A stretch of DNA of 64,000 bases. It comes from Chthoniobacterales bacterium. Its GTDB lineage: Bacteria > Verrucomicrobiota > Verrucomicrobiia > Chthoniobacterales > UBA10450. A program made the translations under genes and the position numbers. The stretch is from contig DATENU010000021.1 of the NCBI GenBank assembly GCA_035274845.1, forward strand, positions 62,001 through 126,000, given 5' to 3'. The notes under the pieces are model-generated. The model was not told the DNA's origin. It worked only from the letters and a program-made list of their open reading frames with translations, and searched no databases. The first letter of the stretch is position 1; each line of letters starts with the position of its first letter. This document shows positions 1 through 64,000 of the stretch, one piece after another.

Positions 1-2
1 AT

Positions 3-830
3 GTGAAATTTCCGAGCTCCGTAGATGATCCGGTTTTTGAGTTTCAGTTCGCGCTGCGTCTTGATGCCGCCACTCAAAAGGTCGTGAAAGAGTTGATGGT
101 GCTCTTTTACGAAACACTTGCCGGTGCGAACTTTCCTAGCGCAGTGCACGGCGAGCCGGAGGATTTCACGCGTGATCTGCTGCTCGAAGGTTTCGAGCGC
201 GCCAACCCCAAGCTGCAAGTCTGCCCAGCGTGCGACGGCCAGAAGCCGAGCAAAATCGAGGCAAAACTACTCGCGGATGCCGATCATTACTTGCCGAAAT
301 CGCTTTATCCATTTCTCGCCGTGCATCCGGGAAATCTCGTCCCGGTCTGCCTCGAATGTAATCAGCGAATCAAAGGCGACACCGATCCAGTGCTTGATCA
401 CGCTACCACGCCTCTTGCGAATATCTTCCTCCCCTACGTCGTTCCGGCCTCGGAGCATCTGGAGCTGTGCATCCGTCGCGATGGCGGCAAAGGGCTCGCG
501 ATTGAGTTTCACGATAGGAGTGCACCCGGATCGAGACGCGTGGAAAGCTTGCAGGCAATCTTCGCGCTCGACAAGCGCTGGCCCGGCCGGCTGGACGGCC
601 AGAAAGACAGTGTAGTCGATGCGCTTATGGCAGCGGGCGAAAGGCGTAGAGATGCTGGTGAGGAGGTGAGCGAGCAAGTACTCGAGAGCCTGCTAACGAC
701 GAGTCCCAGAGAGGCGGAGCGATATACTGGCAGGTCACCATTTTTCCTGCTCAAACGCAGTTATCAGGAGTTTGCTCTTCACGATCCAGCGGAGAAACTG
801 GGACTGATTGCCCAGTTCGAAGGGAAATAG
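3..830 (+). CDS. HNH endonuclease family protein
   Basis: A probable metal-dependent HNH nuclease of 275 residues. It has a zinc-binding CPAC (C74, C77), the core histidine in DADHYLPKS (H95), and then NLVPVCLECNQ with N111, C116 and C119, which is the complete HNH beta-beta-alpha metal signature. The long helical N- and C-terminal parts are not recognised. The GTG start at 3 overlaps a TGA at 4-6 in another frame, so an upstream gene probably ends there and is translationally coupled. HNH proteins coupled to an upstream ATPase occur in defence pairs such as Septu, but that partner would lie outside the window, so a defence role is only an inference. A start further upstream cannot be excluded. 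Confidence 0.75.
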   Translation: MKFPSSVDDPVFEFQFALRLDAATQKVVKELMVLFYETLAGANFPSAVHGEPEDFTRDLLLEGFERANPKLQVCPACDGQKPSKIEAKLLADADHYLPKSLYPFLAVHPGNLVPVCLECNQRIKGDTDPVLDHATTPLANIFLPYVVPASEHLELCIRRDGGKGLAIEFHDRSAPGSRRVESLQAIFALDKRWPGRLDGQKDSVVDALMAAGERRRDAGEEVSEQVLESLLTTSPREAERYTGRSPFFLLKRSYQEFALHDPAEKLGLIAQFEGK

Positions 831-831
831 T

Positions 832-1020
832 CTGATCCCCGCTCCTAAGACGCGGAGACGAAAAGCACTAGGAATCGACTTCAAGTGGGAGGAAGAGCGT
901 CTGCGCCCGATCGAATAACGGTCGGAGGCGTGGCGGGATCGCGTGGGGATTCTTGCCACTCAGTTTCAGGATGGCCGAGCAGTTGATGACGGGGAGTGGC
1001 CTGTCCCCAACCGATGAGAG
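832..1020 (+). pseudogene. Decayed coding remnant with an internal stop
   Basis: One frame reads as protein-like sequence (KALGIDFKWEEERLRPIE), hits TAA at 916-918, and continues in the same frame (SEAWRDRVGILATQFQDG) to a TGA near 1018. The start would lie inside the HNH gene, so this looks like the tail of a lost gene. The family is not recognised. Confidence 0.3.
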
Positions 1021-1088
1021 CTGGCATCTTCCCTTTTAACTGAACCAGAGCGTGGTTGGCATATCGTTCGCGGGTTCCGCCAGACCGC

Positions 1089-1163
1089 GCATCGCTTCCC
1101 TGGACTCGAACCAACAAGCCAGTGATTAAGAGTCACTTGCTCTGCCAATTGAGCTAACGGTGC
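1089..1163 (-). tRNA. tRNA-Lys (anticodon CUU), probably degenerate
   Basis: The 5' half is a good tRNA: acceptor strand GCACCGT, TA, D arm GCTC/GAGC, and anticodon stem AGTGA/TCACT closing loop CTCTTAA with anticodon CTT. The T loop TTCGAGT is also normal. The 3' side is not: the T stem GTTGG/CCAGG has a terminal G-G mismatch, three extra bases (GAA) follow it, and the acceptor 3' strand GCGATGC leaves one C-A mismatch. Total length is 75 rather than 72 bases before the discriminator, and no CCA is encoded. It may be a tRNA pseudogene or a gene damaged by an insertion or excision event. Confidence 0.6.
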
Positions 1164-1631
1164 GTTTTGGCGTCCTCGGGAGACCGCTATTTTGCCGCAG
1201 ATTCTTCCCGAATCAACCGGCGCGCAGTCAGTCCAGTTGAATCCATCGCCGCGCCGCATGTCCTCGCCCGCACCAGACAAGCACAAAATCCGACGAAGAA
1301 AGGCGAGTGGCATCAAGCAACGGATCGGCCCCGCTCTCCGGAACGACAAATCAACCGTATTGGCCTGGTTAAAGTTTGCGATCGCCGCTCCAAACCGTAG
1401 TTCAGGCGGCGAATCCAAGCATAAGCCCCTTCCATTCCCGGGGCGTTCGAAAGTCACAACCGCGTTACTTTTCGCGGCTGGCTCTCGCGGAGCGGCGCGG
1501 CAAAGTCCGTCACGCCGATGAAAAAATTTTCTTCTCATTTCGATCGATCGTCCCGGAACGCACCGCAAATGCCGCCTGGCAAAAGCCAATTGATGACAAG
1601 TCCGGTTACCGCCGCAGACCGAATTTCTCGC
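1164..1631. other. Intergenic stretch without a recognised gene
   Basis: Open frames exist here but their peptides look like frame shadows, rich in Arg and Pro without domain character. It presumably holds the promoters for the secreted protein starting at 1632 and for the minus-strand tRNA. No clear -35/-10 pair was seen. Confidence 0.4.
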
Positions 1632-4586
1632 ATGAAAACGACCACCCGAATTTTTCTCCAGCTGACAATCCTGGCAGCAGCCCTCTGCGCTTTTACCGCA
1701 AGAGCAGGCGAACTGATTTATTCCCAAGCCTCGGATAACCAATCCACCTTTGGTCCGAGCCAATTATGGACGGCGACTAGTGTGAACAGCGAAGTTGCTG
1801 ACGAGTTTAACGTCGTCGCCAACATCGACCGTGTTTCCGCCGGAGGATTTGTCTGGGGTTCGGTAAATTTTCAAGGCGTTTACGTTCGCTTCTATGAATT
1901 TGGCGCGGACGGCAAGCCGGGTGTGCTTCAGGGCGAATATTTCCTCCCGGCAGGGGATCCCAAGGTAACGTTCAATTCTCTCACGGGCGGAATCGACGCA
2001 ACTTTGTCGCCCGCCTTCGCTGCCACCGGCCGCCATTTCCTCTCCGTCCAGCCCATCATCAACTATTGGTATTGGTGGAGCTCGAGCAGCGGCGCCCCAC
2101 GCGGCCAGGCCTTCTATTTTCGGGACAACACCACCGGGGAAGGGTGGCATCACGGCGACAACCTGAACACCAACGTTAATGCGGACCTCGTTTTCAATCT
2201 CTACGGATCGGTCACCAGCGCTGGCGTCATCACCAGTTTGTCCGACACCACTCTGCCTCGCAGTGGTTTTCTGGAGATTTTCGGGAACAACTTCGGCGGT
2301 GACGGGACTGTCTTAGTGGGAGGAATCGCCGCACCCGTGGCGGATTGGAGCAGCACTCGCATTGTGGCCTATGTGCCCGAGAATGCGCCTCTGGCCACGC
2401 TGCCCTTGCAAGTGGTCAACAACTCGGGCGGCAGTAATACCACTCCGCTTACGGTAACGGCGCGTCCAGCCCCCGCGGACCACGTGAACTGGCGCTTCCG
2501 GATGAACGGCCCTTATTCGATGGTGAGGCCCGCCATTGCCGCGGATCGCACCATCTACGCGATTGACGTGTTCGACCACCTTTATGCCCTCACGCCGGAT
2601 GGCGGACTGAAATGGCTCGTGCGAGGCGCGGGAGACAAAGGTGTCGCCGTCGGCGCGGATGGCAGCATTTACGTGGCCTCCGAGAGCTACATCAAGGCGT
2701 TCAATCCCGACGGCTCTTCAAAGTGGACCTACGTGCAAAATCCCCGGTCGCTTACCTGTCTGGGCGTCTCAGTGGGGCCCGATGGCAATATCTACTCGGT
2801 TGGGACGGAAGGTCCGGGAGTGTTCTCCCTCACCCCCGCGGGCACGCTGCGCTGGCAACAACCTGAAGTTTACCGGCGGCCAATCGTTGATTACGGCGAA
2901 ATCGTCTTCGGCCCGAATGGCGCCAATCAACAGCTCTACTTCTATGCGAACACTCATGTTCGCGGTCTGCGCCTCGATGGCACTCCAGTCTTCGAGCTTC
3001 CCGTGTCCGGTCAGCCGGCGATTGCTCCCGATGGCAGTGTCCATTTGCCACTCGGAGCCTATTCGCCCAATGGCAACCTGCTTTGGATCTTCCCGACTCC
3101 GTTTCCCTATAATGTCTTTACGCCGGCCGACATTGGGAGCAACGGAATCCATTACTTCGTGCAAAATTTGAGCAAGCTGTTTGCGCTCAATCCTGATGGC
3201 TCGCAGCACTGGCTCGCGGAGGTGAACGGCTATGTGAACGGGCCAATTGTCGATCCGTTCAATCTGCAGTTGGTGATGGGCAGCGCCGATACCCTCGATC
3301 ATGCCGGCTTTGTTATTTCCGCCAACACTCAGGACGGGCAGGAGAATTGGCGCGTAATTTTGCCTTTGGAAGATCCGGCCGTTTGGAACCCTGGCGTCGG
3401 AATGTTTGGCTTTAATCAATTCCCCAGCACGCGAGCACGATTTACTCAGGATGGCCAGACGGCCTACGTCCATACCGCGACAGCGACGGGCGACAACAAC
3501 ACAAGCAAGTCCTTCCTCTACTCTCTGGCCGTGGGAACCGGCGCTCCGCCGCCGTCCCCGACTCCGAGTGCAAGTCCGACTCCGAGTGCAAGTCCGAGCC
3601 CAAGCGCAAGTCCCAGCCCGAGCGTAAGTCCCAGCCCGAGCGCAAGTCCGAGCCCGAGCGCGAGTCCCAGCCCAAGCGCGAGTCCCAGCCCGAGCGTGAG
3701 TCCCAGCCCGAGCGTGAGTCCCAGCCCAAGCGCGAGTCCGAGCCCGAGTATTTCACCCAGCCCAGGTGCAACCCCGACGCCCTCAGTAAATCCGCCGGCT
3801 CAAGCCATGAACCTTTCCACCCGCACCCGGGTCCAGACCGGTGACAATGTAGGCATCGGCGGCATTATCATCACGGGAAGCGCTCCAAAACACGTGCTTA
3901 TTCGCGCGGTTGGCCCGTCGCTGGCCAGTTTCGGCGTTCAGAACGTCCTGGCCGATCCGATCCTCGAACTGCATGGGCCCGGCGGCTTCACTACGATCAC
4001 GAACAACAATTGGCGAGAAACGCAGGCGTCCGAGATTCAGGCCACCGGGCTTTTACCGGCTGATGAGCGGGAGGCCGCGATTGTCGCGACCCTGGCGCCC
4101 GGCGCCTACACCGCCGTTGTCAGAGGCGCTGCTAACACCGCGGGCGTCGGCTTGATTGAAGTTTACGATCTCAATCACGGCGTTGATTCCAAGCTTGCGA
4201 ACCTAAGCACCCGGGCCGCCGTGGGCACAGGTGACGACATCGTTATCGCCGGGTTCATGCTCGGCAGTAATAGCGCCAATAGCAGGATCGTGATCCGCGG
4301 CATTGGTCCAAGCCTGGCCGCGACGGGAGTGACCAATGCCCTGCCGGATCCGGTTCTCGAACTGCGCGATGGCAACGGCTTGCTTCTCACCGCCAACAAT
4401 GACTGGGCCGATACCCCCGCGGCAGCCGCCGAACTGACGGCCATGGGCCTCGCCCCAACAAATCATCTCGAATCCGCCATCGTCGCGACCTTGCCGCCGG
4501 GGAGCTATACCGCGCTCCTCTCGGGGACGAACAACGCTGCCGGAGTTGGAGTTGTGGAAGTTTACGAGAGCGGCAGAGCACCGTGA
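1632..4586 (+). CDS. Secreted IPT/TIG and beta-propeller protein with Ser-Pro linker
   Basis: A large exported protein of 984 residues. The ATG at 1632 is preferred over one at 1518 because it places the signal peptide (MKTTTRIF, then a hydrophobic stretch ending TARA) at the N terminus. After the signal come a beta-rich domain, an IPT/TIG-type domain (GVITSLSDTTLPRSG, about residues 200-275), and a PQQ-like propeller with repeats such as LTPDGGLKW and FNPDGSSKW. A Ser-Pro repeat linker encoded near 3550-3790 leads to two tandem copies of about 120 residues, each beginning NLSTR and containing IRAVGPSLA or IRGIGPSLA, and ending VGLIEVYD or VGVVEVYE. I associate this terminal domain with Verrucomicrobiota surface proteins. 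The role is probably at the cell surface; the ligand is unknown. Confidence 0.8.
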   Translation: MKTTTRIFLQLTILAAALCAFTARAGELIYSQASDNQSTFGPSQLWTATSVNSEVADEFNVVANIDRVSAGGFVWGSVNFQGVYVRFYEFGADGKPGVLQGEYFLPAGDPKVTFNSLTGGIDATLSPAFAATGRHFLSVQPIINYWYWWSSSSGAPRGQAFYFRDNTTGEGWHHGDNLNTNVNADLVFNLYGSVTSAGVITSLSDTTLPRSGFLEIFGNNFGGDGTVLVGGIAAPVADWSSTRIVAYVPENAPLATLPLQVVNNSGGSNTTPLTVTARPAPADHVNWRFRMNGPYSMVRPAIAADRTIYAIDVFDHLYALTPDGGLKWLVRGAGDKGVAVGADGSIYVASESYIKAFNPDGSSKWTYVQNPRSLTCLGVSVGPDGNIYSVGTEGPGVFSLTPAGTLRWQQPEVYRRPIVDYGEIVFGPNGANQQLYFYANTHVRGLRLDGTPVFELPVSGQPAIAPDGSVHLPLGAYSPNGNLLWIFPTPFPYNVFTPADIGSNGIHYFVQNLSKLFALNPDGSQHWLAEVNGYVNGPIVDPFNLQLVMGSADTLDHAGFVISANTQDGQENWRVILPLEDPAVWNPGVGMFGFNQFPSTRARFTQDGQTAYVHTATATGDNNTSKSFLYSLAVGTGAPPPSPTPSASPTPSASPSPSASPSPSVSPSPSASPSPSASPSPSASPSPSVSPSPSVSPSPSASPSPSISPSPGATPTPSVNPPAQAMNLSTRTRVQTGDNVGIGGIIITGSAPKHVLIRAVGPSLASFGVQNVLADPILELHGPGGFTTITNNNWRETQASEIQATGLLPADEREAAIVATLAPGAYTAVVRGAANTAGVGLIEVYDLNHGVDSKLANLSTRAAVGTGDDIVIAGFMLGSNSANSRIVIRGIGPSLAATGVTNALPDPVLELRDGNGLLLTANNDWADTPAAAAELTAMGLAPTNHLESAIVATLPPGSYTALLSGTNNAAGVGVVEVYESGRAP
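3550..3790 (+). repeat. Ser-Pro coding tandem repeat
   Basis: Short in-frame tandem units of the type agtcccagcccgagc encode SASPSP/SVSPSP repeats. They form an extended linker between the propeller and the C-terminal duplicated domains of the secreted protein. Such a repeat can change length by slippage. Confidence 0.85.
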
Positions 4587-5049
4587 GGTTCATCTTGGGC
4601 GCTTGGGCGCGGAGCTGACCAACACAAATCAATTGTAGCCGCAGCTTGAACCCTTGTCACAGTCGCTTCCGTCGCCCCTAAACGGGGCTCGTTCCGATTA
4701 TCCCTAACCCCGGAGTTCCGCTTCGCTTCACTCCGGGCTCCAATCCGGCGCGCCTTCCGGCGCTAGTGCTTCCCATTTCCGGTCTTTCCGGCGTCAGGCC
4801 GGTTCTCTCTCCGAGTCCGAAGGGGCGTCGGAATAAAGCCCGGAGCCGCCAACCCCGGGGTCGGAGATCTTTGCCGTCCAAGCAGCGACCTGATCGGCAA
4901 TTTGAAGGGTGAAGTCTTCAAGGCCGGGCCGCGCTTCCCTAATCTCAGACGTTATTTGCCTTAGGGAGAACACCCTAGCCGATGTTCCCCCCTTTCCGAA
5001 TTGCAGTTGATGGGTTAATCGAAAGACCAGCTGACTGCCTGAGAATTCC
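4587..5049. other. Intergenic region with hairpin, no recognised gene
   Basis: No convincing gene was found. A hairpin with arms CCCGGAGT (4709-4716) and ACTCCGGG (4730-4737) may be a terminator-like or repetitive element. The right end carries the TAGGG-N6-CCCTA box described separately. Confidence 0.4.
4960..4978. promoter_or_regulatory. Candidate operator, TAGGG-N6-CCCTA palindrome
   Basis: TAGGG (4962-4966) and CCCTA (4973-4977) are separated by six bases, 72 bases before the sensor kinase at 5050. The same arms and spacing occur at 7204-7219 ahead of a NarL-type regulator gene. An inverted repeat of this kind would suit a dimeric LuxR/NarL-type regulator; this is inference. Confidence 0.4.
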
Positions 5050-6540
5050 ATGTTACCACCGCGCGAAGAAGACTTTCGACCACTCTCGAGCCAGATCGAA
5101 CAGGCGATTTGGAAGGCCGAAGAGCGCTACCGCGCGTTGGTGGAGAACTTTCCAGGGGGCAACATTACCCTGTTCGACAGAGAACTCCGTATCCTCTTTG
5201 TCGGGGGAGACGACATGAAGAACGCCGGCCCGCCAGACATGTTCGTAGGCAAGTTCTTGCGAGAAGTGGCGCCGGTTGAGACGTGCGCGATCGTCGAACC
5301 GAACCTCGGCCTCGCGTTCCAGGGACGGAAAGTAACCTACGAAACACCCTACAAAGGAGGAACGAGATACCGCGCCACCGCTACGCCGATCTTTTCGAAT
5401 GACGGGGACGTCAGTGAAGTGCTGGTGGTGGCGGCGAACATCACCGAACAGGAACAGACGCGGGCTGCCTTACATGAGAGCGAAGCGCGCTTTCGTTTGC
5501 TCGCCGAAGTCACGAACGATGCCATCTGGGACTGGGATCTGGTCAAGAACGAGGTTTGGCGGAACGACGGTTTCGAAACCCTCTTTGGCTATAGCCGCGA
5601 CGAAATCGAGAACTCCATCGCTGATTGGTCCGACCGGATTCACCCTGCCGAACGTGGCCGCGTGTTTACGGGAATTCGGCGGGTCATCGATGAAGGCGGA
5701 ACAACCTGGTCGGACGAATACCGGTTCCTTTGCAAGAATGGAAACTACGCCTATGTCCTGGATCGCGGACAGGTGATTCGTAACGGTGCCGGCAAAGCCG
5801 TGCGAATGGTCGGCGGCATGCGCGATTTGACCGAGCGCAAGCGCGCCGAAGAAGCGGCGAAGGTTTTCCCGGCCGAACTATTGAGAGCCCAGGATGAAGA
5901 GCGCCGGCGAATCGCCCGTGAATTACACGATTCGACCGCGCAGGAACTGGCCGTTGTCGCCCTGAATCTCGGTCGCCTCGAAGAATGGATGGAGGGCCAT
6001 GATCCGTGGGCGGAGAATCTTCTCGCCGACAGTCTCGCCGTCCTGACCCAGGGAAATCGAGATTTGCGCACCCTGGCTCATCTTTTGCATCCACCGATGC
6101 TCGAGGAGCTGGGTTTGATCGGGGCGCTCCGAGATTATGTCGAAGGTTTTTCAGCGCGCAGCGACATCCAGGTGGAATTGGATGCGCCCGAAGACTTCGA
6201 TCGTTGCTCAGACGAAATTGAGACGGCGCTGTTTCGCGTCGTCCAGGAGAGCCTCGCGAACGTGCATCGTCATTCCGGCAGCGACGTTGCCTTTGTAAAA
6301 TTGAAGCGCGATGATGAAATCATTGAGCTGACTATTGCTGATCGCGGTCAAGGTTTACCGGATGGCCTGTTCACCGGCACGGCCGACGCAGCGCGCGTCG
6401 GCGTTGGTATTTCCGGAATGCGCCAACGAATCGTGCAACTGGCGGGCCGTCTCGAAATCACTTCCCACCAAAGCGGCACTACTGTCGTGGCCGTTCTTCC
6501 GTTTTGCCCGAAACGTTCGCGGACCGGCAGTTTCTTTTGA
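5050..6540 (+). CDS. PAS-PAS sensor histidine kinase, NarX/HisKA_3 type
   Basis: A soluble sensor kinase of 496 residues with no membrane segment. Two PAS/PAC units (about 20-140 and 145-270) end in VVAANITEQEQ and GGMRDLTERKR. The HisKA_3 dimerisation motif ERRRIARELHD follows, with phospho-acceptor H293. The HATPase_c domain has the N-box VVQESLANVHRH and glycine motifs DRGQGLP and VGVGISGMRQR. This architecture signals to NarL/LuxR response regulators. The next gene starts two bases after the stop and encodes one, so they are probably cognate partners. The two PAS domains presumably sense a cytoplasmic or redox cue that the sequence does not reveal. Confidence 0.9.
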   Translation: MLPPREEDFRPLSSQIEQAIWKAEERYRALVENFPGGNITLFDRELRILFVGGDDMKNAGPPDMFVGKFLREVAPVETCAIVEPNLGLAFQGRKVTYETPYKGGTRYRATATPIFSNDGDVSEVLVVAANITEQEQTRAALHESEARFRLLAEVTNDAIWDWDLVKNEVWRNDGFETLFGYSRDEIENSIADWSDRIHPAERGRVFTGIRRVIDEGGTTWSDEYRFLCKNGNYAYVLDRGQVIRNGAGKAVRMVGGMRDLTERKRAEEAAKVFPAELLRAQDEERRRIARELHDSTAQELAVVALNLGRLEEWMEGHDPWAENLLADSLAVLTQGNRDLRTLAHLLHPPMLEELGLIGALRDYVEGFSARSDIQVELDAPEDFDRCSDEIETALFRVVQESLANVHRHSGSDVAFVKLKRDDEIIELTIADRGQGLPDGLFTGTADAARVGVGISGMRQRIVQLAGRLEITSHQSGTTVVAVLPFCPKRSRTGSFF

Positions 6541-6542
6541 GA

Positions 6543-7190
6543 ATGAAAAAGCTTCGAATCCTGATCGCCGACGATCACCCGCTGGTGCGCCACGGCCTGC
6601 GTTCGGTGCTCGAATCGCAGCCGGGTTGGACGGTTTGCGGCGAAGCCGAAGAAGGCCGGAGCGCGGTGAAGCTCGGTCTCGAATTGAAACCGGACGTTTT
6701 CTTGATGGACGTCACCATGCCGGAATTGAACGGCCTGGACGCGACGCGGCAACTTTGCCGCGAACGCCCTGACGCTGCGATCTTGATCCTTACCATGCAC
6801 GAATCCGACCAACTTCGCGCCGATCTGCTGCGGGCGGGGGCAAGGGGGTGCCTGCTCAAGAGTGACAGTCCGCGGCAATTACTCGCCGCGGTGGAAGCGG
6901 TGGCGAGCGGCAAGCAATACTTCATCCCCAATGTCACGGGCGGGGCCCGTCCTTCCGACCGCACAAACAACGCGGGCGCCGGAAGGCTGCCGGCGCGGTT
7001 GAGCGGGCGCGAGCGCGAGATTGTCCAGCTCCTGGCAGAAGGGCGGACGAACAAGGAAATCGCCACGCTCCTCGGCATCGCCTACAAAACCGTGGACGCC
7101 CACCGGACCAACATCATGAAGCGCCTGAACATGCATTCAGTTGCGGAACTGGTCCGTTACGCGATTCGCGAACGCATCATCGAGCCATAG
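6543..7190 (+). CDS. NarL/LuxR-family response regulator
   Basis: A 215-residue response regulator. The receiver domain starts at MKKLRILIADDH, with acidic pair D10/D11, phospho-acceptor D56 in LMDVTMPELNG and a lysine in LLKSD. The C-terminal LuxR helix-turn-helix (LSGREREIVQLLAEG to KTVDAHRTNIMKRL) is about residues 147-205. The start at 6543 sits two bases after the kinase stop, which indicates one transcript and a probable cognate pair; an in-frame start at 6504 would overlap the kinase and add no domain. Targets are unknown. Confidence 0.92.
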   Translation: MKKLRILIADDHPLVRHGLRSVLESQPGWTVCGEAEEGRSAVKLGLELKPDVFLMDVTMPELNGLDATRQLCRERPDAAILILTMHESDQLRADLLRAGARGCLLKSDSPRQLLAAVEAVASGKQYFIPNVTGGARPSDRTNNAGAGRLPARLSGREREIVQLLAEGRTNKEIATLLGIAYKTVDAHRTNIMKRLNMHSVAELVRYAIRERIIEP

Positions 7191-7202
7191 CAGGGCTGCG
7201 AT

Positions 7203-7220
7203 CTAGGGTGGGTTCCCTAG
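7203..7220. promoter_or_regulatory. Candidate operator, CTAGGG-N6-CCCTAG palindrome
   Basis: A perfect palindrome with arms CTAGGG (7203-7208) and CCCTAG (7215-7220) around a six-base spacer, 102 bases before the response regulator at 7322. Its core matches the box at 4960-4978 in arms and spacing. It may be a binding site for one of the NarL-type regulators of the cluster (inference). Confidence 0.45.
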
Positions 7221-7321
7221 GGTAAATTGGTCTCCGAAATAGGGAGGACGGGAGCGAATTCCGGCGCGATAATTCATTGTCCCCGTTGAAGTAAACAATC
7301 CCCCCGGGTTGTTAATGCGTT

Positions 7322-7987
7322 ATGGCTCAAAAGAAATTGCGCATCCTCATTGCTGACGATTATCAGATTGCCCGCGAGGGCATCCGGGCCTTGATCGAAA
7401 GGCAAGCCCGCTGGGAAGTCTGCGGTTCGGTTGGGAATGGGTTCGAAGCTGTGGAGAAGGCCAGCGAACTCAAGCCCGACATCGTTATTCTCGATATGAC
7501 AATGCCGGAGCTGAACGGGCTCGATGCCGCCGTCCGGATCAAGCGTCGCCTTCCGAACACGGAGATCCTCATGTTCACCGCCCACGAAAGCGATAACCTG
7601 ATCCGGCAGGCGTTCGACGCCGGGATTAAGAGTTACGTTCTGAAAAGCGATGGCCATCATTTCCTCGTTGAGGCGATAGAATCGCTTTCCCGCCACAAGC
7701 CGTACCTCACCGCGAAGGTGTCCGAAATCTTGTCTTCGAACGTTATCAACCGGGCCGAAAGCAGGCGCGGCGATGCCGAGCCGGGCCAGCGCCGCCTGAC
7801 CGCTCGTGAGCGGCAGGTCGTGCAGCTAATTGCCGAAGGCAAAAGCAACAAGGAAATCGGTAACGCGCTCGGTATCAGTCTTCGCACAGTGGAAAACCAC
7901 CGTGCCAACATCCGTCGCAAGCTGAAACTCGACTCGGTGGCGGGCTTGGTTCGTTACGCGATTCGCAACAAAATGATCGAACCGTAA
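7322..7987 (+). CDS. NarL/LuxR-family response regulator
   Basis: A 221-residue regulator with receiver (D12/D13, phospho-acceptor D58 in VILDMTMPELNG, lysine in VLKSD) and C-terminal LuxR helix-turn-helix (LTARERQVVQLIAEG to RTVENHRANIRRKL). It is a close paralogue of the regulator at 16233: both share FTAHESD-LIRQAFDAGIKS and the ending VRYAIRNK-IEP. It stands alone after a 131-base gap with its own palindromic box, so it is probably a separate transcript whose kinase may be any of those in the island. Confidence 0.92.
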   Translation: MAQKKLRILIADDYQIAREGIRALIERQARWEVCGSVGNGFEAVEKASELKPDIVILDMTMPELNGLDAAVRIKRRLPNTEILMFTAHESDNLIRQAFDAGIKSYVLKSDGHHFLVEAIESLSRHKPYLTAKVSEILSSNVINRAESRRGDAEPGQRRLTARERQVVQLIAEGKSNKEIGNALGISLRTVENHRANIRRKLKLDSVAGLVRYAIRNKMIEP

Positions 7988-8113
7988 AGGGCGCAAACGC
8001 CCCGTTTCGCGACTCCGATTAAGGGCGTGACTGGGCAATTTACGCCCGACTAGGTAGAACCCGCCATCTCCGCGCGCCTTCCGGGCACGTCTTACGCTAT
8101 TCCTGAAATTGTC

Positions 8114-8518
8114 ATGCTTGAAAAAGGAGCCAGGGAGAATCTTTATCGGATCATGACGGATGTCCGCGCGGGGACCGGCCAGCGATCCGTTTCCGGCGGC
8201 GACTTTGGAATCGTCACTATCTGGGTGCGGGCCGCTTCGGTTTCGGCCGCGATCACGAAAGCAGGCTTTGTCCTCAACGATCGCCGATACAGTTCCATCG
8301 GCACGCTCCATTGTTACGTCGAAGAACTCGCCAACGATCCGCTGGCTTTCGTCAGCGAAGCGGAGCGGGCCAGGGAACGATCCGCGGATCAGTTGCTCGC
8401 CGGTTACGATAAGCTCAAAGAATCCGCGCTGGCCCGGGCTGACGGTCTCCATGAGGTGTGGCTGGGCGCGACTGCTGACGGCGCGCTTCACAAAACGAAC
8501 CGTGCCGCGGCTGCGTAG
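8114..8518 (+). CDS. Hypothetical protein
   Basis: A 134-residue protein of unknown family. It is mixed alpha/beta, with no signal peptide or membrane segment and a helical, charged C-terminal half. The plus strand is preferred over the long antisense frame because its composition is protein-like and agrees with the strand of its neighbours. ATG at 8114 follows a weak purine run; a second ATG at 8153 is possible. Its place among two-component genes suggests an accessory signalling role, without direct evidence. Confidence 0.55.
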   Translation: MLEKGARENLYRIMTDVRAGTGQRSVSGGDFGIVTIWVRAASVSAAITKAGFVLNDRRYSSIGTLHCYVEELANDPLAFVSEAERARERSADQLLAGYDKLKESALARADGLHEVWLGATADGALHKTNRAAAA

Positions 8519-8644
8519 CCCCTAAAATTCGGCGACCTTTCCACGTCACCTGCGCGCTGGTGGTCGCGGATTGCGGGAACTGCGCGGAACGCAGGCCTAA
8601 CGATTTGATGGCAAACCGGCGCGAAGGGCAGATATTGCAGCACC

Positions 8645-9499
8645 ATGCAAACCCCCAATGGCGCGGAACGCGAGACCGGGCTGCCAGCGGTAGGCCGGGT
8701 GCCGTGGGGATCACACTTCTGTATCTTTTACGAAACGAAGCAGGACCTCCTCGATATTCTGGTGCCGTATTTCAAGACCGGACTGGAGGCGAACGAGTGC
8801 TGCCTTTGGATTGTCACACCGTACGAATTCCTCTCGGAGGCGGACGCAATAGCGGCTCTGCGGCAGAAGTTGCCCAACATTGACGATTATCTGCGAGGCA
8901 GACAGCTCACCGTGCGGCGGCATTCGGACTGGTTTGCCGGAAACGGGATCTTCGATACTTCGAAAGCGGTCGCGCGTTTCCGGAGAAAGTCGGCTGAGGC
9001 GGAAAGGCGCGGCCTGAGTGGGTTGCGGGTGAACGGCAGCTCGGCCTGGATAAGTTTTCAGCTTGGTCCGGCTAAGTTTTGCAAGTTCGAACGCGACCTA
9101 GATGCGTGGTTGGCTAACGGGCGGATAATCGTCGCCTGCACGTTCCCTCTGCATTTGATCGGAGCGGGAGAAATCCTCGACGCGGCGCGAACCCACCAGT
9201 TTGCCGTAACGGTTCGCAATGGCGTATGGAAGCGGGTTGAGATCGCAGACGTCAAAGACGCGCGGGCCGCGAAACGAAATGCCAGTCGTTCCCTGCACAA
9301 GTTGAGTCCGCGCCAGCGCGAAACCCTGCAACGCATTGCCGAAGGTCAGAACACAAAAGAGATCGCCGGGCTGCTGGGGATTAGTGCGAAAACGGTGGAA
9401 GCGCATCGCTTGCAATTGATGCGCCGGCTGAAGATCCACGATGTTCCTGGACTGGTCCGGCTCGCAATTCGCACCGGATTGGTTTCGGCAGAGACGTAG
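8645..9499 (+). CDS. MEDS-domain LuxR-type transcriptional regulator
   Basis: A 284-residue regulator. The N-terminal 200 residues resemble the MEDS sensory domain (the DcmR-type methanogen/methylotroph sensor), with the opening motif GSHFCIFYE (H24) and later LWIVTPYEFL and FAGNGIFD. The C-terminal LuxR helix-turn-helix (LSPRQRETLQRIAEG to KTVEAHRLQLMRRL, about 222-280) binds DNA. There is no receiver domain, so it is not itself a phosphorylation target. MEDS domains are thought to sense small hydrocarbon-like or redox signals. It lies in the signalling island, probably on its own promoter. Confidence 0.75.
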   Translation: MQTPNGAERETGLPAVGRVPWGSHFCIFYETKQDLLDILVPYFKTGLEANECCLWIVTPYEFLSEADAIAALRQKLPNIDDYLRGRQLTVRRHSDWFAGNGIFDTSKAVARFRRKSAEAERRGLSGLRVNGSSAWISFQLGPAKFCKFERDLDAWLANGRIIVACTFPLHLIGAGEILDAARTHQFAVTVRNGVWKRVEIADVKDARAAKRNASRSLHKLSPRQRETLQRIAEGQNTKEIAGLLGISAKTVEAHRLQLMRRLKIHDVPGLVRLAIRTGLVSAET

Positions 9500-9702
9500 A
9501 CAGGCTCGGTCTACGACCGACACGAGCGCCGGCAGTTTTGTCCCCGCCTCTAAGGAAATCCCCAATGGCAGGGCGAGGGAAGGCGCGGAGGTTGACCCAG
9601 AATGAAAACGCTGCGGCCTTTTTCAAAATGGCGACATGTCGACGCGAGGCTGCGTCACTCATCGTCTGTAGAGGTCCGTAAGCAAAGTGGAATAGGATTG
9701 TC

Positions 9703-10371
9703 GTGGTAGCCGAATTGAAAACCCGTCTCGGTAACGCAATTAAGAGAGAAAGAGCGACCCTGGGAATTTCCCAGGAAGAGCTCGCCGCGCGCGCGGGGTT
9801 GCATCGTACCTATGTCTCGGACGTGGAGCGCGGGGCGCGCAATCCGTCCCTCGAGAGCGTGCAAAAGCTGGCAGAGGCCCTCGAGGTTTCGTTGCCGGTC
9901 TTGTTCGAGCGGAGCGCCGGCCGGCGAGACTCAAGCGTCGAGATCCTGCTGGTGGAAGACAACCCTCATGACGTGCGGCTCACGATGCACGCCTTCAAAA
10001 AAGCGCGGCTGACCAATCCGATCCACGTGGTAGCGGACGGGGAAGAAGCGCTGGAGTTTCTTTTCGCCACCGGCCGTTACGCAAGCCGCAAGGACGTTCC
10101 GCTTCCTGAAGTGATGTTGCTTGATTTGAATCTTCCGAAAAAAAGCGGGCTCGAAGTGTTGCGCCAGATCAAGGCCGATCCTTGGACGCAAAATATTTCG
10201 GTCGTTGTTCTGACGGTTTCGAACCAGTCCCGCGACGTCAGTGAGTGCCGCCGTCTGGGCGCGACCCACTACATTGTGAAGCCGGTCGAGTTTCAAAATT
10301 TCAGCGAAATCACGCCCCGGTTAAACCTGGGGTGGTCATTGATCAAGCCGAGGGAGCAAAGGGCGGCGTAA
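9703..10371 (+). CDS. XRE helix-turn-helix fused to Rcp1-type receiver domain
   Basis: A 222-residue protein in an unusual order. Residues 7-62 form a Cro/C1 (XRE) helix-turn-helix (LGISQEELAARAGLHRTYVSDVE). Residues 78-210 form a receiver with E85/D86, phospho-acceptor D141 in MLLDLNLPKKSG, a threonine in VVVLTVS and a lysine in YIVKPVEF. The receiver carries the Rcp1-type signature GEEALEFLFATGRY found in regulators of phytochrome-like kinases, which normally have no output domain. The start is GTG at 9703. It overlaps the phytochrome-type kinase gene that follows, so phosphorylation by that kinase would plausibly control DNA binding (inference). Confidence 0.88.
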   Translation: MVAELKTRLGNAIKRERATLGISQEELAARAGLHRTYVSDVERGARNPSLESVQKLAEALEVSLPVLFERSAGRRDSSVEILLVEDNPHDVRLTMHAFKKARLTNPIHVVADGEEALEFLFATGRYASRKDVPLPEVMLLDLNLPKKSGLEVLRQIKADPWTQNISVVVLTVSNQSRDVSECRRLGATHYIVKPVEFQNFSEITPRLNLGWSLIKPREQRAA

Positions 10372-13121
10372 CTCAAACGAAAAAATCCCCGATCAAAACC
10401 CCCGCCAGCGCGGTCGCGACGAGAACGGCAGCAGACCGTCCGCCGCCCTCGCAAATTTTTGCCGTCAAGGAGCGCATCCATGCGGGAGAAGCGACCGCGC
10501 GCCTGGCAGCGATCGTGGAATGCTCCGAGGACGCCATCATTCGCAAAGACCTGGATGGGACCGTCCAAAGCTGGAACGCAGGCGCGGAAAAGATTTTTGG
10601 TTATAGCGCCGCGGAAATGGTTGGCCAGCCGGCCAGGCAACTCATTCCCGCCGATCGTCTCGAGGAGGAAGAGCGGATCCTGTCGAAAATCGCGAAGGGT
10701 GAAACGGCGGAGCATTTTGAGACCATCCGCATCCGCAAGGACGGGACCCATCTGAATGTCTCCATCGTGGTCTCACCCATCAAGGACGCTACCGGGCGCG
10801 TTATCGGCGCCTCAAAAATCGCGCGGGATATCACCGAACAAAAACGAATCGAGCAACAGCTTCGCGCCTCCCTCCGGGAAATCGGCGATTTGAAGGCCGC
10901 GCTCGACGAGCACGCCATCGTGGCGATCACCGACGCGCAGGGACGGATCACTTCCGTAAACGACAAGTTTTGCGAGATCTCGAAGTATTCCCGCGAAGAG
11001 CTGCTCGGGCAGGACCATCGCATCATCAACTCGGGCTATCATCCAACCGAATTCATTCGCGACCTTTGGACGACGATTGCGCACGGCAAGGTCTGGCACG
11101 GCGAAATCAAAAACCGGGCGAAAGACAGTTCCTTCTACTGGGTCGACACGACGATTGTGCCGTTCCTGAACGAGAACGGGAAGCCGCGCCAGTATGTAGC
11201 GATTCGGGCCGATATCACCCAGCGCAAGGAGATCGAAGAACAACTGCGCGCCTCGCTCCGCGAGCTGAATGATTTCAAAGCCGCGCTGGACGAGCACGCC
11301 ATCGTGGCGATGACCGATCCGCAGGGCCGGATCACCTACGTAAACGACAAGTTTTGCGCGATCTCGAAGTATTCGCGCGAAGAATTGCTCGGCCAGGATC
11401 ACCGCATTATTAATTCCGGTTATCATCCGACGGAATTCATTCGCGATCTCTGGACCACGATAACGCACGGCAAGGTCTGGCACGGCGAGATCAAGAACCG
11501 GGCGAAGGACGGTTCCTATTACTGGGTCGACACGACGATTGTCCCGTTCCTCAACGACAAGGGGAAACCGCGGCAGTACGTCGCGATTCGGGCCGACATC
11601 ACCGAGCGCAAACAAATTGAGGAGCAGCTCCGAGCGTCGTTGCGCGAAGTAGGGGACTTAAAGACCGCCCTCGACGAGCACGCCATCGTGGCCATGACCG
11701 ACCCGCAGGGCCGGATCACCTACGTGAACGATAAGTTCTGCCAAATCTCGAAGTATTCCCGCCAAGAGTTGCTGGGACAAGATCATCGTATCATCAATTC
11801 CGGTTATCATCCTACGGAGTTCATTCGCGACCTTTGGACTACGATCACGCATGGCAAGGTCTGGCATGGCGAAATCAAGAACCGGGCGAAGGATGGCTCC
11901 TTTTACTGGGTGGATACGACGATCGTGCCGTTCCTCAACGAAAAGGGAAAGCCGCGGCAGTACGTCGCGATCCGCGCTGATATTACCGCGCGGAAGCGGG
12001 ATGAGGAATCGCTCCGGCTCCAGGCGAGCCTGCTCGACCAAAGCTATGACGCGATTCTTTTGTGGGAGCTAAACGGCCCGATCCGCTTTTGGAACCGCGG
12101 TGCGGCGGTGCTCTACAGTTACACGAAGGAAGAGGCGGTCGGCCGCTTGAGTCACGAGTTGCTCGGGACGAGTCCAGCGCTGCTTCAGCAAGCCCGGGCC
12201 GCTCTGGCGCGCGAGGGAAAGTGGGAAGGCGAACTGAACCATACTGCGAGGGACGGCCGGCAGTTGACGATCGAATCGCGGATGGTGGTGGTGCTGGAGA
12301 ACGATCAGCAGCTCGTTCTCGAAGCCAATCGCGACATCACGGAGCGGAAGCGGGCCGAGGCAGCGGTGCGCGAACTCAATACCGAACTGGAACAGCGGGT
12401 GATCCAACGCACGGCGGAATTGGAGAACGCGAACAAGGAGCTGGAAGCGTTCTCTTATTCGGTTTCGCACGATCTGCGCGCGCCGCTGCGAGCAGTCGAT
12501 GGTTTTTCCCAGGCGGTGCTCGAAGATTTCGGGACGCAGTTGCCCGAGGAAGGCCGGCATTATCTGAAGACGATCAGGGAAGGCGCGCAAAAAATGGGCG
12601 CGCTCATCGATGATCTCCTGACGTTTTCACGGCTGAGTCGATTGCCGCTCAACAAGCGGAGCGTGAACACCAACCGGATCGTGCGCGAAACGCTTGAAGA
12701 ATTGGGGTTCCCGGAAGAAGGCCGGCAAATCGAGATGCGCATCGCGGAGCTGCCGGCGTCGCTCGGCGATTCGGCGTTGCTCAAACAGCTTTGGCTCAAT
12801 CTTCTTTCGAACGCCTTGAAATACACGCGGCGGCGCGAGTCCACTGTCATCGAGGTCGGTTGCCGGCGCGAAGATGGAAAGGGCGAGAACGTCTTTTTCG
12901 TTCGCGATAACGGGACCGGCTTCGACATGCGCTATGCCGGCAAACTGTTCGGCGTCTTCCAGCGCTTGCATCGCGTCGAGGAATTTGAAGGCACGGGCGT
13001 CGGCCTGGCTATCGTGCAGCGAATCGTCCACCGCCATGGCGGACGCATCTGGGCCGAAGCCGCTCTCGACCAGGGCGCGACTTTTTATTTCACCCTCGAA
13101 GGAGAGCCACACCATGAATGA
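10332..13121 (+). CDS. Multi-PAS histidine kinase, phytochrome-type HisKA
   Basis: A soluble kinase of about 929 residues. A first PAS/PAC (ending ARDITEQKR) is followed by three almost identical PAS/PAC units of 128 residues each ([20 protein letters not shown] to YVAIRADIT), a fifth PAS, a coiled coil ([12 protein letters not shown]), HisKA ([10 protein letters not shown]713) and HATPase_c ([31 protein letters not shown]). The kinase core is of the phytochrome class, but no GAF or PHY chromophore domain is present. The GTG at 10332 overlaps the previous gene by 40 bases; a GTG at 10245 would overlap by 127 and is less likely. The next gene starts inside its stop codon. Probable partners are the flanking Rcp1-type receivers. 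Confidence 0.88.
10851..12002 (+). repeat. Three tandem 384-bp PAS-coding repeats
   Basis: Three direct copies of exactly 384 bases (10851-11234, 11235-11618, 11619-12002) code three 128-residue PAS/PAC units. They differ by only a few residues, for example [20 protein letters not shown] and [10 protein letters not shown]. The near identity implies recent duplication or ongoing gene conversion. Confidence 0.92.
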
Positions 13122-13563
13122 AAAACCGGTAGAAATTTTACTCGTCGAAGATAACCCGAACGACCTGGAGCTGACCCGGCGGGCCTTGCGCAAGGCGAAT
13201 CTAAGCAACAATATCCAAATCACGCGCGACGGAGCTGAGGCGCTCGAGTTCCTCTTTTGCGAAGGGTCCTATGCGAACCGGAAGCTCGAGGATGGCCCGA
13301 AGGTCATCCTGCTCGATCTGAAGCTGCCGAAAGTGGACGGGCTCGAAGTGCTGAAGCAGGTCAAGACCGATCCCCGGACGAAGTCGATTCCGGTGGTGGT
13401 TCTCACTTCGTCGAAAGAACAGCGCGACGTCGTCGAAAGTTACCAGCTTGGCGTTAACAGCTACATCGTTAAGCCGGTAAACTTCGAAGGATTTGCCACC
13501 GCCGTGCAGGAGATCGGGATGTATTGGCTGCTCCTGAACCAGCCGCCGAAGATGGAGGGATAG
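13114..13563 (+). CDS. Rcp1-type single-domain response regulator
   Basis: A 149-residue stand-alone receiver: [11 protein letters not shown] with acidic pair E12/D13, phospho-acceptor D68 in [12 protein letters not shown], a threonine in VVVLTSS and a lysine in YIVKPVNF. It has the Rcp1 hallmark [13 protein letters not shown] and no output domain, so it relays phosphate or acts by protein contact. ATG at 13114, preceded by AAGGAGAG, overlaps the kinase stop at 13119-13121, and the hybrid kinase starts immediately after its own stop. It is clearly part of the kinase operon and a probable direct partner of it. Confidence 0.93.
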
Positions 13564-16236
13564 ATGGCGAATCCATTGCGGATTCTCATTCTCGAAGATC
13601 AACCGAGTGACGCGGAGCTGCTCCTCCGCGAATTGCGCCGCGCCGGTTACGAGCCGCAGTGGAAGCGCGTTTTTGCGGAGAAGGATTTCCTCGAAGAACT
13701 CGAAGCGGATTACCACATCATTCTCTCGGACTATTCGATGCCGCAGTTCGACGGTATCCGCGCGCTCCGCTTGTTGAACGAGCGCGGCTCGCAGGTCCCT
13801 TTCATTCTCGTTTCCGGCACGATGGGCGAAGAGACCGCGGTGGCGGCGATGAAAGAAGGGGCCACCGATTATCTTTTGAAAGACAGGCTGGCCCGACTTG
13901 GGCCGGCGGTCGGTCTGGCGCTCGAGCAAAGCAGGCTTCGGCAAGAGCGCGCGCGCGCCGAGGAAGCATTGCGCGAAAGCGAGGAGCGTTTTCGCCAGAT
14001 TGCCGAGAACATCGAGGAAGTATTCTGGATTACGAATCCGGCGAAGAACCAGATCCTGTACGTGAGTCCGGGCTGCGAATTGATCTGGGGACGGAAATGC
14101 GAGGATGTTTACGCGGCGCCCGAAAGCTGGCTGGAGGCGATTCATCCAGAAGATCGTGAGCGGATTGCGCAGGCCGCTTCAACCAAGCAGGTCGATGGCA
14201 CCTACGATGAGGAATACCGGATCGTGCGTCCAGACGGTTCGATTCGCTGCATTCACGACCGCGCTTTTCCCGTCCGCGATGGGGCGGGCGAGATTTACCG
14301 GGTTGTCGGCGTGGCTCGGGACGTAACTGAGCGCAGGCGTTCCGAAGAAGCGATTCGTGCCAGCGAGCACCGCTTTTCGTTGTTCATGGATAATTTGCCT
14401 GGTTTCGCCTGGATCAAGGACGCGGACGGCCGCTACGTCTATGCGAACAAGACAGTGCGGAAGATGGTGATGAACGGGCGGGATTGGTTCGGCAAGACAG
14501 CCGCGCAAATGTGGCCGGCCGAGTTTGCTGCCTCCTACGAAGCGAATGATCGGCAGGTCCTCGAGACCAAGGCCCCAAAAGAAGTCGTCGAACCAACGCT
14601 CGTGGGTGAGGAAGAGCGGACCGCGCTCAACAGCAAGTTCCCGATCCTGAATGAGCGAGGCGAAGTCGCGTTCGTCTGCGGGATCGGGATCGATATTACC
14701 GAGCGCCTTCAGGCTGAAGAACGTATTCGCGAGCAGGCCGATATCATCAACCGCGCTCACGACGCCATCATCATGCGCGATTTTGAAACGGAACGGATAA
14801 CCTTTTGGAATGCGGGGGCAGAAGATCTCTACGGTTGGACCGCCGACGAAGCGGTTGGGCGGCTGATTAGCCAGTTAGTTTTCGCCGATCCGATGCAAGT
14901 CGAGCCGATCAAGAAATCGCTGCTGGCAACGGGAGAATTTCGCGGCCAAATCCGCCAGGTTACCAAGAACAAGCACGAAGTGATCGTCGAAGGCCGTTCA
15001 ACTCTGATTCGAAATGCCGCCGGTGAGCCGCGTTCCGTTCTCATCATCAATACGGATGTTACCGAGCACAGGAAACTCGAGACCCAGCTGCTCCGGGCTC
15101 AGCGGCTCGAGAGTATTGGTACCCTTGCCAGCGGGGTCGCGCACGACCTGAATAATATTCTGGCGCCTATCCTGATGGGCTCGGCCGTCCTTCGTCGCGC
15201 CGAGATGGAGCCGGACGATGAAGCAATCCTTTCCACTATCGAAACGTGCGCGCAGCGCGGAGCCGATATCGTCCGCCAGGTCCTCACCTTCGCGCGCGGC
15301 GCCGAGGGCGACCGGTTACCCCTGGCCGCGGCGCCTCTCATCAAAGACGTGGCGAAAATCGCCGAGGAAACGTTCCCGAAAAAAATTTCGGTGCGGACCC
15401 GCATTACGGAGCCGCTTTGGACGGTGATCGGCGATCCGACTCAACTGCATCAGGTGCTGCTCAATCTTTCCGTGAACTCGCGTGACGCAATGCCAGTAGG
15501 CGGCACGCTCACACTGCTCGCGGAAAATTTTCCGGTCGACCAGCATTACGCGAGCATGACTCCGGGCGCGACGCCTGGTCCGCATGTCTGTTTTCAAGTA
15601 ACGGATACGGGCATGGGGATTCCGCCGCAGAACCTCGACAAGATTTTCGATCCGTTCTTTACCACGAAAGAACTTGGTCATGGAACTGGGTTGGGGCTTT
15701 CGAGCGTGCTCGGGATCGTGAAAGGCCACGGCGGATTCATGAGCGTTTACAGCGAGGTGGCTCGCGGTACGACCTTCAAGGTTTTTCTGCCGGCAAAGAC
15801 AGGCGAACTGGACGCGCCGGAACATCCCGACGCGGAATTTCCGCTGGCCGCCGGCGAGTTGATTCTCCTGGTGGACGATGAAAAACCGATCCTGCAAATC
15901 GCTCAGGCCCTGCTGGAGGGACATGGTTACCAGGTTCTTACGGCGGGCGACGCCGCCGAGGCGCTCGCGATTTTCGCTACCCGCCGGGACGAGATAAAAC
16001 TGGTGCTAACCGATCTGTCGATGCCCGTGATGGATGGCGTCGCGCTTATTCGAACCCTGCGAAAAATTAAGCCGGACGTGCGGCTGATTGCTTCGACCGG
16101 GCGTGGTGGCCAGGAGCAGCACTCAGAGGAACTGAAGGAGTTGAACGTCCACGCCTGCCTGACCAAACCATACAACAGAACCAAACTGCTGAAGACGCTT
16201 CACGAGGCGCTTCACGCCCAACCTGACAACTCATGA
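13564..16236 (+). CDS. Hybrid sensor kinase: receiver-PAS-PAS-PAS-HisKA-HATPase-receiver
   Basis: An 890-residue soluble hybrid kinase. The N-terminal receiver (RILILEDQPSDAE, phospho-acceptor D56 in LSDYSMPQFDG, lysine in YLLKDRL) is followed by three PAS/PAC units (about 135-260, 265-380, 385-500), HisKA (SGVAHDLNNILAP, H527), HATPase_c (LLNLSVNSRDAMP, DTGMGIP, GTGLGLSSVLGIV) and a C-terminal receiver (LILLVDDEKP, LTDLSMPVMDG, CLTKPYN). An input-side receiver lets another kinase, probably the one at 10332, control its activity. It begins directly after the free receiver gene and its stop overlaps the next regulator start by four bases, so the five genes 9703-16901 form one operon. Confidence 0.92.
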   Translation: MANPLRILILEDQPSDAELLLRELRRAGYEPQWKRVFAEKDFLEELEADYHIILSDYSMPQFDGIRALRLLNERGSQVPFILVSGTMGEETAVAAMKEGATDYLLKDRLARLGPAVGLALEQSRLRQERARAEEALRESEERFRQIAENIEEVFWITNPAKNQILYVSPGCELIWGRKCEDVYAAPESWLEAIHPEDRERIAQAASTKQVDGTYDEEYRIVRPDGSIRCIHDRAFPVRDGAGEIYRVVGVARDVTERRRSEEAIRASEHRFSLFMDNLPGFAWIKDADGRYVYANKTVRKMVMNGRDWFGKTAAQMWPAEFAASYEANDRQVLETKAPKEVVEPTLVGEEERTALNSKFPILNERGEVAFVCGIGIDITERLQAEERIREQADIINRAHDAIIMRDFETERITFWNAGAEDLYGWTADEAVGRLISQLVFADPMQVEPIKKSLLATGEFRGQIRQVTKNKHEVIVEGRSTLIRNAAGEPRSVLIINTDVTEHRKLETQLLRAQRLESIGTLASGVAHDLNNILAPILMGSAVLRRAEMEPDDEAILSTIETCAQRGADIVRQVLTFARGAEGDRLPLAAAPLIKDVAKIAEETFPKKISVRTRITEPLWTVIGDPTQLHQVLLNLSVNSRDAMPVGGTLTLLAENFPVDQHYASMTPGATPGPHVCFQVTDTGMGIPPQNLDKIFDPFFTTKELGHGTGLGLSSVLGIVKGHGGFMSVYSEVARGTTFKVFLPAKTGELDAPEHPDAEFPLAAGELILLVDDEKPILQIAQALLEGHGYQVLTAGDAAEALAIFATRRDEIKLVLTDLSMPVMDGVALIRTLRKIKPDVRLIASTGRGGQEQHSEELKELNVHACLTKPYNRTKLLKTLHEALHAQPDNS

Positions 16237-16901
16237 CAATTCCGACATCATCCCTGCGCATCCTGATTGCGGACGACCACGACGTCATGCGACAAGGCAC
16301 TCAAGCCGTGATCCAAAGACAGCCGGGCTGGGAAGTCTGCGGGCTGGCCACGAACGGCCGGGAAGCGGTCGCGCGCGCGATCGAGCTCAAGCCTGACATC
16401 GTCATCCTCGACATGACCATGCCGCACCTGAATGGGCTCGATGCGGCGATCCAGATCAAGCGGCAAGTTCCTGAAACTGAAATCGTCATGTTCACCGCCC
16501 ACGAAAGCGATGACTTGATCCGGCAGGCATTCGACGCCGGGATCAAGAGTTTCGTCGCGAAAACCGAAGCCCATCATTTCCTCGTCGAGGCGGTCCAATC
16601 GCTGGCGCGGCATAAACCGTATTTCACCGCGCGAGTGTCCGAAATCCTGTTCTCGAACATTATCAATCGCGCCGAAGGCAGGCGCGACGATAATGAGCCC
16701 GGCCAGCGTCTGACCGCTCGCGAGCGCGAGGTCGTGCAGCTCATTGCCGAAGGCAAAAGCAATAAGGAAGTCGCCGACGCGCTCAGCATCAGTGTCCGCA
16801 CCGCCGAAACCCACCGCGCCAATCTCCTGCGCAAACTCAATCTCGCCTCGGTCGCCGATCTCGTTCGTTATGCGATCCGCAACAAGTTGATTGAGCCGTA
16901 G
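16233..16901 (+). CDS. NarL/LuxR-family response regulator
   Basis: A 222-residue regulator with receiver (D14/D15, phospho-acceptor D60 in VILDMTMPHLNG, lysine in VAKTEAHH) and LuxR helix-turn-helix (LTAREREVVQLIAEG to RTAETHRANLLRKL). It overlaps the hybrid kinase gene through ATGA, so it is the likely final DNA-binding output of the 9703-16901 operon. It closely resembles the regulator at 7322, which points to duplication within the island. Confidence 0.93.
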   Translation: MTIPTSSLRILIADDHDVMRQGTQAVIQRQPGWEVCGLATNGREAVARAIELKPDIVILDMTMPHLNGLDAAIQIKRQVPETEIVMFTAHESDDLIRQAFDAGIKSFVAKTEAHHFLVEAVQSLARHKPYFTARVSEILFSNIINRAEGRRDDNEPGQRLTAREREVVQLIAEGKSNKEVADALSISVRTAETHRANLLRKLNLASVADLVRYAIRNKLIEP

Positions 16902-16930
16902 TCAGCGCCTGCTGGGACTGGCCACGACCA

Positions 16931-17404
16931 TTAGAGCGGAATCTGAAGCCTCAGCGCCTGGAGATTTCCCGAGGTCGCCTCCAGCTTTGCTATTCGGGCG
17001 GCCAGATTCTCCTGCACCGTCATCACGCGTAGCCCCGCGAGAAGGCGGGCGTGCAGTTCCTCGGCGTGGAACGGTTTCACCACGTAATCGTCCGCGCCGG
17101 CCCGTAACCCTTCGATCATGTCCTCCTTCTGGCTGCGAGCGGTGAGCAGAATGAGGTAAACAGTCTTCTTGCTGTCCCGAAGCCGGCGGCAAACTTCCAG
17201 GCCGTCCATCTCCGGCATGCACCAGTCCAGAATGGCGATCGCCGGAGCGTCAGGCTGGCGGAGAATTTTCATCGCTTCAGCGCCGTCGTGGGTGGCGATG
17301 ACATCGTACCCCCACTTCTGGAGCCAGCTTACCACCAGCACTCGCGAGATGGGATCGTCCTCCGCCACCAGAATCCGCGTCTTGGTTGGGACATCAACCG
17401 ACAA
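16931..17404 (-). CDS. Single-domain response regulator (receiver only)
   Basis: A 157-residue receiver: RILVAEDDPIS, phospho-acceptor D60 in AILDWCMPEMDG, a threonine in LLTARSQ and a lysine in YVVKPFHAEEL. A short leucine-rich helix follows (VQENLAARIAKLEA), which may dimerise, but there is no DNA-binding domain. It lies 30 bases downstream of the membrane hybrid kinase on the same strand, so it is probably co-transcribed with it and may receive phosphate from its Hpt domain. Only 29 bases separate it from the convergent regulator gene. Confidence 0.88.
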   Translation of the reverse strand: MSVDVPTKTRILVAEDDPISRVLVVSWLQKWGYDVIATHDGAEAMKILRQPDAPAIAILDWCMPEMDGLEVCRRLRDSKKTVYLILLTARSQKEDMIEGLRAGADDYVVKPFHAEELHARLLAGLRVMTVQENLAARIAKLEATSGNLQALRLQIPL

Positions 17405-17434
17405 GTGGGTCGAGTCACCGGGACTGATTCCGGG

Positions 17435-18844
17435 TCAGGCGAGGGCAGCGTGAATTTTATTAGTTTCTCGTTCAAGTTTTCTGAATGTTTGTCTGGCCCG
17501 ATCGAAATTATTTTTCCGGCCTTGCGTCTCCAGGCGCGCGGCCAAAGTTTCGGCGGCGCCGGCGCCAAAATAGCGGAGCGAGCTGAGTAACTTGTGCGCC
17601 TGGGCGGCGAGCGCCGGTCCGTCCTGCCGCAGGAGCGCCTCCCCAATCGCCGCCATCATTCCCGGTGTGCTTTCCCGGAATATCGAAATCAATTCAGCTC
17701 TCAATTGTTCGTCCCCGTCGCAATGGGGCAGAAGCCGATCGTGAAGCGAAGACGTTTTGCCGGAACTCCGACGCGCGCTCTCCACCAGACTCAACACTCC
17801 CAACAGATCCTCTTTGCGCAGCGGTTTCGCGATGTAGTCGTCCATTCCGGCGGCAAGACAGCGCTCGCGGTCGCCGGCCATCGCATGCGCGGTCATGGCC
17901 ACGATCTTTAGGTGAAGGCCGGTTGCAGTCTCCTGTGCGCGAATCCGGCGCGTCGCTTCCAGGCCATCCATTTCCGGCATTTGCACGTCCATCAAGACCA
18001 AGTCGAACTCCTGGGTGCTGGCCGCCTCGACCGCCTCGCGCCCATTCGCCGCATGCCGGATCGAATGACCGCGCTTTCCCAGAATCCCAACGGCGACCGC
18101 GCGGTTGATTACGTTATCCTCGGCCAGCAAGATGCGCAGACCGCCGTTAGCTGCTGCTCCGTCGGTCGCGGTGTCAGGGCCGGCCTCGATATCCTCGGTA
18201 TGTCCGAGCGCGACGAGGATCGCATCGAGCAGCTCCGACTGGCAGACCGGTTTGGTCAAATAACTGGCCACGCCTAATTTTCCGCAACGCGCGGCTGCGC
18301 CCGACGGCATTGCGGAAGAGAGCATCATCACCGTCGCGCCAGAAAGCTCCGCGTGTTCGCGAATTTTTTCCGCCACCATGAAACCGTCCATTTCCGGCAT
18401 CATCCCGTCGAGGAGCACCAGAGGATAAGGTCTCTCCGCATGGGCGGCTCGAAGCATCTCGACGATCGCCGCGGCGCCCGATGCAACCACGGCCGGCTTC
18501 ATTCGCCAGTTTGCCAGCATGTCGCGCAGAATGCGGCGATTCACCGCGTTGTCGTCGACGACCAGGACGCGCATGCCATCGAGTGAAGCAGGGTCCAGAT
18601 GACGGATGTCGGGCGCGGGGGTCTGGCGCACGGCCAGATGCGCCGTAAAATGAAACTTCGTGCCCCGGCCCACGGCGCTCTCGATCCAGATGCGTCCACC
18701 CATTTGCTGGGCAAGGCGCGCCGCGATGGCGAGTCCGAGTCCGGTTCCGCCATAGGTCCTTGTCGTCGTGCCGTCCGCCTGGGCGAAGGCCTCGAAAATC
18801 AACGCCTGCTTGTCCGCCGGGATGCCGATGCCCGTGTCGCTCAC
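17435..18844 (-). CDS. Hybrid sensor kinase, C-terminal part (HATPase end, two receivers, Hpt), split by frameshift
   Basis: The 3' portion of the kinase that begins at 21233. It opens inside HATPase_c (SDTGIGIPADKQ, GTGLGLAIAARLA), then has receiver 1 (RVLVVDDNAVN, LLDGMMPEMDG, YLTKPVC), receiver 2 (RILLAEDNVIN, LMDVQMPEMDG, YIAKPLR) and a C-terminal Hpt with AQAHKLLSSLRYFGA, whose histidine is the phosphotransfer site. The ATG at 18844 is internal to a domain, so this is not a natural start. Removing one base in the run at 18849-18851 joins it in frame to the upstream part, giving about 1265 residues of the BarA/ArcB-like class. This is either a recent mutation or a sequencing error. Confidence 0.8.
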   Translation of the reverse strand: MSDTGIGIPADKQALIFEAFAQADGTTTRTYGGTGLGLAIAARLAQQMGGRIWIESAVGRGTKFHFTAHLAVRQTPAPDIRHLDPASLDGMRVLVVDDNAVNRRILRDMLANWRMKPAVVASGAAAIVEMLRAAHAERPYPLVLLDGMMPEMDGFMVAEKIREHAELSGATVMMLSSAMPSGAAARCGKLGVASYLTKPVCQSELLDAILVALGHTEDIEAGPDTATDGAAANGGLRILLAEDNVINRAVAVGILGKRGHSIRHAANGREAVEAASTQEFDLVLMDVQMPEMDGLEATRRIRAQETATGLHLKIVAMTAHAMAGDRERCLAAGMDDYIAKPLRKEDLLGVLSLVESARRSSGKTSSLHDRLLPHCDGDEQLRAELISIFRESTPGMMAAIGEALLRQDGPALAAQAHKLLSSLRYFGAGAAETLAARLETQGRKNNFDRARQTFRKLERETNKIHAALA

Positions 18845-21233
18845 CGTGAAACCGCAGGCACTCTTTGTCGCCGCCCGGTTCGACCGCGATGGCCAGCGTC
18901 ACATCCCCGCGGTCGGTGAACTTGATCGCGTTGTCGATCAGGTTCGTAAGGATCTGACGCAAGCGCATCGCATCGCCAACCACGTGATCGGGCACCCCAG
19001 CGGGAATATCGGCCGTGAGCTCAAGACCTTTCTGGTCGGCCCGGAGCGCGAGCGGTTTGAGCAGGTTCCCGATGCAATTTCGGAGACTGAAACCGATATC
19101 TTCCAACTCCATCTTGCCGGCTTCGATCTTGGAAAAATCCAGGATATCGTTGATCAACCCAAGGAGCGAATGAGCGGAGGATTTCGCCATGTTGAGATAC
19201 TCCCGCTGGGTGCGATCGAGACTCGTTTCGAGGACCAGGTCCGTCATGCCGATGATGCCGTTCATCGGGGTGCGAATCTCGTGGCTCATGTTCGCGACGA
19301 ATTCGCTCTTGGCCCGGCTGGCTGCTTCGGCCGTATCCTTCGCTCGGCGTAGTTCTTCCTCCGCGCGTTTGCGCTCCGCGATATCGGTGAAGACGACAAC
19401 CGCGCCCTTGATGTCGTCCGAAGATCCCCGGATGGGGGCCACCGTAAACTCTACCGGGAAGGAGCTGCCATCACCCCGCCAAAAGGTATCATCGCTAACC
19501 CGTCGCAGGGCGCCATCGCGCATCGTGGCGTAGATAGGACACTTTTCGACGGGGTAGGGAGAGCCGTCCCCATGAGAATGATGCATCGTCGCATGCGCCG
19601 GTTTTCCAGTTAACTCTTCCGGTTGGCAGCCGAGCATTTTGGCTGCGGCCGGATTTTCGAAAATAATCTTCCCGTTCTTGTCGATCCCGTGAACACCGTG
19701 GCCGATTCCGTCGAGGAGCGCTTGCTGGAATTCCTGCAAACGCCGGCGTTCCGTTTCTTGATGTTTTTGACCGGTAACATCTTCTCCGATACTGGCCGTG
19801 CCGATCACCTCGCCGGAGGTGGAGCGCAGAACCGAATTATTCCATCGGATCAGGCGGCGCGCCCCGGAACGAGTCATGATTTCATTTTCGTGATGCCAGG
19901 CGACCGGCAGATCATTGAGCAAAGAGGAGTGGACGCCGTGGAGCTCATCCGCCAGTTCGGCCGGCACGAAAAGGTCGAACCAATTGCGGCCTATGATCGT
20001 TTCCCGCTCCCAGCCGGTGAGTCGAAGCAGGTGATCGTTGCAATAAGTGATCCGCGCGTTCTCATCGAGCATCATCGAGACAAGCTCGAGATTGCCGAGC
20101 ATGTCGCGAAAGCGACGATCGCTTTCGCGTAACGCGTCCGCTGCCTGTTTGCGTTCGGTGATGTCACTGGCAATACCGGTAAATCGAATCACGTTGCCGG
20201 CGCTATCGAGGACTTGAAACCCGCGACTCAAGATCCAGCGCGTCGTGCCGTCGGGACGCACGATTGGAAATTCAACCGTGACCCTCGCTTTATCGGTCGC
20301 GAGTCGGGTAAAGCTTTCATACACGCGGGCGCGGTCTTCGGCCGGGATTGCGTCCGCCCACTCCTGCGGATTGGCGTACAGGCTTTCAGTGGTCCGGCCC
20401 CAGATTTCCTGATAGCCCGCGCTGACGTAGTGGATGGCCTGGAAATCCGGCGCAGTAATCCAAAAGACGTCCTGAACGTTGTCCGCCAACTGGTTGAATT
20501 TTACCTCGCTTTCGCGCAAGACTTCCTCCATTCGCTTGCGCTCGGCGATCTGGCTTTCAAGGAATTCGTTGTGCCGCCTCGATCGCCGCGCCAGTGCTGC
20601 CGCCGCCAGGCCCGCTCCAATCGCGATCAGGATCGCAAGGATGACAATGAAATGGCCTGCTGCCCGAATCCGAGAAATGCGGCGGTCCGTCGTCGCCGCA
20701 ATCCCGGCGACCTCCATCTGGACGTGATTTGTCATCGCACCGATCGCCTGCTGATATCGGTCGTAAGCGGGGATTTGTTTCGAGACGGCGAATTCGTTGG
20801 TTTCGCCGTGCCGGTTCGCGCGGCTCAGGCTGAGAAGCTCCTCGGTCCGCTCGAGGTATTCCTTTCGCGCTTGCAGGACGCCAGCGTAGAGCTGTCCCTC
20901 TTTCTGCGTATCGACGAACTTCTCATAAGCCGCGATCGTCGCCGCGTTCGTGCGGTCGATCTCCTGAATAGTCTGTTCGTGTGCCTGGTCCTCGGCGGAT
21001 GACGACGCGAGGATGTGCCGAAAAATTACAGCCTGCATTGGGCCCACGTTTTGCCCGGCGACCGCCACGAGCGCGGCTTCGTCTACGACGTAGGAAAGTT
21101 GCTTTTGCGTGTGCTGTTGAATCGAGCGGAGGCTGAAAAAAAGGAACGCCCCGATTAAGCCGAGGATCGTGATGAGCATCCCGAACATCGCAAGGACCTG
21201 CTTGCTGAAGGGAAGTCGATTGAGCCTGTTCAT
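18174..21233 (-). CDS. Membrane hybrid sensor kinase, N-terminal part, frameshifted near 18850
   Basis: The 5' portion of a membrane hybrid kinase. Two membrane helices (about residues 13-33 and 193-213) flank a helical periplasmic sensor domain. Three PAS/PAC units follow (each ending GIASDITERKQ-like), then HisKA with SHEIRTPMNG (H651) and the HATPase N-box TNLIDNAIKFTD. The reading is coherent to about residue 795 (CLRF). Beyond 18851 the frame is wrong (FHGERHGHRHPGG where TVSDTGIGIP is expected) and the last 225 residues are meaningless. The proper continuation is the frame that starts at 18844. Upstream it overlaps a small membrane gene through ATGA. Confidence 0.8.
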   Translation of the reverse strand: MNRLNRLPFSKQVLAMFGMLITILGLIGAFLFFSLRSIQQHTQKQLSYVVDEAALVAVAGQNVGPMQAVIFRHILASSSAEDQAHEQTIQEIDRTNAATIAAYEKFVDTQKEGQLYAGVLQARKEYLERTEELLSLSRANRHGETNEFAVSKQIPAYDRYQQAIGAMTNHVQMEVAGIAATTDRRISRIRAAGHFIVILAILIAIGAGLAAAALARRSRRHNEFLESQIAERKRMEEVLRESEVKFNQLADNVQDVFWITAPDFQAIHYVSAGYQEIWGRTTESLYANPQEWADAIPAEDRARVYESFTRLATDKARVTVEFPIVRPDGTTRWILSRGFQVLDSAGNVIRFTGIASDITERKQAADALRESDRRFRDMLGNLELVSMMLDENARITYCNDHLLRLTGWERETIIGRNWFDLFVPAELADELHGVHSSLLNDLPVAWHHENEIMTRSGARRLIRWNNSVLRSTSGEVIGTASIGEDVTGQKHQETERRRLQEFQQALLDGIGHGVHGIDKNGKIIFENPAAAKMLGCQPEELTGKPAHATMHHSHGDGSPYPVEKCPIYATMRDGALRRVSDDTFWRGDGSSFPVEFTVAPIRGSSDDIKGAVVVFTDIAERKRAEEELRRAKDTAEAASRAKSEFVANMSHEIRTPMNGIIGMTDLVLETSLDRTQREYLNMAKSSAHSLLGLINDILDFSKIEAGKMELEDIGFSLRNCIGNLLKPLALRADQKGLELTADIPAGVPDHVVGDAMRLRQILTNLIDNAIKFTDRGDVTLAIAVEPGGDKECLRFHGERHGHRHPGGQAGVDFRGLRPGGRHDDKDLWRNRTRTRHRGAPCPANGWTHLDRERRGPGHEVSFYGASGRAPDPRARHPSSGPCFTRWHARPGRRRQRGESPHSARHAGKLANEAGRGCIGRRGDRRDASSRPCGETLSSGAPRRDDAGNGRFHGGGKNSRTRGAFWRDGDDALFRNAVGRSRALRKIRRGQLFDQTGLPVGAARCDPRRARTYRGYRGRP

Positions 21234-21424
21234 CGGGGCGGCGGAGTGGAAGCCGCGAGCTCCGCCGCGATGTCTTCATAGAAATGGGTTACGTCGGTGG
21301 TGGACCGCGCCGAAAGCTGAGGCGGCCGGGTCGTCTCGAACCGCAATCCGGCGAAGGAGAGGATCGCGGCAATCACCAAAAGAAGTGGAATGCCGATTGA
21401 GCGGAATGGACTGGATGAATACAC
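21230..21424 (-). CDS. Small membrane protein
   Basis: A 64-residue protein with one hydrophobic segment (IGIPLLLVIAAILSFAGL, about residues 10-27) and a polar tail containing DVTHFYEDIAAELA. It starts at GTG 21424. Its stop overlaps the kinase start as ATGA, a strong sign of translational coupling. It may be an accessory or signal-modulating subunit of the membrane kinase; no family is recognised. Confidence 0.55.
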   Translation of the reverse strand: MYSSSPFRSIGIPLLLVIAAILSFAGLRFETTRPPQLSARSTTDVTHFYEDIAAELAASTPPPR

Positions 21425-21517
21425 GCCGTGCGTAGGTAGCGAACGACATGCGCGGGAGAGCGCGGGAACTACCTAATCGCCGGTGGATAGCCCGCGAGAC
21501 GAGGTATACTTCGTTCG

Positions 21518-24088
21518 GTGACGCGACAATATCTCCGCATTTTTCGCTGGCACGTGCTGCGGTATCTGCGGCGGCATCCGCTCCTGGGCTTGCTGAATAT
21601 TCTGAGTGTCGCGCTCGGCGTGGCCGTTTTTCTCGCGACTCAGATTGCGAACCAGAGCGCGAACCACGCTTTCGCGGCGAGCGTCGATCTCATCGCGGGC
21701 AAGGCCGAGCTCGAAATCACTTCGCCGTCACGGCAGTTGCCGGAGACAGTGTTCCCCCAGGTCGCGGCCGTGCCGGGCATTTCCGGGGCGACGCCGCTGG
21801 TCCACGGGTTTGTCCCGTTGCGGGATTTTCCCGGCGACTATCTCGAGATCCTCGGAATCGATGTTTTCACGAACGCGCCATTCCGCACGTTTGATCCGGC
21901 GAACTTCGATGCCAGCGAGCTCGATCTCCAGCGCTGGCTCGGCTCGCCGAACGCCGTCGCGGTCTCGGAGGAATTCGTTCGACAGCATCGCCTCAAGCAG
22001 GGAGACAAAGTCCGGGTCCGGGCCGGTGGGCGCGATATCGAATTGGAAATTGGCTTTTTCCTGCGCAAAGACGACACCTTCGATCCGCACTTCGCGGCCA
22101 TGGATATCGGCTGGGCGCAGGAGTTGTTAGGCCGGCGCGGCGAGCTCAGCAGCATTCAACTGAAGTTGGAGGACCGAAGCAAACGGGAGGCGGCCGTGGC
22201 GGCGTTGCGCGCGATCATTCCCCGGGATGCGCGGGTCGCGGCCCCGGCCCGGCGAACTGAGGAAGTCGAGAAAATGCTCGGCGGATTTCAGCTCAATCTG
22301 GCGCTCACGAGCCTGGTTTCGCTCTTCGTCGGAATGTTTCTGATTTACAACACCGTTTCGGCGTCGGTCGTCCGGCGTCAGCATGAGATCGGCATCCTTC
22401 GTTCGTTAGGCGCAACCCGGGGCGAAGTCCGGATGTTGTTCCTCGCCGAAGCGATCGTCCTCGGCGGTATTGGCGCGTCCCTCGGTTTGCTTGGGGGACT
22501 TGCGCTGGCTCGCGTTTTGACCAACGCCGTTTCGGCCACGATCACGTCGCTGTACGTCCTGGTAAGTGTCCGCGATCTCGCGTTGCCGTTCTGGCTGTTT
22601 GCCCTCGCGTGGGGAATCGGTGTCGCGTCAGTGATCTTTTCCGCCTGGGTCCCGGCCCACCAAGCCGCCGGACAAAGACCGGTCGAAGCCCTTCACGGAG
22701 GCGCCAGGCTGGAGCGATCGGTGCTTCCTTCGGCCGCCTGGTTGGCCGGCGGGCTCGGCTGCGTTTTGGCCGCGGCCCTCTTTTCCTGTCTCGCGCTTTC
22801 CACCGGCCCACGCTGGCTCAGCTTCGTCGCGGCGTTCTTCGTGATCGCCGGGTTCTCTCTTCTCGTTCCGCGCCTGATGTTTCATTTCAGCACGGGAGTG
22901 GGGAACGCCTTTCGCGCTTTTCGGGCCCGGCGCCGGCAGGTGAAGATGGAGACCGAGCTCGCCGCCGCAAATCTTCGCCGGGCGCTTCTGCGCAATTCCG
23001 TGACCGTCGCCGCGCTCGCCATCGCCGTGGCCATGACCGTCGGCGTGAGCGTCATGGTGTTTTCCTTTCGCAAAACCGTCGAAGCCTGGATCAACCAAAC
23101 GCTCTTGGCCGATCTCTTCATTACGCCGGCTGCGAACGAGGCCTTCGGTGATTCCGCCTTCTTTCCCCGCGAGGCGTTCCAGTTTCTCGCGGCCCATCCC
23201 GCGGTCGAAACCGCCGATACTTTCCGGGCGGTTGAAGTCGCGATGGGCGAGAGCGACGTGGCCCTGGCCGCGATCACCGGGATTCGCCGCGAATTTCAAT
23301 TTCTCCGCGGTGATCACACTTCGCTCATCCGCCGATTTCACGGGGAGGTCTGCGTTTTCGTTTCCGAAAGCTTTGCCCGCCGTCACCGCGTTCGCGAGAA
23401 CGACACGATCGAATTGATGACGCCGGGCGGGCCGCGTTCATTCCCGGTGGCCGCGATTTTCTACGACTACGTCACCGATCAGGGCATCATTTATCTGAGC
23501 GAAGAGAACTTCGTTCGCTTCTGGCACGACGACCGCATTCACAGCGTCGCGGTCTACCTGAAAAGCGGGCACACCGCCGGGGAAGTAACCGATGAATTCC
23601 GGGCGCGGTTCGGCCAGGCGGGACAATTCGCGATTTTTTCCAATGAATCGTTGCGACGGCGGATCTTCGAGATTTTCGATCAAACCTTCGCCGTCACTTA
23701 CGTCCTCCTGCTCATCTCGATCTTCGTCGCCATCACCGGAATTTTTCTGTCCCTGACCATATTGATCGCCGAAAGGCGAAGGGAGCTGGCCATTCTGCGC
23801 GCCATCGGGGCCAGCGCCGGTCAAATTCGGCGGCTCCTGTTGACCGAAACGGCGATGCTCGGTTTGCTGGCGGCAGCGGTCGGGCTGGTCTGCGGACTAT
23901 CCCTTGCGTTCGTCCTGACTGGCGTCATCAATCGCGTCTTCTTCGGCTGGACGATTCATCTCGCGTTCCCCTGGAAGAGCCTGGCTTGGACGCCGGTATG
24001 GATTCTCGCCGCGGCCATCATGGCGGGGATTGTCCCGGCCTGGCGCGCCAGCCGGATGGAATTGGCGGATAACCTTCGGGACGAATGA
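21518..24088 (+). CDS. ABC transporter permease, FtsX/MacB type
   Basis: An 856-residue membrane protein with the duplicated FtsX layout: an N-terminal helix (LLGLLNILSVALGVAVFLA), a periplasmic domain, three helices around 265-390 with the motif RRQHEIGILRSLGA, a further central set, a second periplasmic domain (580-720), and three C-terminal helices with ERRRELAILRAIGAS. Such permeases move lipids or lipoproteins or act mechanically with an ATPase of the LolD/MacB class. No ATPase gene is adjacent. The following lipocalin gene overlaps by four bases, as in Att-type (attEFGH) loci. The start is probably the GTG at 21518. Confidence 0.85.
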   Translation: MTRQYLRIFRWHVLRYLRRHPLLGLLNILSVALGVAVFLATQIANQSANHAFAASVDLIAGKAELEITSPSRQLPETVFPQVAAVPGISGATPLVHGFVPLRDFPGDYLEILGIDVFTNAPFRTFDPANFDASELDLQRWLGSPNAVAVSEEFVRQHRLKQGDKVRVRAGGRDIELEIGFFLRKDDTFDPHFAAMDIGWAQELLGRRGELSSIQLKLEDRSKREAAVAALRAIIPRDARVAAPARRTEEVEKMLGGFQLNLALTSLVSLFVGMFLIYNTVSASVVRRQHEIGILRSLGATRGEVRMLFLAEAIVLGGIGASLGLLGGLALARVLTNAVSATITSLYVLVSVRDLALPFWLFALAWGIGVASVIFSAWVPAHQAAGQRPVEALHGGARLERSVLPSAAWLAGGLGCVLAAALFSCLALSTGPRWLSFVAAFFVIAGFSLLVPRLMFHFSTGVGNAFRAFRARRRQVKMETELAAANLRRALLRNSVTVAALAIAVAMTVGVSVMVFSFRKTVEAWINQTLLADLFITPAANEAFGDSAFFPREAFQFLAAHPAVETADTFRAVEVAMGESDVALAAITGIRREFQFLRGDHTSLIRRFHGEVCVFVSESFARRHRVRENDTIELMTPGGPRSFPVAAIFYDYVTDQGIIYLSEENFVRFWHDDRIHSVAVYLKSGHTAGEVTDEFRARFGQAGQFAIFSNESLRRRIFEIFDQTFAVTYVLLLISIFVAITGIFLSLTILIAERRRELAILRAIGASAGQIRRLLLTETAMLGLLAAAVGLVCGLSLAFVLTGVINRVFFGWTIHLAFPWKSLAWTPVWILAAAIMAGIVPAWRASRMELADNLRDE

Positions 24089-25236
24089 ACATGAAATTTC
24101 GATTCTCGATTTTGAAAGCCCGGCCTCGCCAGCTACGCTGGCTGCGTTACGGCGAATTTCGATTGTTTGTCATCACTTTTGCCCTGACTGCGTCCGCGGC
24201 TGATTGGAAGACGGCTGAGCCCGGATGGCATTATGAATTCCCCCGGGATCACCGCAGCCATCAAGAATTCAAGACGGAGTGGTGGTACTTCACCGGAAAC
24301 GTTTTCGACGCGGACGGCCATCGGTTCGGATACGAGCTGACTTTCTTCCGTCAGGGCATCAGGCCCGCGGGAGGACGCGATCCGAACGCCTCTCGCTTCA
24401 TTATCGACGATCTCAAGTTCGCGCACTTCGCCATTACGAACGTCGCCGGAAAACAGTTTCGCTTCGAACAGAAAACGAATCGTGGTGCTTTCGGCGAAGC
24501 TGGGTTCGACGATGGACAGCGCCTGGCCTGGATACAGAACTGGACGCTGGAGTTGACCGGAGAAAACCAGTTCGAACTTCAGGCGGCGACAAGTTTCGGC
24601 GCCTTGCGTCTCCATCTTCGCCCGGCCAAGGCACCGGCGATCCACGGCGAGAACGGCGTGAGCACGAAGACCGCCGACGGAACGGCTGCGTCTCACTATT
24701 ATTCCCTGACGCGCCTCGAGACGAGCGGCGAACTGACTTTCGATGGAACGAAGTACCAGGTCCACGGGGCGAGCTGGTTCGACCACGAATGGTCGACGAG
24801 CCAGCTTGGCAGAGGACATGTCGGTTGGGATTGGGTTTGCCTGCAATGGGAGGACGGCGCCGAGTTGATGCTCTACCGAATGCGGCTCGCCAACGGCGAG
24901 GCGGATCCGGCGTCGAGCGGCAGCTGGATCGCGCCGGATGGGACCACGAAGCACCTTCGCGCCTCCGATTTCCAAATGACACCACTTGAATTCTGGGAAA
25001 GCAAAAAAAGCGGCGGCCGCTACCCGGTTGCGTGGAAGGTCACGATCCCGGGAGAAAAGATCGAGTTCACGCTGAAGCGAGCGCTCGAGGAGCAGGAACT
25101 GCGGATCGCCCCGATTACCTATTGGGAAGGCGCCATCGATGCGAACGGGACGCGGGAGGGCCAGGCTGTGACGGGCCGCGGATATCTCGAGCTGACCGGT
25201 TATGCCGGGCGGCTGGGCAATGAGTTGAACCGTTGA
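24085..25236 (+). CDS. AttH/CrtC-like lipocalin-fold protein
   Basis: A 383-residue exported protein. Conserved features are WHYEFPRDH, the TEWWYFTGNV signature (about residue 66), a central HYYSLTRLETSGEL and SWFDHEWSTSQLG, all typical of the CrtC/AttH lipocalin superfamily with two beta-barrel domains. A hydrophobic stretch near residues 25-37 could export it. It overlaps the permease stop (ATGA), and AttH-like proteins are usually encoded with FtsX-type permeases, so it may bind a lipid or hydrophobic substrate moved by that transporter. Catalysis as in carotenoid hydratases is possible but not shown. Confidence 0.8.
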   Translation: MNMKFRFSILKARPRQLRWLRYGEFRLFVITFALTASAADWKTAEPGWHYEFPRDHRSHQEFKTEWWYFTGNVFDADGHRFGYELTFFRQGIRPAGGRDPNASRFIIDDLKFAHFAITNVAGKQFRFEQKTNRGAFGEAGFDDGQRLAWIQNWTLELTGENQFELQAATSFGALRLHLRPAKAPAIHGENGVSTKTADGTAASHYYSLTRLETSGELTFDGTKYQVHGASWFDHEWSTSQLGRGHVGWDWVCLQWEDGAELMLYRMRLANGEADPASSGSWIAPDGTTKHLRASDFQMTPLEFWESKKSGGRYPVAWKVTIPGEKIEFTLKRALEEQELRIAPITYWEGAIDANGTREGQAVTGRGYLELTGYAGRLGNELNR

Positions 25237-25278
25237 ACCGTTGAAGGCTGAAGCGTGCGGCCGCTTTAACGGTTCAAC
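25224..25278. terminator. Inverted repeat between convergent genes
   Basis: GTTGAACCGTT occurs twice (25224-25234 and 25232-25242), and its reverse complement AACGGTTCAAC lies at 25268-25278. The repeat sits over the stop of the lipocalin gene and beside the end of rpmH, so it may serve as a bidirectional terminator. There is no long T run. Confidence 0.35.
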
Positions 25279-25290
25279 GCTTTGACGCTA

Positions 25291-25464
25291 CTACGCCTTC
25301 GTATGCCGGGCGTAATGGACTTCCGTGCCCTTCGGCAGGAGGCGTTTACGTCCGCGCTGACGGCGCCGGGCGAGGGTGGCCCGCCCGCCTTTGGTGCTCA
25401 TGCGCGCGCGAAAACCATGCTGATTCTTTCGGGTGCGTTTTGAGCGCTGGAGCGTGCGTTTCAT
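25291..25464 (-). CDS. rpmH: 50S ribosomal protein L34
   Basis: A 57-residue basic protein beginning [24 protein letters not shown] and ending YARHTKA (read from the minus strand). The Arg/Lys-rich pattern, the segment HGFRARM and the following [17 protein letters not shown] are diagnostic for L34, a structural protein of the large ribosomal subunit. The length is slightly above the usual 44-50 residues because of a C-terminal extension. Its common partner rnpA is not next to it: the downstream space holds the convergent lipocalin gene. Confidence 0.93.
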
Positions 25465-25717
25465 AGCTGAAGAGCGGCTACGTTAAGGGGTATCGCCCTC
25501 CTGTCAACCGTTCGCCTGCGGGCCCCCTCGTCATCGTGCTCGCTCCTGCTTCTGGGATTGGAGCCGGCACGCCATCGTGCCGGAGGGATGACGCGAGGCC
25601 TCGTTCTCAACGGCCTGAAGGCAGGCCGTCTCCAAGGCCTGTTGGCCGTCCATCTCCAAGGCGGAATCGGCAATCCGCATTGCCAGAGGGTTGCGTTTAT
25701 GGAATAACGGAGTGCCC
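25465..25717. other. Intergenic region between rpmH and GNAT gene
   Basis: It must contain the divergent promoters. A hairpin GGCACG-ccat-CGTGCC lies near 25566-25581, and the segment 25608-25670 repeats the words tccaaggc and ggccgtc. No gene was seen. Confidence 0.35.
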
Positions 25718-26197
25718 ATGAGCGAAGTCGTTATCGAGCCTGCCATTTTCGAAGACCTGGACGAGCTGTCCAATCTTTTGGGCGAGCTTTTTAGCGAGGA
25801 AAAAGACTTTCGCCCGAACAAGGAGAAACAGCTGCAAGGCTTGCGCCTCATCTTCGAGGAGCCGAATCGCGGGCGCGTTTTTGTCCTGCGGCGCGATCGC
25901 ACGATCGTCGCCATGATCAATCTGCTTTTCACGATCAGCACGGCCGAGGGCGGCTTTGTCATCCTCCTGGAGGACCTCGTCGTGCACGACTCGTTCCGAG
26001 GTCACGGCTACGGATCGCAACTGCTCGAATACGCGATCAATTTCGCGAAGCAGAAGAAGTTTTTGCGCATCACCCTGCTGACCGACCGGCCGGAGCTGCG
26101 CTCGCAGAATTTCTTCAAGCGCCACGGGTTTTACGAGTCCCACATGCTGCCGATGCGGCTGTTGATTGCCCCGGACGCGCCTTCGACCACGCTTTAA
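25718..26197 (+). CDS. GNAT-family N-acetyltransferase
   Basis: A 159-residue GNAT enzyme that would transfer an acetyl group from acetyl-CoA to an unknown amine. Motif A, the acetyl-CoA pyrophosphate loop, is VVHDSFRGHGYGSQLLEYA (R/Q-x-x-G-x-G/A form), and the C-terminal SQNFFKRHGFYES is motif B. The ATG at 25718 is chosen because residues ahead of it are not part of the fold. It is flanked by divergent rpmH and appears monocistronic. Confidence 0.88.
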   Translation: MSEVVIEPAIFEDLDELSNLLGELFSEEKDFRPNKEKQLQGLRLIFEEPNRGRVFVLRRDRTIVAMINLLFTISTAEGGFVILLEDLVVHDSFRGHGYGSQLLEYAINFAKQKKFLRITLLTDRPELRSQNFFKRHGFYESHMLPMRLLIAPDAPSTTL

Positions 26198-26364
26198 CTG
26201 AAGCGACGGGCTCGGAAGAGCGCGCGGTTCGGAAAACCGCCGGGCAGGAAGATGGGCGGTTTGCCCTTCGGTTGGACTCAGGGCCTTGAGCCTGTCGAAA
26301 CGGGAAAGCGCTTGGTCACGAAATCGTGCGCGCAGCCTCCTAATCAGTTGTAGATTTGCGGCCG

Positions 26365-27108
26365 ATGGGCGGCACGATTCGTCTTTTCAAATTCAGCGGC
26401 ATCCAGGTTTATCTGCATTTTTCCTGGTTCCTGGTCGCGGCCTACGAGATTCAGCGAGCGAATCCTTACAGCTCAACGATTTGGGCGGCGTACGAATACC
26501 TCGCACTTTTTCTTCTAGTGCTGCTGCACGAGTTTGGTCACGCCCTCGCCTGCCGCCAAACCGGAGGGCGGGCCGATCAGATCGTCCTTTGGCCCCTCGG
26601 CGGGATCGCTTTTGTCGATCCGCCCCGGCGCGCCGGCGCCATGCTTTGGAGCATTGCTGCGGGACCGCTGGTAAACGTGATTCTCATCCCCGTCTTTTCC
26701 GTAGCTGTCGCGATGTTAGAAGGGGCAGCCGAGGAGGCGCCCAATTTTTACCTTCTGCTCACCCAAGTTGGGCAGATCAACCTGATGTTGCTGATCTTCA
26801 ACATCCTCCCCGTCTATCCGCTCGATGGTGGCCAGATTTTGCGCGCTTTGCTTTGGTTTCCGTTGGGTGAAATTCGCAGCCTGCAGATTGCCAGCGCCCT
26901 TGGTTTGGTCGGTGCGGTCCTCCTGGCGGGCCTTGCCCTTTTGTTGCGGGTCATGGAGCCAATCTGGGTGGCAGTGATGGCGTTTTTCCTGATCAGTCGC
27001 GCCATTGCCGGCTGGCAGTATGCCAAGGCGCTCGTGCAGGAGGAGGAGGCGAATCGCGCGGCGCGTTTGGTTCCGACAATTCCGGAAACAGAGCGCCCGG
27101 GTCTCTAG
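26365..27108 (+). CDS. Site-2 protease family (M50) membrane metalloprotease
   Basis: A 247-residue multi-helix membrane protein. HEFGH (H55-H59) supplies two zinc ligands and the catalytic Glu. ILPVYPLDGG, in a later helix, supplies the aspartate ligand, and GGIAF with GPLVN are further conserved M50 turns. There is no PDZ or CBS domain, so it belongs to the short SpoIVFB/rhomboid-sized group that cleaves membrane-bound regulators. The ATG at 26365 gives the natural N terminus. No obvious substrate is adjacent, although an anti-sigma gene lies about 3.3 kb away. Confidence 0.9.
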   Translation: MGGTIRLFKFSGIQVYLHFSWFLVAAYEIQRANPYSSTIWAAYEYLALFLLVLLHEFGHALACRQTGGRADQIVLWPLGGIAFVDPPRRAGAMLWSIAAGPLVNVILIPVFSVAVAMLEGAAEEAPNFYLLLTQVGQINLMLLIFNILPVYPLDGGQILRALLWFPLGEIRSLQIASALGLVGAVLLAGLALLLRVMEPIWVAVMAFFLISRAIAGWQYAKALVQEEEANRAARLVPTIPETERPGL

Positions 27109-27151
27109 AGTAAATCCAAACGGCTCGCCGCGGCGAGCCGCCTCCAAAAAA

Positions 27152-29797
27152 CTACTTTTTTTCAAGCGTGTAGGTCAGCCAGGTCGACATCTCGGCCGTC
27201 ACCCGCGATTTCATGTCCGCACGGAAACCCACTTCGTCGCTCGCCTTCGCGACATCCCTCGCCGCGCTCGCCGGCAAATCGGATTTCGCGTAGCGCTCCA
27301 ATTCCGCGATCCGCGCCGGATCGGAAAACAACGTGAACAATCCCGGCGCATAACTGTTCGCGGTGAGCGCGTCGGTCTTGGCCAGCAATTGTTTCATGTG
27401 CCCTTTCGCGAAAGTCCAGGCGACTTCGGGATGTTCGCTTTCCCGGGCCACTCGGGAGACGAGGTAAGTCGCGCGACTCGTGGGCAATTCATCGCCGAGC
27501 GAGATTTCGAGGGTCCGCGCGGCGAGCTTGGGGTCGATCGTCGCGGAGAGGGCATTGTAGTAGGTAGCCTTCTCCTCGATGCTGGTGGTCTTCAGTCCGA
27601 GCTCGTGCAGCATTTTCCAGGTCGCTTCATCGGCGTAGCGCCCTACCACCGCCAATACGGCCGGCCGCAGATCCGGCGCGAGCGTTTTCGAGTCGGCGAG
27701 ATATTTTTCGAAACGTTCCCGGCAGCCGGCCACGATCTCCTTGTCGTCGAGTTCGCCGAGCGCCTTGATGAGGCTCGCCCTCAGCAACGCGATTTTTACC
27801 GGCTCGCCCTTCTTCGGTTCCCAACCCACTTCAGCGAAACTGGGCTGCAAAATTGACCGGGCGTACTTCTGGAACTTCGCCCGGTTTGGGTCGGTGGCGA
27901 GCAGGCGATTGATGAAATCGAACACGAGCATGATCTGCTCGCGCTCGGCCAATTCCGTTTTGGTCGGGAGCTTTTCGACGAGCCCGAGATAGAGCGACAG
28001 CGGGGCCCGGTTGGCCTGGACCATCGCCCAGGCGTCCGTCAGCAGATTGACCCGATCAGGCACGCTGAGCTTCGGCAAGTCCGCAAGGAGCAGCGTCCAG
28101 GACGCCTCATCGTATTGGACCCGGTAGTTACCCGCTCCTTCGACGTTCAACTTGATCGCGCGATCCCCGGACGTTCCCGGCAACTCCATCTGCTTCGAGG
28201 TCATGAGGACGCTGGGCGCCGGAGGTTCGCCGGGAACCGCGTAGGTAAGGGGAATCTTCCATTCCAGGGGCGGCGCCTTCTCAAAGTGCACCGTGAATCG
28301 CTCCTGGGTCAGGGTAATCTTGCCAGCCGCATCTCGCGCGACTTTCACCACGGGGAGGCCGGGCTGTTCCGTCCAGGCGGCGGCAATTTCCGCCACCGGT
28401 TTGCCGGATGCTTCGCCGAGCGCGTTCCACAAATCAGTCGTGGTTGTGTTTGAGAACTTGTGAGCGGCCATGTAACGCCGGATGCCGTCCCGGAAAACAT
28501 CTTCCCCGAGAAAACTCTCCAGCATCCGGATGAACGACATTCCTTTGCGGTAAGTGATGTCGTCGAATGCGCTGTTCGCTTCCGCCTCGGTTTTGATCGG
28601 CTGCTGAATCGGGTGGGTGGTCGAGCGAGCGTCGCCTTCCATGGCCGCTTCCTTGCCGATACCATGCCGGCGCAGTGGATCGCGCGGCGTGTTCCTGGCG
28701 AGCCAGACTTCCCAATCCGGATTGAACTTGGCTGTGACCTTCGTCCCCATCCAGGAAGCGAACCCTTCGTTAAGCCAGAGATTGTCCCACCACGCCATCG
28801 TGACGAGGTCGCCGAACCACATGTGGGCCGTTTCGTGCGCGACCACTTCGTAGATCGCCTGCCGGGTGTGGGCCGACGAACGCTCGGGGTCGAACAGGAG
28901 AGCGGATTCGTAATAGGTGATGCCGCCCCAGTTTTCCATGGCGCCGCCAAACCCGCCGGGAACGGCGATGTGATCGAGCTTCGGCAATGGATAGGGAATG
29001 CCGAAGTAATCGTTGAAATAATCGAGGATTTGCTGCGAACTCTCCAGCGCGTAACGGCCCATCTCCGCCTTTCCTTTCGTGGCGACAACGCCGTGAGTGA
29101 CTTCCCCTTTCTTATTCTGGATGGCGTCGAGCTCGCCCGCGCAAAAGACGTTGAGGTAACTCGCCATGGGCGGGGTGATGCCGAAACGCAATTCCTTTCC
29201 GCCGGCCACCTTGGTTTCTTTCTCCACCGGCATGTTCGAGACCGCGACGAAGTTTTCGGGAACGACAGCGGTTAACTGGAATCGCGCCCGGAAGCTCGGT
29301 TCGTCCCAGCAGGGGAACATGCGGCGGGCATCGGTCGCTTCGAACTGTGTCCCGAGCATGACCTTCTTCGCGCCCGTGCCGTGTTCCTGGTAAGGCGCGT
29401 CGTAAAGGCCGACGCCGCGCTGGTTGATTATCCCGGTGAACTCCAGCTCGAGCTGGTGGTTCCCGGCGGTCAGCTCCGCCGTCAGGGTAAGCGTCTCTTC
29501 TTTGTCATCCAGTTTGATCGCGGAAACGGGAAGCGCCTTTCCGTCGATCGCGGCCTTGGTGATCTTGATCTCGGCGGAATTGAGCACGATTTGCTTCACT
29601 GCTTCGCGAGCGTTGAGCTTTATCGTCTCCGATCCGGTGAAGGCGCGCTTCGCCATGTTCGGCATGATCCGGATGGCGTACTCTTCGGGCACGACATTTT
29701 TCGGTAGTTTTCCCGGCGTGCTGGCGAAATCGAAAGGTTTTTCGGCGGTCAAGGTAGTGGCAGTCATGAGCAAGAGTGCGAACAGGGAATTGCGCAT
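27152..29797 (-). CDS. Exported M1-family zinc aminopeptidase
   Basis: An 881-residue peptidase with a signal peptide (MRNSLFALLLMTATTLTA). The substrate-binding GAMEN motif is at 285-289, and the zinc site HETAHMWFGD starts at H321 and continues to LNEGFA, which provides the third ligand. A C-terminal ERAP1-like helical domain fills residues 540-860. M1 enzymes remove N-terminal residues from peptides; with a signal peptide this one probably acts in the periplasm or outside the cell. It lies in a run of minus-strand genes but with a repeat-containing gap upstream, so it may have its own promoter. Confidence 0.93.
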   Translation of the reverse strand: MRNSLFALLLMTATTLTAEKPFDFASTPGKLPKNVVPEEYAIRIMPNMAKRAFTGSETIKLNAREAVKQIVLNSAEIKITKAAIDGKALPVSAIKLDDKEETLTLTAELTAGNHQLELEFTGIINQRGVGLYDAPYQEHGTGAKKVMLGTQFEATDARRMFPCWDEPSFRARFQLTAVVPENFVAVSNMPVEKETKVAGGKELRFGITPPMASYLNVFCAGELDAIQNKKGEVTHGVVATKGKAEMGRYALESSQQILDYFNDYFGIPYPLPKLDHIAVPGGFGGAMENWGGITYYESALLFDPERSSAHTRQAIYEVVAHETAHMWFGDLVTMAWWDNLWLNEGFASWMGTKVTAKFNPDWEVWLARNTPRDPLRRHGIGKEAAMEGDARSTTHPIQQPIKTEAEANSAFDDITYRKGMSFIRMLESFLGEDVFRDGIRRYMAAHKFSNTTTTDLWNALGEASGKPVAEIAAAWTEQPGLPVVKVARDAAGKITLTQERFTVHFEKAPPLEWKIPLTYAVPGEPPAPSVLMTSKQMELPGTSGDRAIKLNVEGAGNYRVQYDEASWTLLLADLPKLSVPDRVNLLTDAWAMVQANRAPLSLYLGLVEKLPTKTELAEREQIMLVFDFINRLLATDPNRAKFQKYARSILQPSFAEVGWEPKKGEPVKIALLRASLIKALGELDDKEIVAGCRERFEKYLADSKTLAPDLRPAVLAVVGRYADEATWKMLHELGLKTTSIEEKATYYNALSATIDPKLAARTLEISLGDELPTSRATYLVSRVARESEHPEVAWTFAKGHMKQLLAKTDALTANSYAPGLFTLFSDPARIAELERYAKSDLPASAARDVAKASDEVGFRADMKSRVTAEMSTWLTYTLEKK

Positions 29798-29832
29798 CCG
29801 TTATTAAACAGCGCGTTGCTGCTGAAACAAGG

Positions 29833-29915
29833 TGTAGCGGCGGCGCTCTGTCGCCGCAAACACGCGTCGCCAAGAATATGCTGCGTTTGTACGGCGACAG
29901 AGCGCCGTCGCTACA
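29833..29915. repeat. Paired inverted repeat, family A copy 1
   Basis: Two 24-bp arms with one mismatch (29833-29856 and 29892-29915), beginning TGTAGCGGCGG and ending CGTCGCTACA, separated by 35 bases. The layout of two inverted arms around a short core is REPIN-like. It lies between the aminopeptidase and the small secreted protein gene. Confidence 0.75.
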
Positions 29916-29925
29916 GAAGAGCGCG

Positions 29926-30372
29926 CTACTGCACCACCAGGAGCAGCAATAACTGTCCGTCGCCCACTTGCGGGCCCTTGACGATGATCGGACGCCCCTT
30001 GCTCAACTTCGCTTCCCATTCCAACAGAAGATTCTTCTCCTGAAACAACTTCAGGTTCACGCGGTAACCTGATTTGACGTTCCCCTCCTTGGAATCGATG
30101 TGGAGCGAGAAATATTTACTCTGCGCCAGCCAATCCTCGGAACCGGTGACCAGGACTGCGCGGGATTGGCCGATGACCTTATATTGATTGTAACCGAACC
30201 AATCCTTGAGCGTTTCCTCGAGGTAAACCAGGTCGGGTGAAACCGGGTCCGGTTTCGCCGCATTGGTTGCAATCACGAGGCCGCTCCAGACGGTCTCGGA
30301 TGCGCGTGCTTCCACGCCGCCAAAAATCAGCGCCAGCCCAAGGCCAAGCAGCAGAAAGCAGCGTCGCGGCAT
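29926..30372 (-). CDS. Secreted hypothetical protein
   Basis: A 148-residue protein with a clear signal peptide (LLLGLGLALIFGG, cleavage probably after ARA). The mature part is mixed alpha/beta with LKDWFGYNQYKVIGQS and a hydrophobic C terminus LLLLLVVQ. The family is unknown. It sits nine bases after the anti-sigma gene on the same strand, so it is likely part of the sigma operon and may be a target or modulator of it. Confidence 0.7.
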   Translation of the reverse strand: MPRRCFLLLGLGLALIFGGVEARASETVWSGLVIATNAAKPDPVSPDLVYLEETLKDWFGYNQYKVIGQSRAVLVTGSEDWLAQSKYFSLHIDSKEGNVKSGYRVNLKLFQEKNLLLEWEAKLSKGRPIIVKGPQVGDGQLLLLLVVQ

Positions 30373-30381
30373 GACAGGAAC

Positions 30382-30903
30382 CTATTTTGCGGCGTACTCC
30401 GATGGGAGTGACTGCAACCCTTCCACCCAAACGATCGTCACTTTATCTTCCTTGGATTCGAACATCGTAATGGTCGCGTTTGGACTGACCACGGGATCTA
30501 CCCGCGCATTCAGAATCTGGGAGAGATATTGGGACTGATCGGCCGACGGCTGTTCCCGCATGACGAAAAAGGTGCAGACGAAAAAGATCGCGAGAGCCGT
30601 GGCCCCCACCCAGAGCAGCCGGCCGATTGGCCACCAGGCCGGGCTGCCGGCATCGCTTTCAGCAGGGTTGTCGACATGCGTCTCGGCGGCGATCCGCTCG
30701 CGCAATTGATGGCTGAAAAACTCCTCGTTCCCCATGGCCGGAGCAGGGAGGTGCTCTTTCAAAAACGTTCCAAGTTTCAGGGCGTCGCGCTTCTCGGCTT
30801 CGGCCACCGCCCGATCGGGCAGCGAGGCTTCAAACTCCGCCAGCTCATCGCCGGCGAGCTCGCCGTCAATCCACGCGGTCCATTTTTCTTCAAACGTTTT
30901 CAT
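30382..30903 (-). CDS. Membrane anti-sigma factor-like protein
   Basis: A 173-residue protein. The N-terminal helical domain opens KWTAWIDGELAGDELAEFEA, the typical start of an anti-sigma domain, but without the zinc-binding H-x3-C-x2-C motif. One membrane helix follows (LLWVGATALAIFFVCTFFV, about 95-113) and then a periplasmic tail. It overlaps the ECF sigma gene by 14 bases. The pairing implies that it holds the sigma factor at the membrane until a signal releases it (inference from gene order and topology). Confidence 0.75.
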   Translation of the reverse strand: MKTFEEKWTAWIDGELAGDELAEFEASLPDRAVAEAEKRDALKLGTFLKEHLPAPAMGNEEFFSHQLRERIAAETHVDNPAESDAGSPAWWPIGRLLWVGATALAIFFVCTFFVMREQPSADQSQYLSQILNARVDPVVSPNATITMFESKEDKVTIVWVEGLQSLPSEYAAK

Positions 30904-31501
30904 AGAGGTCCCTCAGGAGGTTTTGCAGTTTTTTTCTGGCGTAGAAAAGCCGGGACATCACCGTGCCAATCGAGCAGCCCAGTGCTTCCGCAATTTCGTG
31001 GTATTGCATGTCTTCGGTTTCCTTCATCAAAATCACCGCGCGATGTTCGGGCGAAAGCTGCTCGATGGCAGCGTCGATCCGCGCCCGGATCTCCTGTCGT
31101 TCCATCCGCTTATGCGGCAGCGCGTCCGCCTTCGGCACCGTCCGCGAGGCCGGATCGATTTCCTTTAACTGCACCGCGTCGTCAAACTCCGTCCCACTGC
31201 CTTTGACCTGCTTTTTGCGCAGCCAATCGATCGTCACATTGGTCACGATCCGGTACATCCAGGTATAAAAAGAGGACTGGCCGCGGAAACGTGCGATCGA
31301 TTTCCACGCCTTCAGGAAGCTGTCCTGGGCGAGGTCCCAGGCGTCCTGCTCGTTATGTACCATGTTGTAAATCATGCCAAAAACCCGTGTCCGGTAACGG
31401 CTTACCAGTTGGTCGAATGCTTCGGTGTCCCCGGCCTGGCACTGTTTGACCAGATCGAGTTCCGAGACATCGGCCTGAGCCGGAGTCGCTTCCGTATGCA
31501 T
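30890..31501 (-). CDS. ECF-type RNA polymerase sigma factor
   Basis: A 203-residue group 4 sigma factor. Region 2 contains FGMIYNMVHNEQDAWDLAQDSFLKAW and the promoter-melting SSFYTWMYRIVTNVTID. Region 4 contains LSPEHRAVILMKETEDMQYHEIAEALGCSIGTVMSRLFYARKKL (key residues in the helix-turn-helix about 150-190). No region 3 is present. It is co-transcribed with the membrane anti-sigma gene downstream, a normal ECF regulatory unit. Confidence 0.93.
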   Translation of the reverse strand: MHTEATPAQADVSELDLVKQCQAGDTEAFDQLVSRYRTRVFGMIYNMVHNEQDAWDLAQDSFLKAWKSIARFRGQSSFYTWMYRIVTNVTIDWLRKKQVKGSGTEFDDAVQLKEIDPASRTVPKADALPHKRMERQEIRARIDAAIEQLSPEHRAVILMKETEDMQYHEIAEALGCSIGTVMSRLFYARKKLQNLLRDLYENV

Positions 31502-31529
31502 GATTGGACGGAACCAGGCCCTATTTCAT

Positions 31530-32210
31530 TCAACCCCGATAGCCTTCGGAGCCGAAGCGCCGGAGCCATTCCCCGCGGTACTGGCCCATGAGGGTAATGA
31601 TTCCATCACGGACCTCGAAGAGGCGCTGCTGGAGAACGCCGTGCTGGCGCGGGGTGATAAGTTGCTCGGCCAGAAGCTGCGCCCCCGCTTCCATCGACAC
31701 GGTGATCGCCTTCAGGGCCCGCTTGAGATAGGCGATGGTCATCCCAATTTCGTCCACGTCGTCGTCGCTCAGGGCGGCCGCCAGTTTGGCGCTGGCCAGC
31801 GCGGAATGGGTCGCCAGCTTGACCGCCGCCGGGGCGTTTTGCAAAGAGGGATGCTCGTCAAAGAGCTGGTCGATCCAGACCGTCAGCGCGAACGCGGCTC
31901 GGTAGAGCGTGTGGTCCTCAAACCCGTCGATAAAGCTCGAGCTCTCTTCCGTGCCCTCGGCGTCGGCTCCGATGGCCCGATTTTCTTCGGCGATCATGGC
32001 GTCCACTTCGTCGCTCCACGATTCGCCCTCATCATTCAACAACTGGGTCCAACCCATTTCGCGGGCGATGATTTGATCGCGCTGCGGATGGTCGAGGTAC
32101 TTCTCGAGCAGCTCCATGTATTTCTCCGTCTTATGGTCCTGCTGCTGGAGAAAACGCTCCCACTCGTATTCATCCCAGACCCGATCCGGCTCTGGCTCGT
32201 ACCCCGACAT
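31530..32210 (-). CDS. Hypothetical acidic protein
   Basis: A 226-residue, acidic, largely helical protein with no signal peptide or membrane helix. Its first half is rich in Glu/Asp (EYEWERFLQQQDHKTEKYMELLEKYL) and the second half has Ala-rich helices. The family is not recognised. It lies 28 bases upstream of the sigma gene on the same strand, so it may be the first gene of that operon. Confidence 0.65.
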   Translation of the reverse strand: MSGYEPEPDRVWDEYEWERFLQQQDHKTEKYMELLEKYLDHPQRDQIIAREMGWTQLLNDEGESWSDEVDAMIAEENRAIGADAEGTEESSSFIDGFEDHTLYRAAFALTVWIDQLFDEHPSLQNAPAAVKLATHSALASAKLAAALSDDDVDEIGMTIAYLKRALKAITVSMEAGAQLLAEQLITPRQHGVLQQRLFEVRDGIITLMGQYRGEWLRRFGSEGYRG

Positions 32211-32269
32211 ATCTGTGTTCTAGGCCCGTTTCTCCGCCCGCGCAAAAATTTTCAGCGGCGACATTCCTC

Positions 32270-32341
32270 TGTAGCGGCGGTCTCAGACCGTCGTCGTTGG
32301 GCGAGAGGTAGATCGCTCGGCGGTCTGAGACCGCCGCTACA
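32270..32341. repeat. Paired inverted repeat, family A copy 2
   Basis: Perfect 21-bp arms (32270-32290 and 32321-32341), TGTAGCGGCGGTCTCAGACCG and its complement, around a 30-base core. It lies in the gap upstream of the acidic protein gene. A partial family B word, TTCAAGGAGCGG, lies at 32374-32385. Confidence 0.85.
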
Positions 32342-32407
32342 GTGCTGGAGGGCGGAGCTTTGCGACGCCGCGTTTCAAGGAGCGGTGTGGATTGCGAAGG
32401 CGTCACT

Positions 32408-34459
32408 TTACGCGGCCGTCGCGGAGCTTCGCCCCGCGCGCCACACCATCGCCAGCGCGTAAAACGCGATCACGAGCCAAAGCAACGCGTGATAACCGAA
32501 AAGCATGCTCAGGTACTCCAGCATTCCTCCGGCCATGATCCCGAGGAGATTTGAGGCGAAGGCGATATCGGCCGTTTCGGTGTCCCGAAATGAATTGGAG
32601 AAAATCACGTTTGCCAGGAAGACTGGAGCGAACGCCAGGATGCTCGCCACCGCATAGCGCGCGAAGACATTCGCGAACAGCAACGTCTCCGGCCGAACCA
32701 ACAGGTTCAGCGCCAGCATTCCAAACAGGAGCAGGTAAAAGATCCAGACCCGCCGGATGCGAAACAGGGTGTTGACGCGGACCGCGATCAGGACGCTCGC
32801 CAGGATGGCGAAGAAAACGAGCGAGTTCACGATCCAGGTGCTGCCGAACAGGAGCGCGAAAGTGATCAGCGCCTTCACTTCCAGGAGCGCGAAGGCCGCG
32901 CCGAGAAAAAACATGTGCCAATCGAATCGCTGCAGCGCGCTTCGGGGCGCGATCAGCCAAACGCCGGCCAGCGATATTCCCGCCACCAACGCCAGCCCGC
33001 GAAGGTAGAGCGCCGGAAACGAAGGCCGCGGCAGATAGACGAACGGCCAGTCGTCGGTCGCCGCTGGGATGGCGCTGGTGCCCATGGTTCCTTCGCCGGT
33101 GACGCGCAAACGCGTTGCTCCGGCCGTCGCTTCCTCACGATACGGCTTTGCGTTCGCCGCCGGTGAGCTCGCCAGGCGCGGCCCGTTGATGATCACCGCG
33201 CCGCGGCCTTGTCCGCCGTAGGTGGAAACAAAGGAATCCCGGCCAAACGTGCGGCTTACCATTCCGGCCAGTTTCTCGATCAACCACGGCTCGCGGTAAT
33301 AATTATAGAGGACCAGGACGCCATCCGGCGCTAGGGCCGCTCTCGCGGTATCGAGCGAATCCTGGGTGAAGAGGAAACTTTCCAGGCGCAAATTCGCGAT
33401 GCTCGACGTGAGGGTGAGCGAATCGGGCAACGCGAAGATAATGAGATCGTATTTCTCGGTCGTGTTCCGGAGGAAAACGCGGCCGTCGTTGTTGACCAGT
33501 TTCACCCGCGGATCGGAATAGGGCCGATCCGGATGCAATTCCGCGCCGAGCTTTGCAATAACCGGATCGATTTCGACGGCGGTAATTTGTTGCACGTCGT
33601 GGGCGAGCGCCGTTGCCGTGTCGGACCCGGTGCCGGCGCCGAGGATGAGCGCGCGCTTAAACTTCGCGTCCGGAAATAATTCGTAGACCCGGCGGTAGAA
33701 CGGCTCCTTCGATTGCCACGGGATCATGCTCTGGTGGCCGATGCTGTTTACGTCCAGCTCGTAGCCGCTCGGCTGCGCCGGGGTGAGCGTGATTTTGTAA
33801 TAGGGCGACCAGTAGGTGTTGCGCTGGAGAAAAAGCGCGATCGCCGCCGCGGCGACGACCAGCAGAGCCGTGAGGGGAAAGTTGCGACGCTGGCCTAACA
33901 ACAAGACCAGCAGACCGAGCGCGCCAAACCAGATCACCGGCGGCAACGAGAAAAATCCGATGAGAAAAAACGCGGCCGTTCCAGCGAGGCTTCCGAGAAT
34001 ATCGAATGTGTAAGCCGTGAGCGGCTCCGTTTTCGTGAAGAGCAAACCAAGCGAGCGGGCGAGGGGAATGAACGCCGCCGCGACGAAGACAAAAATCAGC
34101 GGCAGCAGAACGAAACTTTCCGCGCGCGCGACGCCGGTCGTGCCCGAGCCGAAATAGAGAACGTCGGTGCTGGAGATATTGAGCTCGAACCGATTGAGCG
34201 CGACGACCACTGCGAGCGCCAGGACGAGGAGCGGGAACGGCGGAAACCGAAAGTTCGCTCTTCGTGCCGCCAAAATCCCCAGCCCCATCCCTAGAAACGA
34301 CGCCAGGAGAATGAAGTTCGTGAAATAGCTGAGGTAGCGGACGTAAGCCGGGATCCAGCGAATGCAGAGCAGCTCGAAGAAGAGCAGGGTAAACGACACC
34401 AGAAAAATCCGTGTTCGCACCCCTGTGATCCACAATTGCCGCTCGTTCGCCTCCATCAT
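32408..34459 (-). CDS. Membrane-embedded spermidine synthase-like protein
   Basis: A 683-residue fusion: about six membrane helices (1-230), a soluble Rossmann methyltransferase/spermidine-synthase domain (about 235-430) with RALILGAGTGSDTAT, AVEIDPVIAK and VNNDGRVFLR, then about seven more helices (475-675). The soluble part resembles SpeE-type aminopropyltransferases, but the partly altered active site and membrane location leave the substrate open. Similar large membrane proteins are usually annotated as spermidine synthase-like without proven activity. Confidence 0.75.
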   Translation of the reverse strand: MMEANERQLWITGVRTRIFLVSFTLLFFELLCIRWIPAYVRYLSYFTNFILLASFLGMGLGILAARRANFRFPPFPLLVLALAVVVALNRFELNISSTDVLYFGSGTTGVARAESFVLLPLIFVFVAAAFIPLARSLGLLFTKTEPLTAYTFDILGSLAGTAAFFLIGFFSLPPVIWFGALGLLVLLLGQRRNFPLTALLVVAAAAIALFLQRNTYWSPYYKITLTPAQPSGYELDVNSIGHQSMIPWQSKEPFYRRVYELFPDAKFKRALILGAGTGSDTATALAHDVQQITAVEIDPVIAKLGAELHPDRPYSDPRVKLVNNDGRVFLRNTTEKYDLIIFALPDSLTLTSSIANLRLESFLFTQDSLDTARAALAPDGVLVLYNYYREPWLIEKLAGMVSRTFGRDSFVSTYGGQGRGAVIINGPRLASSPAANAKPYREEATAGATRLRVTGEGTMGTSAIPAATDDWPFVYLPRPSFPALYLRGLALVAGISLAGVWLIAPRSALQRFDWHMFFLGAAFALLEVKALITFALLFGSTWIVNSLVFFAILASVLIAVRVNTLFRIRRVWIFYLLLFGMLALNLLVRPETLLFANVFARYAVASILAFAPVFLANVIFSNSFRDTETADIAFASNLLGIMAGGMLEYLSMLFGYHALLWLVIAFYALAMVWRAGRSSATAA

Positions 34460-34860
34460 TTGCCGTTAAAGCCGGCAACCCTTTCGTGACGCTCGCCGCT
34501 TGTAAAGGTATTCCGCGTCAAACGTCGCCACGCTTCAAGGAGCGGCGGTTTGAAACCGCCGACCAGCGCCACGGCGATTTCAAATCGCCGCTCCTTGAAG
34601 CTTCAAAGCGATCCGGCGCCGCGCCATCCAATCCACCCCTTCTGTCGTCCCTGCGGGACTCGATCCTTGAGGATCGGGAAATCCCCAGCGCTAAAGCGCT
34701 GGGCTATTTTCGGGGGCCGGCGCGCCGCGCCGTCCGACCAAGGAGGGGCGCTTTCCAAACCGCCGCCCTCTTCTGCAGCCGTCGCCCTGCCTCGCCACGC
34801 CAGGGACGAAAGAAGCGATGGCTGCTTGTTGCTGATCCGCATGTTTGATAGGGAGAAGGA
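34460..34860. repeat. Repeat-dense intergenic region
   Basis: This 400-base gap contains no convincing gene. A family B inverted pair is listed separately. A hairpin CCCAGCGC-taaa-GCGCTGGG (34684-34703), followed by ctatttt, looks like a terminator. A single family C arm, ACCAAGGAGGGGCGCTTTCC and onward, lies at 34737-34764. Confidence 0.6.
34532..34601. repeat. Paired inverted repeat, family B
   Basis: Two 30-bp arms with two mismatches (34532-34561 and 34572-34601), starting GCTTCAAGGAGCGGCG and ending CGCCGCTCCTTGAAGC, around a 10-base core. A transcript would form a long hairpin. Confidence 0.8.
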
Positions 34861-35157
34861 ATGGTCCTTATTCGTTCCCTCTTTCTGACGTTGATCGCCC
34901 TCGTCGCCGCCGAGAGCGGATTTGGCGCGACACCGGAGAAAGTCAGGATCGTCGTCGTCCCATCCCCGCTCGATGAATTGCTTGTTCCTGCCGGCAATGT
35001 TGAACTCACCTATTCGGATGGGCGCAGAGAACTTCTGACCACGGATGGCCATTGCCTTGACGCCCGACTGTCTGCGCGAGGTGTTATTGGTTGGATCCAC
35101 ATGGAAAATTTCAGCCTTGATCCCGATACGAAGCGTCGAAACGGGAACATCTGCTAA
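34861..35157 (+). CDS. Secreted hypothetical protein, 5' fragment (frameshift likely)
   Basis: A 98-residue frame with a good start (GGAGAAGGA just before ATG) and a signal peptide (LFLTLIALVAAESGFGA). The mature part reads well through WIHMENFSLDPDTK and then breaks off near 35130. The next frame continues with plausible sequence (KREHLLKIRLPDGT), so this and the frame ending at 35402 are probably one gene of about 180 residues with a single-base indel. The function is unknown. Confidence 0.55.
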   Translation: MVLIRSLFLTLIALVAAESGFGATPEKVRIVVVPSPLDELLVPAGNVELTYSDGRRELLTTDGHCLDARLSARGVIGWIHMENFSLDPDTKRRNGNIC

Positions 35158-35165
35158 AAATCCGA

Positions 35166-35402
35166 TTGCCCGATGGGACGATGAGAGAGTTCTGGCCGCA
35201 TTTTGAAACCCGTTTCATCGGAAAATGGCTCTTTGCCGAAAATGATTCGGCCGTCATCATTCGATCCATGGGCCATCACGGACCTTTTTCGTTCGTGAAG
35301 TACGAGATCAAAAGCGGTCGCGTGTTGGGAGAGGTTCACGGCTATACGCCGTACGACAAGCTGCCGGATTGGGCCAAACAACTGGCCGATCCCAAAGAAT
35401 AA
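35166..35402 (+). CDS. Hypothetical protein, 3' fragment (frameshift likely)
   Basis: A 78-residue frame, continuous upstream to about 35130 without a stop. It reads RLPDGTMREFWPHFETRF, then KWLFAENDSAVIIRSMG and a C terminus DWAKQLADPKE. The TTG at 35166 and an ATG at 35181 are possible formal starts, but it is better understood as the second half of the gene starting at 34861. Confidence 0.5.
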   Translation: MPDGTMREFWPHFETRFIGKWLFAENDSAVIIRSMGHHGPFSFVKYEIKSGRVLGEVHGYTPYDKLPDWAKQLADPKE

Positions 35403-35435
35403 CGGAACGGACCGCCGCGCCGAACACCGTGCACG

Positions 35436-36464
35436 CTACAACGCGGCTTTGCGTTTCGGCGCTTTCTCCCTCAACTCCCGCTTCTCCTCCTCCGACAGAA
35501 ACGCCGTCTGCAACGCGTTGATTTGCGCCTGGCGAATCTGCTCGGGCGTCAATCCCGCGGCCGGCGCGGCGACTTCGAACTCGTGACGCAAATCGATCCC
35601 GCTCACGCCGGGATCGTCGGTGTTGATCGAGCAAACGAGGCCGCGCGCCATCATCTCCCGCAACGGATGGCTCGCCAGGTTCGGCACTGTGCTGGTGTGA
35701 ACGTTACTGGTCAGGTTCGCCTCGATCGGCACCCGCTTTTCGGCGAGATAATCGGCGAGCTTCGGATCTTCCAGCGCCCGTGTCCCGTGGCCAATACGTT
35801 CCGCGCCCAATAGCTTCAGCGCGTCCCAGACGCTTTGCGCTCCGCCGGCTTCCCCGGCATGAACCGCCACCCGCCACCCGGCGTCACGGCCTTTCTTGAA
35901 ATGATCGACAAACATCGGTGCCGGAAAATTCGCTTCGTCACCCGCCAGATCGAGCGCGACGAAATGCTGGCGATAGGCAAGAAGCGCATCGAGTTCCTTG
36001 TGGCAAACCTCCGCGCCGTAGGTCCGGCTCAGGATGCCGATCAGGTTCACGCGCACACCGGTCGCCGCCACACCCTCCGCGATCCCAGCCACCACGCCCT
36101 CGATCACTTCCGCCATGTCGAGCTGATGCGGTTCCGCCATGAAATACGGACTGAACCGCAGCTCCAGGTAATCGATTCCTTCTTGTTGCGCGTCCTCGAC
36201 ATTCTCCCGGGCGATTCGCCGGCAGGCCTCGCCGTTCACAAGCATCCGCGTCGCCCAAAGCATCTTCGCGATGAACGCCATTAACCCCGGCTGCGCTTCC
36301 GTCACCTGCACATGCGGCCTGATTTCCTCCACCGTCGTCCCCGGCAACTCGATATTATGCTTCCGCGCCAGATCAATGATCGTCTCCAGCCGCACGCTCC
36401 CGTCGAGGTGCCGGTGCAGGTCGATGAAAGGAAGGACGGGATCGATAATCGGTGGGTTCGTCAT
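35436..36464 (-). CDS. add: Adenosine deaminase
   Basis: A 342-residue zinc hydrolase that deaminates adenosine to inosine in purine salvage. Metal and substrate motifs are all present: HRHLDGS (H17, H19), VAVHAGE with the zinc His and catalytic Glu, SNVHT, and INTDDPGV carrying the zinc-binding Asp pair. The ATG at 36464 is preferred over the TTG at 36476. The length matches the family. It appears monocistronic, and its stop lies 33 bases from the convergent gene end at 35402. Confidence 0.93.
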   Translation of the reverse strand: MTNPPIIDPVLPFIDLHRHLDGSVRLETIIDLARKHNIELPGTTVEEIRPHVQVTEAQPGLMAFIAKMLWATRMLVNGEACRRIARENVEDAQQEGIDYLELRFSPYFMAEPHQLDMAEVIEGVVAGIAEGVAATGVRVNLIGILSRTYGAEVCHKELDALLAYRQHFVALDLAGDEANFPAPMFVDHFKKGRDAGWRVAVHAGEAGGAQSVWDALKLLGAERIGHGTRALEDPKLADYLAEKRVPIEANLTSNVHTSTVPNLASHPLREMMARGLVCSINTDDPGVSGIDLRHEFEVAAPAAGLTPEQIRQAQINALQTAFLSEEEKRELREKAPKRKAAL

Positions 36465-36920
36465 GACGGGCGCCAATCTGAATCAACGAGATGATTAGTG
36501 TCGATGTGATTTACGATTGAACATCAAGCCTGTACTCTCGGAACTGAAAGCCTTCATCCGGCTCGGTCGCGTGCCACATGGCAGGAAAAAAACTCGGTGT
36601 CCAGCGATCGTTGAGAATACTCGGGAGTTTCACTCGCAAGCTTCTTTGGTCCGCGGAGATCGAGACGAGACTCCATCTCCGTGCCGAACGCGGATTGGCT
36701 GCAATATGATTCGAGTCAGACCCGGTTCCCTAAACGGCGCGTGCCCTCCAAAGCGGAAGCCCGCTAGCGAATTTCCTTCCAAACGCCTCTCCAATCCGTG
36801 TAATTTCGCTTCCGAACAAGAACAGCGGGACCCCCGCAACCCCATAACCGCGTTTCCGAGCCTCAGAACGGAGCTGTTTCTCCGCGCCGGGCCGAAGGCG
36901 CACAACAAAAGGAAACAGCC
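36465..36920. other. Intergenic region without a recognised gene
   Basis: A long plus-strand open frame (36517-36924) has a basic, low-complexity translation that looks non-coding. The stretch presumably carries divergent promoters for add and the small exported protein at 36921. No repeats or clear promoter boxes were seen. Confidence 0.4.
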
Positions 36921-37283
36921 ATGAAAACAAAAATGATCATTTGCCTGGCGATCGCCGCCAGTGTCGCAGTCATTAGTCCGACGACCTTCGCCAAGGAAAA
37001 AAGCGCGGATACCAAAGCCGTACCGGGTAAGAGCGTCGTGCACACGGGAACCGTAAAGAAAATCCCCGCGGGCGTTTGCCCTTTGGAGGGCGCGAAATGG
37101 GATCTTCTTTCCAACGTCGGCCAGCCGATCCATCTCGCGGCCGCAAATGCGCAGGTTGGAAAAGCGTTGGATAAAGCCGCCGACAGCCACGAGACGGTCC
37201 GCGTCGAGGGAACCCAGGTGGCTGGGGTGGAATGCCCGCACGTGAAGGTGACGAAAGTGACCCCGGTCCCCAAGAAAAAGTAA
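36921..37283 (+). CDS. Small exported hypothetical protein
   Basis: A 120-residue protein with a signal peptide (MKTKMIICLAIAASVAVIS, cleavage near TFA) and a compact basic mature domain. The core GTVKKIPAGVCPLEGAKWDL and VEGTQVAGVECPHVKVTKV hold two cysteines that could pair. It resembles small periplasmic beta-barrel proteins, but no family is named. AAGGAAACAGCC before the ATG supports the start. Confidence 0.75.
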   Translation: MKTKMIICLAIAASVAVISPTTFAKEKSADTKAVPGKSVVHTGTVKKIPAGVCPLEGAKWDLLSNVGQPIHLAAANAQVGKALDKAADSHETVRVEGTQVAGVECPHVKVTKVTPVPKKK

Positions 37284-37392
37284 AAGTTGGAGTAGATCTC
37301 CAAATTCTTCAGCGGGCGGTCGGACGGCGAAGAGGACCATTTACGTTCCTTTGGGACCTGACGTTGTCGTTAGGGGGGACGCTCCATGGGCC

Positions 37393-37857
37393 ATGAACAC
37401 AAAAACGACAGTGCTCGCACTTCTCATTTCGGCGACCGCAGCCAGCCTTTGCCTGGCGGGCGACGACGCCTTCATGGGAACGTGGAAACTCAATGAAGCG
37501 AAATCGAAGATCGGGGAGGGCATGCCAAAGAACACGACGGTTGTTTATGCCCAAAGCGGTGACGAGGTGACGATCACTGTCGACGGGATGGACGGCGGCA
37601 AAGCCGTGCACCACGTTTGGAAAGGCAAGTTCGACGGGAAAGATTACGCGGCCCAGGGCAGTGACATGCACAACGTGCGCGCCTACACGAAAGTCGACGC
37701 GAAGACGCTGACCTACACGGTGAAGAAAGACGGCAAGGATGTGGGCAAGGGTAAGGTGGTCATCTCGGCCGACGGCAAAAGCCGCACGGTCACGGAAACC
37801 GACACCGGCAAAGACGGCAAGGACGCGACCACGACGGCCGTTTACGACAAGCAGTAG
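37393..37857 (+). CDS. Exported lipocalin-like hypothetical protein
   Basis: A 154-residue protein whose N terminus at ATG 37393 gives a signal peptide (TVLALLISATAASLCLA). The mature part begins FMGTWKLNEAKSKIGEG and is rich in beta strands (EVTITVDGMDG, KTLTYTVKKDGK, SRTVTETDTG), like small lipocalin-type secreted proteins. It follows the previous small secreted gene by 109 bases on the same strand. Confidence 0.75.
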   Translation: MNTKTTVLALLISATAASLCLAGDDAFMGTWKLNEAKSKIGEGMPKNTTVVYAQSGDEVTITVDGMDGGKAVHHVWKGKFDGKDYAAQGSDMHNVRAYTKVDAKTLTYTVKKDGKDVGKGKVVISADGKSRTVTETDTGKDGKDATTTAVYDKQ

Positions 37858-37878
37858 AAATTCAGCGATTCAAAATCC

Positions 37879-37960
37879 TTGCCCGCGAATAGACGCGAAT
37901 TTTCGCGAATAGGTCTGGAACATTCCAGTCTCTGAAAACATTCGCGTGATTCGCGGGCAA
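37879..37960. repeat. Paired inverted repeat, family E
   Basis: Left arm TTGCCCGCGAATAGACGCG and onward (37879-37900) and right arm (37940-37960, ending GATTCGCGGGCAA) are complementary except for a one-base bulge. It lies in the 215-base gap after the lipocalin-like gene. Confidence 0.65.
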
Positions 37961-38072
37961 CTTCCGCGAGCGTCGACATCACGCCGCGTCGCGCTGCGAT
38001 CAGGACGTTGTTACTTTTCAGTTCTGTGGTGCGCGTAGAATGTGGTAAACTGTGAGCGGAGGTTCACCCAAT

Positions 38073-38462
38073 ATGAAGAAGCTAAGTTCGACATTTCTGG
38101 TTCTGGTTTTAGCCGTTGGCGCATTGATCTTCGCGAGCGCTAGCCAAAGCGTCGCAGGTCAATCCACCTACTATTCGCAGGGCGCGAATGGAGTTCTACG
38201 GATGAAGCATTCACCGACGCTCGGGATCAATATCCCGATCGCGGTCTGGATCGACGGGCAGCAAGCGGGAGTATTCACAAGAGGCCACGTTTACGAGCGG
38301 TCCCTCGCCCCGGGAAGGCATTCGCTTTATGCGAGCCGTCCCGGTCAGCTCTACTGCTCATTTTACGGAATGCTCGATGTGCGGCCGGGTGAAACCTATT
38401 CCTACGTCGTGAAGAGCAATTCGAATCAGATTTATCTGATACCGACGGCGAGAATCGACTGA
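38073..38462 (+). CDS. Exported hypothetical protein
   Basis: A 129-residue protein with a signal peptide (FLVLVLAVGALIFASA, cleavage near VAG). GGAGG lies 11 bases before the ATG at 38073, which is preferred over a GTG at 38052. The mature domain is beta-rich, with IPIAVWIDGQQAG, LAPGRHSLYASRPGQ and VRPGETYSYVV, a pattern like PEGA/carboxypeptidase-regulatory-type beta-sandwich folds. The role is unknown. Confidence 0.7.
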   Translation: MKKLSSTFLVLVLAVGALIFASASQSVAGQSTYYSQGANGVLRMKHSPTLGINIPIAVWIDGQQAGVFTRGHVYERSLAPGRHSLYASRPGQLYCSFYGMLDVRPGETYSYVVKSNSNQIYLIPTARID

Positions 38463-38517
38463 CGTCGAGCGCCCGCCTGCATCGCTATGCGAAGGATTGC
38501 GGGCAGGGAAGCACGAA

Positions 38518-38662
38518 ATTCGAATCTCGAAGTCCGAAACAAGGTTCGAATTAGGGAAGGCCCGAATTTTCAAAACGGACCGGGGCGGCCTTAGTTTTAG
38601 TCATTCTCGGTATTTGAACTTTGAATTTGTTTCGAATTTCGAACTTCGGATTTCGAGATTCC
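38518..38662. repeat. Imperfect inverted repeat, family F
   Basis: The left part contains CGAATCTCGAAGTCCGAAAC (from 38521) and the right part TTCGAACTTCGGATTTCGAG (about 38638-38657). These are reverse complements with gaps, around a core of about 70 bases directly upstream of the peroxiredoxin gene. Confidence 0.55.
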
Positions 38663-38683
38663 ACTGCTAGGTTTCGGTTCACT

Positions 38684-39268
38684 ATGAACACGAAACTTCT
38701 GGCAGGAATGTTGAGCGCGCTCGCCCTGGTGGCGTTGCAGGCGGCGGAGACACAAAGTCCGGCCCCGGCGACCAGCGACGCGAAACCACAGATGCATACG
38801 GAAAACCAGCCCAAGGCGGGAGACATGGCGCCGGCGTTCAGTTTGCCGAGCGGCGATGGAACGACCATCAGCCTGAAGGATTACAAGGGGAAATGGGTGG
38901 TCCTTTATTTTTACCCGAAGGATTTCACCAGTGGTTGCACGCTGGAGGCGAAAAATTTCGAGCGCGATTCATCGAAATACCAGGGCGCCGACGCGGTGGT
39001 CCTCGGGGTTAGCGTGGATAGCGCCCAGTCGCACAAGGATTTTTGCGCGAAGGAAGGTTTGAACTTCAAGCTCCTGGCCGATCCGGACGGGAAGACCGTC
39101 GCCGCCTACGGCTCGGGGATGGAATACAAAGGCGCCAAGATGGCGGCGCGGAACACATTCCTGATCGATCCGCAGGGAAAGATTGCGAAGGTTTATGCCG
39201 CCGTGAAGCCCGCCGAGCATAGCGACGAAGTGCTGAAGGATCTGGCGGAGCTGAAAAAGAAAACGTAG
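38684..39268 (+). CDS. Exported peroxiredoxin, Bcp/AhpC-TSA family
   Basis: A 194-residue thiol peroxidase with a signal peptide (LLAGMLSALALVALQA). The peroxidatic cysteine C85 lies in DFTSGCTLEAKNF. The position five residues later, Cys in classical Bcp (TxxCTxEAC), is Lys here, so the enzyme must use another thiol such as the one in HKDFCAKEG or work as a 1-Cys type. It would reduce hydroperoxides in the periplasm. The ATG at 38684 is chosen because it gives the export signal. Confidence 0.88.
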   Translation: MNTKLLAGMLSALALVALQAAETQSPAPATSDAKPQMHTENQPKAGDMAPAFSLPSGDGTTISLKDYKGKWVVLYFYPKDFTSGCTLEAKNFERDSSKYQGADAVVLGVSVDSAQSHKDFCAKEGLNFKLLADPDGKTVAAYGSGMEYKGAKMAARNTFLIDPQGKIAKVYAAVKPAEHSDEVLKDLAELKKKT

Positions 39269-39294
39269 GAGGGCGGAAAGCTCGGCCGCCATTC

Positions 39295-39383
39295 TGTAGC
39301 GGCGGTCTCTGACCGTCGGCAGGACGGCCGCGGAAACGATTCGACGGTCTGAGACGAGTCGACGGTCAGAGACCGCCGCTACA
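39295..39383. repeat. Paired inverted repeat, family A copy 3
   Basis: Perfect 23-bp arms (39295-39317 and 39361-39383), beginning TGTAGCGGCGGTCTCTGACC, around a 43-base core that itself contains GACGGTCTGAGAC. It ends five bases before the VOC gene start, so it overlaps its translation-initiation region. Confidence 0.85.
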
Positions 39384-39387
39384 ACAA

Positions 39388-39774
39388 ATGAGTTCACAAT
39401 TCCTCGGCCTCCGCACCGTCATTTATCACGCGCCCGACTTGGCGAAGGCCAGGGCTTGGTACGCGAAAGCGCTCGGGATCGAGCCGTATTTCGATCAACC
39501 GTTTTATGTCGGGTTCAACGTAGCCGGCTACGAGCTGGGCCTTGATCCCGATGCGGCCAGCACTCCGGGCGGCAAAGAGGGTGCGGTGGCGTATTGGGGC
39601 GTAGCCGAAGCGGAGGAGTCATTCCGGCGCCTGGTCTCGTTAGGCGCGACCGAGCGCTCAGCCCCGCAGGAAGTGGGCGAGGGGATTCGGGTGGCGACGG
39701 TGTTCGATCCGTTCGGGAATATTTTCGGGATTATCGAGAATCCACACTTTAAGGCAGTGACGAGTGACGTGTGA
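39388..39774 (+). CDS. VOC/glyoxalase-family protein
   Basis: A 128-residue single-module vicinal-oxygen-chelate protein. The opening TVIYHAPDLAKARAWYAKALGI and the closing ATVFDPFGNIFGIIENPHF are typical of glyoxalase/bleomycin-resistance folds, which form metal-binding dimers. The substrate cannot be assigned. Its start lies against the family A repeat and its end overlaps the convergent rlmN end by 26 bases. Confidence 0.85.
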   Translation: MSSQFLGLRTVIYHAPDLAKARAWYAKALGIEPYFDQPFYVGFNVAGYELGLDPDAASTPGGKEGAVAYWGVAEAEESFRRLVSLGATERSAPQEVGEGIRVATVFDPFGNIFGIIENPHFKAVTSDV

Positions 39775-40858
39775 CAAGTGACGTGTCGGCGGCTTCGGCG
39801 CGCTTGGTTTGCAACCGCAGCTGGCCGCAGGCCGCTTCGATGTCGTGGCCTTTTTCGCGGCGCAGAGTGGCCACGACCCCGTGTTCGCGGAGGATCGATA
39901 GGAAGCGTTCCTGTTTGTCGCGCGACGGGCGCGACCATTCGAGGCCTTCGACGGTGTTATAGGGAATAAGATTGATCCGCGCGCTGATGCGACGGGCATG
40001 GCCGGCCAGTAAATGGGCCTGCTCTTCGGAGTCGTTGATGCCGGCGATCAGGATGTATTCGAAATAGATCCGCTGCTTCTTTCGGCTGGCGTAGTAATCG
40101 CAGGCGGCGAGCAGAGCCGCGAGTTTGTATTTCCGGTTGACCGGCATGATCCGATCGCGCACTTCGTCGGTCGCACCGTGAAGCGAGATGGCGAGCCGGC
40201 TTTGGAGCGGTTCCTCGGCCAGCTTTCTGATTTGGGGGGCGAGCCCGCTGGTCGAGACCGTGATGTGGCGGGCGCCAATCTCGAGACCCCAGGGCGCATT
40301 GATGATGCGGATGGCGCGGACGACGTTAGTCAGGTTGGCCAGCGGTTCGCCCATCCCCATGAAGACGACGTTGTCGATCTTCTCCCCGCTCGCCTTTTCG
40401 ACGGCGAGCAACTGCTGGACGATTTCGCTCGCGTCCAGGTTGCGGGAAAAGCCGTCGAGGCCGCTCGCGCAAAACTTGCAGCCATAAGCGCAGCCGACCT
40501 GGGTGGAGACGCAAATCGTGCGGCGATCGGAGGTCGAGCCATAGAGCGATGGGGAGGCGGGGATCAGGACGGATTCAATGAGATTTCCGTCGCCGAGCCG
40601 AAAGAGAAATTTTCGGGTGGTGTCTTTCGAACCGAGAACGCGGACAGTTTCGAGATGGCCGAAAACGAATTCGCCGGCCAGGCGATCGCGCAACGCCTGC
40701 GGCAAATCGCTCATCTCTTCGAACGAGCTGACCCGTTTTTCGTAGAGCCAATCGACGATCTGTTTCGCCCGGTACGGCTTTTGGTTTTGCGACGCCAAAT
40801 GCTTGGCGATCTCCTCGAGGAAAAGTGATTGAATGGATGGTTTGCCCGCCGTTTCCAC
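39749..40858 (-). CDS. rlmN: 23S rRNA (adenine-2503-C2)-methyltransferase, radical SAM
   Basis: A radical-SAM enzyme that methylates A2503 of 23S rRNA and A37 of some tRNAs. From the GTG at 40858 it has 369 residues, normal for RlmN. The iron-sulfur motif CAYGCKFC (C123, C127, C130), the methyl-carrier region with C116 in RRTICVSTQ, and the second catalytic cysteine in IEAACGQL near the C terminus are all present. The frame is open further upstream to 41017, but that part reads through the family C inverted repeat and is not protein-like. Confidence 0.9.
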   Translation of the reverse strand: METAGKPSIQSLFLEEIAKHLASQNQKPYRAKQIVDWLYEKRVSSFEEMSDLPQALRDRLAGEFVFGHLETVRVLGSKDTTRKFLFRLGDGNLIESVLIPASPSLYGSTSDRRTICVSTQVGCAYGCKFCASGLDGFSRNLDASEIVQQLLAVEKASGEKIDNVVFMGMGEPLANLTNVVRAIRIINAPWGLEIGARHITVSTSGLAPQIRKLAEEPLQSRLAISLHGATDEVRDRIMPVNRKYKLAALLAACDYYASRKKQRIYFEYILIAGINDSEEQAHLLAGHARRISARINLIPYNTVEGLEWSRPSRDKQERFLSILREHGVVATLRREKGHDIEAACGQLRLQTKRAEAADTSLVTRHSSLP

Positions 40859-40893
40859 GGGAGAGGTTACGCCACGGGGCGGTTCATTTAAAG

Positions 40894-40997
40894 ACCAAGG
40901 AGGGGCGCTTTCCAAACCGCCCATCTGAGGATGGCTCCCGCCGTCCTCTCTGGACGTCCTTTCCAAAAGGGCGGTTTGGAAAGCGCCCCTCCTTGGT
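40894..40997. repeat. Paired inverted repeat, family C
   Basis: Perfect 28-bp arms (40894-40921 and 40970-40997), beginning ACCAAGGAGGGGCGCTTTCC and ending CGCCCCTCCTTGGT, around a 48-base core. A single matching arm is found at 34737-34764. It lies upstream of rlmN and downstream of the lipoprotein gene. Confidence 0.9.
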
Positions 40998-41035
40998 GCA
41001 GGATGCGAGTCGCGCACTCGGACAAAATTGACGTG

Positions 41036-41362
41036 TTAGTCCAGCAAAGTAATCGTTCCGGTCACGATCCGGCGTTGGATTGGCCACCCGCCCGAAGGCA
41101 CGGTTTCGCTGTCGTGGACGACCAACTCGGTCGCTTTGAAGCGATGTCCGGCCGCTGTCATTTGTGCTTTTTTGCGCCAGGCATCCTTCAGGACTTCGGC
41201 CGAAGTCCCCCGGGAACCGTGGGCGGTAATTTCAAAGCTGTGCGGGTAGAGCGGCGTAACGAAGAACATGATTGAGCGGGAGACGCCTGCCGGCCGCGGC
41301 TCCTGCGCCACACAACTCGTCAGGCAAAAAAGAGCGGCAATGAACAGCACTGCTCCGCGCAT
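41036..41362 (-). CDS. Small lipoprotein
   Basis: A 108-residue lipoprotein. From the ATG at 41362 the signal is GAVLFIAALFCLTSC with lipobox LTSC, so the cysteine would be lipid-modified. The mature domain reads SIMFFVTPLYPHSFEITAHG and is of unknown family. Its start overlaps the stop of the upstream lipoprotein gene (TGATG), a clear two-gene operon. Confidence 0.75.
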   Translation of the reverse strand: MRGAVLFIAALFCLTSCVAQEPRPAGVSRSIMFFVTPLYPHSFEITAHGSRGTSAEVLKDAWRKKAQMTAAGHRFKATELVVHDSETVPSGGWPIQRRIVTGTITLLD

Positions 41363-42009
41363 CACATTAACGGCTCGGCCGCGCTGCGCTGAGTGGTCGT
41401 GCTGACGAGAATCAATTTTTTCGCCAACGCCTCGGCGGCTTCGTTCGCCATTTTCGGCCACAACGCGGGGTTGGCCTCCAGGTTTTCCAGGAGCGTGGTG
41501 GTATTGCTCGCCGCCCATTCGTCTTTTTGCCAAATCAAGGCGCCGTCCCGTCCGCGGAGCGTCAAGCGGGCGGCGACGATTCCGCCGAGTTCGCGGCCAT
41601 TCACCGGCCCGACGCCATAGGCAATGATATCGATCTTCAGCGTGGTGTCGGCATTCGAGGGACTCAGCGTCAGGAGTTTCGAGGTCTGCAACGCTTCCTC
41701 GACGCGGCGCCGGACCAGCGCCCGGATGTCGATCGGATTTTTCGATGCGGCCGCATCAAACCGGTGAAAACCAGGGCTTTCCGAAGCAGCGCCAATGAGG
41801 GCGCCAATAAGGCCGCCGCCGAGCATCCCGCGGGAACGCTTGCCGGTAATGTCGCGGTAAACGTAGTGGTCCGGAGCCTTGATGTTGGGATCGAGGGCAA
41901 CGGTTTTGTATTTAGCGCGATCGATTGAGGTCAGTGGTTGCTGCGCGCAACTGGCCAGCAAGAAAGTACTCAGCAAAATCGAGCAGGTGCTCAAAGGAAA
42001 TTTCGGCAT
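41362..42009 (-). CDS. Lipoprotein of unknown function
   Basis: A 215-residue lipoprotein with signal CSILLSTFLLASC (lipobox LASC). A glycine-rich hydrophobic patch (GMLGGGLIGALIGAA) could insert in a membrane. The rest is alpha/beta with ADTTLKIDIIAYGVGPVNG. It is the first gene of the lipoprotein pair, and both probably face the periplasm or outer membrane. The start is divergent from the membrane gene at 42106. Confidence 0.75.
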   Translation of the reverse strand: MPKFPLSTCSILLSTFLLASCAQQPLTSIDRAKYKTVALDPNIKAPDHYVYRDITGKRSRGMLGGGLIGALIGAASESPGFHRFDAAASKNPIDIRALVRRRVEEALQTSKLLTLSPSNADTTLKIDIIAYGVGPVNGRELGGIVAARLTLRGRDGALIWQKDEWAASNTTTLLENLEANPALWPKMANEAAEALAKKLILVSTTTQRSAAEPLM

Positions 42010-42105
42010 CCGCGGAGTGTGTCGATTCGATACGATTCGTCAAGAACCGCCGCGCGCCATTTTTTGGGACTTGATCGTAAGTCTTGGCGCGAGAGTTTGC
42101 GCACG

Positions 42106-42852
42106 ATGTCGCTCGCAGCCGGGAAAGAGAAACGCGCCTCGCTCGCGCTGGGTTGGGAAGCCGCCAAGGCGAATGCCGTTCCAGGCTTCATCCTCCAGGC
42201 CGCGATGTTGGCCGTGTTGATCGCCTATTACCTGAGCCCGGTTTTTGCCGATCTGCTAAATCGTCTTGCTCGTTACAAAACTGAACATGGCCTCGCCTTC
42301 GTCGTCGTTTCTGCGGTTCTGGCCGGCGCCGTGCTGCCGGAGATTTTCGTGATCGTCTTTTTCCAACGATGCCGGCCGCGGGCGGAGAATCTGCGCAACC
42401 TTGCCTTCACCGTCCCGACCTGGGGAATCGACGGCATCCTGGTGGATCTGATGTACCGGCTGAACGCGGTCTGGTTCGGCGATGTAACGACGGTCTGGGT
42501 GGTTACGGCGAAAATTCTGGTGGATCAGCTGGGCTATAACCCGTTCTTTGCCGCGCCGGCCGAGGTGCTGGTTTATGAGTGGAAAAACGAGGGGTTCTCC
42601 TGGAAATCAGTCCGGCGCGCGCTGACCTGGGATCATTACCGGGACAAAATCGTGCCGACGCTGCTCGCGACGTGGGCGGTTTGGGGACCGCTCATGGCGA
42701 TCATTTATTCGCTGCCGTTCGCGCTCCAGTTCCCGCTCTTCAGCATCGCGCTCACCTTCTGGGTCCTGTTGCTCACCTACATGACAAATCGATTCGCCGG
42801 GAAGATTGAAGCGGACGCGCCGCCGGCTTTGTCCGTGGCGACAAAGAATTAG
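42106..42852 (+). CDS. Multi-helix membrane protein, possibly Mpv17/PMP22-like
   Basis: A 248-residue protein with about five hydrophobic segments. Between residues 130 and 235 the order of motifs (VTAKILVDQLGYNPFF, then LTWDHYRDKIVPTLLATWAVWGPLMAI, then FPLFSIALTFWVLLLTYM) recalls the Mpv17/PMP22 family, K..DQ....P..., Y...L...W..WP..., W..YLS. The likeness is by eye and the family is mostly eukaryotic, so the call is tentative. The ATG at 42106 avoids overlap with the divergent lipoprotein gene. Confidence 0.5.
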   Translation: MSLAAGKEKRASLALGWEAAKANAVPGFILQAAMLAVLIAYYLSPVFADLLNRLARYKTEHGLAFVVVSAVLAGAVLPEIFVIVFFQRCRPRAENLRNLAFTVPTWGIDGILVDLMYRLNAVWFGDVTTVWVVTAKILVDQLGYNPFFAAPAEVLVYEWKNEGFSWKSVRRALTWDHYRDKIVPTLLATWAVWGPLMAIIYSLPFALQFPLFSIALTFWVLLLTYMTNRFAGKIEADAPPALSVATKN

Positions 42853-42921
42853 ACCGCGGATTACGCGGATTTAGACGGATTCAGAATTTCTCCATCTGGG
42901 CCATCCGCGAAATCCGCGGTC
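42852..42921. repeat. Paired inverted repeat, family D copy 1
   Basis: Arms GACCGCGGATTACGCGGAT (42852-42870) and its complement with one mismatch (42903-42921), around 32 bases. It begins at the stop codon of the membrane protein gene. Confidence 0.8.
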
Positions 42922-42990
42922 AAATTCCCTTCTTAGTTCCGCTCAATCGGTGGACGAAGCGACGGAAGCTGGCATCGTGTCCGCGAACTG

Positions 42991-43488
42991 ATGAAGTCGC
43001 ACGAAATTTTCCAGCGGATGTCGCCCGGGTTGGCGGCGCAGATTTTCGCGTTCCTGCACACGGAACAGAAGCCGGTTTACAAGGCCGCGATCCAGGGCCT
43101 GGCCAACCAGCGGAATCTGCGGGCGGTCTTCATCGAACGAAAGCCGCCGGGGGAGCGTTTCCCGTGGATGCAGGCGGCGCTTGGCCGTCCCTTGAGCGAC
43201 GCGCTGGCGGCCCATCTTTTGCAGGCCTGGCTGCTTGGCGCCAACAAGGAGATGCTTTGCGATTTCCTCGACGTACTCGAGATCAAACACGATGAGGACG
43301 GTACGGTGGAGGAACTTCCTTCTGCTCCGCCGAAGGAAAAAATCGCGGGAGCGGTCACGCGGCTTCTCGAGAAATATCCTGCCGAAGCCGTGGCTGTTTA
43401 CCTTCATGCTTTCCGAGGCATGGATAGCAGCGTGGAGTGGCCAGCGCTGGACGAGATTCTGTCCGAAGAACCCCGACTGAAGCTGTAA
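42991..43488 (+). CDS. Hypothetical protein
   Basis: A 165-residue helical protein without signal peptide or membrane helix. It opens HEIFQRMSPGLAAQIFAFLH and contains VYKAAIQGLANQRNLRAVFIERKP and KYPAEAVAVYLHAF. No domain is recognised. It lies between two family D repeats and has no close partner gene. Confidence 0.65.
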   Translation: MKSHEIFQRMSPGLAAQIFAFLHTEQKPVYKAAIQGLANQRNLRAVFIERKPPGERFPWMQAALGRPLSDALAAHLLQAWLLGANKEMLCDFLDVLEIKHDEDGTVEELPSAPPKEKIAGAVTRLLEKYPAEAVAVYLHAFRGMDSSVEWPALDEILSEEPRLKL

Positions 43489-43506
43489 CGTTCCAAACAA
43501 GGCAGA

Positions 43507-43580
43507 TTGAACCGCGGATTACGCGGATCAAACGGATAAGAATTTCCCAATCCGTGCTATCCGAGTAATCCGCGGTTCAA
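43507..43580. repeat. Paired inverted repeat, family D copy 2
   Basis: Arms starting TTGAACCGCGGATTACGCGG (43507-43528) and its complement with one mismatch (43559-43580), around 30 bases, between convergent genes. Its right arm runs into the end of the HAD gene. Confidence 0.8.
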
Positions 43581-44359
43581 TTTTCTGCGAAATGGAGCAG
43601 GGCTTCGTGGACCCCAGCGCCATAATTCCTGGATGCGACATAGCCGCCGGCTGACCGGACGGCGTCCTTCACCTCGGCAATCGCGTTTGCCGGACAGGCG
43701 GGATATTGAGCGAAGCGGCCGTCGAGCATCGAGACATCGTTATGGTGGTCGCCCGCGGCGAAAATCTCTTCCCGCGGAATTTCCAGCAGCCTGGACAACT
43801 CGGCGAGGGCTGCGCCTTTGTGGTAATCCGCGTGGCAAAAGCGCAGGTAAACTGTGTTTCGTTGATAGTGAAATTTCGGCTGTTTCTCTCGCGCTCGATC
43901 GATGAATTTCGTGACGCGGTCCAATTCTTCTTCGCTCTCGGCGACGAGCCCCTCCAATCCGGCTGTGTGATAAAGCAGGCGCGCCCGGGTTTTTTGATTC
44001 ACGAAATCGACCACTTCCGCGAGGACTGACCTGGCGGAATGAAACAGTTCGGCATGATCGCGGGCGACCCGCTCATTCCAATCGCCATACGGCTCCCATT
44101 TTCTCCCGCCGTTCGACGCAGGACGAAAGATGTCGCGTTCGCTCGTCAGGATGAAATCAGGGTGGACCGGAAAATCGAAATCGGTCAGGCCTGATTCGAG
44201 CAGTTCCACGGACCGGCCGGTATTGATCGCCCAGAGGACGCCATTTTCCTGCAGCTTTTCGATCTGCGCCATGCAGCCGCGATCCAACACTGGATCGCTC
44301 CCGTGAGCGACCAGGGTGCCGTCGAAGTCGGTGCTGAGAAGGCGGATTTTCGCGGCCAT
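43577..44359 (-). CDS. HAD-superfamily hydrolase, Cof/type IIB
   Basis: A 260-residue phosphatase. Motif I STDFDGTL carries the nucleophile Asp and the acid/base Asp, motif II is INTGRS, and motif IV is FAAGDHHNDVSML. The cap between 80 and 190 is of the Cof/IIB kind. HAD-IIB enzymes dephosphorylate sugar phosphates or similar small metabolites; the substrate is not evident. It is convergent with the gene at 42991. Confidence 0.87.
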   Translation of the reverse strand: MAAKIRLLSTDFDGTLVAHGSDPVLDRGCMAQIEKLQENGVLWAINTGRSVELLESGLTDFDFPVHPDFILTSERDIFRPASNGGRKWEPYGDWNERVARDHAELFHSARSVLAEVVDFVNQKTRARLLYHTAGLEGLVAESEEELDRVTKFIDRAREKQPKFHYQRNTVYLRFCHADYHKGAALAELSRLLEIPREEIFAAGDHHNDVSMLDGRFAQYPACPANAIAEVKDAVRSAGGYVASRNYGAGVHEALLHFAEN

Positions 44360-44457
44360 CGGGTCGTTAATTTAGGGTTTGATTCCACAACCGCAATGCG
44401 CCTTAGCCTTGCGCGATCGAATCAGGAGCGTGATTGTGAGCAGGAGCGGGAGGGAAG

Positions 44458-44742
44458 ATGAAATCGGCTTACGAATTAGCGATGGAACGACTCGAGAAAA
44501 AGGCGCCGTCCGTCGCGTTGACGGACGAGCAAAAACAGCAGATCGCGGAGGTCGATTCCACGTTCAAAGCGCGGATTGCTGAGAAAGAGCTTTTCCTCAA
44601 GGATCAGATCGCCAAGGCCCAGACTAACGGGAACGCGGAGGAGGCCGAGTCCCTCCAAAAGCAGCTCACGATCGAAATCCGGCGTTTACAGGAAGACGCC
44701 GAAGCGAAGAAAGACAAACTCCGGGCCTCCTTTGCGGCCTAA
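44458..44742 (+). CDS. Small coiled-coil protein
   Basis: A 94-residue, highly charged protein that is nearly all helix (LTDEQKQQIAEVDSTFKARI, then IRRLQEDAEAKKDKL). GGAGGGA precedes the ATG. The heptad-like spacing suggests a coiled coil, perhaps dimeric. The family is not recognised and it has no close partner. Confidence 0.7.
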   Translation: MKSAYELAMERLEKKAPSVALTDEQKQQIAEVDSTFKARIAEKELFLKDQIAKAQTNGNAEEAESLQKQLTIEIRRLQEDAEAKKDKLRASFAA

Positions 44743-45140
44743 GAGTGTTTCGCAGACCCCGATTGGCTTGGCACGCCGGAAGCCCGGGCAACCCGGCAGG
44801 GTCGGGTCAAGCCTCCGAAAATCCGCTACTTAAGTAATTCCATGCGTTGGCCCTCCGAAAACTGGCTTCCGGAGCGGTCACCCTTCTCAATCTTGGAGGG
44901 CCGGAAAACGGATAATTTATTGCTCAAAATGATAATTTTTTCTTGCTTCCACACAGGGGGATCGCGTAAAAGCACGGCTGTCAGGCAAAAAAATATTAAT
45001 AGGGGCATAAAATTTGTTATTGACGGTGAGAGTCAATTATGACAAATATGGGAAACATAACAGATGCCCGTGACCGCAAAGGTTGTGGAAACGGCCTCAA
45101 AACATCGCAATAACAAACTGGACTCAGGAGAAAAAACAAA
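44743..45140. other. Structured, partly AT-rich leader region of the PEP-CTERM-like gene
   Basis: The 398-base gap holds two strong secondary structures. One is a GGCTTG/CAAGCC stem (44765-44770 with 44808-44813) enclosing GCCGG/CCGGC. The other is GGCCCTCC/GGAGGGCC (44849-44856 with 44895-44902) enclosing CTCCG/CGGAG. The word CCTCCGAAAA recurs at 44812 and 44852. An AT-rich stretch (44910-45050) follows, unlike the rest of the window, and probably contains the promoter. Confidence 0.5.
45020..45049 (+). promoter_or_regulatory. Possible sigma-70-like promoter
   Basis: TTGACG (45020-45025) matches a -35 box. AAATAT (45044-45049) is a weak -10 at 18-base spacing. It lies about 90 bases before the PEP-CTERM-like gene. 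The -35 overlaps a TTGAC/GTCAA inverted repeat that could be an operator. Confidence 0.3.
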
Positions 45141-45920
45141 ATGATCAAACGGAACTTCACAGCAGCCTTGGTCGCCCTCGGCATGGTGGCAATGGCAAGC
45201 GTCTCGCAAGCGGTCATCGTCGACCTCATCAATAACGACCAGGGCACCGTCACCAACAGTTACGGCACAGCCATTTTTCAATTCACCACTCCCCAGCCGA
45301 CTGGCACGGGCGTGATTCAACCGTTCCTGCGCATCCAGGCCACGGGCGTCGAGCAGGGTTACAACACCTCGGGTGGAACTCCGTTTGACGACAAAGCCGG
45401 CCCCTGGACGCATGACCTGAAGTTCTCGGACCTGCAATCAACGGCGGTCATGGTCAATGGCCAGACCTATTTCAAGCTCATGGTCGATCTCAACGAGCCC
45501 AACGGCAACAAGTCGACCATCAGCCTGGACAGCCTGAAGTTCTTCTCGTCGCATACCGGCGGCGCGACCACGACCAACATCTCCCAGCTCGGAACGCTCC
45601 GTTACGACCTGGATGCGGGTGGTGACAACCAGATCCTGTTCGATGCCGGCCGTAACCACGGCAGCGGTTCCGGTGACGCGTTCATGTATATCCCGGCCAG
45701 CGCCTTCGCGGGCGTCGGTGCGAACGACTTCATCTACATGTATGTCAAGATGGGCGAATCCGACGACGACACCGCTGGTGGCTTCGAAGAATTCACCCTC
45801 GTCCGCAACATGACGCCAGTTCCGGAAATGAGCGCGCTCTTCCCGATCGTTGGCTTGCTGGTCGCGGTTGGTTCGACTCACGTTCTGCGCCGCCGCCGCG
45901 CCGCGCAGGTGAAGTCCTAA
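45141..45920 (+). CDS. PEP-CTERM-like exported protein
   Basis: A 259-residue exported protein. The signal peptide (FTAALVALGMVAMASVSQA) is followed by a beta-rich domain with Asn/Gly/Thr-rich sequence. The C terminus VPEMSALFPIVGLLVAVG, ending in LRRRRAA, is a PEP-CTERM-type sorting tail (VPE, one membrane helix, Arg cluster) recognised by exosortase. Such proteins are sorted to the envelope or matrix. CAGGAG precedes the ATG and a strong terminator follows, so this is a single-gene unit. Confidence 0.82.
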   Translation: MIKRNFTAALVALGMVAMASVSQAVIVDLINNDQGTVTNSYGTAIFQFTTPQPTGTGVIQPFLRIQATGVEQGYNTSGGTPFDDKAGPWTHDLKFSDLQSTAVMVNGQTYFKLMVDLNEPNGNKSTISLDSLKFFSSHTGGATTTNISQLGTLRYDLDAGGDNQILFDAGRNHGSGSGDAFMYIPASAFAGVGANDFIYMYVKMGESDDDTAGGFEEFTLVRNMTPVPEMSALFPIVGLLVAVGSTHVLRRRRAAQVKS

Positions 45921-45953
45921 GTAGTTTACTTTTTTCTTATCTCCATTGTTTGG

Positions 45954-45990
45954 CGGAGGCGACAGTGATCCTGTCGCCTCCGTTTTTTTT
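45954..45990 (+). terminator. Rho-independent terminator
   Basis: A perfect 12-bp stem, CGGAGGCGACAG (45954-45965) and CTGTCGCCTCCG (45971-45982), with a five-base loop is followed by eight T. It ends the PEP-CTERM-like gene. Confidence 0.93.
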
Positions 45991-46061
45991 GCATATCGCT
46001 TGTCCAATCAGCGATTGCCAATCAGACCCGGGCGCGCCTAAGTTAGCGGCCCTTCGAGATT

Positions 46062-47024
46062 ATGTTTGCGCTCCAACCCGAAATGAAGGTCTTCAGCGGT
46101 TCCGCCAACCGGGAGCTCGCCCAACGCATTTGCGACTGCATCGGCACGCCGCTCGGCCAGGCGACGATCAGCTCATTCCCCGACGGCGAGACCTATGTAA
46201 AAATCGAGGAGAACATTCGCGGCCGCGATGTTTTCATTATTCAGCCGACCTCGCCGCCGACCAATCAGCACCTGATGGAGTTGCTGATCATGGTGGACGC
46301 GGCACGCCGGGCGAGCGCGGATCGGATCACGGCGGTCATCCCGTTTTTCGGTTACGCACGGCAGGACCGTAAGGATCAGCCGCGGGTGCCGATTACGGCC
46401 AAGCTGGTGGCGAACCTCCTTCACGCGGCCGGAGTGAGCCGGGTGCTGACGATGGACCTGCACGCCCAGCAGGTGCAGGGTTTTTTCGATATCCCGGTGG
46501 ATCACCTCTATTCAATGCCGGTGCTGCTCAAGTACGTCCGGACGCGTCTTACCCGCAAAACGGTCGTCGTTTCGCCGGACGTCGGCGGATTAAAGATGGC
46601 CTCCGCCTACTCGCAGGCTCTGGGCGCGAACCTGGCGATCGTGGCCAAGCAGCGCAAGAGCGCGACCGAGACCAAGGCGTTGTACGTTATCGGCGAGGTG
46701 GACGGCTGCGATGTCCTCCTGGTGGACGACCTCACCGAGACAGCGGGCACGCTGACCTCCGCCGCCACGGTCCTCAAAGAGCACGGCGCCTTGGACATTT
46801 ACGCCGGGGTGGCCCACGCCGTCCTGGTAGATGTTGCGATTCCCCGGTTGCAAAATTCCCAGATCGAGGAATTAATAACGACCAACAGCACGCCCATACG
46901 CCCGGTGGAAGGATTTAAGACCACTGTGCTATGCGTCGCCGAGCTTCTCGGCGAAGGGATGAAACGAATCCACAACGACGAATCCGTTTCCTCGCTGTTC
47001 AAGATCGATAACGACGGCAAATAG
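46062..47024 (+). CDS. prs: Ribose-phosphate pyrophosphokinase
   Basis: A 320-residue PRPP synthase that makes PRPP from ribose 5-phosphate and ATP for nucleotide, His and Trp synthesis. ATP-site residues are in YARQDRKDQPR, the metal-binding motif is LTMDLHAQQVQGFF, and the PRPP loop is DVLLVDDLTETAGTL. The length and the start FALQPEMKVFSGSAN fit the family; an internal ATG at 46083 is also possible. It is the first gene of the run to dprA. Confidence 0.96.
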   Translation: MFALQPEMKVFSGSANRELAQRICDCIGTPLGQATISSFPDGETYVKIEENIRGRDVFIIQPTSPPTNQHLMELLIMVDAARRASADRITAVIPFFGYARQDRKDQPRVPITAKLVANLLHAAGVSRVLTMDLHAQQVQGFFDIPVDHLYSMPVLLKYVRTRLTRKTVVVSPDVGGLKMASAYSQALGANLAIVAKQRKSATETKALYVIGEVDGCDVLLVDDLTETAGTLTSAATVLKEHGALDIYAGVAHAVLVDVAIPRLQNSQIEELITTNSTPIRPVEGFKTTVLCVAELLGEGMKRIHNDESVSSLFKIDNDGK

Positions 47025-47033
47025 AATTCCATT

Positions 47034-47723
47034 ATGGCTAAGCAGGTAAAACTCACGGCGGAGCGGCGGACAGCGACAGGGCGTTCCGCAGTGCGAAAAC
47101 TCAAGGCAGCGGGCTCCATCCCGGCGGTAATTTACGGCGCGAAGGACAAGCCGGAGACCCTGCAGGTATCGAAGCGCGAAATCAACGCCATGCTCAGCCA
47201 TGCCGCGGGTGAAAACATCCTGGTGGAACTGGAGATCGGCGGGAAGAACCGCCTCGCTCTCGTGCAGGAAGTCCAGCACGCGCCCATCGGAGGCGGGATT
47301 CTGCATATCGACTTCCACGCGGTCTCCGTGGACGAAGTGATTCAAGCCGACGTCCCGGTCGAGCCGGTTGGGGTGGCCAACGGCGTCAAGAACATGGGCG
47401 GCCTTCTCGAACAAAATCTTCGCTCGCTCGCGATTGAATGTCTTCCGCGCGATCTGCCTGATGTCATCAAGGTGGACGTTTCCGCGCTCAACATTGGAGA
47501 CGCCATTCACGTTCGGGAGATCCAGTTGCCGGCCGGTGTGACGACCAGAATTCAGCCCGACCTGACCGCGTTCTCCGTCCTCGCGCCGACGGTCGAGGAA
47601 GAACCAGTGGCTGCCGTGGCCGACGCCGCAGCCGGGCCGGAAGTCATCAAGGAGAAGAAGGAAGAACCGGAAGGCGGAGCTGCTCCGGCCGGTGGCGCGA
47701 AGGAGAAAGAGCCGAAGAAATAA
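47034..47723 (+). CDS. rplY: 50S ribosomal protein L25, CTC form
   Basis: A 229-residue long-form L25 that binds 5S rRNA. The N-terminal domain (LTAERRTATGRSAVRKLK, then IPAVIYG) is the 5S-binding part. A C-terminal TL5/CTC domain (EVIQADVPVEPVGVANGVKN) follows, and the tail is a charged Ala/Glu/Lys stretch. It begins nine bases after prs, as often seen in prs-rplY-pth runs. Confidence 0.95.
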   Translation: MAKQVKLTAERRTATGRSAVRKLKAAGSIPAVIYGAKDKPETLQVSKREINAMLSHAAGENILVELEIGGKNRLALVQEVQHAPIGGGILHIDFHAVSVDEVIQADVPVEPVGVANGVKNMGGLLEQNLRSLAIECLPRDLPDVIKVDVSALNIGDAIHVREIQLPAGVTTRIQPDLTAFSVLAPTVEEEPVAAVADAAAGPEVIKEKKEEPEGGAAPAGGAKEKEPKK

Positions 47724-47728
47724 GGTGG

Positions 47729-47749
47729 ATCGAGCGCTCCGCGCTCGAT
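47729..47749 (+). terminator. Intercistronic hairpin
   Basis: ATCGAGCGC-tcc-GCGCTCGAT (47729-47749) forms a nine-base-pair stem just after the rplY stop. There is no T run, so it may protect or process the mRNA rather than terminate it. Confidence 0.5.
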
Positions 47750-47798
47750 GTTTGCAGGCGGCGGATCCGTAATTTTGTTAGCATCGCCCGCCAATTGC

Positions 47799-48377
47799 AT
47801 GTCCACGTCGAACGCTGTTCGTTTAGTCGCCGGCCTGGGTAATCCCGGGCCGGAATATGATGGCACTCGCCATAATATCGGGTTCGCGATCGTGGATCGG
47901 CTGGCTGCCGAATTGGGGCTCACCTGGCAGCATGAGAAACGGTGGCATCTGCTCTGGGCCAAAGGCGAGAGAGTGATCCTCGTTAAGCCGACGAGCTACA
48001 TGAATCGGAGCGGCGAACCCATCCAGGCGATCGCCCAATTCTACAAAATCACGCCCGCGGAAATGCTTATCGTCCTTGACGACATGGATTTGCCCCTGGG
48101 ACGGCTTAGGTTGCGGCCCGATGGCGGAACCGCCGGTCACAACGGCCTCGAGTCGGTAATCGTGCAGTTCGGGACCGAGGAAATTCCGCGGTTGCGCGTC
48201 GGGATTGGCGCCGCTCCCAAGGAGGGCTCCGTCGATTATGTCCTCGGCCGTTTTTTCGAGGAAGAGCGCCCAATCGCGGAAAAGACCGTCGCCCGCGCGG
48301 TGGAGGCGGTGAAATGGTCAATTGACAAAGGCGTGCTTTCCGCGATGAACCTTTTCAACAAAAATCCAGAAACATGA
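47799..48377 (+). CDS. pth: Peptidyl-tRNA hydrolase
   Basis: A 192-residue enzyme that releases tRNA from stalled peptidyl-tRNA. Diagnostic motifs are GLGNPGPEYDGTRHNIGF with the catalytic His, TSYMNRSGEP, and DDMDLPLGRLRLRPDGGTAGHNGLES. The ATG at 47799 starts the conserved domain; the earlier frame start at 47748 has no matching sequence. The stop overlaps rpsF by four bases. Confidence 0.95.
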   Translation: MSTSNAVRLVAGLGNPGPEYDGTRHNIGFAIVDRLAAELGLTWQHEKRWHLLWAKGERVILVKPTSYMNRSGEPIQAIAQFYKITPAEMLIVLDDMDLPLGRLRLRPDGGTAGHNGLESVIVQFGTEEIPRLRVGIGAAPKEGSVDYVLGRFFEEERPIAEKTVARAVEAVKWSIDKGVLSAMNLFNKNPET

Positions 48378-48703
48378 AGAACCGTTACGAAGCTTTGCTC
48401 GTGTTGAATACACAGGGCAGGGATGACACCGTCAAGGACGTCGTCGATCGCCTTGAATCCGAATTTCAAAAGGAAGGGGCCGAGATCGAGCAGGTCCAGA
48501 AAATGGACAAGCGCCAGTTTTCCTACATGGCGGGCGAACTCGAGGCCGGCCATTACGTGAATTTTATTTTTCACGCCGACCCGCAGTTGATCACCAAGCT
48601 GCGTTCGAAGTTCAAGCTCGATCCGGAAGTTTACCGCCAGCATTACCAGCGCCTCCGTCCGAAAGTGGAGAAGCCGGCGAAAAAGTTGGCCGGGGCCGAA
48701 TAA
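48374..48703 (+). CDS. rpsF: 30S ribosomal protein S6
   Basis: A 109-residue S6: NRYEALLVLN at the start, KRQFSYMAGELEAGHYVNFIF in the middle and LDPEVYRQHYQRL near the end. It binds the S18/16S rRNA platform of the small subunit. ATGA overlap with pth shows coupling. The gene for S18 (rpsR), often nearby, is not in the window. Confidence 0.95.
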   Translation: MKNRYEALLVLNTQGRDDTVKDVVDRLESEFQKEGAEIEQVQKMDKRQFSYMAGELEAGHYVNFIFHADPQLITKLRSKFKLDPEVYRQHYQRLRPKVEKPAKKLAGAE

Positions 48704-48721
48704 TTCCGCTAGAAGGGCGGC

Positions 48722-49168
48722 ATGGCCAGTTTCAATAAAGTCATCCTTCTCGGAAACCTCACCCGCGATCCCGAGGTCCGATATACCCCCAAGGGGACAG
48801 CCGTCACGGAATTAGGCATGGCCGTGAACCGCGTTTACAGCGCCGAGAACGGCGAGAAACGCGAGGAAACGACATTTGTCGATGTCACGCTTTGGGGGCG
48901 GACCGCGGAGATTGCCGGGGAATATCTAAAAAAAGGGCGCCCTGTTCTTATTGAGGGCCGTCTCCAGCTCGACACCTGGGACGACAAGCAATCGGGTCAA
49001 AAACGGAGCAAGTTGAAAGTCGTTGGGGAAGCCCTTCAGCTGATCGGCGGCCGCCCCGGCGCTGGTGGCGGCGGCGGAGACGAAGAGGGCGGTTCGCGAT
49101 TGAGCCGGCCGGCGCCTCCCCCGAAATCCGCGCCTTCCGCCCCAGACGACGACGAAATTCCATTCTAG
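48722..49168 (+). CDS. ssb: Single-stranded DNA-binding protein
   Basis: A 148-residue SSB: the OB fold begins MASFNKVILLGNLTRDPEVR and contains FVDVTLWGRTAEIAGEYLKKG. A Gly-rich linker leads to the acidic tip DDDEIPF, which recruits repair and replication proteins. It lies 18 bases after rpsF, a classical neighbour, and dprA follows instead of rpsR. Confidence 0.96.
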   Translation: MASFNKVILLGNLTRDPEVRYTPKGTAVTELGMAVNRVYSAENGEKREETTFVDVTLWGRTAEIAGEYLKKGRPVLIEGRLQLDTWDDKQSGQKRSKLKVVGEALQLIGGRPGAGGGGGDEEGGSRLSRPAPPPKSAPSAPDDDEIPF

Positions 49169-49189
49169 CGTCTCCCGGGCGCTGAATAG

Positions 49190-50290
49190 ATGACCCCCTC
49201 GGAAGCCTGCATCGCGCTGAACATGCTTCCGACGATGGGGCCGGTGCGGCTCCGGAAGCTGCTCGAAGTTTTCGAAACGCCGGACCGAATTCTTTCCGCC
49301 AGGCGCGACTCCTTGCGGGCGGTCGAAGGTATCGGTCGGGAAGTCGTCGACCAGATTACGAATTGGGAGACGCTCGTCGATCTTCCAGCGGAGTTGGAGC
49401 GCATTCGGGATTTCGGAGCGGAAGTGATCACGGCGGAGTCGCCCGTTTATCCGAAGCAACTGCGCGAAATCCATTCGCCGCCGATCGTTCTCTACGTCTG
49501 GGGCGAACTGACCGAGCGCGATCAACACGCCATCGCCGTCATCGGCTCGCGGCGGACAACCCATTACGGGTTGGAGTCGGCCAAGAAGCTTTCCTATCAG
49601 CTCGCTTACGCCGGCCTGACCGTGATCAGCGGGCTGGCGCGCGGCATCGATACGGCGGCCCACCAGGGAGCGCTCGCCGCCAAAGGGCGCACGGTGGCGG
49701 TGATCGGTTCGGGATTGTCGAAGCTCTATCCGCCGGAGAATGCGGCGCTCGCGGAAAAGATTCGGAGCGGACACGGCGCCGTCGTCTCCGAATTCTCGAT
49801 GGAGATCGAGCCGGACCGCCAGACGTTTCCGATGCGCAATCGCATCATCAGCGGCTGGAGCCAGGGCCTGCTCGTGGTGGAGGCGGGCGCGAATAGCGGG
49901 GCGCTCATCAGCGTGGCTCAGGCGCTGGAGCAGGGGCGCAACGTTTACGCCGTGCCTGGGCACATTAATGCGCCGACCGCCATCGGGTCGAATCGCCTGA
50001 TTCAGCAGGGAGCGAAGCTGATCATGGACGCGAGCGACATTCTTGACGACCTGCAGATCTTGCTGCCCGAGTCCCGGCCAGCGCCGGCGGCGACCGTGCG
50101 CGCGTTGCCGGAGCTCAGTGACGACGAACGCCGGGTGTATGATTCCATTCGCGAAACCGAAACGTCGATCGACGATATCGCAACGAAAGCAGAATTGCCG
50201 AGCGGCACCGTCTCTTCGACGCTGTTGCGTTTGGAGCTCAAGAAGCTGGTGAAACAACTGCCCGGAAAATATTTCGTGAAGCTCGGATAG
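49190..50290 (+). CDS. dprA: DNA-processing protein DprA
   Basis: A 366-residue DprA/Smf that loads RecA on incoming single-stranded DNA during transformation. An N-terminal helix-hairpin-helix-like part is followed by the Rossmann core with VIGSRRTTHYG and SGLARGIDTAAHQGAL, and by GHINAPTAIGSNRLIQQGA. A C-terminal winged helix (SDDERRVYDSIRETETSID) closes it. It starts 21 bases after ssb, so SSB and DprA, which work on the same substrate, are probably co-expressed. Confidence 0.95.
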   Translation: MTPSEACIALNMLPTMGPVRLRKLLEVFETPDRILSARRDSLRAVEGIGREVVDQITNWETLVDLPAELERIRDFGAEVITAESPVYPKQLREIHSPPIVLYVWGELTERDQHAIAVIGSRRTTHYGLESAKKLSYQLAYAGLTVISGLARGIDTAAHQGALAAKGRTVAVIGSGLSKLYPPENAALAEKIRSGHGAVVSEFSMEIEPDRQTFPMRNRIISGWSQGLLVVEAGANSGALISVAQALEQGRNVYAVPGHINAPTAIGSNRLIQQGAKLIMDASDILDDLQILLPESRPAPAATVRALPELSDDERRVYDSIRETETSIDDIATKAELPSGTVSSTLLRLELKKLVKQLPGKYFVKLG

Positions 50291-50431
50291 TCTTCTGTAG
50301 CCGCGTCGCTGTGCGATGCGCCGTTGTAGTGTTCGCTGTCTCAGCGAAAATGTCGAAGCGGCGCTAGCGGTAACAAACGGGTTACTTTTCGCAATTCGCA
50401 TCGTCGGGTGTGGTCGTGCAACGTCCGCGCC

Positions 50432-52066
50432 ATGATTCAACCAAATCCTCTCCAAAGTTTTGGAAAAAAACGGGCGCGAAGCAAAACGCTGTCGCGCATA
50501 ACTGACAATTCATTTGCGGCACGAGCGCGGTCGACGGGAGCAAAACTTCTGTTCGGTGCGGCGACGGCTATTCTCTTCACGATGGCGGCGGTCGATCGAT
50601 CGCTCGCAGCAGCGAGCGCCGGTTGCGAGGGCGGAGCATTTACTCTCCTCGGTCTGAGCGGCGATCAACGCGCCACCGTTCCGGCCAGTAGCGTGCCGAG
50701 CTCGTTTTTGGTCAAAGGCAAGTACGTCGAATTCACTGTCGATGCGGCAACGTTCGGGGTCCGGGACTGGACCCTGAGCGGCGCACCGAATCCTCTGGAC
50801 ATCACCGGAGGTCAGCGCACGGTTGTGTTCGCGAGCAAGATGCCCGACCATCGCGGTGCGGTATTGAACAGCGACATCCGGGTCGACAACTCGGGCGGTT
50901 CTATCGTGATTTCCCGCACCGGACCCGGTGTGGCGATGAAAATCCAGGCGAAGGATTGTGCGAATGGCGGCGTGTTCCAGATGGAGATCGAACGTGACGA
51001 TGCCACCGCGACCGTGTTCACGCACGTGCTCGGCGACGGCGTTTTTTACTTCGATAATCCAAACGTACGGGACCGGCTCGGCGAAAATATTCCGTGCTCG
51101 GGTGTTTTGCCCGACGGCACGCCAGTGGCTTGTAACGGCGCGAATCCTGACGGCACCGTCACCGTGACCGCGCGCGTTAATTTCGGGAACGATGTCTCGA
51201 GCAAGTTTGTCGGCCGCGATAGTTCGCAGGTGGCCACGCGGATCTCGGGCGGTTGCCCAAACAACATTCCGAACCCAACCCATCCGGGATCGGTCAATCA
51301 TTGCGGAGCGATCTCGCAATGGAGCGTGGCGAGCGGCGGACGCATGGGACAGGTGATGGGTGAAGATGCAACCGAGATCGCGCCGGCTGCGACGGCTTGC
51401 ACGGAAAACTGCACCGCGCAAAACCAGGTGAATGGCCGGGCACTGGTGGTCGGGTTCCCATTCCCAGTGCCGGACGCGGTTCGTTTGAAGCCGCGTTTCG
51501 CGCAACTTTCGAACGGTCAGCTGGCAGCAATCACCGTCTCGCCCGACAATTTGGTCGGCGGCACAAACGCGCAGGCGACCGTGAGTCTGGCGGCCGGGGC
51601 GCCGGCGGGCGGCGTGGTGGTGCAATTGAGCAGCAGCAATCCGAACCTCGCGAATGTGCCGGCAACGGCGACGATTCCGGCCGGATTGGTTGAGACGACG
51701 TTCAACGTGACGACCACTCAGGTCCTCTCACCAACGTCGGCCACGTTGCGAGGAACCGCGGGCAATGCGACACAGAGTGTCGGCTTAACGGTGAAACCGC
51801 CGCAGCAGGTCGCAACCGATTCGGTAGCGATTACGCGCGCCGAGTACATCAGCTCGAAGCGTCAATTGAACGTGGAAGCAACGAGCACGAATAAAGCGGC
51901 CACGTTGACGGTGTATGTGACCTCGACCAACGCCATGGTCGGCACTTTGACCGGCGACGGCAGCGGACGATTCAAAGGTTTGCTGAACCTTGCCACGTAT
52001 CCCGGCAACATCACTGTCCGCAGCAGCGCGGGCGGCACTGCGGCCGGAGGGGTAATGCTGAAGTAA
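50432..52066 (+). CDS. Secreted protein with Ig-like domains
   Basis: A 544-residue exported protein with a long N-terminal signal anchor (KLLFGAATAILFTMAAV, cleavage near SLAAA). Residues 60-330 form an unknown beta-rich domain with Cys pairs (NENCTA-like, CPNNIPNP). Then come two immunoglobulin-like strand-rich segments (ITVSPDNLVGGTNAQATVSL and VAITRAEYISSKRQLNVEA). The ATG at 50432 is preferred over the upstream start at 50408. It has its own strong terminator. Confidence 0.65.
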   Translation: MIQPNPLQSFGKKRARSKTLSRITDNSFAARARSTGAKLLFGAATAILFTMAAVDRSLAAASAGCEGGAFTLLGLSGDQRATVPASSVPSSFLVKGKYVEFTVDAATFGVRDWTLSGAPNPLDITGGQRTVVFASKMPDHRGAVLNSDIRVDNSGGSIVISRTGPGVAMKIQAKDCANGGVFQMEIERDDATATVFTHVLGDGVFYFDNPNVRDRLGENIPCSGVLPDGTPVACNGANPDGTVTVTARVNFGNDVSSKFVGRDSSQVATRISGGCPNNIPNPTHPGSVNHCGAISQWSVASGGRMGQVMGEDATEIAPAATACTENCTAQNQVNGRALVVGFPFPVPDAVRLKPRFAQLSNGQLAAITVSPDNLVGGTNAQATVSLAAGAPAGGVVVQLSSSNPNLANVPATATIPAGLVETTFNVTTTQVLSPTSATLRGTAGNATQSVGLTVKPPQQVATDSVAITRAEYISSKRQLNVEATSTNKAATLTVYVTSTNAMVGTLTGDGSGRFKGLLNLATYPGNITVRSSAGGTAAGGVMLK

Positions 52067-52091
52067 GGTTACTGACTAAGAACAATTAACA

Positions 52092-52141
52092 GCCCTGCCA
52101 TTGTCTCGCGCGTTAGCGAGGGATTGGCAGGGCGATTGTTT
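52092..52141 (+). terminator. Rho-independent terminator
   Basis: GCCCTGCCA (52092-52100) pairs with TGGCAGGGC (52125-52133), with an inner CTCGC/GCGAG stem, followed by gattgttttt. It ends the secreted Ig-like gene. Confidence 0.82.
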
Positions 52142-52174
52142 TTAGAGACGGACAAGTGCACGCTACCGCGCGCG

Positions 52175-53203
52175 ATGCGAGCAATCCGTTTAACGTCTGT
52201 CGGCTCTCCACTCGAAGAGCAGGGGATCGCTGTTCCGACCATTGGCCCGGCCGACGTCCTGATTCGAATTCGCGCTGCTGGGATCTGCCACTCAGACGCG
52301 CATTACCGTGCCGGCGTCTCCTCGGTCGCGCGGTTGCCTCTCACCCTCGGTCACGAAGTCGCGGGCGTCGTGGAAGAGATCGGGGCCGCGGTCCGGAATT
52401 TCAAGCCAGGCGACCGCGTCTGCGTTCATTACCTCGCGACTTGTGGCGAGTGTGCCTTTTGCCGGGCCGGGACAGAACAGTTTTGCCCAAGCGCAGAAAT
52501 GATCGGCAAACATCGCGATGGTGGTTACGCCGAATTCATCGCGATGCCGGAACGGAGCGTGTTTCGATTGCCTGATGAAATCCCGTTCGAGCAGGGCGCA
52601 ATCGTGATGTGTTCGTCAGCCACTTCGCTGCATGCCTTGAACAAGGTTCGCTTCCGGGCCGGCGAAACGGCCGCGATCTTCGGGACTGGCGGGCTGGGGA
52701 TCTCAGCCGTGCAGCTGGCGAAGAATTTTGGCGCGGCCGAAGTGTTCGCCGTCGATATTAATCCCCACAAGCTCGAATTGGCGGAACGCTTCGGGGCGGT
52801 CCCGGTGAACGCAGCGGATGGCGATCCGGTCGACCAACTTCGAGAATTAACGAAGGGCCGCGGAGTCGATGTCGCGCTGGAACTGGTCGGTTTGGCGCTG
52901 ACGATGCGGCAGGCCATTCAATCGTTGGCGATTCTCGGCCGCGCTGCCGTGGTGGGCCTCACTAAAGAGAACCTGGAAATCGCCCCGTATACCGAGGTCC
53001 TGAACAAGGAGGCGGAAATAATCGGCGTCTCGGATCATTTGGCGAGCGAGATGCCCCTGCTTCTCGACCTGGTGCGAACGGGAAAACTGGATCTTTCGCA
53101 CGGCATCATCCGGACCGCGCCACTCGAAGCGCCGTCTATTAATGCTGCCCTGGACGGCCTCGACAAATTTGGCGGCGACGTCCGAACCGTTATTGTCTCC
53201 TGA
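52175..53203 (+). CDS. Zinc-dependent alcohol dehydrogenase
   Basis: A 342-residue medium-chain dehydrogenase. Catalytic zinc ligands lie in GICHSD (C38) and TLGHEVAG (H60, E61). The structural zinc site is CGECAFCRAGTEQFC (C90, C93, C96, C104). NAD(P) binding is at IFGTGGLGISAVQLA. All zinc ligands are intact, so it is an active-looking alcohol/polyol-type dehydrogenase whose substrate is unknown. The ATG at 52175 starts the fold; an earlier in-frame start at 52124 sits inside the terminator. Confidence 0.9.
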   Translation: MRAIRLTSVGSPLEEQGIAVPTIGPADVLIRIRAAGICHSDAHYRAGVSSVARLPLTLGHEVAGVVEEIGAAVRNFKPGDRVCVHYLATCGECAFCRAGTEQFCPSAEMIGKHRDGGYAEFIAMPERSVFRLPDEIPFEQGAIVMCSSATSLHALNKVRFRAGETAAIFGTGGLGISAVQLAKNFGAAEVFAVDINPHKLELAERFGAVPVNAADGDPVDQLRELTKGRGVDVALELVGLALTMRQAIQSLAILGRAAVVGLTKENLEIAPYTEVLNKEAEIIGVSDHLASEMPLLLDLVRTGKLDLSHGIIRTAPLEAPSINAALDGLDKFGGDVRTVIVS

Positions 53204-53321
53204 CCGCGATTTACCAATTGCGATTTGCGAACTGGCGGTCTCTCTTTTACCCTCCCCGCCTTAATTGATCCAAACTCGGGTTCCTAATAATCGTTAGCCA
53301 AGACGTTTACCCCGAAACGAA

Positions 53322-56111
53322 ATGTCCAAATCGCTCATCATCGCCGAGAAACCCAGCGTGGCCGCCGACCTGGCGCGCGCCCTGGGCAAGGTCCCGAAAA
53401 AGGGCGACCACTTCGAGAATGAGGAATACGTCATTTCCTCGGCGGTCGGTCATGTCGCCGAGCTGCTGATGCCGGAGGACATCGACAAAAAGAAATACGG
53501 GTTCTGGCGGCTGGAGACGCTTCCCATTATTCCCGAGAAGTTCGAGCTCAAGCCGATCGACAAATCGAAGGACGTCTTCGCGCGGCTGAAGAAGCTCATC
53601 GCCCGGAAAGACATCACCCAGGTCATTAACGCCTGCGACGCCGGCCGAGAGGGCGAGCTCATTTTCAATAACCTTTGCGGGCTGGCGAAGAACAAACACC
53701 CGGTCAAACGCCTTTGGCTGCAATCGATGACGCCGCAGGCCATTCGCGACGCCTTTGGTCATCTCCGCGAAGAGAGCGAGATGCGCGGCCTCGCCGATGC
53801 CGCCCGGTCGCGGAGCGAAAGCGATTGGCTCATCGGCATCAACGGCACGCGCGCCATCACCAAGCGGATGTTCGGGTCGCGCGCCGGGAACGTGGCGTCG
53901 GTCGGCCGGGTGCAGACGCCGACGCTTGCCATTGTTTACGAGCGCGAGCTGGAGATTCGGAATTTCAAACCGCGGGATTATTGGCGCGTCACGGCGAAGT
54001 TCGAGATTAGCCAAGGCCAATACGAAGGCACTTATCAGCGGCCGGATTTCAAAAAGGGCGCCGACGAACACGATCGGGCCGATCGGATTTGGGAAAAGAA
54101 CGCGGCCGAAGCCGTGTTGGCGGCCTGCCAGGGAAATCCAACGGCGAACGTCACGGAAGAGAAAAAGGCCAGCTCGCAGATCGCGCCCCGGCTTTACGAT
54201 CTGACCACGTTGCAGCGGGAAGCCAACGGCCGTTTCGGGTTTTCGGCGAAACGGACGCTCCAAATCGCGCAGGCCCTGTACGAGAAGCATAAAATGCTGA
54301 CCTATCCCCGCACCGATTCGCGGGCCCTGCCGGAAGATTATCTCGGGACCGCGCGCCAGACGCTCGGCAACCTTTCCGGGACGCTCGGAGATCACGCCCA
54401 AAAAGCGCTAAAGAATGACTGGGTCCGGCCTAACAAGCGAATTTTCAACAACGCGCAGATCAGCGATCACTTCGCGATCATTCCAACGACCTCGGAAGCG
54501 AAGCATCTCGACGACGCCGAAGCGAAAATCTACGACATGGTGGCGCGGCGTTTCGTCGCCGTTTTCTTCCCGGCGGCCGAGTTCGATGTCACCACGCGGT
54601 TCAGCCAGGTGGCGGAACACAAATTCAAGACCGAAGGAAAAGTCCTGACCGCGCCCGGTTGGCTGGAAGTTTATGGGCGGGCGGCGGTGGACGAAGATTC
54701 GAAGGACGGCAAGGCGCTGCCCGCGTTGAAACCGGAAGATCACAACAAGGCGAAAACCCTCGAGGCAAGTCTGCTGGCGGAAACGACCAAGCCGCCGCCA
54801 CGTTATACGGAAGCAACCCTGCTTTCCGCGATGGAAACGGCCGGCAAACTCGTCGAGGACGAAGAACTGGCCGACGCGATGAAAGAACGCGGACTCGGCA
54901 CTCCCGCGACCCGCGCCGACATTATCGACGGCCTCATTTACCAAAAGTACATGGACCGGAACCAGCGCGAACTGGTGCCGAGCGCGAAGGCTGAGCAGCT
55001 CATCCAATTTCTCGAGGCGGTGAAAGCGTCCGACCTGACGAGCCCGGCGATGACGGGGGAATGGGAGCATCAGCTCCGCGAAATGACCCGCGGCAAATTC
55101 TCGCGCGAGAAATTCATGGCCGGCATCGTTGAGGAAACAAAGGGCATCGTCGAGCGGGTGAAGAATTTCGAGGAAGACGATTCGGTCGCGCGCGAGACCG
55201 ACATTCTCTCGCCTACCGACAAGAAGCCGCTCCGCGAAACGTTGCGCGGCTACAAATCGCAGGATGGCGAGTTCATGATCTACAAGGTCATCGGCGGCCG
55301 CCGGATGGAGGAATCCGAGATTCGCGAGCTGGTGGAAAAGGGCGAGATCGGTCCGCTCGATGGATTTATTTCCGCGAAAACGCGGGCCAGTTTCGCCGCC
55401 AAGCTCAAGCTCGGTCGCGATGAAAAGACCGGGAAATGGAAAGCCGAGTACGACTTTGGTGACAACGTCGATCTCGGTTCGGTCGAATCTTTCTGGACCG
55501 ATCCGGCCACGGGCGCCGAGCTTTGCGAGATCGGTTCGAATTACGTCCTGCGCGAAAAGGAGAACGGCGAATGGAAGCAGGCGTTTCGTGTTCCGCGCCT
55601 GATGTGCAAAAAGGAAGTTACCCGGGAACAGGCCATCCGCCTGATCGAGCAGGGGAAGACCGACCTCATCCAGGGGTTCACGTCGAAGAAGGGCCGGCCG
55701 TTCGATGCCTTCCTCGTGCGCAACGACGCCCGAATCCGCTGGGAGTTCCCCCCTCGCGCGCCGAAGAAAGACAAGGACGGGAAGCCGATCGAGCGCAAGC
55801 CGCGCGCGAAAGTCGATCTTTCAAAAGCGCACGTTCTCGGCGAAAGCAAAGCGCACAAAGGCGGCGAGCTGGTCGAAATGGAAGACGCCTATTACGTGCG
55901 CAAACCGGACCAGGATAACCGCGCCGTCTTCAAGCTCACCAAAAAACTTTGCGAACACGAGATCACGCCCGAGGAAGTAAAAGAACTTCTCGTCGAAGGA
56001 CGTTCGCACCTGATCGAGGATTTCATTTCCAAGCGCGGCAACAAATTCGCCGCCCACCTCGTCCTCTCCGCAAAAAAAGACAAAGCCGAATTCGAATTCC
56101 CACCGCGCTGA
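53322..56111 (+). CDS. topB: Type IA DNA topoisomerase, topoisomerase III-like
   Basis: A 929-residue type IA topoisomerase. The Toprim domain starts SLIIAEKPSVAADLARAL and has the metal motif INACDAGREGELIF. The conserved SVGRVQTPTLAIV is followed by the catalytic tyrosine Y328 in LTYPRTDSRALPEDY. The core matches topoisomerase III (TopB) more than TopA. There is no zinc-ribbon tail; three related C-terminal modules (about 640-720, 735-815, 830-925) contain IRELVEKGEIGPLDGFIS, IRLIEQGKTDLIQGFTS and VKELLVEGRSHLIEDFIS. It relaxes or decatenates DNA, acting alone. Confidence 0.9.
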   Translation: MSKSLIIAEKPSVAADLARALGKVPKKGDHFENEEYVISSAVGHVAELLMPEDIDKKKYGFWRLETLPIIPEKFELKPIDKSKDVFARLKKLIARKDITQVINACDAGREGELIFNNLCGLAKNKHPVKRLWLQSMTPQAIRDAFGHLREESEMRGLADAARSRSESDWLIGINGTRAITKRMFGSRAGNVASVGRVQTPTLAIVYERELEIRNFKPRDYWRVTAKFEISQGQYEGTYQRPDFKKGADEHDRADRIWEKNAAEAVLAACQGNPTANVTEEKKASSQIAPRLYDLTTLQREANGRFGFSAKRTLQIAQALYEKHKMLTYPRTDSRALPEDYLGTARQTLGNLSGTLGDHAQKALKNDWVRPNKRIFNNAQISDHFAIIPTTSEAKHLDDAEAKIYDMVARRFVAVFFPAAEFDVTTRFSQVAEHKFKTEGKVLTAPGWLEVYGRAAVDEDSKDGKALPALKPEDHNKAKTLEASLLAETTKPPPRYTEATLLSAMETAGKLVEDEELADAMKERGLGTPATRADIIDGLIYQKYMDRNQRELVPSAKAEQLIQFLEAVKASDLTSPAMTGEWEHQLREMTRGKFSREKFMAGIVEETKGIVERVKNFEEDDSVARETDILSPTDKKPLRETLRGYKSQDGEFMIYKVIGGRRMEESEIRELVEKGEIGPLDGFISAKTRASFAAKLKLGRDEKTGKWKAEYDFGDNVDLGSVESFWTDPATGAELCEIGSNYVLREKENGEWKQAFRVPRLMCKKEVTREQAIRLIEQGKTDLIQGFTSKKGRPFDAFLVRNDARIRWEFPPRAPKKDKDGKPIERKPRAKVDLSKAHVLGESKAHKGGELVEMEDAYYVRKPDQDNRAVFKLTKKLCEHEITPEEVKELLVEGRSHLIEDFISKRGNKFAAHLVLSAKKDKAEFEFPPR

Positions 56112-56473
56112 TCGAGGCGAAGCGCTTTGGCGCGCAGGGGTGGTCGCCGTTTGTCAGGGCATTCAGATCGGCGGCCTAGTCCAGAACAAACGGCGTGGGA
56201 TTCTTTTGGCGCAGGCGTTTCTCGGGAGAACCGAAATCGCGCATATAGGACTTGCGAGAGTGGGCGAAGTTTTGGATCGCATCGGGCCAGGACATTTTCG
56301 ACGGCCAGTGCTTCATCTGCCGAAGCTCAAACTGCAGGCAGGCTCAGGTCCACGCCCAGCGCTATGGCCGGGATCGGTGATCCGGGCTTGGGTGAGCAGA
56401 AAGAAGGGCGCCGGCCACACCACCCGAAGTGTGGTTGATTGTCCTCCGCAAGATTTGCGTTGCGCCCCAGTGC
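56112..56473. other. Intergenic region with a possible small gene
   Basis: The 362 bases downstream of the topoisomerase show no repeat or RNA signature. One short minus-strand open frame is listed separately; the rest has no support as coding sequence. Confidence 0.35.
56176..56316 (-). CDS. Possible small hypothetical protein
   Basis: A 46-residue frame with ATG at 56316 reading MKHWPSKMSWPDAIQNF, then HSRKSYMRDFGSPEKRLRQK and ending PTPFVLD before TAG. The composition (Trp, Tyr, Phe, mixed charge) is protein-like and the frame stays open nine codons further upstream. It may be a small gene or a C-terminal remnant. Confidence 0.25.
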   Translation of the reverse strand: MKHWPSKMSWPDAIQNFAHSRKSYMRDFGSPEKRLRQKNPTPFVLD

Positions 56474-57361
56474 TTACGATTTCAGCCGAATCTGTTCAGG
56501 CAACGACGCCAAGACCGTACAAAGTCGCTTCCGGAGATATTCATGGAAGTCATTGTGACGCGGATCATCAAGTGAATAAACGTCGCCGTAGCAGTCGTGA
56601 TAAAGAAAGGTTAGTAGATCCGTAAGCGTTTTTCGGTTCAACCGATCCCCCCACGGCGTTTCGTCAGCTCTTGCCATTAAGAGGACGAGTTCTTCTTCCT
56701 TCGCAAGCGGGTCGTCTGCCACAGAAAGCCGGGGTCTTGTGTACGTAAAATCGAGCTCGCGGATCAAAATGCTCAGCTGTTTTCCCACGTCTTTGAAACG
56801 CCGTATCCGCGCGACGCGCTTTCTGCGTTCCTCGACATCCACCGTCAGATTCGGCTTTTGGACTTCGAACACAACCGTGCGGCATGCAGGCGTGCATTTC
56901 CGAAGGGTGTTGAATAACTGGCGGACAAGGCGAATGCCTACACCAAGTCGTGCCTCTTTCACCGATTTATCGATGCCGTAGTATGGGATAATCGCCGATC
57001 GACGGCTCGGATAGTAGCACGACCAAATAAAGCCGATCACTTCCCCGCGAATTTTCGCGATGAAAAACATGTTTTCGACCGCAACATGGCGCGATGGACT
57101 TGTTTCCGCGTCATCGCCCAAAAACTCGGCGATTTCGTTCTCGGTGTAATTCGTACCATCTGGGGGAAAAAGGCTGGAGTATAATGCCAACAATTCATCG
57201 ACATCCCGACCAGTTCCGATTCGCAGTCGGCGAATTGTGATTCGGCGCGAGCGCCACCATCTGACTCCAAACCCGACTAGCGCGGCGACTGCTGCGGCAG
57301 CTATTCCACCCAGCATGTTTTCCACTACCGACCGACTCATTAAAGCCTTGAGGAATTCCAC
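56474..57361 (-). CDS. Membrane-anchored GNAT-like acetyltransferase
   Basis: A 295-residue protein with one N-terminal membrane helix (MLGGIAAAAVAALVGFGV, about 16-33) and a cytoplasmic domain. Residues 40-160 show the GNAT pattern: IRRLRIGTGRDVDELLALY, FFIAKIRGEVIGFIWSCYY, then YYGIDKSVKEARLGVGIRLVRQLF, where the usual Q/R-x-x-G-x-G/A loop is degenerate. The C-terminal 100 residues are unassigned. The substrate is unknown, and catalytic competence is uncertain. Confidence 0.6.
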   Translation of the reverse strand: MEFLKALMSRSVVENMLGGIAAAAVAALVGFGVRWWRSRRITIRRLRIGTGRDVDELLALYSSLFPPDGTNYTENEIAEFLGDDAETSPSRHVAVENMFFIAKIRGEVIGFIWSCYYPSRRSAIIPYYGIDKSVKEARLGVGIRLVRQLFNTLRKCTPACRTVVFEVQKPNLTVDVEERRKRVARIRRFKDVGKQLSILIRELDFTYTRPRLSVADDPLAKEEELVLLMARADETPWGDRLNRKTLTDLLTFLYHDCYGDVYSLDDPRHNDFHEYLRKRLCTVLASLPEQIRLKS

Positions 57362-57874
57362 AGTATATTCTGGCCGGGAGTGACGTCCCGGGCGGGCGGC
57401 ATGGGGTTTCGAAAATCGGCGCCGTTATTGGTTCCGACAATTCCGACACGTTTGATCATGTCGAAGCGCACCTGTTCGCGTGCGTTCACGAAGGGGTTCT
57501 TCTTGGTTGTGGCTGGTTATGGGGTTAGGGCTCCGACCACCGAAAGAGCGGGGGGTTCCAGGAGATCTCCGTTCAATCTGGGGAGGAAACTAATTACTGG
57601 TGGGAGAGTAAGGGGAGCGGGCGATGTGTGTCACGAAAAAAACCAAAGCGCGTACCGGAAGTCGCCGATGCCGGCCGTTTTGGCTCCAGCTAAATCCATT
57701 CGCGAGGGCCGCGCGGGAGTCAGTCACGCAAGCGGGAAACGTTTTCGCTGACATCGAATTTTTTGGCCGGCGCGAAGTGCCATAGGGAGCGAAGCCGAAC
57801 TTGGGACGAGGGGCGGCGTCGACTTCGCGACGCGGCTACAGGAGGGAAAGCGCGGCTGCGGGGGCGGGGGGACG
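57362..57874. other. Intergenic region without a recognised gene
   Basis: Five hundred bases with only frame-shadow translations. GCGACGCGGCTACA at 57827-57840 is the reverse complement of a word at 50296-50309 and looks like a half element of a dispersed repeat. Confidence 0.4.
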
Positions 57875-58447
57875 CTACTGTTGAAACGTGCTCCCTGACT
57901 TGGCGGGGCAGGTGCGGGTTTCGGTGGTGGAAGTGCCCGCGGGGCCGCTCCGGAGTATCCAACACTCGCCGAGCGTGGAGCAGTAGCAGATCTCCATCTC
58001 GACGCGGAAACGCTCCTTATCCAAGGCAGTCCGAAGGGCAGCGTCTTTTTCCAAAGTCAGCGGGCCGCCATCGGAACCGTGCGGGACGAGGATGTCCATG
58101 GATTCGCCGGCAGCAAAAACGTGGCTGCTGACAGTGCTCAGGCTGAAAAGGTAGCGGCCGGGCCCCATCAGTTTCACGAAGGCTTCGGTCCAGGTGCGCA
58201 CCGGTTGGCCGTCAACCTTCATCAGGACATGGCGGACGATCGCGGGTCCCACGCCTTTGTTTTCAACGACAAACTTAATCTGCGGTTCGTTGCTGGTGTT
58301 GTACTCGAGAATCGGCCAGACTGCGGCGCGGACCTGCTGGCGTTGCACGTAGGCGGTGTAACCGGAAACAAAGAGAGCCGAGACGCCGACCAGCGTGGCG
58401 ATGATCGTTTCGTATCGGACAACGCGCGTTGCGGATTCGTTGGACAC
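57875..58447 (-). CDS. Membrane-anchored hypothetical protein
   Basis: A 190-residue protein with one N-terminal membrane helix (ETIIATLVGVSALFVSGYTAYV, residues 13-34) and a beta-rich soluble domain, with EPQIKFVVENKGVGPAIVRHV and RFRVEMEICYCSTLGECW containing a Cys cluster. The family is not recognised. It lies 141 bases downstream of the TIR-protein gene on the same strand, so a functional link is possible but unproven. Confidence 0.65.
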   Translation of the reverse strand: MSNESATRVVRYETIIATLVGVSALFVSGYTAYVQRQQVRAAVWPILEYNTSNEPQIKFVVENKGVGPAIVRHVLMKVDGQPVRTWTEAFVKLMGPGRYLFSLSTVSSHVFAAGESMDILVPHGSDGGPLTLEKDAALRTALDKERFRVEMEICYCSTLGECWILRSGPAGTSTTETRTCPAKSGSTFQQ

Positions 58448-58488
58448 TGCGCGATGGTAAGGGGGGCGAGGGGCGACGGGCGAGGGAA

Positions 58489-58581
58489 AATGACGAATGA
58501 CGAATGACGAAGAAATGGCGGGCCGGGAGCGGTCGACCTAAAATTCTCCGGGAGAAAGTTTCTCGCAGAAACCGTCGACCG
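58489..58581. repeat. Short direct and inverted repeats before the TIR gene end
   Basis: Three tandem copies of tgacgaa lie near 58491-58511. CGGTCGAC (58530-58537) is mirrored by GTCGACCG (58574-58581), enclosing ttctccgggagaa. It could act as a terminator for the TIR gene. Confidence 0.4.
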
Positions 58582-58588
58582 CCGGGGT

Positions 58589-59734
58589 TTACCGTGCGTG
58601 TGGCTTGGTTCGGACGTTGAGGCCTACCAGCTTCCAGCTCGCCTCCTCGTTCTCGTACTTCACCTCGAAAAAGACGTCCTGAGCCGGGAGATTGTAGCGA
58701 CCCTTGAATACGAGCCAGCCGTTGTTGTCTATGGCGGGAGACCCGTCAAGGGTCGGGTCTACATCGGCGATCTCCGCGAAGTCGATGTTCTGATCCACGA
58801 ACTCGTGAAAAATTTCCTGGAGCTTGCGCGGAGTGGTTTCCCTTTTCCAGGCGGTTCCGAGACTGGCGTGGAAAGCTTTGAAGTTCCTGGCTTGGACGGC
58901 CTCGTTAAAAAGCAGGAGCGTGTCGAGGGCGAGCTTTTTGAGCGCTTTCTCCGGTGGGATTCCGTCGGTGTTTTCCCCGGCAGATTTTAGTTTCGCCTCA
59001 GGCCCACTCGGAGGGGCGGTGAGTTTTGAGGGCGGAGACAGTCGGCTGGGCGCCGGCGAAGAGGAGACGTGGGACGTGGTGGGAGAAGCACGAAGAAGAT
59101 AAAACACCACTCCAGTGATCGCGACGCCGGCGATCAGAAGGAGAGCGAGGATCCCGACAATAATCAGCGTCCAATTTGTTTTTCCTGGGCGTTGCGGCGC
59201 GGCTGGCGCCGGTGAGGGGCGGCTCTGCGGTGCGGAGTAAGTTTGCGATGGCGGAATAGGCAGAGACGGCGGGGGCGGTGGCACCATGACTGGGCGCGGT
59301 GGAACGATCTCTTCCGTCGAGCCAGCTCTTGGCGTCGAGAGGATAGCCTTGAGCGTTCGCGCCAGGCTATCGAGATGCTGGCCAAGCGGCTGCGAAAAGG
59401 CATCCAGCCAGTGCGCGGTGGAGATGAAATACTCCAGCGCTTTCGTCGGTTGGACGTCTTCGATCCGGAAGGGAATGGTGTAAACGCCTTTGTCGACAGC
59501 GCGTTCGATCTCACGCTTTATCTGGGGCGATCCATTCGCGCTGGCGGAAAAAATCAAAACCATAATCCGGCTCGATTCGATCGCATCAATGATCGATTCC
59601 CCCCAGTCGGCGCCCGGCACGACATCACGAGGCGCCACCCAGCACCGGATGCCTTCGGCCTCAAGCCGAGCCACCAGAGCGTCGGAGACGGTCTTGTCTT
59701 TGGCGGAGTGACTTACAAAAACATCGTGCGCCAT
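58589..59734 (-). CDS. TIR-domain transmembrane protein
   Basis: A 381-residue protein. The N-terminal TIR domain (1-135) has the box HDVFVSHSAKDKTVSD, the BB-loop region WVAPRDVVPGADWG and the putative catalytic glutamate E75 in SPQIKREIERA, the site used by NAD-cleaving bacterial TIRs. A Pro-rich linker (145-185), one membrane helix (LIIVGILALLLIAGVAITGVV), a second Pro/Ser linker and a C-terminal domain (265-375, with LFNEAVQARNFKAFHASLG) follow. A signalling or abortive-infection role is possible; no partner nuclease or cyclase is adjacent. Confidence 0.85.
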   Translation of the reverse strand: MAHDVFVSHSAKDKTVSDALVARLEAEGIRCWVAPRDVVPGADWGESIIDAIESSRIMVLIFSASANGSPQIKREIERAVDKGVYTIPFRIEDVQPTKALEYFISTAHWLDAFSQPLGQHLDSLARTLKAILSTPRAGSTEEIVPPRPVMVPPPPPSLPIPPSQTYSAPQSRPSPAPAAPQRPGKTNWTLIIVGILALLLIAGVAITGVVFYLLRASPTTSHVSSSPAPSRLSPPSKLTAPPSGPEAKLKSAGENTDGIPPEKALKKLALDTLLLFNEAVQARNFKAFHASLGTAWKRETTPRKLQEIFHEFVDQNIDFAEIADVDPTLDGSPAIDNNGWLVFKGRYNLPAQDVFFEVKYENEEASWKLVGLNVRTKPHAR

Positions 59735-59803
59735 TTGGGATCAGGAGTGGTGGTAACATCGGCGCGACAAAACAGCGAGCGAAAACTTTTCTCGCAGAAA
59801 GCG

Positions 59804-59833
59804 TTGACGCCACAACTAATGGTGTGCTACTTA
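59804..59833 (+). promoter_or_regulatory. Possible nrdR promoter
   Basis: TTGACG (59804-59809) is a good -35 box; CTACTTA (59827-59833), 17-18 bases on, is a weak -10. The spacer contains the small palindrome CAC-aactaatg-GTG, which recalls a degenerate NrdR box. The ATG is 14 bases beyond. Confidence 0.3.
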
Positions 59834-59846
59834 CTCCGCCGACACT

Positions 59847-60401
59847 ATGCGTTGTCCCAAGTGCGGTTTTCGTGACGACAAGGTCATCGACTCCCGCCAG
59901 TCTCGTGATAGCTCCAGCATCCGCCGCCGCCGCGTTTGTTTACAGTGCGCGTACCGCTTCACCACTTACGAGCAAATCGAGCGCTCCGATCTTCGCGTCG
60001 TGAAACGCGACCGCACGCATGAACCATTCGATCGTCGTAAACTCGTGAACAGCCTGGCGAAAGCATGCGAGAAACGCTCGATCAGTCTCGTCACGCTCGA
60101 ACAGGCAGTGGATGAAATTGTCCACGAGCTCGAGACCAGCGGGCGCGAAGTTTCCTCGGCGACGATCGGCACGAAAGTGCTGGAGAAATTGCGGGTGATC
60201 GATGAGGTGGCCTATCTGCGCTACGCATCAGTCCACCGCCGCTTTGAAGAGGTCGATCAATTTGTCGACGCCATTCAGGCGCTCGGCCGCCGCGTCAAAC
60301 CAAATGCGCTCCAGCCCGAATTATTCGAGCCGGAGATGGCGCCGGCCGGTTCGGGCGCCCGCGAAACCGAAACCAAAGTCGAAAGCCATGGTCGCGTTTA
60401 A
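59847..60401 (+). CDS. nrdR: Transcriptional repressor NrdR
   Basis: A 184-residue NrdR, the nucleotide-sensing repressor of ribonucleotide reductase genes. The zinc ribbon has C3, C6, C31 and C34 (MRCPKCGF, RVCLQCAYRFTTYEQ). The ATP-cone domain (50-140) has LRVVKRDRTHEPFDRRKLVNSL. A charged tail of about 35 residues extends beyond the usual length. The next gene overlaps by 14 bases. No ribonucleotide reductase gene is in the window. Confidence 0.95.
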   Translation: MRCPKCGFRDDKVIDSRQSRDSSSIRRRRVCLQCAYRFTTYEQIERSDLRVVKRDRTHEPFDRRKLVNSLAKACEKRSISLVTLEQAVDEIVHELETSGREVSSATIGTKVLEKLRVIDEVAYLRYASVHRRFEEVDQFVDAIQALGRRVKPNALQPELFEPEMAPAGSGARETETKVESHGRV

Positions 60402-60948
60402 AGAAGAATTTCCCTATCTCCGCTGCGATTCCGGACAGCTGTTTGAGTTCGATCAGGCGTGGCTCCACGCCGCGATTACGCGGGCCGCGGACCAGGCTGG
60501 TTATCCGCGGTGGTGGTTGACCGATCACGTCACCGAAAGCATCGCGTTTTATCTGCGGCTCCGAAACGACGAGTCGGTCGTGCCGTTCGATCAACTTTCC
60601 CAAACTGTCCGCTACGTTTTGAAGGTGATCGGCTACAAGGAAATCGTGCCGTATTTTGTGCCGTCGCCGCCGCCGATCTCGTTTTCGCTGCTCGAGATTG
60701 CGCAGGAAGCAGGCGCCGGCTACGAGCTCGCGTTTTTTGATGGCCTGGAAAAACGAATCAGCGCGCTGGTGAGCGCGGGCGCCGACAGTCTGCATCTCTG
60801 CGATCTGCAAGCCTGCGTCAAACATCTGCGCGGCGCGAAGACCTGGACGCGCACCTGCGACACGTTGCGCGAGGAAGTGATTTGCTTCGTTCGCGAAAAG
60901 CTCGCGATGGATCCTGAGCTTCAGCATCTGCGCTGCTTCATGCGGTAG
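60388..60948 (+). CDS. ATP-cone-like hypothetical protein coupled to nrdR
   Basis: A 186-residue protein. Its first 85 residues follow the spacing of an ATP-cone: FEFDQAWLHAAITRAADQAG parallels the FDRRKLVNSLAKAC of NrdR, and FDQLSQTVRYVLKVIGYKEIV parallels IGTKVLEKLRVIDEVA. The usual VxKRDG start is not kept (YLRCDSGQ). The C-terminal 100 residues are helical with Cys residues (HLCDLQACVKHL). The start overlaps nrdR by 14 bases. A nucleotide-sensing partner of NrdR is an attractive but unproven idea. Confidence 0.55.
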   Translation: MVAFKEEFPYLRCDSGQLFEFDQAWLHAAITRAADQAGYPRWWLTDHVTESIAFYLRLRNDESVVPFDQLSQTVRYVLKVIGYKEIVPYFVPSPPPISFSLLEIAQEAGAGYELAFFDGLEKRISALVSAGADSLHLCDLQACVKHLRGAKTWTRTCDTLREEVICFVREKLAMDPELQHLRCFMR

Positions 60949-60994
60949 GGAAGTTGAGAGTTGTTGGTTGAGAGTTGAGAGCCGTCGTAGAGCG

Positions 60995-61333
60995 ATGACC
61001 ATCTTCGAGAAAATCATCCGGCGTGAGATTCCGGCGGAGATTGTCTGGGAAGATGATGAAGTGCTGGCGTTCCGCGATGTGAATCCGCAGGCGCCGGTGC
61101 ATGTGTTGATCGTCCCGAAACGGGTAATCCCGCGCCTGGCCGATGCGACGGCCGACGATGCGGCGTTGCTCGGAAAGCTCGTGTTCGCGTCGCGGGCGGT
61201 GGCTGAGAAACTGGACCTTCTGAAATCAGGCTACCGGGTGGTGATCAACAGCGGACCGGACGCGGGCGAGAGCGTGCCGCATTTGCATCTGCATGTCCTC
61301 GGCAAGCGAGCGCTGGCCTGGCCGCCGGGTTAG
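60995..61333 (+). CDS. HIT-family nucleotide-binding hydrolase
   Basis: A 112-residue HINT-type hydrolase. It starts MTIFEKIIRREIPAEIVWED and ends with the histidine triad SVPHLHLHVLG, the catalytic signature of AMP-transferring or hydrolysing enzymes. VHVLIVPKR is the second conserved strand. The ATG at 60995 gives the standard length. Physiological substrates are probably purine nucleoside phosphoramidates. It ends four bases into the convergent gene end. Confidence 0.93.
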   Translation: MTIFEKIIRREIPAEIVWEDDEVLAFRDVNPQAPVHVLIVPKRVIPRLADATADDAALLGKLVFASRAVAEKLDLLKSGYRVVINSGPDAGESVPHLHLHVLGKRALAWPPG

Positions 61334-61926
61334 GATTGTTGACGAAGTTCAGCGAGCATCTGGCGCAGGCTCGCCCGGCGCGGTTCGAGATGTTTCCGGA
61401 CGGCGCGTTGATTCAACCAATAGATTCCGATGGAAAGCACGATCATGGTTCCGAAGAAAGTCGTCAGATGAGAGGGATCGACGCTCCGTGGCAGGCGGTC
61501 GTGCGCGGAGGCTCGATCCAGGACGATGGCAAGGGTACCGATGGCGCACGGCAGCAAATACCACCAAAAAACCGAGCGCAGTAAACGGATCTGCGTTTCG
61601 GTTCCCCGGATCATCTGCTGAAGCTGATCGGCCACGCTGGCCTGATCCGCGCGAAACCTCTCTCCGACTCGGCTTCTGATGATAAACCCCGCCACGAACA
61701 GACAACTCGCCACCGCAATCCAGCGAAACCCGGTTTGCCCAACATTTCCGAACACGGCCGCGAGAATGAGAGCCGCTCCGATCTCCCGTAGATCTCGCCA
61801 CCAAATTGTTCGCCGAAATTTCCGGTCCCCCGAGCGGACGGCGGCTGCAATCTTCGCGATATCTTTCGGGTCCGGTTTGATCGGTCCTTGCTCGTTCCAG
61901 ATATTTTCCAAATCAGACGGGTTCAT
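61330..61926 (-). CDS. Membrane protein, candidate anti-sigma factor
   Basis: A 198-residue protein with two pairs of hydrophobic segments (about 48-83 and 117-165, for example SCLFVAGFIIRS and TFFGTMIVLSIGIYWL). The N-terminal 40 residues (SDLENIWNEQGP) form a short cytoplasmic part that could bind a sigma factor. Its start overlaps the ECF sigma gene by 14 bases, the reason to suspect an anti-sigma role. It has no zinc motif. Confidence 0.6.
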   Translation of the reverse strand: MNPSDLENIWNEQGPIKPDPKDIAKIAAAVRSGDRKFRRTIWWRDLREIGAALILAAVFGNVGQTGFRWIAVASCLFVAGFIIRSRVGERFRADQASVADQLQQMIRGTETQIRLLRSVFWWYLLPCAIGTLAIVLDRASAHDRLPRSVDPSHLTTFFGTMIVLSIGIYWLNQRAVRKHLEPRRASLRQMLAELRQQS

Positions 61927-62443
61927 GAGGCCGCGGGGTTCCTTTCATTAATCTGCCCAGGTTATCGCGAACGCGGGTGAGGCGACTTCCGACAGCGTTG
62001 GCGGAGATCCCGATGGTGCCGGCGATCTCTTCATAGGAAAAACCCTCGAGGTGCAGGAGGATCAAGGCTCGTTCTGCGGGGCGGAGTTGCTGAATCGCCC
62101 GGTAAAGGTCGTCGATCGCATCGCGTCCAGACGAATCGACCGGCTGCACAACGGTCTCGACCAACTGCGCAAAAGGCGCGGAGCGATCGATAATGCGTCC
62201 GCGCCGACTTTCCCGACGCTGCCAGGTCAGGGCCGCGTTCAGACTGACGCGATAGAGCCACGGTCGCGGGTTTTCAATTCGCGGGAAATTGGGGATCGAC
62301 CTCCACCATTGGAGCAGAATTTCCTGCAGGAGATCTGCCTGAGCGCTGGGATTAAATTCGAATGCGCGCGCGATTCGGACGCAAATGAAAGAATACTCGC
62401 GGAGCCACGTAGCAAACTGCGTTTCCTGCTGCACCCGGGTCAC
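61913..62443 (-). CDS. ECF-type RNA polymerase sigma factor
   Basis: A 176-residue group 4 sigma factor: region 2 has FEFNPSAQADLLQEILLQWW and NPRPWLYRVSLNAALTWQRR. Region 4 has LRPAERALILLHLEGFSYEEIAGTIGISANAVGSRL in the helix-turn-helix (key stretch about 122-165). The following membrane gene overlaps it by 14 bases. It is the second sigma/anti-sigma pair of the window with exactly this overlap. Confidence 0.9.
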   Translation of the reverse strand: MTRVQQETQFATWLREYSFICVRIARAFEFNPSAQADLLQEILLQWWRSIPNFPRIENPRPWLYRVSLNAALTWQRRESRRGRIIDRSAPFAQLVETVVQPVDSSGRDAIDDLYRAIQQLRPAERALILLHLEGFSYEEIAGTIGISANAVGSRLTRVRDNLGRLMKGTPRPHEPV

Positions 62444-62585
62444 ATCATTTCTCCTCCCAAATAGTAGTCGCAGCGCGGGGAGATTCCTTTCGGTTCGCTG
62501 TAGCCGGAGGATCGGTTAGCCCGGCCTTCCTCGAAAACGCGTGTCCGGCCGGATCGAAAATTTCGGCGACACCGCGCCCTTCCAG

Positions 62586-64000
62586 CTATCGAGCAGGGCT
62601 CGGGCTTGGAGAAGGCGCCGGTGAATGTCCGGAAGGACGGGAACGCTTGTGATGTCGAGTCTTGGATGGAGCGGGAGGCGGTGTGGGACGAACGGTAGCC
62701 GGCCCTGGAGGGGGACCCGAAGGCCGGACGGGACCCGGCATCTGGGTGAGAGCGGGAGCAGGCGTGCGAAGGGGAACGGGAGAGGGACCGGGACCCGTGG
62801 TGCGAACAGGGCCCTGAGGCCGAACCGGGCCCTGCGTCCTGGTCAGAGCCGGGGCAGGTGAGCGGAGGGGAACAGGAGAAGGACCGGGAACCGTGGTGCG
62901 AACAGGACCCTGAGGCCGAACCGGGCCCTGCGTCTTTGTGAGAACCGGGGCAGGTGAGCGGAGGGGAACAGGAGACGGACCGGGAACCGTGGTGCGAACG
63001 GGACCCGGACCGGGACGAACAGGCGGAGGGGCTGTAGATCGAACGAGATTAGGCGCCGGGGTTCGAAGAGGGGCCGGCGAAGAGGAACGATAAGGAAAGG
63101 TTCCGGGCGCGCGGGAAACAACGGGCGCGGGAGAACGAACAGGAGTGGGAGCAGGAACTGTCGTGGTAACGGGACCCGGGCGAACAGGACCAGGGACCCG
63201 GGTAAGAACGGGAGCGGGAGAACGAAGCGGAATGGGGGAGGGCGCAGGAACGGTAGTGCGAACTGGGCCGGGACGCACTGGCGCGGGCGCCGTTGACCTC
63301 ACGACATTCGGCGGAGGAGGAGCAATCGTGGTCAGAGCGGGAGACGGAGTGCTGACCGGACCGGGACGGACAGGCGCATTTCGAACCAGAGCCGGCGCTG
63401 GAGGCGCAACCGTGGAAGGAGCGGGAACCTGCGGCGGAGCCGTGACGACGTGCATGACGGCTTCCTGTTTCACAATCACTGGGGTGCCGGGCGCGGAGTT
63501 ATTGAAAAAGACTTCCGCCATCTCTTTTGGCAGGCGGATGCAACCGTGAGACGCCGCGTACGGCGGCACGTAGCCCTGGTGCATCGCGTAGCCGCCCCGG
63601 AAAAACATCGCGAACGGCATCCGCGCTCCATCGTAATGAGAGCCCGGCGGTTTGGAATCCTTGCGCACGTCGATATTCGATTTCGTGACGTTCCCGGCAT
63701 CGTCGACATAATCGCCGAAGACGCTCGAGACGTGCTCCGCATCCTTCCAGAAAACCGTGTAATAACCGGGCGGCGTCCCAAAGCCCGGCTTGCCGGTGGA
63801 TACCGTGGATTCGCCGACCAGATTCTTGCCCTTGTAGAAATAAGCGCGCTGCTCGGAAATGCTGACGATAATTTTCGGGGAGCCGGGAACCCCGTCGCCG
63901 TTCCAGTAGCCTGGCGGCGGCGTCGGCGGGGCCATTGTGGTCGGGGCGGTAGGGACTTCGGCGCAGCTGGTGATCAAGGCGAGCGCGCCCAGGGCAAGGG
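62586..64000 (-). CDS. L,D-transpeptidase lipoprotein with Pro-rich tail (5' end cut)
   Basis: A YkuD-fold L,D-transpeptidase. IIVSISEQRAYFYKGKNLVGE opens the catalytic domain and HGCIRLPKE holds the active cysteine, preceded by YAMHQGYVPPYAASHGC. It would cross-link peptidoglycan or attach proteins to it. The C-terminal 270 residues are Pro/Ala/Val/Arg repeats. Upstream of 63977 the frame stays open (ALGALALITSC, a lipobox-like signal) to the window end, so the true start lies outside. A TTG at 63977 is only a formal start. Confidence 0.85.
   Translation of the reverse strand, partial: LALGALALITSCAEVPTAPTTMAPPTPPPGYWNGDGVPGSPKIIVSISEQRAYFYKGKNLVGESTVSTGKPGFGTPPGYYTVFWKDAEHVSSVFGDYVDDAGNVTKSNIDVRKDSKPPGSHYDGARMPFAMFFRGGYAMHQGYVPPYAASHGCIRLPKEMAEVFFNNSAPGTPVIVKQEAVMHVVTAPPQVPAPSTVAPPAPALVRNAPVRPGPVSTPSPALTTIAPPPPNVVRSTAPAPVRPGPVRTTVPAPSPIPLRSPAPVLTRVPGPVRPGPVTTTVPAPTPVRSPAPVVSRAPGTFPYRSSSPAPLRTPAPNLVRSTAPPPVRPGPGPVRTTVPGPSPVPLRSPAPVLTKTQGPVRPQGPVRTTVPGPSPVPLRSPAPALTRTQGPVRPQGPVRTTGPGPSPVPLRTPAPALTQMPGPVRPSGPPPGPATVRPTPPPAPSKTRHHKRSRPSGHSPAPSPSPSPAR
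62620..63400 (-). repeat. Pro-rich coding repeat in the L,D-transpeptidase tail
   Basis: In-frame imperfect tandem units of about 25-35 codons recur (PVPLRSPAPVLT, PVRPQGPVRTTV, PGPSPVPLR). They encode a long extended wall-spanning segment. Confidence 0.8.

What the first reader, a model, noticed from the sequence alone, without database searches (positions are those of the whole stretch)
4960..7220. Shared TAGGG-N6-CCCTA boxes ahead of signalling genes
The same five-base arms with the same six-base spacer occur at 4962-4977 (before the kinase at 5050) and at 7204-7219 (before the regulator at 7322). A weaker form, TAGGTAGAACCC, lies at 8051-8062 and another, TAAGGAAATCCCC, near 9551. A cluster-specific operator, perhaps for a NarL-type regulator, would explain this.
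Basis: partly seen in the sequence, partly recalled or inferred. Interest (0 to 1): 0.5.

Follow-up and report, generated by a model that had tools for sequence, protein, structure and literature searches.

The report
Conserved operator flanking a two-component pair
Two short mirror-image DNA boxes beside a sensor-kinase/regulator gene pair in a Verrucomicrobiota genome are two copies of one longer conserved control element, probably the landing site of the regulator made by that very gene pair.

Summary
The two boxes are real: the only exact TAGGG-N6-CCCTA copies in the 4.54-Mb genome; about 0.006 are expected in the window. They are the core of a longer element: a dyad, consensus TAGGGTnAATnnCCTA, and a block like RAATAGGGA 33 nt on. 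The 7204 copy lies 13 nt after the stop of regulator 6543. Orthologous kinase-regulator pairs have it in three congeners and in three genomes of another class (regulator 58-59% identical), aligned without gaps. A matrix trained on the four congeneric sites ranks the 4962 copy second in the window (32 bits; next 11), on the MINUS strand, facing away from kinase 5050. The 9551 box is a different operator, seen 26-73 nt after 9 of 10 LuxR-type genes with one recognition helix (MEDS or REC sensor), against 1 of 33 other LuxR-type genes and 0 of 157 other ORFs. The 8051 box has no support. Best reading: a NarL/FixJ-type operator bound by regulator 6543. Binding was not tested.

The parts
4934..4979 (-). 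second copy of the composite element, inverted, facing away from kinase 5050: core TAGGG-N6-CCCTA at 4962-4977, far block GATTAGGGA at 4944-4936
   Evidence: cmsearch 14.8 bits, E 0.0023 in the window, model built without this site; matrix trained on four congeneric sites: 32.1 bits, second best in the window, next 11.2; 23-mer core match at 0 mismatches. It did not reach E 0.1 in the whole-genome search with the same model
5050..6540 (+). PAS-HisKA_3 histidine kinase
   Evidence: Pfam; homologs beside the 6543 orthologs in the congeners and 44-53% identical kinases beside the distant element copies
6543..7190 (+). NarL/FixJ-type response regulator (REC + GerE), proposed binder of the composite element
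   Evidence: Pfam; orthologs 82, 72, 70% and 58-59%, each followed by the element
7202..7252 (+). composite operator/promoter element: core TAGGG-N6-CCCTA at 7204-7219, far block AAATAGGGA at 7237-7245, 13 nt after the stop of 6543
   Evidence: seven-site ungapped alignment; cmsearch 40.4 bits, E 1.7e-11, though this site is in the model
7322..7987 (+). second NarL-type response regulator, the presumed target gene here
   Evidence: Pfam; a NarL-type regulator also follows in G003 and G004, but another gene in G006, G482, G565 and G347
8645..9499 (+). MEDS-LuxR regulator, proposed binder of the 9549 operator
   Evidence: Pfam MEDS + GerE; recognition helix shared with REC-LuxR genes followed by the same site
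9549..9569 (+). related but different operator TCTAAGG-N5-CCYAATNGC, 50 nt after the stop of 8645, ahead of the XRE-REC gene
   Evidence: conserved in the same place in G005, G007 and G017, with tandem copies ahead of the same gene in G001; predicted and found after 4 further genes
9703..10371 (+). XRE-HTH + REC protein, presumed target of the 9549 operator
   Evidence: Pfam HTH_3 + Response_reg; at E 1e-40 found in 4 other genomes of 83 searched

Best explanation
The boxes are the dyad core of a composite cis element bound as DNA by the response regulator encoded at 6543 (NarL/FixJ type), when phosphorylated by kinase 5050. At 7204 the element sits in the promoter region of the next gene (here regulator 7322). 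Its dyad would take the place of a -35 box, and the block 33 nt further on would be either the -10 region or a third half-site. The inverted copy at 4962 most likely gives autoregulation of the 5050-6543 operon through the symmetric core, or drives a leftward transcript. Shown: position, conservation, fixed spacing, link to the regulator's orthologs, presence of both copies. Inferred: who binds, sign of regulation, start sites, phosphorylation.
For: Only 2 exact copies genome-wide, both flanking this gene pair. The element follows 6543 and its three close orthologs (82, 72, 70%) found in 83 family genomes. Same element, same 33-nt offset, no gaps, in 3 genomes of another class whose regulator is 58-59% and kinase 44-53% identical. 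Matrix from the four congeneric sites: 0 of 1000 first-order resamples reach G482, G565 or the 4962 region, 8 of 1000 reach G347. Model R1 over 387 genomes of the phylum: 4 hits with E under 1e-6, then nothing below E 0.02; these 4 are all members of the model's own alignment, so this shows rarity, not independent recovery. The operators of related regulators also lie next to their own genes (9/10 and 4/4 against 1/33 other LuxR-type genes and 0/157 other ORFs; Fisher p 1.4e-9 against the other LuxR-type genes). Relatives of 6543 with solved structures include VraR, NarL and FixJ; its HTH alone is nearest to EsrB and SsrB, also NarL/FixJ-type (the family assignment of these two is recalled). 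The G004 core TAAGGCAATTCCCTTA matches the FixJ site TAAGTAATTTCCCTTA at 13 of 16 bases (passage of PMC4999443); the two window cores match it at only 8 of 16.
Against: No binding or expression data. The 4962 copy faces away from the kinase, and I found no credible leftward gene or RNA there. A second copy of the whole composite was seen only in the own genome; G004 has a second 23-mer core elsewhere, next to an unrelated gene and, by eye, without the far block. The next homolog of 6543 in rank, G023 at 52%, has no such element behind it by eye. The downstream gene differs between lineages, so a common target function is not seen. No sigma-70 consensus promoter was found at the element. The 6543 class was defined after its sites were known.
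Confidence: 0.7

Rival explanations
1. A real operator, but bound mainly by another regulator of the cluster (7322, 16233 or an unlinked one), 6543 being only a neighbour.
For: 7322 and 16233 have similar HTH domains, and 7322 is the gene behind the element.
Against: The gene behind the element changes between lineages (G006, G482, G565, G347), whereas a 6543 ortholog precedes all seven aligned copies. 33 other LuxR-type genes, 7322 and 16233 among them, have 1 site behind them.
Confidence: 0.15
2. An RNA element (hairpin, attenuator or terminator) in the transcript of regulator 6543.
For: The dyad lies 13-25 nt after the stop codon in all seven aligned copies; the arms could form a short stem.
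Against: Folding energies are ordinary in 6 of 7 sites folded; only G017 is low, z -4.1. No Rfam match at the gathering threshold in window 4500-10500. In the 9549 class (TAAGG against CCYAA) one position of the would-be stem is A opposite A, and a second pairs only where Y is T. The 4962 copy is not behind a regulator gene and is inverted.
Confidence: 0.08
3. Chance similarity picked out by eye.
For: The bare pattern is short and was chosen after inspection; two-mismatch counts are ordinary.
Against: Composite with fixed offset, conserved beyond the class, and an untrained second copy in the window.
Confidence: 0.02
4. Terminal inverted repeats of a mobile unit carrying the kinase-regulator pair, because the two copies face outward.
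For: In this genome the copies are inverted and flank exactly the two genes.
Against: In the six other genomes the composite was seen on one side only, just behind the regulator; the two genes between the copies are a kinase and a regulator, no transposase.
Confidence: 0.02

Closest known systems
FixJ box (fixK promoter of Sinorhizobium meliloti, 16-bp TAAGTAATTTCCCTTA; passages of PMC4999443)
   Same: 16-bp imperfect dyad with a 6-base centre, recognised by a REC-GerE regulator paired with a sensor kinase; the G004 core matches at 13 of 16 bases
   Different: The window cores match at only 8 of 16 bases; there is a second block at a fixed 33-nt offset; the phylum differs; binding not tested
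RcsAB box (recalled consensus TAAGAATATTCCTA; box named in passages of PMC5829831, without the letters)
   Same: Dyad with TAAG/CCTA-type arms bound by a FixJ/NarL-family regulator near promoters
   Different: No RcsA-like partner looked for; spacing and far block differ; the letters come from memory
NarL 7-2-7 heptamer site (recalled: TACYNMT)
   Same: Inverted heptamers with a 2-bp centre would fit the 16-bp length
   Different: Third base of the arm is G or A, not C; not the NarL consensus

Membership tests
NarL/FixJ-family response regulator (protein 6543) | N-terminal receiver and C-terminal GerE/LuxR HTH | tested here: met
   Response_reg 1e-26, GerE 1.7e-19; VraR, NarL and FixJ among the PDB matches
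NarL/FixJ-type operator | Inverted repeat of about 16 bp in an intergenic promoter region | tested here: met
   that the region is a promoter is inferred
NarL/FixJ-type operator | Conserved at orthologous places together with its regulator | tested here: met
   Behind 7 of 7 regulators examined with 58% identity or more to 6543, itself included; not behind G023 at 52% (by eye)
NarL/FixJ-type operator | Sequence-specific binding by the regulator | not testable with these tools
   needs gel shift or footprint
FixJ box | 16-bp TAAGTAATTTCCCTTA-like dyad | tested here: inconclusive
   G004 core 13 of 16 bases, both window cores 8 of 16 (against the passage)
NarL 7-2-7 site | TACYNMT heptamers (recalled) | tested here: not met
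   Arms read TAGGGAG, TAGGGTG, TAGGGAA
Cis-acting RNA element | Conserved, stable secondary structure or known family | tested here: not met
   6 of 7 sites fold no better than shuffles, G017 does; no Rfam match

The most novel reading that the evidence does not exclude
In Verrucomicrobiota, many LuxR/NarL-type regulator genes carry their own operator just behind their stop codon, so that the regulator's specificity can be read from the next promoter even when the sensor domain is swapped (MEDS for REC). The 5050-6543 pair is an old self-contained unit with a rigid composite operator (dyad plus block at +33) kept across classes, and in this genome it faces outward on both sides, perhaps driving an unseen leftward RNA.
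Probability: 0.4. Interest if true: 0.55.

Novelty: new member of a known kind. Interest (0 to 1): 0.45.

Why it matters
As far as I know (recalled), few regulators of Verrucomicrobiota have been characterised. A regulator-operator pairing readable from sequence alone, with a recognition helix and its site conserved together, gives direct bench tests and a way to propose operators for other LuxR-type regulators of the phylum. My six literature searches, judged from their listings, showed no bacterial report of these motifs; the only listed paper holding the string TAGGGN6CCCTA concerns ribosomal gene regulation in yeasts (PMC2834713, search listing and start of abstract only).

Tried and rejected
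Exact-pattern regulon: rejected. The bare TAGGG-N6-CCCTA is rare and scattered in relatives.

Genome-wide motif TARGG-N5-CCYAATNGC over 210 genomes: 47 matches, and 47 for the reversed control by my count of the printed columns, so the short motif alone is not enriched. Eight of the 47 are at the regulator loci already known (G000, G005 contig 17, G007, G017, G026, G086 twice, G094). Of the 30 for which a locus was given, 7 were not inside an ORF of over 150 aa, and of these only G026 and G007 are regulator loci.

RNA structure: ordinary energies in 6 of 7 sites, no Rfam match.

Leftward gene or RNA behind the 4962 copy: no convincing ORF; fold z -1.5; one terminator-like hairpin at 4859-4839, such hits being as frequent in shuffles.

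8051 string: the gene behind it (8114) has one distant homolog (44%) in 83 genomes. I did not read that locus, so there was no footprint to test.

Other regulators across the phylum: one search gave 30 loci; I left out G017 and the window and read 28 (two of them overlap and may show the same gene). HTH identity 53-66%. Two had the relaxed site within 200 nt behind the gene and none the strict one, so the rule does not extend to every relative. The three distant copies of the composite have another inner spacing, were missed by that pattern, were seen by eye and then tested with a matrix.

Sites ahead of other kinases paired with the 9549 class: none seen ahead of those of G017 and G001; in G005 one relaxed match lies about 117 nt ahead of a kinase, inside an upstream ORF.

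Rows dropped before a count: one search counted 47 of 48 LuxR-type ORFs (one had under 100 nt behind it). One search counted both strands of palindromes, so its 14 intergenic matches are about 10 places by my reading; one of its 2 coding matches is the 4962 site itself inside an 85-aa ORF that I take as spurious.

Full report
What is there. The window lies in a 4.54-Mb genome of 24 contigs. Its nearest named relative is a congener, Spartobacteria bacterium palsa_1379 (record PMSN01000014.1, which fits G007 contig 3 by length and match position), so the organism belongs to the Verrucomicrobiota. The region 5050-16901 is a run of signalling genes: PAS-HisKA_3 kinase 5050, NarL-type regulators 6543 and 7322, a small protein without a Pfam match (8114), MEDS-LuxR 8645, XRE-REC 9703, two large PAS kinases and regulator 16233. 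The two TAGGG-N6-CCCTA boxes lie in the gaps before 5050 and between 6543 and 7322.

Chance. A first-order model expects 0.0056 exact copies in the window and 0.39 in the genome; 2 are seen, both here. The pattern was chosen after inspection, so independent evidence was sought.

Footprint within the genus. 6543 has three close orthologs in 83 family genomes: G006 82%, G003 72%, G004 70%. In each, the gap behind the regulator holds the dyad: CTAGGGTTATTCCCCTAG in G006, TAGGGTAAATGCCGTA in G003, CTAAGGCAATTCCCTTAG in G004. A second block starts 33 nt after the first T of the dyad in all four: AAATAGGGA in the window, G006 and G003, AAAGAGGGA in G004. The next homolog in rank, G023 at 52%, has no such element behind it by eye.

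Footprint beyond the class. A search with the HTH of a related regulator over 387 genomes of the phylum brought in three genomes of another class (G482, G565, G347; all one genus) with a regulator 58-59% and a kinase 44-53% identical to 6543 and 5050. I noticed the element by eye behind those regulators. The seven sites align without gaps over 54 columns with 13 invariant columns. A matrix trained on the four congeneric sites alone finds G482 and G565 (0 of 1000 resamples as good) and, more weakly, G347 (8 of 1000), each at the expected position. Model R1, built from the seven sites, gives four strong hits (E under 1e-6) in 387 genomes: G000, G347, G482, G565, all members of its own alignment; the next is E 0.02. 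That search used stricter filters that lose weak matches and did not report the 4962 copy. Within those limits the element is private to this pair and not a large regulon.

The 4962 copy. It was not used in training, yet is the second-best place in the window for the matrix (32.1 bits; the training site 7203 has 56.1; next 11.2) and for R1 (E 0.0023 in 64 kb). It lies on the minus strand with its far block at 4944-4936. The kinase-regulator pair of this genome is therefore flanked by two outward-facing copies. I found no leftward gene. The simplest reading is that the symmetric core also serves the kinase promoter; a leftward RNA is open.

The other boxes. The string at 9551 belongs to another operator: TARGG-N5-CCYAATNGC, in the same place ahead of the XRE-REC gene in G005, G007 and G017; in G005 and G007, and more weakly in G017, a second copy lies 22 bp upstream. 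G001 has tandem copies, also 22 bp apart, further from its regulator but still ahead of the XRE-REC gene (the 22-bp spacing is my count on the printed sequence). The gene before it is MEDS-LuxR in G000 and, by resemblance (Pfam was run on the window's proteins only), in G026, G086 and G094, but REC-LuxR in G001, G005, G007 and G017, with nearly the same recognition helix. Asking for that helix in 213 genomes of the order gave 12 loci in 8 genomes; 4 genes not seen before (two in G094, one in G086, one in G026) all had the site, and 2 genes with another C-terminus (G005, G007) had none. Over the loci then in hand, the site within 150 nt follows 9 of 10 genes of this class (G001 is the miss) and 4 of 4 of the 6543 class, against 1 of 33 other LuxR-type genes and 0 of 157 other ORFs of 200 aa or more (Fisher p 1.4e-9 against the other LuxR-type genes). 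Shuffled versions of the 13 positive stretches would give 0.38 relaxed and 0.015 strict sites. The 6543 class was defined after its sites were known, which weakens that part of the table, and in more distant HTH relatives the site is mostly absent (2 of 28). By itself the motif is not enriched genome-wide: 47 matches and, by my count, 47 for the reversed control in 210 genomes. For the 8051 string nothing was found.

How it may work. LuxR/NarL-type regulators bind such dyads as dimers (established for the family). With the far block as -10 region the dyad would cover the -35 place, as at activator-dependent promoters; with the far block as a third half-site it would help cooperative binding. 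The data do not decide; no sigma-70 consensus promoter was found there. The G004 core resembles the FixJ site read in PMC4999443 (passages), 13 of 16 bases; the window cores fit it less well, 8 of 16 each.

Verdict. The kind is known (operator of a NarL/FixJ-type regulator); this operator and its pairing with 6543 appear to be new as far as my searches went.

Noticed in passing
window 9654-9672: A second conserved element GTCACTCATCGTCTGTRG lies ahead of the XRE-REC gene in G000, G005, G007 and G017 (a variant in G001), with an extra copy behind that gene in G017; it also follows the 9549-type operator in G094 and G026, and a variant is ahead of the XRE-REC gene in the named record L106. It looks like an operator for the XRE domain.
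   Followed up: partly
L029, L272, L273 (downstream of the regulator gene): A third class of LuxR-type regulators (KTVEKHR) is followed by GTAGGG-N5-CCCCA in 3 of the 8 such genes looked at.
   Followed up: no
L237 (G086 contig 180), 1501-1553: Two exact TAGGG-N6-CCCTA dyads 37 bp apart in a gap upstream of a transporter-like ORF, in a genome that also has the MEDS-LuxR operators.
   Followed up: no
L047 (G004 contig 272), 1501-1523: Another 0-mismatch copy of the 23-mer core TARGGNNNNNNCCYTARGGNAAA, next to an unrelated leftward gene and, by eye, without the far block.
   Followed up: no
window 4700-4868: Several imperfect inverted and direct repeats rich in CCGGAG in the gap before kinase 5050.
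   Followed up: no
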